Assembly: GCA_027459665.1 (NCBI GenBank)
Contig: DAIDHN010000043.1
Coordinates: 1-34,552, forward strand
Origin: Chthonomonadaceae bacterium
GTDB lineage: Bacteria; Armatimonadota; Chthonomonadetes; Chthonomonadales; Chthonomonadaceae
Direction: 5' to 3'
DNA: 34,552 nt
Positions 1 through 34,552 of the stretch are shown piece after piece; within the stretch, counting starts at the first letter, position 1; each line of letters begins with the position of its first letter. The notes under the pieces were generated by a model. That model was not told where the DNA came from, did no database searches, and saw only the letters and a program-made list of their open reading frames with translations. A program made the translations under genes and the position numbers.

Positions 1-2
1 CG

Positions 3-353
3 CTCAATATCACAGCAATATTATTTGTAATTATTGGCTTCTCGGTGGTGCTGCTGCTCGATTTCATACGCTTTCAAATGCCAGGCTTTCCACTACACCC
101 CATGGGATATGCATTGGCTATGAACTTCGGCCTCGACTACTTCTGGTTTGGTCTGCTCATTGTGTATTTCATCAAACTATTCGTTGAAAGATACTACGGC
201 TTAAAAGGGCATGACAGACTGCATCAGATAGCCCTGGGTATCATTCTGGCCGAATTCTGTGCAGAAGCCATCTGGGCTGTCTATTCCATGACACATCACA
301 ATATGGCTACTTACAGTGTTTCCATCAACGGCAGACTTGGCTGGAACCAGTAA
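3..353 (+). CDS. Membrane protein C-terminus (DUF6784/DUF6785-like), 5'-truncated by window edge
   Basis: The reading frame is open to the left window edge, so only the last 116 residues are seen and the GTG at 45 is not a real start. The fragment holds two or three hydrophobic segments, a FPLHPMGYALA block, a YGLKGHDRL block and an ILAEF motif followed by a final helix. This order matches what I remember of the C-terminal DUF6784 region of large multi-pass proteins annotated DUF6785 in Planctomycetota, Verrucomicrobiota and Armatimonadota. Function is unknown for that family. The gene ends at a TAA directly followed by a strong hairpin. The family assignment is from recall and the upstream part is not visible. 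Confidence 0.65.
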   Translation, partial: LNITAILFVIIGFSVVLLLDFIRFQMPGFPLHPMGYALAMNFGLDYFWFGLLIVYFIKLFVERYYGLKGHDRLHQIALGIILAEFCAEAIWAVYSMTHHNMATYSVSINGRLGWNQ

Positions 354-357
354 ACAA

Positions 358-393
358 CAGCGCCGATACTCATAGTTATGAGTATCGGCGCTG
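358..393. terminator. Bidirectional hairpin between convergent genes
   Basis: A perfect 16-bp inverted repeat (358-373 with 378-393) closes on a 4-nt AGTT loop. It starts 5 bp after the stop of the plus-strand membrane gene and lies 32 bp past the stop of the minus-strand gene at 426. It is therefore placed to end both transcripts. There is no good U-tract on either side, so termination may be imperfect or the hairpin may mainly protect mRNA 3' ends. Confidence 0.7.
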
Positions 394-425
394 GTATATC
401 CAGAACTGCAAAACCCTGGTACCGC

Positions 426-692
426 TTATTTTGATTGTGCTTTTGTTACGCTAAGAAGACCATCTGAAGTCTGAAGCGCATAGCGCGCACGTGCAGCTCT
501 CAATTGTCCAAGGCGTTTGGTAACACCATTTGGGCCTGAACATCCATCCAAAACATCTTCGGTATCTGCCAAAGGGTCCAGCGCTCTAAACAAGCGCGCC
601 AAGCCCTCACGCTGGGCAGATTCACGAACTGCTTCACGCAAAGAATGCGTCTGGCTCATCTGTTTCTCATAAGTCATTAAAGCAGTCAACAT
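426..692 (-). CDS. Small protein of unknown function, 88 aa
   Basis: I do not recognise this protein. It is short, charged and predicted helical, with no membrane segment and no metal-binding cysteine cluster. A basic stretch near residues 58-70 (TKRLGQLRAARARYAL) could contact nucleic acid, but that is speculation. The start at 692 is favoured because AAAGGAG lies 4 nt upstream of the ATG; in-frame ATGs at codons 6 and 12 lack a comparable site. A plausible promoter (805-833) and a leader of about 100 nt with several hairpins precede it. The gene shares its 3' hairpin with the convergent membrane gene. The good ribosome binding site and terminator placement argue for a real gene despite the lack of a family match. 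Confidence 0.55.
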   Translation of the reverse strand: MLTALMTYEKQMSQTHSLREAVRESAQREGLARLFRALDPLADTEDVLDGCSGPNGVTKRLGQLRAARARYALQTSDGLLSVTKAQSK

Positions 693-729
693 AAACTCCT
701 TTCCAGGCTGAACCGCCGTTGGGCAGTTT

Positions 730-793
730 GGCTCCAGAGCATACGCTCCTCAACCCTTCTCGAGCCACACTGTGTACTGATAAACTTCAGTAC
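730..793 (-). promoter_or_regulatory. Structured 5' leader of the 88-aa gene
   Basis: Between the predicted promoter and the gene at 692 the minus-strand RNA can form three elements. A 7-bp perfect hairpin uses 774-780 with 787-793 (6-nt loop). An outer 5-bp stem uses 730-734 with 762-766. Inside that is a 4-bp hairpin, 737-740 with 745-748. I tried to match it to SAM, SAH, TPP, c-di-GMP and cobalamin riboswitch signatures from memory and could not. It may be a cis-regulatory RNA or incidental structure. Confidence 0.3.
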
Positions 794-804
794 CATTATC
801 GGTG

Positions 805-833
805 AATCTATTGCAGGGTTCAATCTGTATCAA
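805..833 (-). promoter_or_regulatory. Candidate sigma-70 promoter for the 88-aa gene
   Basis: On the minus strand TTGATA (833-828) and TAGATT (810-805) are separated by 17 bp. The predicted start near 798 gives a leader of about 105 nt before the ATG at 692. Both boxes deviate from consensus, so this is a candidate only. Confidence 0.4.
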
Positions 834-1160
834 CAGTTTCCCTGGTAATTTTCCCGTGTCTTCACCACATCATTCTCTTCACCATCATAGACAGTACATT
901 TGTCTGAGAAGTTTCACTTTTTCAAAAAATTAATTTTCTCTATAAATACTTTACACTTTTTTAATCTGTAGTTCCAAAATCTCGGCAATGCAACCCGCCT
1001 GGCACTCATCTAACCCGCAAAGATGCTCAAGTGCTGCCTTGTTGAATACACATGGTGAAATATGTTACTCTCGCCAAATATGCCCCGTGTTAAGATTTCA
1101 GATACCTCCGTAGAGATGAGTGCTGTTTGCTCTCAAAGTAGTTTTCCATTCAATGTACAC
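834..1160. other. Non-coding stretch, nothing identified
   Basis: This AT-rich stretch between the small minus-strand gene's promoter and the tRNA promoter has no reading frame with a credible start. I see no tRNA, repeat or known RNA motif. The A/T-rich block at about 920-965 may be an upstream promoter element or simply a relaxed spacer. Confidence 0.4.
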
Positions 1161-1190
1161 TTGACTTTTTGACAGCTTTTACCATATACT
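1161..1190 (+). promoter_or_regulatory. Promoter for the tRNA pair
   Basis: TTGACT (1161-1166) and TATACT (1185-1190) are spaced 18 bp, placing transcription start a few bases before tRNA-Gly at 1202. A second TTGACA at 1169-1174 pairs at 17 bp with the poorer TATTCA (1192-1197). Either would drive both tRNA genes. Confidence 0.55.
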
Positions 1191-1201
1191 CTATTCAGTT
1201 T

Positions 1202-1273
<72 letters not shown>

Positions 1274-1296
1274 TGCATCATTCCTTCCGATTTCAT

Positions 1297-1368
1297 GGAG
1301 CCGTACCCAAGTGGCTAAGGGAGCGGTCTGCAAAACCGCGATCACCAGTTCGATTCTGGTCGGCTCCT
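1297..1368 (+). tRNA. tRNA-Cys (anticodon GCA)
   Basis: A complete cloverleaf lies 23 nt after tRNA-Gly. The acceptor arms GGAGCCG (1297-1303) and CGGCTCC (1361-1367) pair perfectly. The anticodon stem GCGGT/ACCGC carries loop CTGCAAA, giving anticodon GCA. The T arm has the usual TTCGATT loop. No CCA is encoded. Spacing suggests cotranscription with tRNA-Gly from the promoter at 1161-1190. Confidence 0.95.
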
Positions 1369-1539
1369 CTTCTCCGCCTTACCCAAAATACCCCGCTGTT
1401 ATCAACCTAACCGCCTCATATGCCCTGCAATGCACTACTATTGAAAGCTGGTAGGGTATACTGTTTTTCCTTATCTTCTTAGATAAACATCTGCGTCGGC
1501 ACTGGAACACTTTTCAAAACTTTTCGTCTCTTAAAACGT

Positions 1540-4500
1540 ATGAACCCTTACAACATTATTACGAGTTTTAATTCAGAAAGCATGAATATTGAGCTTTCTG
1601 AAGAACTTTGTCATCCCGAGCTATTGCACCATATTTTTGAAAACACGGCAGAAATTTATCCCGACAATCTTGCACTGCAAGATTCAAATGGAGCCTATAC
1701 CTACAAACAGCTCAATACTGCCTCAAACCGCCTCGCACACTACCTGAAACAGCAGGGAATTGGCCGCGGAAATTTTGTTGCTATTCTTCTTGAACGCAGC
1801 AACGATGTCTATATAGCCATTCTCGCTGTACTAAAAACAGGTGCTGCATATGTTCCATTAGACCCAGATTATCCGGCACAGCGCATTCAGGATATTCTGG
1901 AAGACAGCAAAGCCTCGCTCCTGCTCTCTTCAAACAGAGCCATGGCGCCTCATATTCCTTTTGCAACACCTATGCTTCTGCTGGATGAATGTGCTGAAGC
2001 AGTTGCTGCCTCCCCCGGCTCCTCTCCGCAGGCGCTCAGCGCGACAGAGTGCTGGAAAGACCCTTGTTATGTCATTTTCACCTCTGGCTCTACAGGCCGC
2101 CCCAAAGGAGTGGTGGTAGAACATCGCAATGCATGCAACCTGGTGAGGGCATCTGCATGCATTTACCAGCCTGTGCCAACCGATAGAGTTCTGCAGGGAT
2201 TTTCAATTGCTTTTGATGCCGCAGTAGAAGAAGTCTGGCTTGCGCTCGCCTCTGGAGCAGCACTCATTGTAGGCTCGCGTGAAGCCATGCGCTCTGGTCC
2301 AGTCCTGTCCGAACTTCTCAACCAGCTGCAAATAACCGTACTCTCCTGTGTCCCTACGCTGCTGGCAACCGCTGCACCCAGCGTGCCAACGCTGCGTCTG
2401 CTTATACTGGGGGGAGAAGCCTGCCCGCCAGACCTTGTTGCTAAATGGTGGTCGCCCAACAGAAGAATGCTCAATACATACGGCCCAACAGAAGCAACAG
2501 TAATTGCAACCTGGACTGAATGCCATCCTGCTCAGCCTGTTACAATTGGTCGGCCGCTCCCCAACTATGGCACGTGCATACTAGATGAACTGCTGCAGCC
2601 CTGCCCCGCAGGCGTACCAGGCGAACTGCATTTGAGCGGGGCAGGTATTGCCAGAGGATATATGGGTAAACCAGAGCTTACAGCTGAGCGCTTTATTCAG
2701 AATCCCTTTTCCCATGCTGAGGGGCATGAAAGGCTGTATAAAACAGGCGACCTCACCATGTGGGATGATAATGGCAGCATTGTCTTCCTCGGCAGAGTAG
2801 ACAGTCAGGTCAAATTCAGAGGGTATCGCATAGAGCTGTCTGAAATTGAGGCTGTTTTGCGAGAGCAGACCGGTGTAGCCAATGCCGTTGTGGCATTAAA
2901 AGAACGTGAAAACGGCATTCAACTGCTTGCTGCGTACATCACTTCCTGCAACAATCAGACACTCGATTTGTCTACAATTCGCGAATCTCTTAGAAGCAGG
3001 CTTCCTGCCTACATGTTCCCTTCCCATATCATGCAAATTGAGGAAATACCAACCCTTTCCAGTGGGAAGGCAGACAGATCAAAGCTTCCAGAGCCAGCCG
3101 CCTCTACAGCAGAACCAAAAATTGAGGCTGCCGGGCCAATGGAGATTCAAATTGCACGGTGCTGGCAGCAGCTGATGAAATGTGATTCTATTAGCCTCGA
3201 TGCAGATTTCTTCCTTGATTTAGGGGGTCATTCGCTTTTGGCAGCGCTGGCAGTATCAGAATTGCGCAAGTCAGCTGTATTCGCAGATATAGCTGTTTCA
3301 GATATCTATGCAGCGCCCAGTGTAAGACAACTCGCCGCAAAAATACAAAACCGAACTGCAGCAAACAAAGACTGTGCTGCGCCTGAAGCGTCTGCAGAAA
3401 CAGATAATCCTGCACATTCATCAGACTCTCACAAGCGAATCACTGCCGGCATTCTGCAGGCAGCTGCAATATTTTTTCTTTCTGCTTTGGTTGCAGCAGA
3501 GCTGAGCATTCCGCTGAGAATGATAGAGCTGTCATGGAAACACCAGGGCGCAGCACGCATACTATACCTGCTCACGCTTTTCATTACCCTGTTGCTGCTT
3601 CCCCTGTTCAACACCCTTATGGCAGTGGCTGCAAAATGGATTATCATTGGCAGGTACAAACCAGGGCGTTACCCGCTTTGGGGGAGCTACTACCTCCGCT
3701 GGTGGCTGGTACGCAGGATGCAGGCTTTTGCACCGGTAGGTTTCTTCACTGGTACCCCGCTCTACAACCTGTATCTAAAATGCATGGGCGCTGATATTGC
3801 GACAGATGCCTGCATTGCTACCAGTTTTGTATCTGCATTTGACTTGCTGCACATTGGCCAGGGCGCTTCCATCGGATATGATGCGCATCTCAACGGATAC
3901 ACAGTGCAGGGGCAGACGTTTATAGTTGGAAGCATCTATATAGCCGACCATGCAACGGTTGGGCACAACTCAGTACTTGCCCCCAATACCAGAATCGGCA
4001 GACTCTCTACTCTGCAAGAGCAGTCTATGCTCATGCAAAATACTGCGATTCCTAACGAAGAGGTTTGGAGCGGCTCACCCGCATCCTTTGTTTCTGCATA
4101 TCAGCACAGTTCCCCTCTCATTGCAACGCGTGCCAGACTGCGATTGTTCAGCCTCTACGCGTTCCTGCTGCTGGCAGCGCTCGACAGCATACTAACGCTC
4201 TTTGGCCTGCCTTTCCTTCTGGCAGCGTACCTTATACTGCGCAGCGAGGGCATTTTCACAGCCCTCGCTCTTGCACCAATCATGGCGGTCATTGGCGTAT
4301 CTTCATGGTGCATACTCGCCTCAGTCATAAGACGTGCATTGGGAAGAGTGCCCACAGGAAGATACCCGCTTTATGGATCTTCATATTTGAAAAGATGGAT
4401 GCTAGACAGAATCATGCTCATCAATTTGAATATGAACCAGGCAATGTATGCGACTATCTTCATGCCTCCCTGGCTTCGTATGATGGGCGCTAAAGTTGGA

Positions 4501-5610
4501 CGACATGCAGAGGTATCTACAGCCTCGCACATCATACCAGACCTGCTGGAATTTGGTGAATCCAGTTTTATTGCAGATGCCGCCTGCATTGGAGCCATGC
4601 ATATTGAACATGGTGTGCTGAACATTCATAAAACAAGCATTGGTTCTAGGGCTTTTGTGGGCAACAGCGCTCTCATACCTCAGGGATACCAGCTGGCAAA
4701 CGGTTCTCTCATTGGAGTCATGTCTGTACCCCCCGATCAGCAGCAGGGGGCAAAGGAGAACACTTCATGGCTTGGTTCGCCTGCCATGTTCTTGCCGCGC
4801 AGACAAGAATCGAAAGCATTCTCTCCTGAAAGAACCTATCAGCCTACCAGATCGCTCTACTTGCTGCGCTTCTGTATCGAATCGCTTCGGGTTACCGGTC
4901 CGGCCATGTTTGCTTACACTGGGTTGATTGCGTGGCTGGTTTTGCTGAAGCAGCTGGTACATCACGACAATGCATTGCACTGGCTGCTGCTGGCGCCTCT
5001 GGCAATGCTGTCTGTTGCGGCAGGCTCTGCTCTAATCGTAGTACTGCTAAAATGGCTGGTAATGGGTAAATACAAACCTGTAGAAATGCCACTCTGGAGC
5101 AACTTTGTTTGGCGTACAGAACTAATCACCGCACTGTATGAAAATGTAGCGGTTCCGGCGCTTCTGGGTGGTCTCACCGGTACACCATTTCTTCCCTTCT
5201 GTCTTCGACTTTTTGGGGCGAAAATTGGAAAATCTACATGGATTGACACCATACACCTTTCAGAATTTGATCTGGTGCACATTGAAGACAACGCCAGCAT
5301 CAACCTCAACGTAACTCTTCAAACACATCTGTTTGAAGACCGTGTTATGAAGATGGATGCTCTGCACATTGGTAAAAACTGCACTCTGGGCGAGGTCGCT
5401 GTCATTCTGTACAGTGCAAATATGGAAGAAGGTTCTTCTCTGGAAGGTCTTTCTCTGCTTATGAAAGGCGAAACTCTGCCCGCATTTTCTTCCTGGCATG
5501 GTATCCCAGCCCAAAAAACACAGTGGCATGCTCCTGCGCTCCAAAACAGCAGAGTAGCTGCTCCCACAGCGCCAAAAGCAGATAACTCCCTGCTGCATAC
5601 TATCTCATAA
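1540..5610 (+). CDS. Pls-type NRPS: adenylation + carrier domain + three membrane/hexapeptide repeats
   Basis: This 1356-aa protein has the architecture of epsilon-poly-L-lysine synthetase and relatives: A and T domains followed by a long membrane tail. The adenylation domain (about 25-520) shows FTSGSTGRPKG near 179-189, GPTEAT near 314, YKTGDL near 400 and a GRVDSQVKFRGYRIE core. The carrier domain has LGGHSL with the phosphopantetheine serine near 564. From about 637 six hydrophobic helices alternate with three related soluble units, each opening with PLWGSYYL-like motifs near 710, 941 and 1182 and then left-handed beta-helix-like segments. There are no canonical condensation or thioesterase domains, as expected for this family, which polymerises or transfers one amino acid at the membrane. 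Substrate is not readable; the FDAAVEE motif puts Glu at the GrsA-239 position. The start has no strong ribosome site; ATG at 1582, after AGAAAG, is an alternative. Confidence 0.88.
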   Translation: MNPYNIITSFNSESMNIELSEELCHPELLHHIFENTAEIYPDNLALQDSNGAYTYKQLNTASNRLAHYLKQQGIGRGNFVAILLERSNDVYIAILAVLKTGAAYVPLDPDYPAQRIQDILEDSKASLLLSSNRAMAPHIPFATPMLLLDECAEAVAASPGSSPQALSATECWKDPCYVIFTSGSTGRPKGVVVEHRNACNLVRASACIYQPVPTDRVLQGFSIAFDAAVEEVWLALASGAALIVGSREAMRSGPVLSELLNQLQITVLSCVPTLLATAAPSVPTLRLLILGGEACPPDLVAKWWSPNRRMLNTYGPTEATVIATWTECHPAQPVTIGRPLPNYGTCILDELLQPCPAGVPGELHLSGAGIARGYMGKPELTAERFIQNPFSHAEGHERLYKTGDLTMWDDNGSIVFLGRVDSQVKFRGYRIELSEIEAVLREQTGVANAVVALKERENGIQLLAAYITSCNNQTLDLSTIRESLRSRLPAYMFPSHIMQIEEIPTLSSGKADRSKLPEPAASTAEPKIEAAGPMEIQIARCWQQLMKCDSISLDADFFLDLGGHSLLAALAVSELRKSAVFADIAVSDIYAAPSVRQLAAKIQNRTAANKDCAAPEASAETDNPAHSSDSHKRITAGILQAAAIFFLSALVAAELSIPLRMIELSWKHQGAARILYLLTLFITLLLLPLFNTLMAVAAKWIIIGRYKPGRYPLWGSYYLRWWLVRRMQAFAPVGFFTGTPLYNLYLKCMGADIATDACIATSFVSAFDLLHIGQGASIGYDAHLNGYTVQGQTFIVGSIYIADHATVGHNSVLAPNTRIGRLSTLQEQSMLMQNTAIPNEEVWSGSPASFVSAYQHSSPLIATRARLRLFSLYAFLLLAALDSILTLFGLPFLLAAYLILRSEGIFTALALAPIMAVIGVSSWCILASVIRRALGRVPTGRYPLYGSSYLKRWMLDRIMLINLNMNQAMYATIFMPPWLRMMGAKVGRHAEVSTASHIIPDLLEFGESSFIADAACIGAMHIEHGVLNIHKTSIGSRAFVGNSALIPQGYQLANGSLIGVMSVPPDQQQGAKENTSWLGSPAMFLPRRQESKAFSPERTYQPTRSLYLLRFCIESLRVTGPAMFAYTGLIAWLVLLKQLVHHDNALHWLLLAPLAMLSVAAGSALIVVLLKWLVMGKYKPVEMPLWSNFVWRTELITALYENVAVPALLGGLTGTPFLPFCLRLFGAKIGKSTWIDTIHLSEFDLVHIEDNASINLNVTLQTHLFEDRVMKMDALHIGKNCTLGEVAVILYSANMEEGSSLEGLSLLMKGETLPAFSSWHGIPAQKTQWHAPALQNSRVAAPTAPKADNSLLHTIS

Positions 5611-5675
5611 GCCTGCTAATCTTCTGCATCTGTAAAAAGTTCTAAAAGCATCGCCTGCATCAAAGCTACAAAAAC

Positions 5676-5707
5676 AAAAGGGAGAAGCCGAATGGCTTCT
5701 CCCTTTT
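5676..5707. terminator. Bidirectional rho-independent terminator
   Basis: A perfect 14-bp stem (5676-5689 with 5694-5707) closes on GAAT, with A4/T4 at its outer ends. That provides a U-tract in both directions. It sits between the convergent NRPS gene (stop 5610) and rpmA (stop 5733) and should end both transcripts. Confidence 0.88.
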
Positions 5708-5732
5708 GCACATCATGCTCTGCTGGTAAAAC

Positions 5733-6020
5733 CTATGCCGTTGCTTCCAGCGCTTCTGCTACAGGTTCTGGTGCGGGGCGTACGCTCACCTTGCGCTTCT
5801 GCCCATTGCCTTCAAAATGTACTATGCCGTTGGTAAGGGCAAACAGAGTGAAGTCTTTTCCCATACCCACATTTTTACCTGGGTGAAATTTTGTGCCACA
5901 CTGACGAACCAGTATGTAGCCAGCCTGTACAGTTTCGCCGCCAAACTCTTTCACGCCTCTGTATTTGGGCTTGCTGTCGCGGCCGTTGCGAGAACTGCCC
6001 ATCCCTTTTTTGTGTGCCAT
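5733..6020 (-). CDS. rpmA: 50S ribosomal protein L27
   Basis: This 95-aa protein starts [16 protein letters not shown] and continues with [22 protein letters not shown] and the [12 protein letters not shown] block, which is diagnostic of L27. The N-terminal tail that reaches the peptidyl-transferase centre begins directly at AHKKG; the cleavable extension found in many Firmicutes is absent. The C-terminus carries about 20 extra Pro/Glu/Ala-rich residues compared with E. coli L27. The start is fixed by GAGGAGA just upstream. It follows rplU by 10 bp in the usual rplU-rpmA operon, and transcription ends at the hairpin at 5676-5707. Confidence 0.97.
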
Positions 6021-6030
6021 ATCTTCTCCT

Positions 6031-6354
6031 CTATGCGCTTTCCGGCGCTACTATTGCGGTAATCTGCAGCTTGGTAAGCGGCTGCCTGTGACCGTAGCGT
6101 CGGCGAATATTTTTCTTAGGCTTGAAGGTGATAGAATTGATTTTAGGGCCTTTCACCTGCTCCACTATTTTCGCCTCCACATGAGCGCCGTCTACCAGGG
6201 GAGCGCCAATCAGCAGACCGTTGTCGCCCTGCAGCATCATCACTTCCTGCAAATTCACATCGGTGTCAATCTCGCCCTCAATCTTTTCTACAACCAGCAT
6301 GCTACCTTCAGAAACCCGGTACTGCTTTCCGCCTGTTTTTACAATTGCATACAT
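6031..6354 (-). CDS. rplU: 50S ribosomal protein L21
   Basis: This 107-aa protein starts [14 protein letters not shown], the canonical L21 N-terminus, and contains the GPKI and [20 protein letters not shown]-terminal region that binds 23S rRNA. The frame stays open upstream to 6423, but the start at 6354 is chosen because homologues begin at MYAIV and GGGAGA lies 9 nt before that ATG. The gene heads the rplU-rpmA operon. A consensus sigma-70 promoter (6444-6472) gives a leader of about 80 nt that can form alternative hairpins. No obg follows rpmA; the convergent NRPS gene takes that place. Confidence 0.97.
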
Positions 6355-6373
6355 CCTGGAAAATCTCCCTGAT

Positions 6374-6430
6374 TGCCGCCGCACTGCAGTAGAGCAGGCA
6401 GACAACAAAAAATGGGGCGGCATAGTCCCC
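6374..6430 (-). promoter_or_regulatory. rplU leader with mutually exclusive hairpins (candidate attenuator)
   Basis: In the minus-strand RNA an early GGGG (6430-6427) can pair with CCCC (6417-6414), directly followed by a run of six U (6412-6407), as in a weak terminator. The overlapping segment UGCCGCC (6422-6416) can instead pair with GGCGGCA (6380-6374) just before the ribosome site. The two pairings share bases and exclude each other. L21 leaders are known regulatory RNAs in Firmicutes; this one does not obviously match them, so autoregulation is an inference. Confidence 0.35.
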
Positions 6431-6443
6431 GTATATAGTTCCT

Positions 6444-6472
6444 ATTATACCCTTTTGATTCTTACCTGTCAA
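6444..6472 (-). promoter_or_regulatory. Consensus sigma-70 promoter of rplU-rpmA
   Basis: TTGACA (6472-6467) and TATAAT (6449-6444) match consensus at all twelve positions with an optimal 17-bp spacer, as expected for a ribosomal-protein operon. The promoter overlaps the short region upstream of the divergent DUF4432 gene at 6487. Confidence 0.92.
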
Positions 6473-6486
6473 ACAGAAGGAGTATC

Positions 6487-7629
6487 GTGAAAACAAGCAG
6501 AATATCTGTTGAACTAGCTCAATGGAGGCAGAGTATGGCACAGGTGTACGGCAGCGAGTATTCCCGGGAACAACTGCTGCAGCATGTGGGTGATATTTCA
6601 CAGGTGGCACGAGTCATGCCGGTAAGAAGAATGGAGGGCAGAGAAGACCAGCTGCATTCCATCGAGGTCTACAATGCTTCTGGTCTGGAATTTTCTGTTC
6701 TGGCAGGAAGAGGGCTGGATATTGCATCGGCTAGATTCTGCGGGTGCTCTTTGGCATGGCTTTCCCCAACCGGTGAGACGCATCCCGCTTATTTTGACCA
6801 TGAAGGCGAAAACGGAACAGGCTGGCTAAGATCGTTTTACGGAGGATTAGTTACAACCTGCGGTCTTACGTATGCAGGGGCAGCAGGCAAAGACGGAGAT
6901 AGGATGTATGGCCTGCATGGCAGGGCTGCCAACACGCCTGCATACAATGTTGCATGGAAAGGCGAATGGCAGGGAAACGACTACCTGCTCACCGTAGAAG
7001 GCCGTATTCGAGAGGCAGTAGTATTTGGCGAAAACCTGGAACTGCACCGCACCATCACTACAAAGCTGGGTAGTAATGTTATTTGCATCAACGACAAGGT
7101 AGCCAACCTGGGTTATCAAACTACAGAACATATGATGCTCTACCACATCAACGTCGGTTTCCCTCTAGTTACAAAACACTCTTACCTGGTTTCACCCTCA
7201 ACTACTGTCATGCCAAGAGACGCAGAGGCAGTAATTGGCCTGGAAACTGCTGCCGACTTTCATGAGCCAAGCCCCGGTTATAAAGAAAAGGTATACTTTC
7301 ACAGCTTTCCAGCAGATATGCATACAGTACAAACTGCCATAGTCAATCCTCTTCTTCCAGTGAATGGCCTCACTGGCCTTGCTTTGGCAGTCCGCTTTCA
7401 GCAAAACCAGCTGCCCAGATTCATCGAATGGAAAATGATGGGCCAGGGGGCATATGTGGTTGGCATGGAGCCGGCAAACTGCCTGGTTTTTGGCAGAAGC
7501 GCTGAAAGAGATAGCGGTGGGCTGCAAAATATTGAGCCAGGCGAAATTCGCAGTTATAATCTGGAACTGGAAATCATTGCAGGCCAAGAGAATATTGCAG
7601 CGCTCTCACAGACCAGAGCAGGCAGGTGA
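6487..7629 (+). CDS. DUF4432 family aldose-1-epimerase-like protein
   Basis: This 380-aa cytoplasmic protein resembles the DUF4432 branch of the galactose-mutarotase-like fold. Visible family features are the LAGRGLDIASARF segment near residues 75-87, the YGLHGRAANTPA histidine motif near 138-149, YHINVGFPL near 218-226 and the C-terminal EPANCLVFGR block. These place substrate-binding histidines as in mutarotases, so a sugar-handling role is likely, but no substrate is established for the family. The GTG start is supported by AGAAGGAG 5 nt upstream. The next gene starts 9 bp after the stop, suggesting an operon with the GT-C-like membrane protein. Confidence 0.85.
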   Translation: MKTSRISVELAQWRQSMAQVYGSEYSREQLLQHVGDISQVARVMPVRRMEGREDQLHSIEVYNASGLEFSVLAGRGLDIASARFCGCSLAWLSPTGETHPAYFDHEGENGTGWLRSFYGGLVTTCGLTYAGAAGKDGDRMYGLHGRAANTPAYNVAWKGEWQGNDYLLTVEGRIREAVVFGENLELHRTITTKLGSNVICINDKVANLGYQTTEHMMLYHINVGFPLVTKHSYLVSPSTTVMPRDAEAVIGLETAADFHEPSPGYKEKVYFHSFPADMHTVQTAIVNPLLPVNGLTGLALAVRFQQNQLPRFIEWKMMGQGAYVVGMEPANCLVFGRSAERDSGGLQNIEPGEIRSYNLELEIIAGQENIAALSQTRAGR

Positions 7630-7638
7630 AAGGGCTAT

Positions 7639-9426
7639 TTGCAAGTGAATGATTCCGAGCAGAATAAGGCAGTGTCAAATCGTTTTGTTTATACCGTGAT
7701 TCTGATCACCCTGGCGCTTACCATGGTGCCCTATTTAATTGGCCAGGCACTCGCAAACAACAGAATCTACATGTGGCTGGGCTACAACCTTGACGACAGC
7801 TGCGTTTACCTGTCATGGATGCGCCAGGCAGTGCACGGTTCAATCTGGCAGTATAACCTGTTCTCCACCTCTCCACAACACCCAATGCTCGCCAATCCGC
7901 TCTTCTGGTGTTTGGGCCTTTTTGCTGGCATCACGCATTTACCGATGCTGGCAGTGTATCACCTTGCCCGGCTCACAGCAGGTTTCGCTCTGCTGTTTGT
8001 GGTATGGAAGCTCATTCGAGAAATGCTGCAAGATACCCTGGCGCAAAAAACCGCCCTGCTGTTTGTCTGTTTTTCAGCAGGGCTGGGGTGGCTGCCAGGC
8101 TTGTGGCCGCAGGGCGGAATCTCTATTATGCATACACCCATAGATGCATGGCAGCCTGAGGCAGTTACCTTTCTTTCTCTTTATCTCAGTCCGCTGTTCG
8201 CCTTCTCAATGCTGCTGCAGGTGTCTGTGCAGCTTTTGCTTTGGAAATCAATTCACACAAACAGCATGAAAGATGCCCTGCTGGCCGGCATTCTGGTAAC
8301 GCTTCTTGGCCTCACACATACTTACGATGTGGTTGGCCTGGCTCTTACCTGGGTTTTATTTCTGGTTTTTCTTGCCTTTACCAAAACAAATGCCACGCTC
8401 TTTCGCAAGGCATGCGCTCGTGTTGCGATGGCAGCAGCAGCTGGGCTTCCTGGGGTTGCTGTGATAGCCTGGGAACTTCACACAGATGCATTGTTCAACA
8501 AGCGTGCAGCAGTACCCACCCTTTCGGCACCCATTGCTTACATACTTATTGGATATGGTCTCATTTTTCTACTGGCCCTTTTTGTCCCAGTACACTTTTT
8601 ACTGCACAACAAAAACAAGGCCGCCGATGCAGACAGGCATGACAGCACAAGCCTCTTTCGCACGAAAACTGCTGCACTACTCATCATTCTATGGGCTTTA
8701 GCACAGCTCCTTGCAGCGTACCTGCCCGTAGCATTTCAGAGAAAGATGCTGCAGGGCGAACACTTTCCTCTTGCAATTATGGCCGCTGCGGGTACCGTCT
8801 GGCTGCTTCGCCTGCCGCGCTCTCCTCTCAGGCAAAAAACACTCTTCCCGGCTGTCATTGCTCTAACAACACTGCTCTCTATTTCAAATATTCGGTTTCT
8901 TACACGTGATGTGCTCAATGATCAGCAAAATATTGTACAGACATTTCAACAGCGTCCCTATCTCAAACCGGGAGAGTGGAAAGCCATTCAGTGGGTAAAG
9001 AAACACATACCTGCAAAGGTAGCCATACAACCCATGCCCTGGGTACAACTCAGCGCTTCTGTGAGCGGCAAAGCCTCTATTGCAGCACGCGACATGACTA
9101 TTGCATGCTTTCTGCCAGGTTTAACTGCACACCCTGTCTATTGCGGCCATTGGGGAGAAACCCCCAGCTATCCCCATAAACTGCAGCAGCTTCAAGATTT
9201 TGCACTTCCATCTACCACCGATGCACAGAGAATCGCCCTGCTGAAAAAAATGAAAGTTGGGTACCTGCTATTTTCTCAAAAAGACTCGGATGACCCGTCT
9301 GCCGATCAGCTTGCACCCATGTTTAGAGACGTGGTCTCCCTGCCCCCCTACCTTGAACAAATATATTCCAATCGAGATGTAAACCTCTACAAAATTACCT
9401 CTCTTCCAATTGGCCGCAGCATGTAA
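7639..9426 (+). CDS. Multi-pass membrane protein, GT-C glycosyltransferase-like
   Basis: This 595-aa protein has about ten to twelve hydrophobic helices and a soluble C-terminal part from about residue 440. After the first helix lies NLDDSCVYLSWMRQA, an acidic pair in the first outer loop as in GT-C enzymes that use lipid-linked sugars. It is followed by the NLFSTSPQHPMLANPLFW region that I recall from Chloroflexota and Armatimonadota homologues. No acceptor or sugar can be read. Start choice is uncertain: TTG at 7639 has AGGTGA 9 nt upstream, while GTG at 7645 has AAAGGG 10 nt upstream. It follows the DUF4432 gene by 9 bp, which fits a carbohydrate role for both. Confidence 0.7.
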   Translation: MQVNDSEQNKAVSNRFVYTVILITLALTMVPYLIGQALANNRIYMWLGYNLDDSCVYLSWMRQAVHGSIWQYNLFSTSPQHPMLANPLFWCLGLFAGITHLPMLAVYHLARLTAGFALLFVVWKLIREMLQDTLAQKTALLFVCFSAGLGWLPGLWPQGGISIMHTPIDAWQPEAVTFLSLYLSPLFAFSMLLQVSVQLLLWKSIHTNSMKDALLAGILVTLLGLTHTYDVVGLALTWVLFLVFLAFTKTNATLFRKACARVAMAAAAGLPGVAVIAWELHTDALFNKRAAVPTLSAPIAYILIGYGLIFLLALFVPVHFLLHNKNKAADADRHDSTSLFRTKTAALLIILWALAQLLAAYLPVAFQRKMLQGEHFPLAIMAAAGTVWLLRLPRSPLRQKTLFPAVIALTTLLSISNIRFLTRDVLNDQQNIVQTFQQRPYLKPGEWKAIQWVKKHIPAKVAIQPMPWVQLSASVSGKASIAARDMTIACFLPGLTAHPVYCGHWGETPSYPHKLQQLQDFALPSTTDAQRIALLKKMKVGYLLFSQKDSDDPSADQLAPMFRDVVSLPPYLEQIYSNRDVNLYKITSLPIGRSM

Positions 9427-9646
9427 AATTGGAAGCTGATAGTAATAATGCTGATTTTTTCAATGCCGGTATTTATGGTGGTTAAAATGCTCTGCCAGCG
9501 CACAGTAATTATATAGCGCCGATGAATTAGATTCTGAAATAAGAATGCGAAGGCATCTGTGCGGCTTATCTCAACTAGGTACTGTTCATAAATGCTTACG
9601 CTATTTCTGAAAACAGTATGGAGACCAATGTGAAAACAGGTCCACT
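9427..9646. other. Non-coding gap before the sigma-helicase unit
   Basis: No reading frame with a credible start and no RNA gene is visible here. Together with the terminator at 9647-9681 and the following bases it forms a gap of 326 bp before the sigma-like gene. The sequence turns AT-rich here and stays so through the sigma-like gene. Confidence 0.4.
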
Positions 9647-9681
9647 GCATCTTTCTTGCAAAAAGATGCCACAATTTTTTT
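9647..9681 (+). terminator. Rho-independent terminator
   Basis: An 8-bp stem, GCATCTTT (9647-9654) with AAAGATGC (9662-9669), closes on a 7-nt loop and is followed after CACAA by seven T (9675-9681). It lies 220 bp past the GT-C-like gene and about 70 bp before the sigma-like gene. It may end the upstream operon, or act as an attenuator in the sigma gene's leader if that promoter is upstream. Confidence 0.65.
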
Positions 9682-9753
9682 ACAGACATCAAACACTGGC
9701 CACCCTGATGTCTCTTTCAATGGCCATTCCAAATGCAACCGGAGATCAAAAGA

Positions 9754-10467
9754 ATGATGCAGCATCTATCGAGAATGGTCGTAAAACCAAATCTTGGCAA
9801 TAATACTCGTACAGAGGCAACCTTGCAGTGTTTGTACAGATGCCAGCAAGCAAGCGTATCGCAAGTTCTGGGTTGGGCGAAACAACCACGCTCTCACCCA
9901 GACTACCTAGACAACGAGACGCTGGTAACATTATTAAGGTTTTTCCATGCTAACAATGATAACAGTAGTAGAGATGCGCTGATAGATATACTTATTCAGC
10001 GTTTGACACGCTTAATAACTAGAATGATTTTCAGCAAGAATATGCAGCTGACAGCAGAGGATTATATAACCGGCATTATGCTGGATATAATCAAACCAAC
10101 TTGTCTGTTTTACGAGATAAATTTTACTACATCTGTATCTCGTAAAATATCAAAGAACATTAGTAAGGCAAGCAACATACAGTCAAGCGAGTCTAAAAAC
10201 CTTGATGAGTTATCTGATACGCTCGAAGGCCCTTGTGATCAGTATTCAGAAGTGGATGTAACTGATATGATCGCTTTACTCGATGCCCCCGAACGCAGAG
10301 CTATGCAGTTGCACTATGCAGATTATTCCGCTAAGGAGGCAGCAAGCAAGCTTGGCATCACTGACAATGAGTACAACAACAGTCTGCGCAGGGCCAGAAG
10401 AAGGCTGGCAAAACTATACCCAAATCATACCACCAATACCAGAAATATATCAGCAGTTACGGAGTAA
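9754..10467 (+). CDS. Divergent sigma-70-like (ECF-type) factor
   Basis: This 237-aa protein ends in a recognisable sigma region-4-like HTH (about 169-221): a LLDAPERRAMQLHY helix, then SAKEAASKLGIT and a basic RRARRRLAKLY recognition end. An earlier stretch with DALIDILIQRLTRLITRMIF and AEDYITGIMLDII resembles a worn region 2.1-2.2 (core-polymerase binding). It is therefore probably an alternative sigma factor or derived regulator. The start at 9754 is chosen because GGAG lies 9 nt upstream; ATG at 9733 lacks such a site. Two 60-nt blocks counted by hand (10021, 10141) were 35-38% GC against about 60% at 8041, hinting at transfer or relaxed selection. The stop is 3 nt before the next ATG. 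Confidence 0.65.
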   Translation: MMQHLSRMVVKPNLGNNTRTEATLQCLYRCQQASVSQVLGWAKQPRSHPDYLDNETLVTLLRFFHANNDNSSRDALIDILIQRLTRLITRMIFSKNMQLTAEDYITGIMLDIIKPTCLFYEINFTTSVSRKISKNISKASNIQSSESKNLDELSDTLEGPCDQYSEVDVTDMIALLDAPERRAMQLHYADYSAKEAASKLGITDNEYNNSLRRARRRLAKLYPNHTTNTRNISAVTE

Positions 10468-10470
10468 AAC

Positions 10471-11100
10471 ATGAGTACCATACCAAATCAGCAGCAAGAG
10501 CTTGATCGCTGCTTTCAGGAGTGGAGTGAGGACCGGTCTTCAGGCAATCCCTCCACACTCAAAACATGGCTCGAACGCTATCCGCAGTTTACCACGCAGA
10601 TATTGGATTGGCACGCCTACACCACTCTTCAGGAAGCAGTGCAGGAAGAACAGGAGACGCTAGACCACCAGTGGCTTGAAATACAGAAAAGGGTGAAAGT
10701 AAGCATACTGCAGAAGCTGAATGCCCCCATTGCTGCACATTCAAACTCTGAAACAATCACAGACCTGTTCGAGACAATCAAACAAGGGGGTTATACCCCA
10801 CAGGAACTTGCCAGTGAAACAGGTATTACCAAGAAGATTCTCAAGTACCTCAACCAGCGCCTCGTCAAGCCAGATGATGTCAGGTTCCACCGCATGCTGC
10901 GCAGAATTGCCTTCAGCCTCAGAACCTCAGAGTCAGCCCTGCTCGCATATATGCAGGGGCCGCCCAATGTGGCAGTAAATGCATCTTACCGGTCATCTGC
11001 CCGGCCCGCAGCAGCAGAAAAGATAAGCTTCGAATATATGATCCAATCCGACAGTTCCTTAACAGAAGCACAAAAATCCGAATGGTTGAATCTATCATGA
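10471..11100 (+). CDS. HTH protein between sigma-like factor and protease-helicase; candidate repressor, anti-sigma or protease substrate
   Basis: This 209-aa protein matches no family I can name. Three parts are visible. Residues 10-60 form an acidic helical region with WLERYPQFTTQIL, resembling the L-x-x-YP-x-x-x-x-L stretch common in proteins encoded beside bacterial sigma factors. Residues 96-162 include an HTH-like segment (TPQELASETGIT then KKILKYLNQRL). After an Ala/Arg/Ser-rich linker (about 168-182) comes a conserved-looking tail with SLTEAQKSEWLNL. GGAG lies 6 nt before the ATG. It is 3 bp from the sigma gene and 12 bp from the peptidase-helicase gene, so all three should be cotranscribed. 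In ImmA/ImmR and IrrE/DdrO pairs the gene next to the peptidase encodes the HTH protein it cleaves; that role here is inference. Confidence 0.6.
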   Translation: MSTIPNQQQELDRCFQEWSEDRSSGNPSTLKTWLERYPQFTTQILDWHAYTTLQEAVQEEQETLDHQWLEIQKRVKVSILQKLNAPIAAHSNSETITDLFETIKQGGYTPQELASETGITKKILKYLNQRLVKPDDVRFHRMLRRIAFSLRTSESALLAYMQGPPNVAVNASYRSSARPAAAEKISFEYMIQSDSSLTEAQKSEWLNLS

Positions 11101-11112
11101 ACGGAGTTGGCA

Positions 11113-14100
11113 GTGCCAGAAAAACGTAACAGACTGCTGCAGCGCGAAACACTGGAAAAGGCAGACCAGCTCATCTTGCTGTTAAAAGAACAAACGGGGG
11201 TAGAGGCGGTACCATGCGATCATAGCGAACCAATACTCGATGGGGCGATGGCTGTATACGACCGGGACTTACAAGAAATATACTACGACTCATCTCTGCC
11301 AGATCACATAAGAAATTTCACGCTCGCTCATGAGTATGCTCATGTGATGCTGCATCCTGATATACGTCATGACAATTTTACGCAGCTGCAGTATCAGTCT
11401 GCTGTTGTCACGCAAGATAAGCAATCTCTCATCTCCTATAGCCCGCAGGAAAAGAGAGAACAGGAAGCCAACAGCCTGGCTGCCGATTTGCTTTTGCCTC
11501 TGCCTGCCCTGCGCAAAGCATTCCTTCAAGATAAACTCACCCTCACGCAGATAGCAGAGCGTGCAGAGGTCTCTCTGGCATGTGCTGTGTCGCAGCTCAC
11601 AAAACTGCTTGCTACTTTTGAACTAACCGGCAAGGAAGCAGAACCCTCTGAGCAGGATGGAGCTGAAATCAAGCTGGATATGTCGCAGCAGATTGCTGCA
11701 GAGTCGGTATATGGGCCGGTTTTTGTAGACGCAGGGCCAGGAACAGGCAAAACAAGAACGCTCACTGCACGCATTTTTCACCTGATACAAAACGAGCAGG
11801 CGCCGCCCCAAAGCATACTGGCTCTCACGTTTTCTAACAAGGCAGCAGAAGAGATGCGCTCCAGGCTGAAAAAGCTGCTTGGGCCTCAAGGCTCTCTCCC
11901 CTGGATAGGAACATTTCATTCTTTTGCACTGGAAATACTGCGCAAAAGCATTGAATACACCGGCTTCTCAACTACTCCAAGACTGCTGGAACCTCCCGAT
12001 GCTCTTGCACTTCTTACCAGCCATATCTCTTCACTGCCCCTGCACTTGCTGTTCAACCCATCAACCCCTTCTCTGTATCTGCCCGCCATTCTGAACAACA
12101 TATCGCTTGCCAAAAGCAGGCTACTGTATCCCGATGACTACCGTATACAGGCCGGTTTGCTCGCGTCTGAACAAGACCGCCCAAAAGCGTTGGAGACAGC
12201 CGATGTCTATGCACGCTATCAAACCCTGCTGGAACAGGAGAACTGTCTGGATTACGGTGATCTGATTATGAAAACCATTCTTTTATTTGAAAAAAATTCA
12301 GATGTGCTCAAATCTTGGCAGCAAGACTATCCGTACCTGCTGGTTGATGAGTTTCAGGACATTTCGCCCGCCCTCTGGAGAATGCTGCAGCTGATAGCAG
12401 GAAATGGAGAGAAGCTTTGGGCGGTTGGTGACTTCAAACAGTCGATTTATGGTTTTCAGGGCGCTGCCAGCGACATGGCTGAGAAACTTCAGACTGCCTT
12501 TCCACTCACAAAAACCCTCTACCTCAACACCAACTATCGATCTGAAGCAAGCCTGGTAAAAATGCTTAACTCGCTCGCTAGCCACAACTGGAATGCGGTA
12601 TTGAATAACCAGCAGAATCGCAGCATTACATGGCTCACACCAGAAAATCACAGCCATCAACAGCATATTCTATGTCAGCAAATAAGAGAGATGCAAAACA
12701 ACGGATTCCTGTTGTCAGAGCAGGCAGTACTCTGCAGAACCAACTTGGAAGCCGCTGCCCTGGCAGAAGAGCTGGGCAGCAAAGGCATACCTGTGATGCA
12801 TCACGGCATGCTTTTCAAGCGCCAGCAAGTGAAGGATATGCTGGCGCTGCTTACAATCACTTCACAAAGCAAGGGAGGCGCGCTGTACCGTGTCGCACAC
12901 TACAGCCGCTACAATATCCCCCACTCGGATGTGCAAATACTGCTCGATGCAGCACCCGAACCATTTTACAAGCTGCTCACCAGTCAGCCCCCGCCAGACC
13001 TTTCTCCAGAGGGCGCAAAAGGCTGGAAAACACTCTGCGCAGACCTTGCTCCTCTGCTCACCGAATCACCCTGGATGTTTTTGGCAAAATATCTGTTTGA
13101 ACAGCGTACATATCTCAATCAGATATTGGAGTATGAGGCGCCGCAAAGAATTGCAGCGTGCAACGCACTGGTTAAGCTGCTCGATATAGCGCAAGCCAGA
13201 CTGTTTTTCACACAACAAAACGATGATGTCGAACAGGCGGCATCAAACAGAAATGAATATTTGCAGCATATACAGCGCATACAGCTTATGCAGCACGAAA
13301 CTAAAACTTCCCCTAATCTTGAGAGTCATTCCACCAATGCTTTGCATATCCTTACCATTCATCAGGCCAAGGGGCTAGAGTTTCCTGTTGTCTATCTGCC
13401 ATCTCTCACTAACGAACAGTTCAAAAACAGCGGGAGAGGGTTGCTGCAAATACCACTTTTTTTGCAAAACACCGATTCTGATACAGACAATCTATTTTTC
13501 GTAGCTTGTTCACGGGCACAGACTAGGCTGATCCTGCTGTCGCCAAAATTCAGCAAGAATAAATCACTCACCCCCTTCACCATGCTGAGCAGGCTCAATA
13601 TAACGCCCGTGTCGTCGCAGCTGCTACCAGAAACAGAAAAATTGGCAGAAGAGTCGGTCCCCGCCACCAACATTCAAAGCAAAAAGAGACTGGTGATCAC
13701 AGAGCTTGAACAGTGTTCCAGGTGCCCAGCACAGTATTATTATGAAAGAATTCTTGCCACAGAACTGTTCACGCCAAATACGCTTTACAAGCAATTTCAT
13801 TCTTCATTAATCCAGGTGATTCGTGAAATCCATTCAGCTCGTTCAAATGGCGTTCCAATGTCACACCAGCAGGCCATAACTAGCTTTACAATGCGGTTTG
13901 GCGATAACCAGGATGCTGCTTCTGAAGAAAAAAAAGCATTGCTGTCTTATGCAGAAAACCTTCTGCTCAATGGCATAAATTATCCATTCAATGGAAAACT
14001 AGTTAAACTCGACTTTCTGGATGCTTCGTTTATGGAATGCAAAATATCCATACCAATACATCTCGCAGAAGAAAAACCAGATGGAGCTATACAAATCTAT

Positions 14101-14382
14101 CGCTTTCATATGAGACCGCTTAAGCCAAAAGAAGACCACACCGAAAAAAGGCTGCTGTTGCTGCAGCAGGCGGCGAATGCAGTGTACCCAGGCGCCCTGC
14201 CAATTCTAATAGTTTCTCTCTACAATGGCGATACCATGCAGGCTGGGTACAAGCGAGCGCCGCACAACCCGCTTCAGACTCTCTCCGATGCTCTTTCAAA
14301 CATCCAAAGCGGGCACTTCCCAACAAACCCCGATGAACATAATTGCAGAACATGCGAATACCGCATTCTATGCAGCGAATAA
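11113..14382 (+). CDS. ImmA/IrrE metallopeptidase - UvrD-like helicase - Fe-S PD-(D/E)XK-like fusion
   Basis: The protein is 1089 aa with three parts. Residues 25-135 are an ImmA/IrrE-type zinc peptidase: AHEYAHVML gives H73-E74-x-x-H77, and the downstream EQEANSLAADLLLP gives the third ligand near 116-118. Residues 185-830 are an SF1A helicase: AGPGTGKT (207-214), TFSNKAAEEM, GTFHSFAL, LVDEFQD with DEFQD at 412-416, GDFKQSIYGFQGA, LNTNYRS, IHQAKGLEFPVV and FFVACSRAQTRL. Residues 855-1089 resemble the AddB/Cas4 nuclease fold: C868 and C871 (CSRCPAQYYYERI) and a C-terminal C1078-x2-C1081-x5-C1087 that would hold a 4Fe-4S cluster. The usual G-x-x-D-R-x-D and D-Y-K-T catalytic motifs are not visible between them. 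GTG at 11113 has GGAG 6 nt upstream; TTG at 11107 abuts it. The gene ends 5 bp from a convergent gene. Confidence 0.85.
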   Translation: MPEKRNRLLQRETLEKADQLILLLKEQTGVEAVPCDHSEPILDGAMAVYDRDLQEIYYDSSLPDHIRNFTLAHEYAHVMLHPDIRHDNFTQLQYQSAVVTQDKQSLISYSPQEKREQEANSLAADLLLPLPALRKAFLQDKLTLTQIAERAEVSLACAVSQLTKLLATFELTGKEAEPSEQDGAEIKLDMSQQIAAESVYGPVFVDAGPGTGKTRTLTARIFHLIQNEQAPPQSILALTFSNKAAEEMRSRLKKLLGPQGSLPWIGTFHSFALEILRKSIEYTGFSTTPRLLEPPDALALLTSHISSLPLHLLFNPSTPSLYLPAILNNISLAKSRLLYPDDYRIQAGLLASEQDRPKALETADVYARYQTLLEQENCLDYGDLIMKTILLFEKNSDVLKSWQQDYPYLLVDEFQDISPALWRMLQLIAGNGEKLWAVGDFKQSIYGFQGAASDMAEKLQTAFPLTKTLYLNTNYRSEASLVKMLNSLASHNWNAVLNNQQNRSITWLTPENHSHQQHILCQQIREMQNNGFLLSEQAVLCRTNLEAAALAEELGSKGIPVMHHGMLFKRQQVKDMLALLTITSQSKGGALYRVAHYSRYNIPHSDVQILLDAAPEPFYKLLTSQPPPDLSPEGAKGWKTLCADLAPLLTESPWMFLAKYLFEQRTYLNQILEYEAPQRIAACNALVKLLDIAQARLFFTQQNDDVEQAASNRNEYLQHIQRIQLMQHETKTSPNLESHSTNALHILTIHQAKGLEFPVVYLPSLTNEQFKNSGRGLLQIPLFLQNTDSDTDNLFFVACSRAQTRLILLSPKFSKNKSLTPFTMLSRLNITPVSSQLLPETEKLAEESVPATNIQSKKRLVITELEQCSRCPAQYYYERILATELFTPNTLYKQFHSSLIQVIREIHSARSNGVPMSHQQAITSFTMRFGDNQDAASEEKKALLSYAENLLLNGINYPFNGKLVKLDFLDASFMECKISIPIHLAEEKPDGAIQIYRFHMRPLKPKEDHTEKRLLLLQQAANAVYPGALPILIVSLYNGDTMQAGYKRAPHNPLQTLSDALSNIQSGHFPTNPDEHNCRTCEYRILCSE

Positions 14383-14387
14383 CAGGC

Positions 14388-15203
14388 TTACTGAAACACA
14401 CTCCGCAAACTTTCAGCAATGTGCCTCAAGCCAAGCGGCTGATTTACCCGATAACCTTCTACCTCGGCAGTAACAGGCCCTGTATAACCCGCTGCCTGTA
14501 AAGCATCTGAAACGGCCTTCCAGTTCACATCTCCCTGCAAAGGGTTGCAAAAGCCGCTGATATTGCCAATGCCGGTCTTAAAATCTTTCACATGCACCTT
14601 GCAAATGCGTGCGCCCAGTATGCGAATCCACTGCTCAGGGTACCCAAAAGCAAGTACATTGCCTACATCAAAATAAGCGCCAATCCACGGGCTGCCTACT
14701 TCATCCAGCAGGGCGGCAAACTCCAGTGGCGAGAGCAAAAACTTGTTCCATACGTTCTCAAGACCAATGTGTACCTGCTCGGCAGCTGCATCATCTGCAA
14801 GCTCAAGCAGCGCCTCTTTGGTTCTTGCATAGGCCGCGTCATAGCTGATTTCAGTATTCACTACTCCGGGTACCACTAGCACAGTATCTGCACCAAGCCA
14901 CCTAGCCTTCTGAAGCAAATCGCGTACAACCTTCTTCCCCTCAGACCTTACTTCTAAATCGGGAGATGTCATGGGGTATTTCCAACCAAGGCCACAAGAA
15001 AGACTGTACAGATGAATACCAGCTTTGTCCGCTGCATCCCGCACTTCCCCAGCCTCTTTTTCAGACATAGAGCGATGAACTGGCCCACTCTCTTCAAGAT
15101 TCAACTCCAGGCAGTCAAACCCTGCCTCCTGCACTTGCATAAAACATTCCGCAAGAGTCCATTTTCCGGGCAGTGTCCAGCGGTTAATGCCAACTGGGTT
15201 CAT
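14388..15203 (-). CDS. Sugar phosphate isomerase/epimerase (xylose-isomerase-like TIM barrel)
   Basis: This 271-aa protein belongs to the AP-endonuclease-2/xylose-isomerase-like family that interconverts sugars or sugar phosphates on a divalent metal. The four expected metal ligands are visible on successive strands: the Glu of GLENVW, the Asp of AYFDVGN, the His of KVHVKDF and the Glu of TAEVEGY. N-terminal GINRWTLPGKWTL and the FDCLELNLEE strand fit the barrel start. L-ribulose-5-phosphate 3-epimerase- or tagatose-3-epimerase-like activity is possible, but the substrate cannot be read. The start is set by GAGGAGG 8 nt upstream. A TATAAT just upstream implies a very short leader. The 3' end lies 5 bp from the convergent helicase gene with no terminator between. 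Confidence 0.88.
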   Translation of the reverse strand: MNPVGINRWTLPGKWTLAECFMQVQEAGFDCLELNLEESGPVHRSMSEKEAGEVRDAADKAGIHLYSLSCGLGWKYPMTSPDLEVRSEGKKVVRDLLQKARWLGADTVLVVPGVVNTEISYDAAYARTKEALLELADDAAAEQVHIGLENVWNKFLLSPLEFAALLDEVGSPWIGAYFDVGNVLAFGYPEQWIRILGARICKVHVKDFKTGIGNISGFCNPLQGDVNWKAVSDALQAAGYTGPVTAEVEGYRVNQPLGLRHIAESLRSVFQ

Positions 15204-15220
15204 GGCTACATCCTCCTCAG

Positions 15221-15226
15221 ATTATA
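15221..15226 (-). promoter_or_regulatory. -10 box for the sugar isomerase gene
   Basis: A perfect TATAAT lies on the minus strand 17 nt before the ATG at 15203, with TG three bases further upstream but no recognisable -35. It predicts a start about 14 nt before the ATG, leaving only a short leader that would retain AGGA as ribosome site. Confidence 0.35.
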
Positions 15227-15420
15227 GTCAGTATTTTCGGCAGGCAGGCTCACGATTCCTGCAGTACTCTGCCTCACATCTTTCCCGTGAATAATCAGTT
15301 TCATCTACAGAAAAAGTGCTGGCTGCTTAATACTTCCTTAACATCAATTGGGTGTACAATCTACTATTCAGTTTTCTATCAAGAATGTTGCATTCTGCGC
15401 ACCTAAAGGAGATTTGCGTC

Positions 15421-17349
15421 ATGACCGTTCCTCGCTGGCGAAACACCGGTCTTTTGCTGCCAGGCATTGCCCTCGCCTCTCTTTCTGCAGCAGCATGGGC
15501 AAAAACCCCAGCTCTCAAACCCGATCCGGCTCTCAGAAGCTACTACATACCTCTTTCACATGAACCTCATCCTTCTCACGAGGCACTGTTGAAGCTCATC
15601 CGCAAACACATACATTATGTGTTTGTAATCTACCAGGAAAACAGATCATTCGACTCGTATTTTGGTACTTTCCCTGGGGCAGACGGACTGTTTTCACAGC
15701 CGGCAGCAAAAACACCTGGCTTCTATGAGAGCATCATCAATACAGATGGCACTGCGAGCGTAATTCACCCTTTCAGAATTGGGCCATCGCTCTTCGCAGC
15801 AGACACAGATGATATTGACCACTCACACTTTTCCATTACCACTAAAATGGATGGGGAGGGTGCAAAGGCAAAAATGGATCGTTTTGCTGTAACCGAAGAA
15901 CGTCGCTTCTCGCCGACAGGCAACCCCTCGCTCAAGGCTAAACAGTACGGGGAACTTGCTATGGCTTACGAAGATGGTGACACCATTCCATTCCTCTGGA
16001 GATACGCCAACCGCTTTGTTTTGTGCGATCACATATTTCAGCAAATCACAGGGCCGTCCACCCCTGGTAACCTTGCCATCATTTCAGCCCAAACCGGTGC
16101 TACACAATGGATGCTGCATCCAAATGAGGCTTTTGGCAAGGTGCCCTATGGGCCGGGAGTGCCGGTAATCAACGACTCAAATCCATTTTGGGGTTCTTCA
16201 AAAGATCATACAAAAACCGGCAGAATGCCCTGGAACCCTGGAGAGAATCCGCACTATACCCCGCAGTACAACCTTACCTACGCTTCCTTGCCGCTCACGC
16301 TCTCAGGAAACAGGCTGGCAAAAATTGTTCATACCGACAGAGACCCCCAGGGTGATTTGAAAGACATCACAAGTGATATTGCTGCAATTACACACTCTGA
16401 AGATACCGTGATACCGTGGGGATGGTATGAAGAAGGCTTCGACAAAGAGCCAACTGATGAAAACAGCGGCCCTGTAGATGCGGAAGGTACGCACGCTGCA
16501 TATGTCACACACCACAATGGCCCGCAGTACTTTGGATACATCTCAAACAACCCGCAGATGTACTCTCATCTGCATGGCATGCATGACTTTTTTATGGCGG
16601 TGCAGCATCATACTCTGCCAGCCAAGGGGGTCTTTTATATCAAGGGGGGACTGCTCAACCAGTTCAATCTCAAACCCGAAGACCCTGCCGCGCAAGTGCA
16701 GCAGAATTTTCTGGGCGATGATGACCACCCCGGCTATTCCGACTCACGCATTAGTGAATCGCTTGTAGCTGAGACAGTCAACGACATCGCACGAAGCCCC
16801 TACTGGAAACATTGCGCCATCATCATCACATGGGACGACTCTGAAGGTGACTATGACCATGTGCCACCTCCTGCAATCACTACAGGCCCGGATGGCAAGC
16901 AGCTCACAGATGGCCCGAGGGTGCCATTTTTACTCATCTCTCCCTGGAGCAAAACACATTACATAGACCATGCTGTAGGCAGTCAGTCTACGGTTGTACG
17001 ATTCGTAGATGAGGTATTCAATCTCATACCGCTGCAAAAGCTGCCAGATGAACAGAAGGGCATACGCATCGGTGAGAAAAAAGGGCTGGCAAATGAAGGC
17101 CCTACAGATGACAGTCCGCTTGTTACCGATTTGCTGCAGGCTTTTGACCCAGCCAGGCTGACTGGCAGAGCGCCCATGCTGCCCCCATCGTATGCAATCA
17201 TTCCAGAGAAGCTGGTTCTCACGCAGCCAGCCGATCTGCACTACGGATTGAAGCAGTTGGGAATTGTGCCCACCGATTACGCCCTGGGAATACACAATCA
17301 TATCCCGTCAGACTTCAACCCGCGCCCTAGCACCACGCCGGGCAAGTAA
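15421..17349 (+). CDS. Secreted phosphoesterase (phospholipase C / acid phosphatase family, PF04185-like)
   Basis: This 642-aa protein has a Sec-type signal peptide (basic VPRWRNTG, hydrophobic core, ASLSAAAWA cleavage region near residue 27). The mature part opens with the family's metal-binding block YQENRSFDSYFGTFPG (residues 71-86, with N74 and D78). It later has the DDSEGDYDHVPPP block (472-484) and SPWSKTHYIDH, as in bacterial phospholipase C and acid phosphatase AcpA relatives. It probably hydrolyses phosphate esters outside the cytoplasm. The true start is 15421, with AAAGGAGA 8 nt upstream followed directly by the signal peptide; the frame's extension to a GTG at 15352 is not needed. 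It stands alone between the divergent isomerase gene and convergent ruvC. Confidence 0.9.
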   Translation: MTVPRWRNTGLLLPGIALASLSAAAWAKTPALKPDPALRSYYIPLSHEPHPSHEALLKLIRKHIHYVFVIYQENRSFDSYFGTFPGADGLFSQPAAKTPGFYESIINTDGTASVIHPFRIGPSLFAADTDDIDHSHFSITTKMDGEGAKAKMDRFAVTEERRFSPTGNPSLKAKQYGELAMAYEDGDTIPFLWRYANRFVLCDHIFQQITGPSTPGNLAIISAQTGATQWMLHPNEAFGKVPYGPGVPVINDSNPFWGSSKDHTKTGRMPWNPGENPHYTPQYNLTYASLPLTLSGNRLAKIVHTDRDPQGDLKDITSDIAAITHSEDTVIPWGWYEEGFDKEPTDENSGPVDAEGTHAAYVTHHNGPQYFGYISNNPQMYSHLHGMHDFFMAVQHHTLPAKGVFYIKGGLLNQFNLKPEDPAAQVQQNFLGDDDHPGYSDSRISESLVAETVNDIARSPYWKHCAIIITWDDSEGDYDHVPPPAITTGPDGKQLTDGPRVPFLLISPWSKTHYIDHAVGSQSTVVRFVDEVFNLIPLQKLPDEQKGIRIGEKKGLANEGPTDDSPLVTDLLQAFDPARLTGRAPMLPPSYAIIPEKLVLTQPADLHYGLKQLGIVPTDYALGIHNHIPSDFNPRPSTTPGK

Positions 17350-17357
17350 AGCATGAC

Positions 17358-17391
17358 TATCTCCCGGGCAGCTACTTCTGTCCGGGAGATA
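17358..17391. terminator. Bidirectional hairpin overlapping the ruvC stop codon
   Basis: A 14-bp stem (17358-17371 with 17378-17391, one G-U pair) closes on CTACTT. It begins 8 bp after the phosphoesterase stop. The ruvC stop codon (17374-17372) lies in its loop, so one arm is formed by ruvC's last codons. There is no long T-tract on either side, though TACTGTTT follows on the plus strand. Confidence 0.7.
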
Positions 17392-17854
17392 TACTGTTTG
17401 CATGACAAATTGCAATAGCCAGCCCATCTGCAGCATCGTCTGGTTTGGGCGCTTCTACCAAATTCAAAAGCCGTGTAACCATGTACTGCACCTGCTGCTT
17501 CTCCGCAGCGCCATAGCCCACTACTGCAAGCTTTACCTCTGCAGGGCGGTATTCATGCCAGGCAATACCCCGCTGGGCAGCGCTCAGCAGCACCACTCCA
17601 ATACTTCCTCCCACTGCGATTCCCGTATTCACATTGCTTGAAAAAAACAGTCTTTCAGTAACCAGCACTTCAGGCTGATATTCGTGCAAAAGCAGATTCA
17701 GTTCATTGTAAAGCATACAATAGCGCTCTGGCAATGGCATTTTTGCAGGTGTGCGAATTACTCCATGCGCAACGTGCACAAGCTTACCCGGCTTTTTATC
17801 AAGCAGGCCATAGCCAGTAATGGCAGTACCAGGGTCTATGCCAAGTATTCTCAC
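17372..17854 (-). CDS. ruvC: Crossover junction endodeoxyribonuclease RuvC
   Basis: This 160-aa protein is the Holliday-junction resolvase, a homodimeric metal-dependent nuclease of the RNase H fold. The four acidic catalytic residues are present: D7 in GIDPGT, E67 in TERLFF, and D140 and D143 in PDDAADGLAIA, with H151 following. Length matches the family. The GTG start (MRILGIDPG) overlaps the stop of the upstream permease by 4 nt (GTGA), so translation is coupled to the transporter. No ruvA, ruvB or yebC-like gene is present in the window, which is an unusual setting. The C-terminus is encoded in the terminator hairpin. Confidence 0.96.
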   Translation of the reverse strand: MRILGIDPGTAITGYGLLDKKPGKLVHVAHGVIRTPAKMPLPERYCMLYNELNLLLHEYQPEVLVTERLFFSSNVNTGIAVGGSIGVVLLSAAQRGIAWHEYRPAEVKLAVVGYGAAEKQQVQYMVTRLLNLVEAPKPDDAADGLAIAICHANSISPGQK

Positions 17855-18753
17855 AGTGTCCCTTTCTCCTGCCTTCCCAATGCAGCTGGTGGTCTGCTTT
17901 TGCCAACAAGACCAGCAAGTGCAAGAATGGTCATCAAATAGGGCAGTGTATCAAGGCACATAGGGTTTGTAAGATGAATTCCCAGTAGAACGAGTTTGTA
18001 ATTATGTATTTCAAGCTGTGTCTGCAAGGCAAAAAAGAGACCAAAAAATAATGCGCCTCCCGCAGCGCCAAGCGGATTCCATTTGCCAAAAATTACTGCG
18101 GCAAGTGCAATATACCCTTTACCAGCAGAGATGTCGGTAGAGAAGTTATGCGCATCGGCAAGTGTCAGGTAGGCTCCGCCAAGCGCAGCAAAAACACCCG
18201 AGCAGGCAACAGCAAAATAACGCACGCTCTTCACGTTGACGCCTGCCATCATTGCACCCTCCGGGTTCTCTCCTGCAGAACGTATTCGCAGGCCGGTTCT
18301 TGTGCGCTTCACAAACAAGTAAACCAAAAAGGGCAGCAGCAATGCGGGCACTACAAAAAATACGCGTGGCATGCCGGCAACCGATAAACCATTGGGGTAC
18401 AAGTGCAAATAAAAATAACGTGTGACCCCGCTGGCAAGCAGGTTTATGCCTAATCCGCTCACAACATGATCCATACCATATTTCTGTGTAAACATTGCGT
18501 GCAGCAAACCAAAAACAGCCCCTGCAAGTACAGCAGCCAGCAACCCTGCACCATCAGCCAGCCACACTGGTTCGTGGTGCAAAAGGTCAGCGGCACACAC
18601 AGCAAAAAATGCTCCAAAAAGCATAAATCCTTCCAATGCGATGTTCACCACGCCGCTGCGCTCTGATAGTATTCCCCCCATCGCGGCCAGTGCGAGCGGG
18701 GTATAGAAATAGAGTACGGCAAGTACAAATCCTGTCACTACCTGAAGGCTCAT
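17851..18753 (-). CDS. Nucleoside-type ABC importer permease 2 (BPD_transp_2)
   Basis: This 300-aa integral membrane protein has eight or more helices. It carries the family signature region GGILSERSGVVNIALEG near residues 25-41 and the cytoplasmic coupling segment RTRTGLRIRSAGENPEGA near 150-167. Both are typical of the second permease of YufQ/NupQ-type nucleoside or simple-sugar importers. It should pair with the permease encoded just upstream and be powered by the double ATPase. Its ATG overlaps the preceding permease stop by 4 nt, and its own stop overlaps ruvC's GTG, so the chain is translationally coupled. Purine nucleoside uptake is likely by family, but no substrate-binding protein is encoded nearby to confirm it. 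Confidence 0.9.
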   Translation of the reverse strand: MSLQVVTGFVLAVLYFYTPLALAAMGGILSERSGVVNIALEGFMLFGAFFAVCAADLLHHEPVWLADGAGLLAAVLAGAVFGLLHAMFTQKYGMDHVVSGLGINLLASGVTRYFYLHLYPNGLSVAGMPRVFFVVPALLLPFLVYLFVKRTRTGLRIRSAGENPEGAMMAGVNVKSVRYFAVACSGVFAALGGAYLTLADAHNFSTDISAGKGYIALAAVIFGKWNPLGAAGGALFFGLFFALQTQLEIHNYKLVLLGIHLTNPMCLDTLPYLMTILALAGLVGKSRPPAALGRQEKGTL

Positions 18754-19880
18754 CCCACCTCCTCTCCAGAGCTGATTTGAGTGGAATATGCTCCATCATT
18801 CTTATCAGAATTGCTTTTATTAGATTGGCCAGCTAACCTCACCCGTTTTTTGCGCCAGGTGCGCACTCCTGCCAGCAGTATCACCATCGCCTGTACAATC
18901 AGAGCGATGCTGTTTGGCACATTGGTTATTATCTGCATATACTCTGCACCATGGGCCAATGCCCCAAAAAACAGAGCGCTCAGCAATATTCCAGTACCGC
19001 TGGCACCTCCAAGCAAAGCGACTGCGATTCCATCAAACCCATAATTGCCTGCAATACCAGCTACAAAACAGTGCTGCTGCCCCAGTACCAAAACTGCTCC
19101 TGCAATTCCTGCAAGTCCGCCCGAAAGAGACATGCTTGCCATCACAACCCGATCAACTGGCATGCCAGATGCTCTGGCGGCTTCTTCATTTTGCCCTACT
19201 GCTCGTATCTGAAACCCAAACGATGTATTCCTCACTGCCCATGTAACCAGCGCTAAAAAGAATATCGCCAGATAGAAGCCGGCATTCAAGCTGCTTCCGG
19301 CTGCAATAGAATGCAGGTGCGTCGAGCTGGCAATCGCTCTGGTTTGCGGTGCCTGGTACGAAGGGTCTTTGAAATTGTGACTGGCCAGATAGGTGGTAAG
19401 GTCAGCCGCAATGTAGTTAAGCATTATGGTGCTCAGCACTTCATGCACGCCGTAGCGGGTTTTCAGCACGCCCGACAGCCAGCCCCATACTCCACCGGCA
19501 GCACAGCCTGCCGCCAAGGCAAGAGCGATATGCACTGCTCCATTGATGCCAGGAAGGGCAGCCGCAGCTACAGCACAGAAAAAAGCCCCAAAAGTCATCT
19601 GGCCAGGTGCGCCGATGTTAAAAAGACCTGCCCGAAACGCAAGTGATATTGCCAGGCCGGTAAACAAGAGCGGCGTTACATACGCAAGCGATTGTGCTGC
19701 ATGAAAAGCATCAAACTGAAAAGGTGAAAACTGCAGCCCCGTAGCGCCTACCCATAACGCAGAAAACGATGGGCCAGCTGCATAGCCAGACAAGGCAAGA
19801 AACAGAAACATGCACGCAAGCCCTGTAACTACCATGCCGATAGGCCGCAGAAGCGATAGCGCTATCTGGTGCAAACGCAT
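18750..19880 (-). CDS. Nucleoside-type ABC importer permease 1 (BPD_transp_2)
   Basis: This 376-aa membrane protein is the longer partner permease (YufP/NupP type). It shows RAGLFNIGAPGQMTFGA near residues 83-99, the IMLNYIA helix, the SFGFQIRAVGQNEEAARASGM coupling helix and a Gly-rich GGLAGIAGAVLVLGQ stretch. The start is placed at ATG 19880 because AAAAGGG lies 8 nt upstream. A TTG at 19898 would overlap the ATPase stop but sits on top of the ribosome site. The C-terminal tail after the last helix is hydrophilic and basic, then Ser/Asn-rich. The gene follows the ATPase by 14 bp and overlaps the next permease by 4 nt. Confidence 0.9.
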   Translation of the reverse strand: MRLHQIALSLLRPIGMVVTGLACMFLFLALSGYAAGPSFSALWVGATGLQFSPFQFDAFHAAQSLAYVTPLLFTGLAISLAFRAGLFNIGAPGQMTFGAFFCAVAAAALPGINGAVHIALALAAGCAAGGVWGWLSGVLKTRYGVHEVLSTIMLNYIAADLTTYLASHNFKDPSYQAPQTRAIASSTHLHSIAAGSSLNAGFYLAIFFLALVTWAVRNTSFGFQIRAVGQNEEAARASGMPVDRVVMASMSLSGGLAGIAGAVLVLGQQHCFVAGIAGNYGFDGIAVALLGGASGTGILLSALFFGALAHGAEYMQIITNVPNSIALIVQAMVILLAGVRTWRKKRVRLAGQSNKSNSDKNDGAYSTQISSGEEVG

Positions 19881-19894
19881 GTTCACTGCCCTTT

Positions 19895-21448
19895 TCAATC
19901 CACGGCACCTGTCATCAAAGCGCCAACACGCTCAGATGTCGCATCTTTTCTTGCCAGTACCCCTGCCACCCTTCCGTTGTAAAGCACTGCAATCCTATCT
20001 GAAAGCGCCAGTGTTTCATCCAGATCAAGTGAAAACAGCATTACCCCCACTCCGTTGTCTCTTGCATTCTGCAGACGCTGGTGTACTGTGGCAGAGGCGT
20101 TCACATCCAGTCCCCGTGTTGGCTGGCAGGCAAGCAGCACACTGGGCTGGGCGTCCAGTTCTCTCGCAACAACCAGCTTCTGCTGATTGCCTCCGCTTAG
20201 CGAGCCGGCACGGGTAAGCGCGCCGTCGCTGCCCAGCCGAACATCATACTCAGTCAGCATAGTACGCGTTTTTTCAGCAATCTTTCTCCAGTTCAGCAGC
20301 AAACCACCGCCAAACGCTTTCCGCCGCTCAAGCCCCAGCACATAATTTTCCGCCACCGTAAATGTATCAATCATACCCCTGTCATGTCTGTCTTCGGCTA
20401 TGTAGCCTAAACCAGCCTCTCGCCGCCTGCCAGTGTTCATAGAGTTTATCGGGCTCCCATTCAGGCAGATTTCACCGCTGTCTACTTTACGCAGCCCCAG
20501 TACAGCTTCCACAAGTTCGCTTTGCCCGCTGCCATCCACACCTGCAATACCCAGTATCTCGCCTGTATTCAGTTGCAAATCCACCTCATGCAGTCTTTTT
20601 ATGCCGCCAGTACTCACGCTCAGTTTGCGTATCTCAAGTAAAACTCTCGCCTCTGTAGCTTCTATACTGCTTTCCCGCCGGTTACCAGGGCCGGTTTTCT
20701 CACCAATCATCGCCCTCAGCAATTCACCAGGGGTGGTTTGGGCTGTCTGAAAGTCTCCTGCATTTTTCCCACTGCGCAGCACAGTGACAGCATCGCTGTG
20801 TGTCATCACTTCTCGCAGCTTGTGGGTAACAAATACAACAGTAATCCCCTTGTCTCTCAGCCGCTTCAGAAGCGCAAATAGTGTGTCCGACTCAGAGGGT
20901 GCAAGGGTAGCAGTAGGCTCGTCCAGCAGCAATATTTTCGCGCCTCTGTAAAGCGCTTTCAATATCTCTACCTTCTGCCTCGATGCCACCGAAAGCTGTG
21001 AGGCAGGCTGAAAAAAATCCAGTGCCTCCATTCCCAGCTGTTCAGCCAGTTTCTTACCCGGTTCAACAGCTTTGGCAAATGGAATAATCCACTGTTCCTC
21101 TGCGCCAAGCAGCAGGTTCTCAAGTACAGTAAGCGCCGGTATCAGCGAATAGTGCTGGCTCACCAGACCAATGCCGCTTTTAATCGCATCCGCCGAGCTG
21201 TTCAACCTGCCTGTAACCTCCTCACCCTCAATCCAGATACGACCCTCATCAGGCGGAAACTTGCCAAACAAAATGTTCAGCAGGGTAGACTTGCCTGCTC
21301 CATTCTCGCCTATGACTGCATGAAAAGTACCGCGGCGCACAGCTAAATGAATGTGATCATTTGCCAGCACTCCCGGAAAAGCATGAGTAATCCCCTCCAT
21401 GCGCAAAGCATATTTTACGGCTTCTGTTCCGGTGGCCAATAATAACAT
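19895..21448 (-). CDS. Nucleoside-type ABC importer, double ATP-binding protein
   Basis: This 517-aa protein carries two fused ABC domains, as usual for nucleoside and monosaccharide importers. The first has a full Walker A (GENGAGKST, 47-55), a non-canonical signature LSVASRQKVEI and Walker B LLLDEPTATLAP. The second has a degenerate Walker A (GVDGSGQSE), a good LSGGNQQKL signature and Walker B LLACQPTRGLD. This asymmetry is normal for the family. The frame extends to 21562, but the extra N-terminus is Cys/Tyr-rich and unlike the family, so ATG 21448 is chosen. The ribosome site there (AGAAAGCAGG) is weak. It is the first gene of the minus-strand unit ATPase-permease-permease-ruvC. Confidence 0.9.
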   Translation of the reverse strand: MLLLATGTEAVKYALRMEGITHAFPGVLANDHIHLAVRRGTFHAVIGENGAGKSTLLNILFGKFPPDEGRIWIEGEEVTGRLNSSADAIKSGIGLVSQHYSLIPALTVLENLLLGAEEQWIIPFAKAVEPGKKLAEQLGMEALDFFQPASQLSVASRQKVEILKALYRGAKILLLDEPTATLAPSESDTLFALLKRLRDKGITVVFVTHKLREVMTHSDAVTVLRSGKNAGDFQTAQTTPGELLRAMIGEKTGPGNRRESSIEATEARVLLEIRKLSVSTGGIKRLHEVDLQLNTGEILGIAGVDGSGQSELVEAVLGLRKVDSGEICLNGSPINSMNTGRRREAGLGYIAEDRHDRGMIDTFTVAENYVLGLERRKAFGGGLLLNWRKIAEKTRTMLTEYDVRLGSDGALTRAGSLSGGNQQKLVVARELDAQPSVLLACQPTRGLDVNASATVHQRLQNARDNGVGVMLFSLDLDETLALSDRIAVLYNGRVAGVLARKDATSERVGALMTGAVD

Positions 21449-21696
21449 CCTGCTTTCTAACGCTTTAGAATGTGTAATCACTGCATGCCAATAAGAATAC
21501 CCTCTAGTGTAATACAAGAAACCGCTGGTAGGCAAATATGCAGCGCAGCAAGCTGCCTTCAAGGGCGCATCACAAAATATTTATGCGGGAAACAACTTTT
21601 TTGTGATAATCTATAGTATCTAGTCTGCAATATGCTGACTGAACGTATTGAGAAATAGCAGCATTCAAACGGTCACTTCATCGTTAAACGGTTTGG

Positions 21697-21702
21697 TACA
21701 AT
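21697..21702 (+). promoter_or_regulatory. -10 box implying a leaderless mRNA for the TPR-AAA gene
   Basis: TACAAT ends 7 nt before the A of the ATG at 21710, exactly where a transcription start would fall on the start codon. There is no Shine-Dalgarno-like sequence in between or just upstream. A clear -35 is not seen. The arrangement matches the TANNNT-leaderless pattern known from Deinococcota and Actinomycetota. Confidence 0.45.
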
Positions 21703-21709
21703 TGAGTAT

Positions 21710-22984
21710 ATGCCAGATTTACCTATCAGTACTTTTCAAGAGATTATGCACACCGGTATGCAGTATGCACGCTCATTCCAGTGGTCTGCAGCGGTAGATC
21801 ACTACAGACGTGCCATCGCTGTAGACCCCGAATCACTTGAGGCCAGATTCCGCCTGGGATGGGCGCTGTGCAATCAGGCTGAGGCCGATAAGCCTTCTCT
21901 GGCAGACATGGCTATGGTATATGGGGCGCAGGTGCTTGGTTTTGAACAAGCAGCAAGAGATGGCCGCAGGAGGTTTCAGAATAACCGTCTGCTTCTCAAA
22001 GATGCAGTTTTTTACCTCAACTCTGTACTTGAAAAAGACCCCAACCACGCAAGAGCGCTGCATTATCTGGCAAAGGCGCTGTTTGCCCTCGATCAGAAAG
22101 CTGATGCAGAACAGGCGGCAAGAAAAGCAGCTCAGCTTGAACCGGCAAATGCGGCGTATACAAATCTGGCACAAAACTTCGATAGCACGACCCCATCCAG
22201 CACAGTATCTTCTGAGAGCATGGCTAATACTCCCCATACATGGGACGAGCTTGTGCTTGAACTGCGCACAAAAAGAGAGTTGCGCCAAATGCAAATCATG
22301 CTCGAAAAACCAGACATGGCGCGTGAGCTTGGTGTGCATCCTCCAACAGGAATATTGCTAAAGGGGCCGCCTGGCACAGGCAAAACTACCATCGCACGAG
22401 TACTCGCTTATGAGGCGCAATGCAATTTCGTCTCTATATCACCTGCAGATATCAATCAGATGTACGTAGGTGAAAGCGAAAAAAAAGTGCGTGACATATT
22501 CGCAAAAGCACGCGCTTCCTCACCATGCATCATCTTTATTGACGAAATAGATGCCCTTCTCCCTGTAAGACAAGGAGGGGTAGCCATTCACTCAGATAAG
22601 GTGGTAAACCAGTTCCTGCAGGAAATGGATGGCATCACGCCAAATACCAGAGTGTTTGTGGTTGGGGCTACCAACAGGCCAGACATGCTTGACCCGGCAG
22701 TGCGCAGAGGCGGGCGACTCTCTAGAGAAATCGAAATTCCGCTGCCAGACTACAATGCACGACTGCAGCTTTTTCAGCTCTGCACACGCAGCACAAACCT
22801 TTGCAGCGATGTATCGCTTGAAGAGCTTGCCAGTGGTTCTGCAGGCTACAGCGGCGCAGACATCAAGGCGCTGGTGAATGAAGCAGGCTTAATAGCTCTC
22901 ATTCGACTCACAGACACAGAGCCTGAAAGCCCAAAACAACTCAAGCAGGAAGACTTTCTGGCTGCTTTCAAAAACCTCGGATAA
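21710..22984 (+). CDS. TPR-containing AAA+ ATPase (Cdc48/spastin-like module)
   Basis: This 424-aa cytoplasmic protein joins two TPR-like helical repeats (about 8-55 and 98-155) to a single AAA+ domain (about 180-420). The AAA part has Walker A GPPGTGKT (219-226), pore-loop region PADINQMYVGESEKKVRDIF, Walker B IIFIDEIDALLP near 274-285, sensor 1 GATNRPD, and arginine-finger candidates in DPAVRRGGRLSREI. A C-terminal SGADIKALVNEA lid follows. No protease domain is attached, so it probably remodels or unfolds partners recruited by the TPR segment. The linker (about 158-175) is Ser/Thr-rich. It lacks a ribosome site and appears leaderless. gpmA follows 21 bp later. Confidence 0.85.
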   Translation: MPDLPISTFQEIMHTGMQYARSFQWSAAVDHYRRAIAVDPESLEARFRLGWALCNQAEADKPSLADMAMVYGAQVLGFEQAARDGRRRFQNNRLLLKDAVFYLNSVLEKDPNHARALHYLAKALFALDQKADAEQAARKAAQLEPANAAYTNLAQNFDSTTPSSTVSSESMANTPHTWDELVLELRTKRELRQMQIMLEKPDMARELGVHPPTGILLKGPPGTGKTTIARVLAYEAQCNFVSISPADINQMYVGESEKKVRDIFAKARASSPCIIFIDEIDALLPVRQGGVAIHSDKVVNQFLQEMDGITPNTRVFVVGATNRPDMLDPAVRRGGRLSREIEIPLPDYNARLQLFQLCTRSTNLCSDVSLEELASGSAGYSGADIKALVNEAGLIALIRLTDTEPESPKQLKQEDFLAAFKNLG

Positions 22985-23005
22985 ATAATACTAGAAGGAT
23001 AACAC

Positions 23006-23617
23006 ATGACAAAACTAGTGCTGTTGCGGCACGGTCAATCTGCATGGAACCTGGAGAACAGATTCACCGGATGGATTGACATAGATCTCACCCAGCAAGG
23101 TATGGAAGAAGCAAGAGAAGCAGGCGAAAAAATTAAAATCGCTGGTATTCACTTGCAGAATGCATACTGCTCGGTGCTTAAGAGGGCGATAGATACTCTC
23201 AAAATTGCCCTCCATGCCTGCGGACAGGAAGATATTCCAGTGCTTTATGACCAGGCTCTGAATGAAAGACATTACGGAGACCTGCAGGGTCTGAACAAGG
23301 ATGAAACTGCAAGGAAATTTGGAGACGAACAGGTTAAAATCTGGCGCAGAAGCTACTCTGTGCGTCCCCCAGGGGGCGAAAGCCTCAAAGATACTGCAGA
23401 ACGTACACTGCCATACTTTCAAAAACACATTCTGCCCGAAGTAAAAGATGGCAAAAATATTCTGATTTCTGCACATGGCAACAGCCTGAGAGCGATTGTA
23501 ATGTACCTTGACAAACTCACCGAGGAAGAGGTTATCTCACTCAATATCCCTAACGGCATTCCCATTGTGTACACTATGAACTCGCAAGGCGATCTGCTTT
23601 CCAAGCAAGAACTGTAA
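23006..23617 (+). CDS. gpmA: 2,3-bisphosphoglycerate-dependent phosphoglycerate mutase, short form
   Basis: This 203-aa enzyme interconverts 3- and 2-phosphoglycerate in glycolysis. It shows LVLLRHGQSAWN with the phospho-accepting H9, FTGWIDIDLTQQG, the ERHYGDLQGLNK acid loop, WRRSYSVRPPGGES and the second catalytic histidine in SAHGNSLRAI. It is about 45 residues shorter than E. coli GpmA, lacking an internal segment after PPGGES and most of the C-terminal tail, like other compact bacterial forms. AGAAGGAT lies 6 nt upstream of the ATG. It sits in a plus-strand group with the TPR-AAA gene and a membrane-anchored unknown that starts 1 nt after its stop. Confidence 0.93.
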   Translation: MTKLVLLRHGQSAWNLENRFTGWIDIDLTQQGMEEAREAGEKIKIAGIHLQNAYCSVLKRAIDTLKIALHACGQEDIPVLYDQALNERHYGDLQGLNKDETARKFGDEQVKIWRRSYSVRPPGGESLKDTAERTLPYFQKHILPEVKDGKNILISAHGNSLRAIVMYLDKLTEEEVISLNIPNGIPIVYTMNSQGDLLSKQEL

Positions 23618-23618
23618 A

Positions 23619-24296
23619 ATGCCTCCTGTATCTGCCTCGCATAGAGAACTCACTACCTTCCTGCTTGTGCTGGCAGGCTTGGGAGTGCTCTCCTTGCTGC
23701 TGCTTGGCATATGGATGCAGATGCGCAGAACTGCTCTGCGCTCGTGGCAAAAACTGGCCGATGAGTTTAAGGGCGAATTCAAGGCAAAAAATCAGTTTCA
23801 GCCGGATGCTGTAACCGGCACGTACAAGGGTAGACCGCTCATTCTCGAAACTGCCATAAGCATGGAAGAAGAGACGCCCTATTTTCACACCAGATGCGTT
23901 ATGCCCCTGCGTAATAAAGCAGGGTTTATTCTAGGTCTGCGAAGAAAAAGCATGCTGGAAGAAGTGCAGTTTAGAAACACTCCCTCCGGCTTCGACTTGA
24001 GTAGTGAAGAATTTCAGAAGCGATTTTTTGTGGTATGCAATATGGCTTCACACCTGAACAATGTGCTCAACGCCGATGCTGCAAAAGAGCTTCTGCGATA
24101 TGCTGATGTAGAAGTATACATACGACTGCAGACTCTTGAATGGAGGCGTGCCGGAGAAATATCAGACCGGAAAGCAATCAAAAACCTGACCGATGTTCTG
24201 ATACAGTTCGCAGAAGCAATAGAACTGCTTCCCGGTACGTCTCTTACCCTCACAGAAAAACTGGCGGATGAAGCGCTGCTCGCCAAAGGAATTTAG
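23619..24296 (+). CDS. Single-pass membrane protein of unknown function, 225 aa
   Basis: I do not recognise this family. The N-terminus has one clear transmembrane helix (about 12-33, LTTFLLVLAGLGVLSLLLLG) followed by basic residues, so the remaining 190 residues should be cytoplasmic. The soluble part begins WQKLADEFKGEF and continues with a GTYKGRPLILET strand. This resembles a pattern in bacterial proteins annotated only as hypothetical, and it has a helical C-terminal half. There is no catalytic motif. The ATG follows gpmA's stop after a single nucleotide with only a weak ribosome site, so translation probably depends on gpmA. Its stop is 2 bp from the convergent copA stop. Confidence 0.65.
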   Translation: MPPVSASHRELTTFLLVLAGLGVLSLLLLGIWMQMRRTALRSWQKLADEFKGEFKAKNQFQPDAVTGTYKGRPLILETAISMEEETPYFHTRCVMPLRNKAGFILGLRRKSMLEEVQFRNTPSGFDLSSEEFQKRFFVVCNMASHLNNVLNADAAKELLRYADVEVYIRLQTLEWRRAGEISDRKAIKNLTDVLIQFAEAIELLPGTSLTLTEKLADEALLAKGI

Positions 24297-24298
24297 TT

Positions 24299-26497
24299 TC
24301 AAAACGGCAGGCGCACACGCTGCAGGCGAAGTGAATTGGAAACTACCGTAACACTGCTCATGGCCATTGCAAAGGCCGCGAGCATGGGGTTCAGTTTCCC
24401 CATGGCTGCCAGTGGAATGCCAGTGGCATTGAATGCAAAAGCCCAGAAAAGATTCTGGCGTATAATACGCATTGTGGCACGTGACAAAGACAGGGCATTC
24501 ACTACTCCCCGTAAATCTGTTCCTGCCAGTGTAATGCCTGCAACCTCCCGCGCAATATCAGCCCCGCTTCCCATTGCTATTCCCGTGTCTGCTTGTGTGA
24601 GTGCCAGCGCATCATTCACTCCATCTCCAACCATACCCACAACATAGCCTTTGCTCTGCCAATTGCGCACAGCAGATGCTTTGCCTTCAGGCTTTACACC
24701 AGCGGCAATTTCTACTATGCCTGCCTTTTCAGCTATAAAGCGGGCTGCTTTTTCGCTGTCACCGGTCAGCATGGCAATTTTCAAACCTATGTTCCGCAAA
24801 GCAGCAACTGCCTCAGCACTGGTCTCCCTAATCGTATCGGCAACGGCAATTATTCCCGCAGTCTGGCCGTCAATGCTCACCAGCATGGCAGTCTTGCCAA
24901 CGCTTTCCAGAGCCTCCATCTGTCGCAGCATGCTTGGCTCTATGACTGCACCGGCAGCTTTAAGCATATCTGCATTGCCAACCAGCACGCGCCTGTCCTT
25001 GACCAAAGCGCTCACTCCGGCTCCCGGATGATTGGCAAACTCCTCCGCCTCAGGCAGAGGAGTGGTTTGCAGGGCGTGTTCAACAATCGCTCGACCCAGG
25101 GGATGCTCAGAGCCGCGCTCGGCAGCTGCGCCATACACAAGCAGTTCATCTTTATTCCAGTCTGAGGCAGTAAACATGTCTGTCACAACCGGCCTGCCTT
25201 CGGTAATTGTGCCAGTCTTGTCTAATGCCAGCAGTGTAATCTTCTGCGCCTGCTCAAGTGCTTCACCATTCCGTATAAGTATTCCCGAACCCGCCCCGCG
25301 CCCCGTACCAACCATTATCGCGGTAGGGGTCGCCAGCCCCAATGCACAGGGGCAGGCAATCACCAGCACTGCAATGGCTGGCAGCATCGCCTCTATGGCG
25401 CCTTCACGCAGTAGTATGAAACGTATCGCAAAGGTCAGAAGAGCTGTAATCAGTACAGCAGGTACAAATACTTCAGATACCTTGTCTGCCAGCCGCTGTA
25501 TAGGAGCCTTGCCAGACTGTGCTTCTTCTACCTGAGCAATCATTCTGGCAAGCACCGTCGCTTTGCCCGTTGCTGTTGCCCTGTACAACACAGACCCCGA
25601 TTTGTTCAGAGTTCCACTGGTCAGCGTATCTCCTGCCGTCTTCTCTACAGGCACGCTTTCACCCGTCAGCATCGCCTCATCCACTGCACATGTTCCAGAA
25701 AGCACTATGCCGTCTACGCCAATACGCTCCCCCGGCCGCACGCGCAGGCTGTCGCCGGGCTTGATGCTTTTCAATGCAGCTTCATGCTCACCGTCATTGT
25801 CTACTCTTGTTACTACAGGCGGTGCTAAAGCTGCCAGAGAATGAATGGTATCTGCTGCACGCTGTTTCGCACGTCCCTCCAACAGTCTACCAAGCAAAAT
25901 CAGGGTTATAATCACGCCGGCAGTTTCGAAGTACAGCTGGCTTCTGCTGCCAAACACAAGCTCATACATGCTGAAAAACCACGCTGCTCCGCTTCCCAGC
26001 ATAATAAGGGTATCCATGGTGGCAGTGCGGGCCACAGCAAATGCTCTCCAGCCCGACCGGTAAATACCATCTCCAAAGCCAAACACAACCACTGCACTCA
26101 AAAGAGCATTCACCCAGTCAAATACCTCAGGGTGGTTTCGCCAAAACATTGCAAACACGGCGAGCGGTACAGAAAAGACCAGGGCGCCAATAAACCTGAC
26201 TAGCTGAGCATGAGTATTGGCAGCCTTTTTATGCTCTTCTGCTTCTTCATCTTCACTCTCTATCACGCTATATCCCGCACGAATCACCGCTTCTGCTACC
26301 TGAGGATAACTTGCCAGCATCGGGTCATACTTTACGTGGGCATGATTGGTCGCCAGGTTAACCGCAGCCTCCTGAACCCCAGCCACCTTTCTCAAGCTGC
26401 GCTCTACACGCGCTACACAGGATGCACAGTGCATACCTGCAATCTCCAAATCAATTTCCGATGCTTTTATATTTTTTTCACGTACCTGCGTTTCCAT
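24299..26497 (-). CDS. copA: Cu(I)-exporting P1B-1-type ATPase
   Basis: This 732-aa pump moves Cu(I) (possibly Ag(I)) out of the cytoplasm. A single N-terminal heavy-metal-associated domain carries GMHCASC with C24 and C27. The membrane part contains the transport-site CPC (382-384). The actuator TGES, phosphorylation motif DKTGT (D426), SEHPLG nucleotide-binding motif, GDGVND hinge and the final MAMSSVTVVSNS helix (the MSS of Cu(I) pumps) are all present. Size is standard. It follows copZ by 25 bp in csoR-copZ-copA and is presumably induced by copper through the palindrome upstream of csoR. No terminator is seen in the 2 bp before the convergent gene. Confidence 0.95.
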   Translation of the reverse strand: METQVREKNIKASEIDLEIAGMHCASCVARVERSLRKVAGVQEAAVNLATNHAHVKYDPMLASYPQVAEAVIRAGYSVIESEDEEAEEHKKAANTHAQLVRFIGALVFSVPLAVFAMFWRNHPEVFDWVNALLSAVVVFGFGDGIYRSGWRAFAVARTATMDTLIMLGSGAAWFFSMYELVFGSRSQLYFETAGVIITLILLGRLLEGRAKQRAADTIHSLAALAPPVVTRVDNDGEHEAALKSIKPGDSLRVRPGERIGVDGIVLSGTCAVDEAMLTGESVPVEKTAGDTLTSGTLNKSGSVLYRATATGKATVLARMIAQVEEAQSGKAPIQRLADKVSEVFVPAVLITALLTFAIRFILLREGAIEAMLPAIAVLVIACPCALGLATPTAIMVGTGRGAGSGILIRNGEALEQAQKITLLALDKTGTITEGRPVVTDMFTASDWNKDELLVYGAAAERGSEHPLGRAIVEHALQTTPLPEAEEFANHPGAGVSALVKDRRVLVGNADMLKAAGAVIEPSMLRQMEALESVGKTAMLVSIDGQTAGIIAVADTIRETSAEAVAALRNIGLKIAMLTGDSEKAARFIAEKAGIVEIAAGVKPEGKASAVRNWQSKGYVVGMVGDGVNDALALTQADTGIAMGSGADIAREVAGITLAGTDLRGVVNALSLSRATMRIIRQNLFWAFAFNATGIPLAAMGKLNPMLAAFAMAMSSVTVVSNSLRLQRVRLPF

Positions 26498-26522
26498 GCT
26501 GCACCACCCTGCTTCCCCTTAG

Positions 26523-26735
26523 CTAAAGTACTGAGGCAGTATATCCCTCTTCAACAACCGCCTCAATCAATGCCTCTGCAGAAACGTCCTCATGATCCAG
26601 TTCTACTATAGCCGTTCCCTCTTCCAGTTTAACCTGCGCATTTGCAACGCCGGCTACTCCCAGCAGGGCGCGTGTAACATGCCCCTTGCAGGCATCGCAC
26701 ATCATTCCGCCAATGTTCAATCGTACAGTCTTCAT
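26523..26735 (-). CDS. copZ: Copper chaperone
   Basis: This 70-aa single heavy-metal-associated domain has the betabetaalpha pattern beginning MKTVRLNIGG, then the Cu(I)-binding GMMCDAC with C13 and C16. It would carry Cu(I) to CopA or to CsoR in the cytoplasm. An upstream in-frame ATG at 26747 adds MENK, but the ATG at 26735 is favoured because GGAG, which overlaps that first ATG, lies 6 nt before it. It sits between csoR and copA, all on the minus strand and closely spaced. Confidence 0.92.
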   Translation of the reverse strand: MKTVRLNIGGMMCDACKGHVTRALLGVAGVANAQVKLEEGTAIVELDHEDVSAEALIEAVVEEGYTASVL

Positions 26736-26749
26736 TTTGTTCTCCATTG

Positions 26750-27043
26750 CTAGCCTAAAAAGTTTTTCAGCACCTTTCGCACTTCTGCATACAGTTCTTC
26801 CTCACTCTTGCACTGGGTCTCGATATGAGCTGATGGTGAATGATGCCCAGCCACACAGCCCTGCAAATGACTGGTGAGCAATTCTATGCCAACCGAGTCG
26901 AGGGCAGAACGTACCGCAGCAATCTGTATGAGAATATCTACACAATATCTGTTCTCATCAACCATTCTTTCCAGGCCTGTGACCTGCCCTGATATGCGCC
27001 TCAAACGCTTTTTGAGCATCAGCTTCGTATCAGAAATCATCAT
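26750..27043 (-). CDS. csoR: Copper-sensing transcriptional repressor CsoR
   Basis: This 97-aa all-helical repressor of the CsoR/RcnR family has KKRLRRISGQVTGLERMV at its N-terminus and the Cu(I) ligand set C34 (in YCVDILIQI), H59 and C63 (in SHLQGCV). That Cys-His-Cys pattern is diagnostic for the copper sensors rather than nickel or formaldehyde ones. The frame runs on to 27100, but that extension would read through the operator. ATG 27043 has GGAGG 5 nt upstream. A second ATG follows immediately. CsoR should bind 27060-27092, repress its own operon and release on Cu(I) binding. Confidence 0.94.
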   Translation of the reverse strand: MMISDTKLMLKKRLRRISGQVTGLERMVDENRYCVDILIQIAAVRSALDSVGIELLTSHLQGCVAGHHSPSAHIETQCKSEEELYAEVRKVLKNFLG

Positions 27044-27059
27044 GCTATCCTCCAGTCTC

Positions 27060-27092
27060 AACTTTATATACCCCCACAGGGTATATAAAGTT
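27060..27092. promoter_or_regulatory. CsoR operator, perfect 14-bp palindrome
   Basis: AACTTTATATACCC (27060-27073) and GGGTATATAAAGTT (27079-27092) are perfect inverted repeats around CCACA. The core TATACCC-N5-GGGTATA has the C-tract/G-tract layout of CsoR-family operators. It lies 17 bp upstream of the csoR ATG. A TTGACA (27100-27095, minus strand) abuts it, so bound CsoR would block csoR-copZ-copA transcription; the exact -10 is unclear. It is only 24 bp from the -35 of the divergent NlpC/P60 gene. Confidence 0.88.
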
Positions 27093-27116
27093 CCTGTCAA
27101 ATTGTGTTATAAATGG

Positions 27117-27145
27117 TTGACTTTCCTGTCGAAACCTGTTAAGAT
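27117..27145 (+). promoter_or_regulatory. Promoter of the NlpC/P60 gene
   Basis: TTGACT (27117-27122) and TAAGAT (27140-27145) are spaced 17 bp, predicting a start near 27152 and a leader of about 130 nt. I looked for a c-di-AMP (ydaO) riboswitch in this leader, since that class often precedes cell-wall hydrolases, and did not see one. Confidence 0.6.
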
Positions 27146-27281
27146 TATTCGTCTATTAAAAAATCTGGATGCAGCATTCAGCAGAGGCAGTTCACTTCTC
27201 TATTTTCCCGTAACAGAAGCATGCAGTCTCTCACACAACCTCTCCCTGCACAGATTGATCAATAAATAGAGGAGAACTATT

Positions 27282-28337
27282 TTGTCACGCTCCCCAAAAA
27301 CTCTGGCCCGCCTGTCGCTGCTCGCCACCTCCACTCTCATGGCATCTTCTTCATCTGCTTCCCATGCCAGTGTTCACCATCTTCGCACACACGAAACTCT
27401 ATGGAATTTCGCAAGAAGATACCACACCACAGTGCGCGCACTTGAGAGAGTGAATCACATTCACAACCCCACCCAGCTGCCCAGCCACATGCTGCTTCGT
27501 CTGCCTCCTCCAGAAAAGCATGTGTGGCTGAGGGGAAATGAAAGGGTTGCAGCGAAGGTGACCCGCAACAGGGTTGCCGTACGTATGGGGCCGGGAGAAT
27601 CTTACCACCGGGAAACACTGATAGACGCAGGGGATGAGCTGCACATTGTACGCAGAAGAGATGGCTGGTCGGAAATTCACCTTGCTGACGGCAAACTAGG
27701 CTGGATTCGTGATGATATGCTCCATGCCTCAGCCGCATCGCTGCGCAGGGCAAAAGAAGCCAGCAGCCACCGCAAGGTGCGTATTGCATCGTCACGCACC
27801 AGCCGGGAAAGTCTTGCACATCACAGGCGCCTCTATCTGGAGCATTTGCACAGACTGCATCTGAAGGAAGAGCATCTACATAAGCTTCACCTTTTGCGCC
27901 TCGCTCAAAAAGAACACCACTGGCATGGAAGAACGCACCTTGCCTATGCCAAACACACTGCCTACCATAGAGGTCTTATTCGTACCGCCCTCGCCTACCG
28001 CGGCATCCCCTATGTATTTGGAGGCTCTTCCCCCCGTGGCTTCGATTGTTCAGGGTTTACACGATATATCTATCGTAAAAAAGGCATCTATCTCCCTCAC
28101 AATGCCGATGCCCAGTTTCATATGGGTACACCGGTAAGTAAATCGCATCTAAGACCGGGAGACCTGGTATTTTTTCATACGGTAGCACCAGGCATATCGC
28201 ATGTAGGTATGTACATAGGCAATGACAAATTCATTCACGCCTCCAGCCCAAACTTGGGTGGCGTAAGAGTAGACAGTCTGAGTGAAGCATACTATGAACG
28301 TGCATACAGAGGAGCAAGAAGGTATACACGCAAATAG
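27282..28337 (+). CDS. Secreted NlpC/P60 peptidoglycan hydrolase with LysM and SH3 domains
   Basis: This 351-aa exported protein probably cleaves peptide stems of peptidoglycan. After a signal peptide (about 1-29, ending in SSSASHA) come a LysM-like domain (30-75; HETLWNFARRYHTTVRAL) and a bacterial SH3 domain (85-150; RMGPGES ... DGWSEIHLADGKLGWI). Next is an unusual histidine-rich helical linker (about 150-230), then the NlpC/P60 domain with catalytic C256 (FDCSGF), H307 (SHVGMY) and H319 (IHASS). The start is TTG 27282 with AGAGGAGA just upstream. It is transcribed divergently from the copper operon, and its promoter lies close to the CsoR operator. The histidine-rich linker next to copper genes is intriguing but could be coincidence. 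Confidence 0.9.
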   Translation: MSRSPKTLARLSLLATSTLMASSSSASHASVHHLRTHETLWNFARRYHTTVRALERVNHIHNPTQLPSHMLLRLPPPEKHVWLRGNERVAAKVTRNRVAVRMGPGESYHRETLIDAGDELHIVRRRDGWSEIHLADGKLGWIRDDMLHASAASLRRAKEASSHRKVRIASSRTSRESLAHHRRLYLEHLHRLHLKEEHLHKLHLLRLAQKEHHWHGRTHLAYAKHTAYHRGLIRTALAYRGIPYVFGGSSPRGFDCSGFTRYIYRKKGIYLPHNADAQFHMGTPVSKSHLRPGDLVFFHTVAPGISHVGMYIGNDKFIHASSPNLGGVRVDSLSEAYYERAYRGARRYTRK

Positions 28338-28360
28338 TGCGTACGAAAAGTATGTTTCTT

Positions 28361-28390
28361 TTGTCAAAATATTCACTCTAACTGTGTAGT
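28361..28390 (+). promoter_or_regulatory. Weak candidate promoter for the cytochrome-Gfo operon
   Basis: TTGTCA (28361-28366) and TGTAGT (28385-28390) are spaced 18 bp, about 65 bp before the TTG start at 28455. The -10 is poor. It is the best candidate in the gap between the NlpC/P60 gene and the cytochrome gene. Confidence 0.25.
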
Positions 28391-28454
28391 TATCTCTGCA
28401 TGCTCTATGTCATCGCAAATGCATGCGCTTACACGGTCTCAACAGGAGTCACAC

Positions 28455-29306
28455 TTGAAAAAATTGTTTTATCTGCTTTTGCTCCCTATTCTCACTCTTC
28501 TTCCATTGCAGGCTATGGCAAAACCCAGTTTCCCTCCAATAGTAAGAATGGCATATCAGGTAAAATCAAACGGTAAAATAGATGCCGAACTCAACAACTG
28601 TCTGCTTTGCCACCTGGGCGGTCCGCCCACGCTCAACCCTTACGGCAAACTGGTGAGAGGTGCACTGCAAACTGCTGGGGCTTCCAAAATTACACCGGCA
28701 ATACTACACTCGCTTGATAACATAAAACTCGACAGTGCCGGCTTTACGGTTGCAGATGCATTTGCAGAAGACGTGCCCCCAGGTGACGGCCATTTCCCGC
28801 CGCCTCCCGCACATCCGGCACAAACCGCTTCCAATGCTTCAGCAGGCGCTGCCGCTGCAACTCAAAACGGAGGCATTGCAGCAGCAATTCTCAAACTCCT
28901 TTTTCCTAAGCATGCACAGCATCCGGTTCTGGTGCATTTTCCTATTGCACTATTCATCTTCGGTCTCTTTTTAGACCTGTTTGGGGTATACGGTAAACAC
29001 GATAACCTTATTCAGGCTGGCTACTACTGTTTGCTGGGGGCAGCAGTAACCGCAGTGCCTTCTTATATCACTGGATTGCTGGCGTACCACTACGCCTTTG
29101 GAGGCAAAACCATTATTCCTTTGAGTGGAATGGCCCTCTATCACTTTCTTTTTGCTACCACAACAACCATCTTTATGATCGCACTTGCAGTTCGAAGAAG
29201 AAAAAATGCCGATGTTACCAGCGGCTACATCGCCGCGGCACTGCTCACGGCCCTGCTGCTGGCAGTTACAGGGCATCTTGGCGGCAATCTAAGCGGTGTG
29301 AATTAG
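28455..29306 (+). CDS. Exported monoheme cytochrome c fused to a DUF2231 membrane domain
   Basis: This 283-aa protein has a signal peptide (MKKLFYLLLLPILTLLPLQ, cleavage near AMA-K). A short periplasmic region with one heme-c site CLLCH (49-53) follows, then a Pro/Ala-rich linker (about 110-145). The C-terminal part has about four helices opening HPVLVHFPIALFIFGLFLDL, the hallmark of DUF2231. It probably passes electrons between periplasmic partners and the membrane. The start is TTG 28455, because CAGGAG lies 6 nt upstream and the signal peptide begins there; an ATG at 28407 would add 16 hydrophilic residues. It is 15 bp ahead of a TAT-exported Gfo/Idh gene, suggesting it accepts electrons from that oxidoreductase or its partner. 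Confidence 0.85.
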   Translation: MKKLFYLLLLPILTLLPLQAMAKPSFPPIVRMAYQVKSNGKIDAELNNCLLCHLGGPPTLNPYGKLVRGALQTAGASKITPAILHSLDNIKLDSAGFTVADAFAEDVPPGDGHFPPPPAHPAQTASNASAGAAAATQNGGIAAAILKLLFPKHAQHPVLVHFPIALFIFGLFLDLFGVYGKHDNLIQAGYYCLLGAAVTAVPSYITGLLAYHYAFGGKTIIPLSGMALYHFLFATTTTIFMIALAVRRRKNADVTSGYIAAALLTALLLAVTGHLGGNLSGVN

Positions 29307-29321
29307 GCACAGGAGTCAATT

Positions 29322-30587
29322 ATGGACCGTAGAGATTTTTTCAAGGATGCTGCAGCGGCTGGCGTTATGCTCAGTGCGGTAGCCCCTGGCATCACCGAAA
29401 TTCTGTATCCCGAACCAGTCATCGCACAAACACAGGCGGCTGCGCCTGTTTCATGTGCGGTTATTGGCCTGGGAGACCGTGGGCTTCAGATGCTTCGTGA
29501 ACTGGCCTCTATGACAGAACTAAACCTGGCTGTCATCTGCGATTCGTATGAGCCTTTCATCAAAAGAGCATTGGAACATGCCCCCAAAGCATCAACCACT
29601 ACAGACTACAAACAAATTCTCGACAACAAATCCATACAAGCCGTCATTATCGCAACGCCATCCAATCTGCACAAGCAAATTGTGCTTGACTCGCTTCAGG
29701 CAGGGAAACACGTGTACTGCGAGGCGCCTATTGCCCATACCATAGATGATGCGCACATAATTGCAGCAGCAGGAAAACAGGCATCTCCCAAACTCATCTT
29801 TCAGGCAGGGCTGCAAAGGCGCGTAAACCCGCAGTACCTGCATGTTCACAAGCTGCTCACTACCGGTGCATTGGGAGATGCCGCATACTGCCGGGCGCAG
29901 TGGCACAACAAAACAAGCTGGAGACGCTCATCACCCAATCACGACCAGGAAATCATGCTCAACTGGAGGCTCTCCAAACTCACCTCCCCAGGGCTTGTGG
30001 GGGAAATGGGAATACACAGCATAGACCTCATGAACTGGTACCTCAACGCGCTTCCCAGTGCGGTGACTGGCTTCGGCAGCATTATTCACTGGAATGATGG
30101 CAGAGATGTGCCAGACACAATGCAATGTATGATCGAATATCCAAACGGGGTGCGCTTTGGATACGATGCCACCCTGGTCAACTCTTTTGACGATGCATAC
30201 GACGTGATGCATGGATCAGATTCTGCCTTCTTTATGCGAGGTGAAAAAGCGTGGATGATCAATGAGGCAGATGCACAACTGGCCGGCTGGATTGTATATG
30301 CCCGAAAAGAACCTGTGAACGACTCGGTGGGTGTGGTGCTGGTGGCAGATGCAAGCAAATTACTGGCACTGGGGAAAATACCTGGTAAGGATGGAGCCGC
30401 TGCCCCCGCAAAAACCATGCTGCATTACGCTCTCAAGGAATTTGCAACTGCTGTACAAACCGGCAAACAGCCTTCCGCTGGGCCGGAAGAAGGCTACAAG
30501 GCCACAGTTGTCGCACTGCTGGCAAATCAGGCAGTTAACACCAATTCACGTGTAGAAATCAGGCAGGAAATGCTTTCGCTCGCATAG
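29322..30587 (+). CDS. TAT-exported Gfo/Idh/MocA oxidoreductase, EKP-to-EAP variant
   Basis: This 421-aa protein opens with a twin-arginine signal (MDRRDFFKDAAAAGVML). It then has a Rossmann NAD(P)-binding strand (SCAVIGLGDRGLQML, 44-58) and the C-terminal Gfo/Idh alpha/beta domain with GEMGIHSIDLMNWYL. The usual catalytic EKP motif is instead CEAP (133-136), so the active-site lysine is Ala135. That implies a changed mechanism, a different base or loss of dehydrogenase activity. It lies between the cytochrome c gene (15 bp) and a second Gfo/Idh with an intact EKP (37 bp), so the two may work as a pair in the periplasm on a sugar or cyclitol. The start is fixed by AGGAGTCAATT before the ATG. 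Confidence 0.88.
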   Translation: MDRRDFFKDAAAAGVMLSAVAPGITEILYPEPVIAQTQAAAPVSCAVIGLGDRGLQMLRELASMTELNLAVICDSYEPFIKRALEHAPKASTTTDYKQILDNKSIQAVIIATPSNLHKQIVLDSLQAGKHVYCEAPIAHTIDDAHIIAAAGKQASPKLIFQAGLQRRVNPQYLHVHKLLTTGALGDAAYCRAQWHNKTSWRRSSPNHDQEIMLNWRLSKLTSPGLVGEMGIHSIDLMNWYLNALPSAVTGFGSIIHWNDGRDVPDTMQCMIEYPNGVRFGYDATLVNSFDDAYDVMHGSDSAFFMRGEKAWMINEADAQLAGWIVYARKEPVNDSVGVVLVADASKLLALGKIPGKDGAAAPAKTMLHYALKEFATAVQTGKQPSAGPEEGYKATVVALLANQAVNTNSRVEIRQEMLSLA

Positions 30588-30624
30588 AAAGTACTGCCCT
30601 AGAGTACAAAGCAAAGGAGCCGTC

Positions 30625-31962
30625 ATGACACAAACTACTGCAAGCTCTGAACAACCTGAAGTTCAGGAAACAACCAGACGCGACTTTCTCAAAACAGTTG
30701 GCACGGCAGCTGTAGGGGCTGCAGCACTTACTAGCGCAGCAACATCGTTTGCATCGCCCTATATGCCCACTACCGCTCATGCAATGGCAAGGGTAATCGG
30801 CGCCAACGACCGAATTCATGTAGGTCATATCGGCCCGCACTGGGGCGGTCAGGGCGGTGTGCATACTCGCTTCATTCTTCAGCATAAACAAGACTGGAAC
30901 ATTGAGTATGCCGCCATTGCAGACATCTACACCTACCACCTGGAACATGCCAGACAGCACATCGGGCTGCCAGAAAACCGAGCATTTCTGGATTATCGTG
31001 AAATGCTGGAAAAAGTACCTGAAATCGATGTGGTATGGGTTACTACGCCGGAACACTGGCACTTCGCTCATGCCACTGCGGCTATGGAAGCAGGAAAACA
31101 TGTATACTGCGAAAAACCGCTTTGCAAATCAGTAGAAGAAGCGCTGAAAATGCGGGAAACAGCGCTGCGTACCAAAGTGGTCTTCCAAATGGGCGCACAG
31201 GGCACTACCGACCCCACCTACCATTACATCGCCAAAGAACTTGCCAGTGGAAAATATGGCCCCATTGTATGGGCGCAGGGCTCTTACTGCCGCAACTCTA
31301 CAGATGGTGAATGGAACTACTACGGTCTGGACCCGCAGGCAACTGCAGAAAATACACACTGGAAAGTGTTTGAAGAGCCATGTCATCACAAGCATGAATT
31401 CGACAAACAGCGCTTCTTCAGATGGAGAAAATTCTGGTCTTATTCAAATGGCATACAAGGTGATCTCTTCCCACACGTCATAGCACCCATTCTGCTGGCA
31501 ATGAATGTGAATGAGTTCCCGCGGCGTGTGGTTTCCACAGGAGACCTGCTGATTCAAAAAGACCGTGAAGTGCCGGATACTGTCCACCAGATTATAGAAT
31601 TTCCATCAGGATTTACCTTCATGCTGGCAGGCTGCACTACAAACGAAACGGGCCTTACGCCAACCATACGCACACATTTGGCAACAATACAGTTTGCCAT
31701 GTTCGGCGGCGGACAGGTACACATTACACCGCAGTCTATCACCGACCAAATTCAGGAATCGAATCTGCATGTGCCAAACGCTGGTGAGCAAATCGACCAC
31801 CATGAAAAAAACTTCCTGGATGCTGTGAGAGACCCATCAAAAAAGACAAACTGCCCCATCGAACTTGCAGCAATCACACAAGTCTGCATCTCTCTGGGAG
31901 CAAGAGCGTACCGCGAAAACCGCGAAATGCTCTTCGACCCGGAAAAGCTTCGTGTGATCTAG
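30625..31962 (+). CDS. TAT-exported Gfo/Idh/MocA oxidoreductase with intact EKP
   Basis: This 445-aa protein has a twin-arginine motif (TTRRDFLKTVG, R18-R19) and an Ala-rich hydrophobic region. The nucleotide-binding start is VGHIGPHWGGQGG (near 66-78) and the catalytic lysine K164 lies in YCEKPLCKSV. The C-terminal domain has GDLFPHVIAPILLAMN in place of the usual D-x-x-x-H-D helix. Such exported members are thought to bind NAD(P) tightly before export and to oxidise and re-reduce sugars. AAAGGAG lies 5 nt upstream. It is about 25 residues longer than the first copy, mostly through the longer N-terminus. It closes the cytochrome-Gfo-Gfo unit ahead of a strong terminator. Confidence 0.9.
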   Translation: MTQTTASSEQPEVQETTRRDFLKTVGTAAVGAAALTSAATSFASPYMPTTAHAMARVIGANDRIHVGHIGPHWGGQGGVHTRFILQHKQDWNIEYAAIADIYTYHLEHARQHIGLPENRAFLDYREMLEKVPEIDVVWVTTPEHWHFAHATAAMEAGKHVYCEKPLCKSVEEALKMRETALRTKVVFQMGAQGTTDPTYHYIAKELASGKYGPIVWAQGSYCRNSTDGEWNYYGLDPQATAENTHWKVFEEPCHHKHEFDKQRFFRWRKFWSYSNGIQGDLFPHVIAPILLAMNVNEFPRRVVSTGDLLIQKDREVPDTVHQIIEFPSGFTFMLAGCTTNETGLTPTIRTHLATIQFAMFGGGQVHITPQSITDQIQESNLHVPNAGEQIDHHEKNFLDAVRDPSKKTNCPIELAAITQVCISLGARAYRENREMLFDPEKLRVI

Positions 31963-31979
31963 CAAAAACACTCCGCAAC

Positions 31980-32020
31980 ACAGCCTCTCTGCCAAATAGC
32001 AGAGAGGCTGTCTCATTTTT
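31980..32020 (+). terminator. Rho-independent terminator abutting the apbE ribosome site
   Basis: A perfect 13-bp stem (31980-31992 with 31999-32011) on a 6-nt loop is followed by CTCA and five T (32016-32020). It lies 18 bp after the second Gfo/Idh stop. The apbE ribosome site begins at the very next base (32021), so apbE can only be expressed by read-through or from a promoter inside the upstream gene. Confidence 0.87.
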
Positions 32021-32036
32021 GAGGAAGCAGCTGACA

Positions 32037-32966
32037 ATGCAGCAAAAACACCTACTCACTGCCTGCGAAGCCATGGCAGTCCGCTTCGAGATTTTTATAC
32101 CACAGCGCCCCACAGCCTCACTGCGCGCTATTGCCGAAGAGGCACTGCGAGAAATAAGAGAGGTTGAACAATGGCTCAGCCCATTTCTGCCAGGCAGCGA
32201 GGTGTATGCAGTCAATGCCTGTGCTTCTCAAAACCCTGTTAAAGTCACCCCGCTGCTGTATTCACTTTTGATGCAATGCAATGCCTATTCTCAACAAACC
32301 AATGGTTCATTTGATATAACTGTTGGTCCACTCATGCAGCTTTGGGGGTTTCGCAGTGCGAACAGCAGCATGCCTTCACAGAATGATGTTGAAAAATGCC
32401 TTCTCAAAACAGGAATGAGGCACATTGTGCTGAATGAGCGGGATAGCACCGTATACTTTGACTGCCCTGATATGAAGCTTGACTTCGGTGCAATTGGCAA
32501 AGGGTATGCCCTGCAGAGAGCTGCAAATATACTTAGGTCTCACATGATTGACGCTGCTTTGCTGCATGGAGGGTCCAGCTCAATCACAGCTATAGGATGC
32601 CCGCTAAATGAGGCAGGCTGGAAAATTCCTCTGTCTACTCCCCTATGCTCTCAACCGCAAGTTTATGCTCTGCTTACCAACACCAGTCTGTCGGTTTCTG
32701 CTCTGCATGGCAGATACATCAACACTTCAGAAGGCTCGTACGCGCACATCATACACCCCGCAACGGGCAGACCTGTTTCACATACGCTCACCGCAGCCGT
32801 CATCACTGACTTGGCAGAAAAAGCAGAGGCTTTCTCTACCTCGCTGCTGGCAGAGGGAGCGGCAATGCATGCTGCCTTGCTTCAGCAGGGCGCAATCGGC
32901 CTGCTCACCCAGAATCCCGCTGGCAGGATAGAGATCAGCGGGAATGGTTTTCATCTGACAAGCTAG
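32037..32966 (+). CDS. apbE: ApbE family FAD:protein FMN transferase
   Basis: This 309-aa enzyme would attach FMN to Ser/Thr of target flavoproteins using FAD and Mg. Family marks are TNGSFDITVGPLMQLWGF near 92-109, LDFGAIGKGYALQRA near 149-163, the LLHGGSSS turn, HIIHPATGRPV near 238-248 and TDLAEKAEAFSTSLL. There is no signal peptide or lipobox (the start reads MQQKHLLTACEAM), so unlike classical ApbE lipoproteins it is probably cytoplasmic or exported otherwise. The ATG at 32037 has GAGGAAG 9 nt upstream; the TTG at 32019 lies within the terminator T-tract. No FMN-binding-domain partner with an S/T-G-A-S/T acceptor motif is evident in the window, so its target is unknown. Confidence 0.92.
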   Translation: MQQKHLLTACEAMAVRFEIFIPQRPTASLRAIAEEALREIREVEQWLSPFLPGSEVYAVNACASQNPVKVTPLLYSLLMQCNAYSQQTNGSFDITVGPLMQLWGFRSANSSMPSQNDVEKCLLKTGMRHIVLNERDSTVYFDCPDMKLDFGAIGKGYALQRAANILRSHMIDAALLHGGSSSITAIGCPLNEAGWKIPLSTPLCSQPQVYALLTNTSLSVSALHGRYINTSEGSYAHIIHPATGRPVSHTLTAAVITDLAEKAEAFSTSLLAEGAAMHAALLQQGAIGLLTQNPAGRIEISGNGFHLTS

Positions 32967-32981
32967 CTGCAGCACAACACA

Positions 32982-33707
32982 TCAGGCAGCATCCTCGCGT
33001 ACTACCGCATACCCTCCCGAATGCTCAAAATAGGCATCGGGGTGCGCACGCAAATAGCCAATGGCTGCATCCAGTTTCAGCACTCCGTTTTCATCTAGTT
33101 CTAGGGTTTCATACAGATGTTTGAGCAGCCAGTAATCTCCCTCGCACTCTATCTCAAGATTGATATAGGGCGTGCTAAGGCGCGGCGGGGCAGGAAGCGC
33201 TGCACATTCAAATCTGTCACGGTTTAGCAGTACTGAAGAGTTTGCCTTCGGATCGGCGCCGTACTCAAAATGCGCCAACGACAGCGCTTCCAGGCTGAAA
33301 GCAGTTGCCGCTGTTCCTGCCGGCAGCTGCTGCACGGTGGAACAATCCATCCCACTCTCATCCAGATAGCTCACTGCCGCTTTCAGCATGCCGGGGTCTA
33401 CCAGTGGTTGGCTGCATCTCACCAGAGCAGTAATCTCCGCCTGTTCAGTCCAGGCGGTTTCCAGCAGACCGTCCAGCTCACTGCCTTCACAACTATGCAC
33501 TTTCAAACCCGCACGCTCACAAAGCCGTGACACTCCAAGATAGGCAGGCTTGGCAGGGGTGAGAACGCTCACACGAGCGCATGGCCAGGCTGCTCTGCAG
33601 CGCGCTGCTACTTGCTCCAGCACTGTAGTCTCTCCCAAAGGAAGCAGGCACAACTGCGCCACAAACGGGTTGAGATATGCCGACACAATAATCTGGGTGT
33701 CGGTCAT
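32982..33707 (-). CDS. Divergent SpsF/CMP-sugar cytidylyltransferase-like protein
   Basis: This 241-aa protein has the general layout of the cytidylyltransferase-3 (SpsF, KdsB, NeuA) fold. There is an opening strand, LLPLGETTVLEQVAARC (23-39), an RCSQPLVDPGMLKAAVSYL segment resembling the D-x-P-L-I-x-P block, and a late IECEGDYWLLKHLYETL resembling SpsF C-termini. The usual Ala/Pro-rich nucleotide-binding loop with R-x-x-S-x-R-L-P-x-K is missing and the metal-binding aspartate of the x-D-x-P block reads C-S-Q-P. Catalysis is therefore doubtful. The ATG at 33707 gives the best N-terminus, with GGAGG 11 nt upstream; ATG 33725 would add six residues. It is convergent to apbE with 15 bp between. 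Confidence 0.5.
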   Translation of the reverse strand: MTDTQIIVSAYLNPFVAQLCLLPLGETTVLEQVAARCRAAWPCARVSVLTPAKPAYLGVSRLCERAGLKVHSCEGSELDGLLETAWTEQAEITALVRCSQPLVDPGMLKAAVSYLDESGMDCSTVQQLPAGTAATAFSLEALSLAHFEYGADPKANSSVLLNRDRFECAALPAPPRLSTPYINLEIECEGDYWLLKHLYETLELDENGVLKLDAAIGYLRAHPDAYFEHSGGYAVVREDAA

Positions 33708-33826
33708 CCATCCATGTTCCTCCATGAATTCCCAATACTCCTCTATTTGGTTGTTTTCCCATCCATGGGTTCGGGGTACTTCCCTGCAGGATTATCGGAA
33801 TAGTAGAGGCAGTTCTTTCCCAATTT

Positions 33827-34552
33827 TTATTTAACTGGCTGAATTATCTGTTCCAGCCTGCTGCCGCTCTCCTCTTCTACACTAGAATGCAAGCTGGCGC
33901 CGGTGCTGTCCATTGTTACCACAGCTGCAAAATCACGTACCTGCAGATGCCACATTGCTTCAGGAATACCCATTTCCTCCAAAAAATATACTCCTGCAAC
34001 GCTCTCAACGCTTTGAGCATAAAACTGCGCTGCACCGCCTATTGCATTCAGGTACACCGCTCCGTATTCCTGCAATGCTGCAAGTGTCTTTTTGCCCATT
34101 CCACCTTTGCCAATCACTGCCCTTATGCCGAATTTTCTCAATATCTCAGCCTGATAGGGTTCCTCGCGAATTGAGGTGGTTGGCCCCGCAGCCTTCACCT
34201 GCCAATTCCCTTCGGCATCTTTCAACATCACCGGGCCGCAGTGATAAATAGCCTGCCCATGCAAATCAACTGGCGATTCATGGGTCATCAGATACTTGTG
34301 CAGCGCATCTCTGCCAGTATACATTGTGCCCGAAAGCAGTACCACATCCCCCACCCTCAGCTTGCGTACATCTGACTCGCTCAATGGAAGCTGCAGCGGT
34401 ATCTCTTTTCCTGTGAGCGGCAAACCAGACTGCTCAGACATATGGTCAGGTTTCTCATCCAGAAAAAGCCACCGGGATAGAGAACCTGTAACGGCATCAA
34501 TACGAATGCCAAGTCTGCGAAAAGCCCAGCAGTTATAGGCCACCGACACAAA
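33827..34552 (-). CDS. Class I fumarate hydratase, C-terminal (beta) part of an apparent alpha-beta fusion, 5'-truncated
   Basis: The frame is open to the right window edge. From about residue 45 of the visible part it is the beta domain of Fe-S class I fumarase/L-tartrate dehydratase: RVGDVVLLSGTMYTGRDALHKYL, IYHCGPV, AAGPTTSIREEPYQ, GKGGMGKKTLAAL and MDSTGASLH. These place the substrate-binding residues. Ahead of it, in the same frame and without a stop, is SVAYNCWAFRRLGIRID, which resembles the end of an alpha subunit. The simplest reading is one fused polypeptide as in E. coli FumA. If separate, beta would start at ATG 34441, where no good ribosome site is visible. It acts in the TCA cycle, converting fumarate to malate, or on related hydroxy acids. 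Confidence 0.82.
   Translation of the reverse strand, partial: FVSVAYNCWAFRRLGIRIDAVTGSLSRWLFLDEKPDHMSEQSGLPLTGKEIPLQLPLSESDVRKLRVGDVVLLSGTMYTGRDALHKYLMTHESPVDLHGQAIYHCGPVMLKDAEGNWQVKAAGPTTSIREEPYQAEILRKFGIRAVIGKGGMGKKTLAALQEYGAVYLNAIGGAAQFYAQSVESVAGVYFLEEMGIPEAMWHLQVRDFAAVVTMDSTGASLHSSVEEESGSRLEQIIQPVK

What the first reader, a model, noticed from the sequence alone, without database searches (positions are those of the whole stretch)
9754..14382. Three-gene unit: sigma-like factor, HTH protein, and a peptidase-helicase-nuclease-like fusion
Seen: three genes separated by 3 and 12 bp, bounded by a terminator upstream and a convergent gene downstream. They encode a divergent sigma-70-like protein, a 209-aa HTH protein, and one polypeptide with ImmA/IrrE HExxH, full SF1A helicase motifs and a four-cysteine Fe-S nuclease-like tail. 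Known: IrrE cleaves DdrO and ImmA cleaves ImmR, each an HTH repressor encoded next to the peptidase. Inference: the helicase engages damaged or foreign DNA and controls the fused peptidase. The peptidase would cleave the middle protein and release the sigma factor or derepress genes. I know of no described system with this combination. A defence or SOS-like role are both possible.
Basis: partly seen in the sequence, partly recalled or inferred. Interest (0 to 1): 0.88.

Follow-up and report, generated by a model that had tools for sequence, protein, structure and literature searches.

The report
Sigma switch with protease-helicase sensor
Three neighbouring genes form a widespread, apparently undescribed bacterial switch: a dedicated sigma factor, a DNA-binding partner, and a protease fused to a helicase that probably destroys the partner when it meets damaged or foreign DNA; on plasmids the same switch sits directly in front of ubiquitin-like anti-phage operons.

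Summary
The genes encode an ECF-like sigma factor, an XRE-type protein with a conserved C-tail, and an M78 (IrrE/CapP-type) peptidase fused to a UvrD-type helicase and an Fe-S pseudo-nuclease (four cysteines kept, D/E-x-K lost). The genome belongs to Armatimonadota, in the family of Chthonomonas. In 251 Armatimonadota genomes the fusion and the XRE protein each occur in 40, together in 36; four XRE-only genomes carry a degenerate-helicase version. Sigma and XRE stay paired even where the fusion lies elsewhere. Full-length homologues occur on plasmids of Proteobacteria, Cyanobacteria and Abditibacteriota, as the triad. In 24 of 25 sampled plasmid loci a ubiquitin-like conjugation operon (Bil or multi-ubiquitin type) or its remnant is adjacent. 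Between triad and operon, 16 of 19 loci carry a conserved promoter, T[AT]CCG-N17-CGA[CT][TC]. A second copy precedes the sigma or XRE gene, and the two co-vary within a locus. Best reading: a dedicated-sigma relative of CapH+CapP, in which DNA triggers proteolysis of the XRE protein and frees the sigma factor. Cleavage, DNA sensing and the targets in the window's own genome remain untested. I found no description, but key papers could not be read.

The parts
9754..10467 (+). Sigma-70/ECF-like factor (244 aa if started at 9733); region 2-like helices about residues 60-160, region 4 about 171-234
   Evidence: Pfam Sigma70_r4_2 E=4.9e-8; model matches sigma region 4 at Z 10 and full ECF sigma factors at Z 8-9; orthologues upstream of the HTH gene in all linked loci
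10471..11100 (+). HTH (XRE-type) protein, 209 aa: proposed negative regulator and peptidase substrate
   Evidence: 36-sequence alignment A5; model pLDDT 87; co-occurrence with the fusion
10753..10962 (+). XRE DNA-binding domain of the HTH protein (residues 95-164)
   Evidence: VIA-align: CapH NTD 7t5u Z 7.2, SinR 7.1, ImmR 7t8i 6.8, DdrO 6rnz 6.4; the CapH NTD is also found by sequence profile, E=0.008
11026..11097 (+). Conserved C-terminal tail SFxxAIxxxxxMsxEqKxxWL of the HTH protein, candidate cleavage or recognition segment
   Evidence: conserved in alignment A5 and in plasmid homologues; role inferred
11113..14382 (+). Peptidase-helicase-pseudonuclease fusion (1091 aa from TTG 11107, 1089 aa from GTG 11113)
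   Evidence: homologues along the full length
11257..11589 (+). M78 metallopeptidase domain; HExxH at 11329-11343, third acidic ligand candidate E118 at 11458-11460
   Evidence: PF06114 E=2.7e-13; closest solved relatives CapP 7t5t (8e-10) and IrrE 3dte (1.4e-7); ligands invariant
11674..13554 (+). SF1A UvrD/PcrA-type helicase core; Walker A 11734-11754
   Evidence: PF00580 E=8e-68, PF13361; PcrA model 190-816; motifs conserved
13723..14379 (+). AddB/Cas4-like Fe-S pseudo-nuclease tail: four Cys kept (C873, C1080, C1083, C1089), D/E-x-K lost
   Evidence: PF12705 E=2e-6; Cys invariant, catalytic residues absent in all homologues
9647..9669 (+). Weak terminator-like hairpin upstream of the unit
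   Evidence: pattern match only
14388..15203 (-). Convergent TIM-barrel gene bounding the unit; shared in synteny with three relatives (not part of the module)
   Evidence: PF01261; flanks conserved in L039, L043, L044

Best explanation
The unit is a self-contained transcriptional switch. The sigma factor directs RNA polymerase to a dedicated ECF-type promoter. The co-translated XRE-type protein keeps it silent, most likely by holding the sigma factor with its helical N-terminal region, possibly while bound near the promoter through its HTH. The helicase part of the fusion, carrying an Fe-S pseudo-nuclease, loads on abnormal DNA (single-stranded, broken or foreign) and thereby activates the fused M78 peptidase. 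The peptidase cleaves the XRE protein, probably near its conserved C-tail, and transcription from the dedicated promoter is released. On plasmids the released operon encodes a ubiquitin-like conjugation (Bil or multi-ubiquitin) system. In the window's lineage the switch is chromosomal and its targets are not known. Shown by computation: the triad, its conservation and co-occurrence, intact peptidase ligands, dead nuclease, the conserved promoter and its within-locus co-variation. Inferred: which protein the XRE factor binds, the cleavage, and the DNA trigger.
For: Co-occurrence: fusion in 40 and HTH in 40 of 251 Armatimonadota genomes, 36 shared. Four HTH-only genomes carry a degenerate-helicase M78 fusion directly downstream. 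Apart from the truncated HTH-like copies in genus g2 and one locus cut by a contig end (L039), every HTH locus has a sigma gene beside it, even where the fusion is unlinked. The same triad occurs on plasmids of Proteobacteria, Cyanobacteria and Abditibacteriota. A ubiquitin-like operon or remnant is adjacent in 24 of 25 loci picked by fusion homology. Promoter T[AT]CCG-N17-CGA[CT][TC] lies in 16 of 19 triad-to-operon gaps, against a shuffle mean of 0.2. The density is about 230 times that elsewhere in the loci. A second copy lies before sigma, or inside the sigma ORF 206-247 bp before the HTH gene. Cognate copies agree in their -35/-10 elements (2.1 versus 4.8 mismatches of 16) but not in the spacer. 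The peptidase is closest to CapP and IrrE among solved structures and the XRE domain resembles CapH, ImmR and DdrO. ssDNA activates CapP and PprI (PMC13373217; PMC10904395).
Against: No cleavage, binding or expression data exist. The conserved promoter is not found upstream of the window's own sigma gene. The window's genome lacks Multi_ubiq and BilD, so its targets are unknown. The anti-sigma role is inferred; a CapH-like role on DNA fits the HTH fold equally well. In Cupriavidus (L204) sigma and HTH precede a Bil operon without the fusion beside them, so the fusion is not always next to its presumed substrate. The internal promoter copy also encodes a conserved peptide, [YF]RxxLxx[AST]I, so protein-level constraint contributes.
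Confidence: 0.6

Rival explanations
1. CapH-like repressor model: the HTH protein is a DNA-binding repressor of the promoter and never touches the sigma factor. The sigma factor is simply the activator required for that promoter, and the fusion cleaves the repressor as CapP cleaves CapH.
For: XRE fold closest to CapH NTD, SinR, ImmR and DdrO; in CapH+CapP the repressor binds DNA and the peptidase is ssDNA-activated (PMC13373217).
Against: The HTH protein is paired with the sigma gene, usually translationally coupled and also where the fusion is elsewhere, which suggests a direct sigma partner. It has a long helical N-terminal extension of high confidence outside the XRE domain. I did not look for an operator at the promoters.
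Confidence: 0.27
2. The fusion is itself a defence or repair effector (GajB-like helicase-nuclease), and the sigma and HTH genes only regulate its own expression.
For: Helicase core scores against GajB models; a promoter copy precedes the sigma gene or the HTH-fusion genes.
Against: Nuclease active site lost in all homologues. The peptidase stays intact where the helicase degenerates. The same promoter lies in front of the adjacent ubiquitin-like operon.
Confidence: 0.08
3. Generic chromosomal repair helicase that happens to carry a peptidase domain; operon neighbours reflect vertical inheritance only.
For: Window, L039, L043 and L044 share flanking genes, so the locus is vertically inherited there; Armatimonadota and plasmid copies are largely separate clades.
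Against: The triad is kept in many different contexts and phyla, sigma-HTH and fusion co-occur when unlinked, and a cognate promoter exists.
Confidence: 0.05

Closest known systems
CapH+CapP (XRE repressor plus ssDNA-activated M78 peptidase controlling CBASS, Bub and other immune operons)
   Same: M78 peptidase closest to CapP (7t5t, E=8e-10); XRE domain like the CapH NTD (7t5u, Z 7.2); sits upstream of an immune operon; proposed proteolytic release of transcription
   Different: The peptidase is fused to a UvrD-type helicase and Fe-S pseudo-nuclease; a dedicated sigma factor is added; the target has an ECF-type promoter; the HTH protein carries an extra helical N-terminal region
IrrE/PprI-DdrO (Deinococcus)
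   Same: M78 peptidase (IrrE 3dte, E=1.4e-7), XRE-type partner, plausible DNA-damage trigger
   Different: No GAF-like domain found; helicase fusion, sigma factor and operon control instead
ECF sigma/anti-sigma pairs with regulated proteolysis
   Same: ECF-like sigma factor, paired partner gene, autoregulatory promoter, protease encoded next to them
   Different: Partner is a soluble XRE protein, not a known anti-sigma family; the protease is cytosolic and helicase-linked
CapK+CapS and CapW (controllers of adjacent pathways)
   Same: Occupy the same place in front of ubiquitin-like and other immune operons and respond to DNA damage (PMC13373217)
   Different: Kinase/STAS repressor or WYL repressor; no sigma factor, peptidase or helicase
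AddAB/RecB-type helicase-nucleases and Gabija GajB
   Same: SF1A helicase core and, for AddB, the four-Cys Fe-S nuclease fold
   Different: Nuclease catalytic residues lost; N-terminal metallopeptidase; gene context is regulatory

Membership tests
M78 (IrrE/ImmA/CapP) peptidases | PF06114 above cut-off with HExxH and third acidic ligand | tested here: met
   50.2 bits against cut-off 22; H75, E76, H79, E118 invariant in 17-21 Armatimonadota homologues and the E column kept in 21 plasmid ones
CapH+CapP controllers | XRE repressor with C-terminal segment, encoded beside an M78 peptidase | tested here: met
CapH+CapP controllers | Two-gene system with a stand-alone peptidase | tested here: not met
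   peptidase fused to helicase and pseudo-nuclease, and a sigma gene is present
CapH+CapP controllers | ssDNA-activated cleavage of the XRE protein | not testable with these tools
   needs biochemistry
ECF sigma factors | Sigma regions 2 and 4 only, cognate -35/-10 promoter, autoregulation | tested here: inconclusive
   region 4 by Pfam, region 2 by model only; promoter and autoregulatory copy shown for plasmid members, not for the window's copy
Anti-sigma factor | Partner protein binds and inhibits the sigma factor | not testable with these tools
   only gene pairing and coupling support it
PD-(D/E)XK Fe-S nucleases (AddB/Cas4) | D ... (E/D)xK catalytic residues | tested here: not met
   absent in all homologues; RRVRTG-like sequence at that place
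PD-(D/E)XK Fe-S nucleases (AddB/Cas4) | Four cluster cysteines | tested here: met
   C873, C1080, C1083, C1089 invariant
LexA-replacing SOS system | Genome lacks LexA | tested here: not met
   LexA present in G000 and in 56 of 61 genomes

The most novel reading that the evidence does not exclude
A fourth class of DNA-responsive controllers of adjacent immune pathways, found across at least four phyla. It works by freeing a dedicated sigma factor through a protease fused to a sensing helicase, and in Armatimonadota it acts as a chromosomal second damage response beside LexA.
Probability: 0.5. Interest if true: 0.9.

Novelty: new variant of a known kind. Interest (0 to 1): 0.82.

Why it matters
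How bacteria keep dangerous immune operons silent until DNA is damaged or foreign is an open question, and only three controller families are described in the paper I could read (CapW, CapH+CapP, CapK+CapS; PMC13373217). This triad would be a further, mechanistically different one: proteolysis coupled to a helicase sensor and paid out through a private sigma factor with a readable promoter. The promoter makes the regulon searchable and the model testable with a two-plasmid reporter. It also gives Bil and multi-ubiquitin operons a likely on-switch and a marker for finding more.

Tried and rejected
LexA replacement: rejected, LexA is present. Phage homologues of the fusion: none cover 80% or more of it. 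The genome-contig scan returned only a plain helicase. Multi-ubiquitin and BilD in the window's genome: none; relatives gave only weak E1-fold matches to BilD. Promoter of the window's own sigma gene: no match to the plasmid motif. Regulon in genus g4 (TTTCCG...CGTATTGA): only the two sigma loci plus one site with no gene in the right direction. Genus g2 has its own conserved element before its sigma genes (ATCTAACAGGGSGNGATTA); the remaining hits had no convincing gene behind them. Conserved fourth gene downstream of the fusion in Armatimonadota: only shared between close relatives, apart from one gene family seen in L046 and L053. Literature: no paper found describing the triad. Three key Bil/Bub papers were not held, and neither supplements nor preprints were read.
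Full report
Observation. The sigma-like protein has region 4 by Pfam, the fusion has M78 peptidase, UvrD helicase and a weak PD-(D/E)XK hit, and the middle protein has no significant Pfam hit. HExxH, the third acidic ligand candidate, the helicase motifs and four cysteines are invariant or nearly so across 21 homologues. The nuclease catalytic residues are absent in all of them.

Where it is. A relative that carries the fusion, G002, has one contig of 3,437,861 bp. That is exactly the published size of Chthonomonas calidirosea T49 (PMC4959169), so the window lies in the phylum Armatimonadota, in the same family. The window, L039, L043 and L044 share flanking genes, so the locus is vertically inherited among these genera.

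Conservation inside the phylum. Of 251 genomes, 40 carry the fusion and 40 the HTH protein; 36 carry both. Of the four fusion-only genomes, one is 64% complete (G016), one has the fusion at the very start of its contig (G012), one has it on a 4.8 kb contig (G160), and G078 is a divergent copy. The four HTH-only genomes carry sigma-HTH followed by an M78 protein with a degenerate helicase: Walker A kept, motif II lost, HExxH kept. In G108 a second triad likewise has a degenerate helicase with an intact peptidase motif. In six genomes (G003, G005, G007, G015, G042, G102) the sigma-HTH pair lies away from the fusion but is present. Sigma and HTH genes are mostly coupled, their ends overlapping or a few bases apart.

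Beyond the phylum. tblastn on plasmids finds full-length homologues in Rhizobium, Sinorhizobium, Mesorhizobium, Bradyrhizobium, Acinetobacter, Xanthomonas, Robbsia, Leptolyngbya and an Abditibacteriota plasmid, among others. All 25 loci fetched by fusion homology carry the same three genes in the same order. In the 21 tested with profiles built from Armatimonadota, sigma matches in 20 (E<=9e-4), the exception being a 101-aa truncated gene in L177 (E=0.28), HTH in 21 (E 4e-7 to 7e-39) and fusion in 21 (E<1e-200). In 24 of these 25 loci a ubiquitin-like conjugation operon or a remnant of one is adjacent. These are Multi_ubiq with ThiF/DUF6791 and DUF6527, or Bil-type genes with BilC/BilD matches as strong as 2e-61 and 6e-175. 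L166 and L172 have the operon divergent, L176 keeps only a BilA-like gene, and L174 has an IS66 element there instead. Plasmid copies other than the Abditibacteriota one form one clade, largely apart from the chromosomal Armatimonadota copies; long branches make deep placements unsure.

The promoter. Gaps of 70-160 bp separate fusion and operon. Reading them side by side showed T[AT]CCG, 17 bases, CGA[CT][TC] in 16 of 19 (spacing 17 in 14 of them), against 0.2 in shuffles with a maximum of 2. Four of six further loci have it in the gap (L199, L200, L201, L203; not L202 or L205), though three of these are close kin of earlier ones. In L204, sigma-HTH without the fusion still has an exact site before BilA. 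A Bil-like operon without the triad (L206) has none, which is a single control. A second copy lies upstream of sigma in several loci and, in ten others plus L199-L201, inside the sigma ORF, mostly about 210 bp before the HTH start. There the amino acid varies (A, S or T) while the DNA core CGAT is kept. Within a locus the two copies agree in -35/-10 letters (2.1 mismatches against 4.8 between loci; none of 100,000 permutations as low, relatedness not removed) but not in the spacer (7.8 against 7.9). This is what direct control by a co-evolving sigma factor predicts. In Armatimonadota a TTTCCG element precedes the sigma gene in L046, L126, L127, L128, L142, L143 and L147, and genus g2 has its own element. 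The window's copy shows neither.

Mechanism. The peptidase profile finds CapP first and IrrE second among solved structures. The XRE domain model matches the CapH NTD, SinR, ImmR and DdrO (Z 6.4-7.2 over about 60 residues). Such Z values alone show only a common fold. CapP and PprI are activated by ssDNA. The sigma model matches ECF factors. The simplest synthesis is that the helicase and Fe-S module sense DNA, the peptidase cleaves the XRE protein, and the sigma factor fires the dedicated promoter. Constant peptidase, variable helicase and dead nuclease fit a sensor-protease rather than a nuclease effector. Whether the XRE protein sits on sigma or on DNA is open; I favour sigma because full-length XRE genes were found with a sigma gene beside them throughout.

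Limits. No biochemistry. The regulon of the window's copy is unknown, since its genome lacks Multi_ubiq and BilD. Plasmid loci were sampled from a ranked list, so 24 of 25 is not a census, and several loci are close relatives. The literature search covered only open-licence papers; Bil and Bub papers that could mention these upstream genes were not held.

Noticed in passing
L137:1796-3724, L134, L135, L136 (Armatimonadota genus g71): Sigma-HTH followed by an M78 protein whose helicase has lost motif II (VDNYEQ) while HExxH and Walker A are kept, suggesting a sensor that no longer unwinds DNA.
   Followed up: partly
L139:6127-8574 and L140:5725-9042 (G108): One genome carries two complete triads, one of them with a degenerate helicase and nuclease region but an intact peptidase motif.
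   Followed up: partly
L044:4767-8855, L043:7229-8579 (oriented), L153: Duplicated sigma-HTH pairs and an extra truncated HTH-like gene upstream of the fusion in genus g2.
   Followed up: no
L042 (C. calidirosea) oriented 12827-13531 -, L050:12842-13453 -, L051: Further sigma paralogues on the opposite strand just downstream of the fusion.
   Followed up: no
L138:6224-9533 (G130): Peptidase and helicase parts of the fusion lie in different overlapping frames, either a frameshift or an assembly error.
   Followed up: no
L173, L169, L175 gap between fusion and multi-ubiquitin gene: A G+C-rich hairpin-like element lies just after the promoter in the leader of some ubiquitin-like operons, with a recurrent AGAGCC.
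   Followed up: no
L169, L170, L200 upstream of the sigma gene: DUF6088 and AbiEii-type genes lie beside the triad on several plasmids, as in defence islands.
   Followed up: no
window 17372-17854 -: RuvC Holliday-junction resolvase gene (PF02075) lies 3 kb downstream of the unit, beside ABC transporter genes.
   Followed up: no
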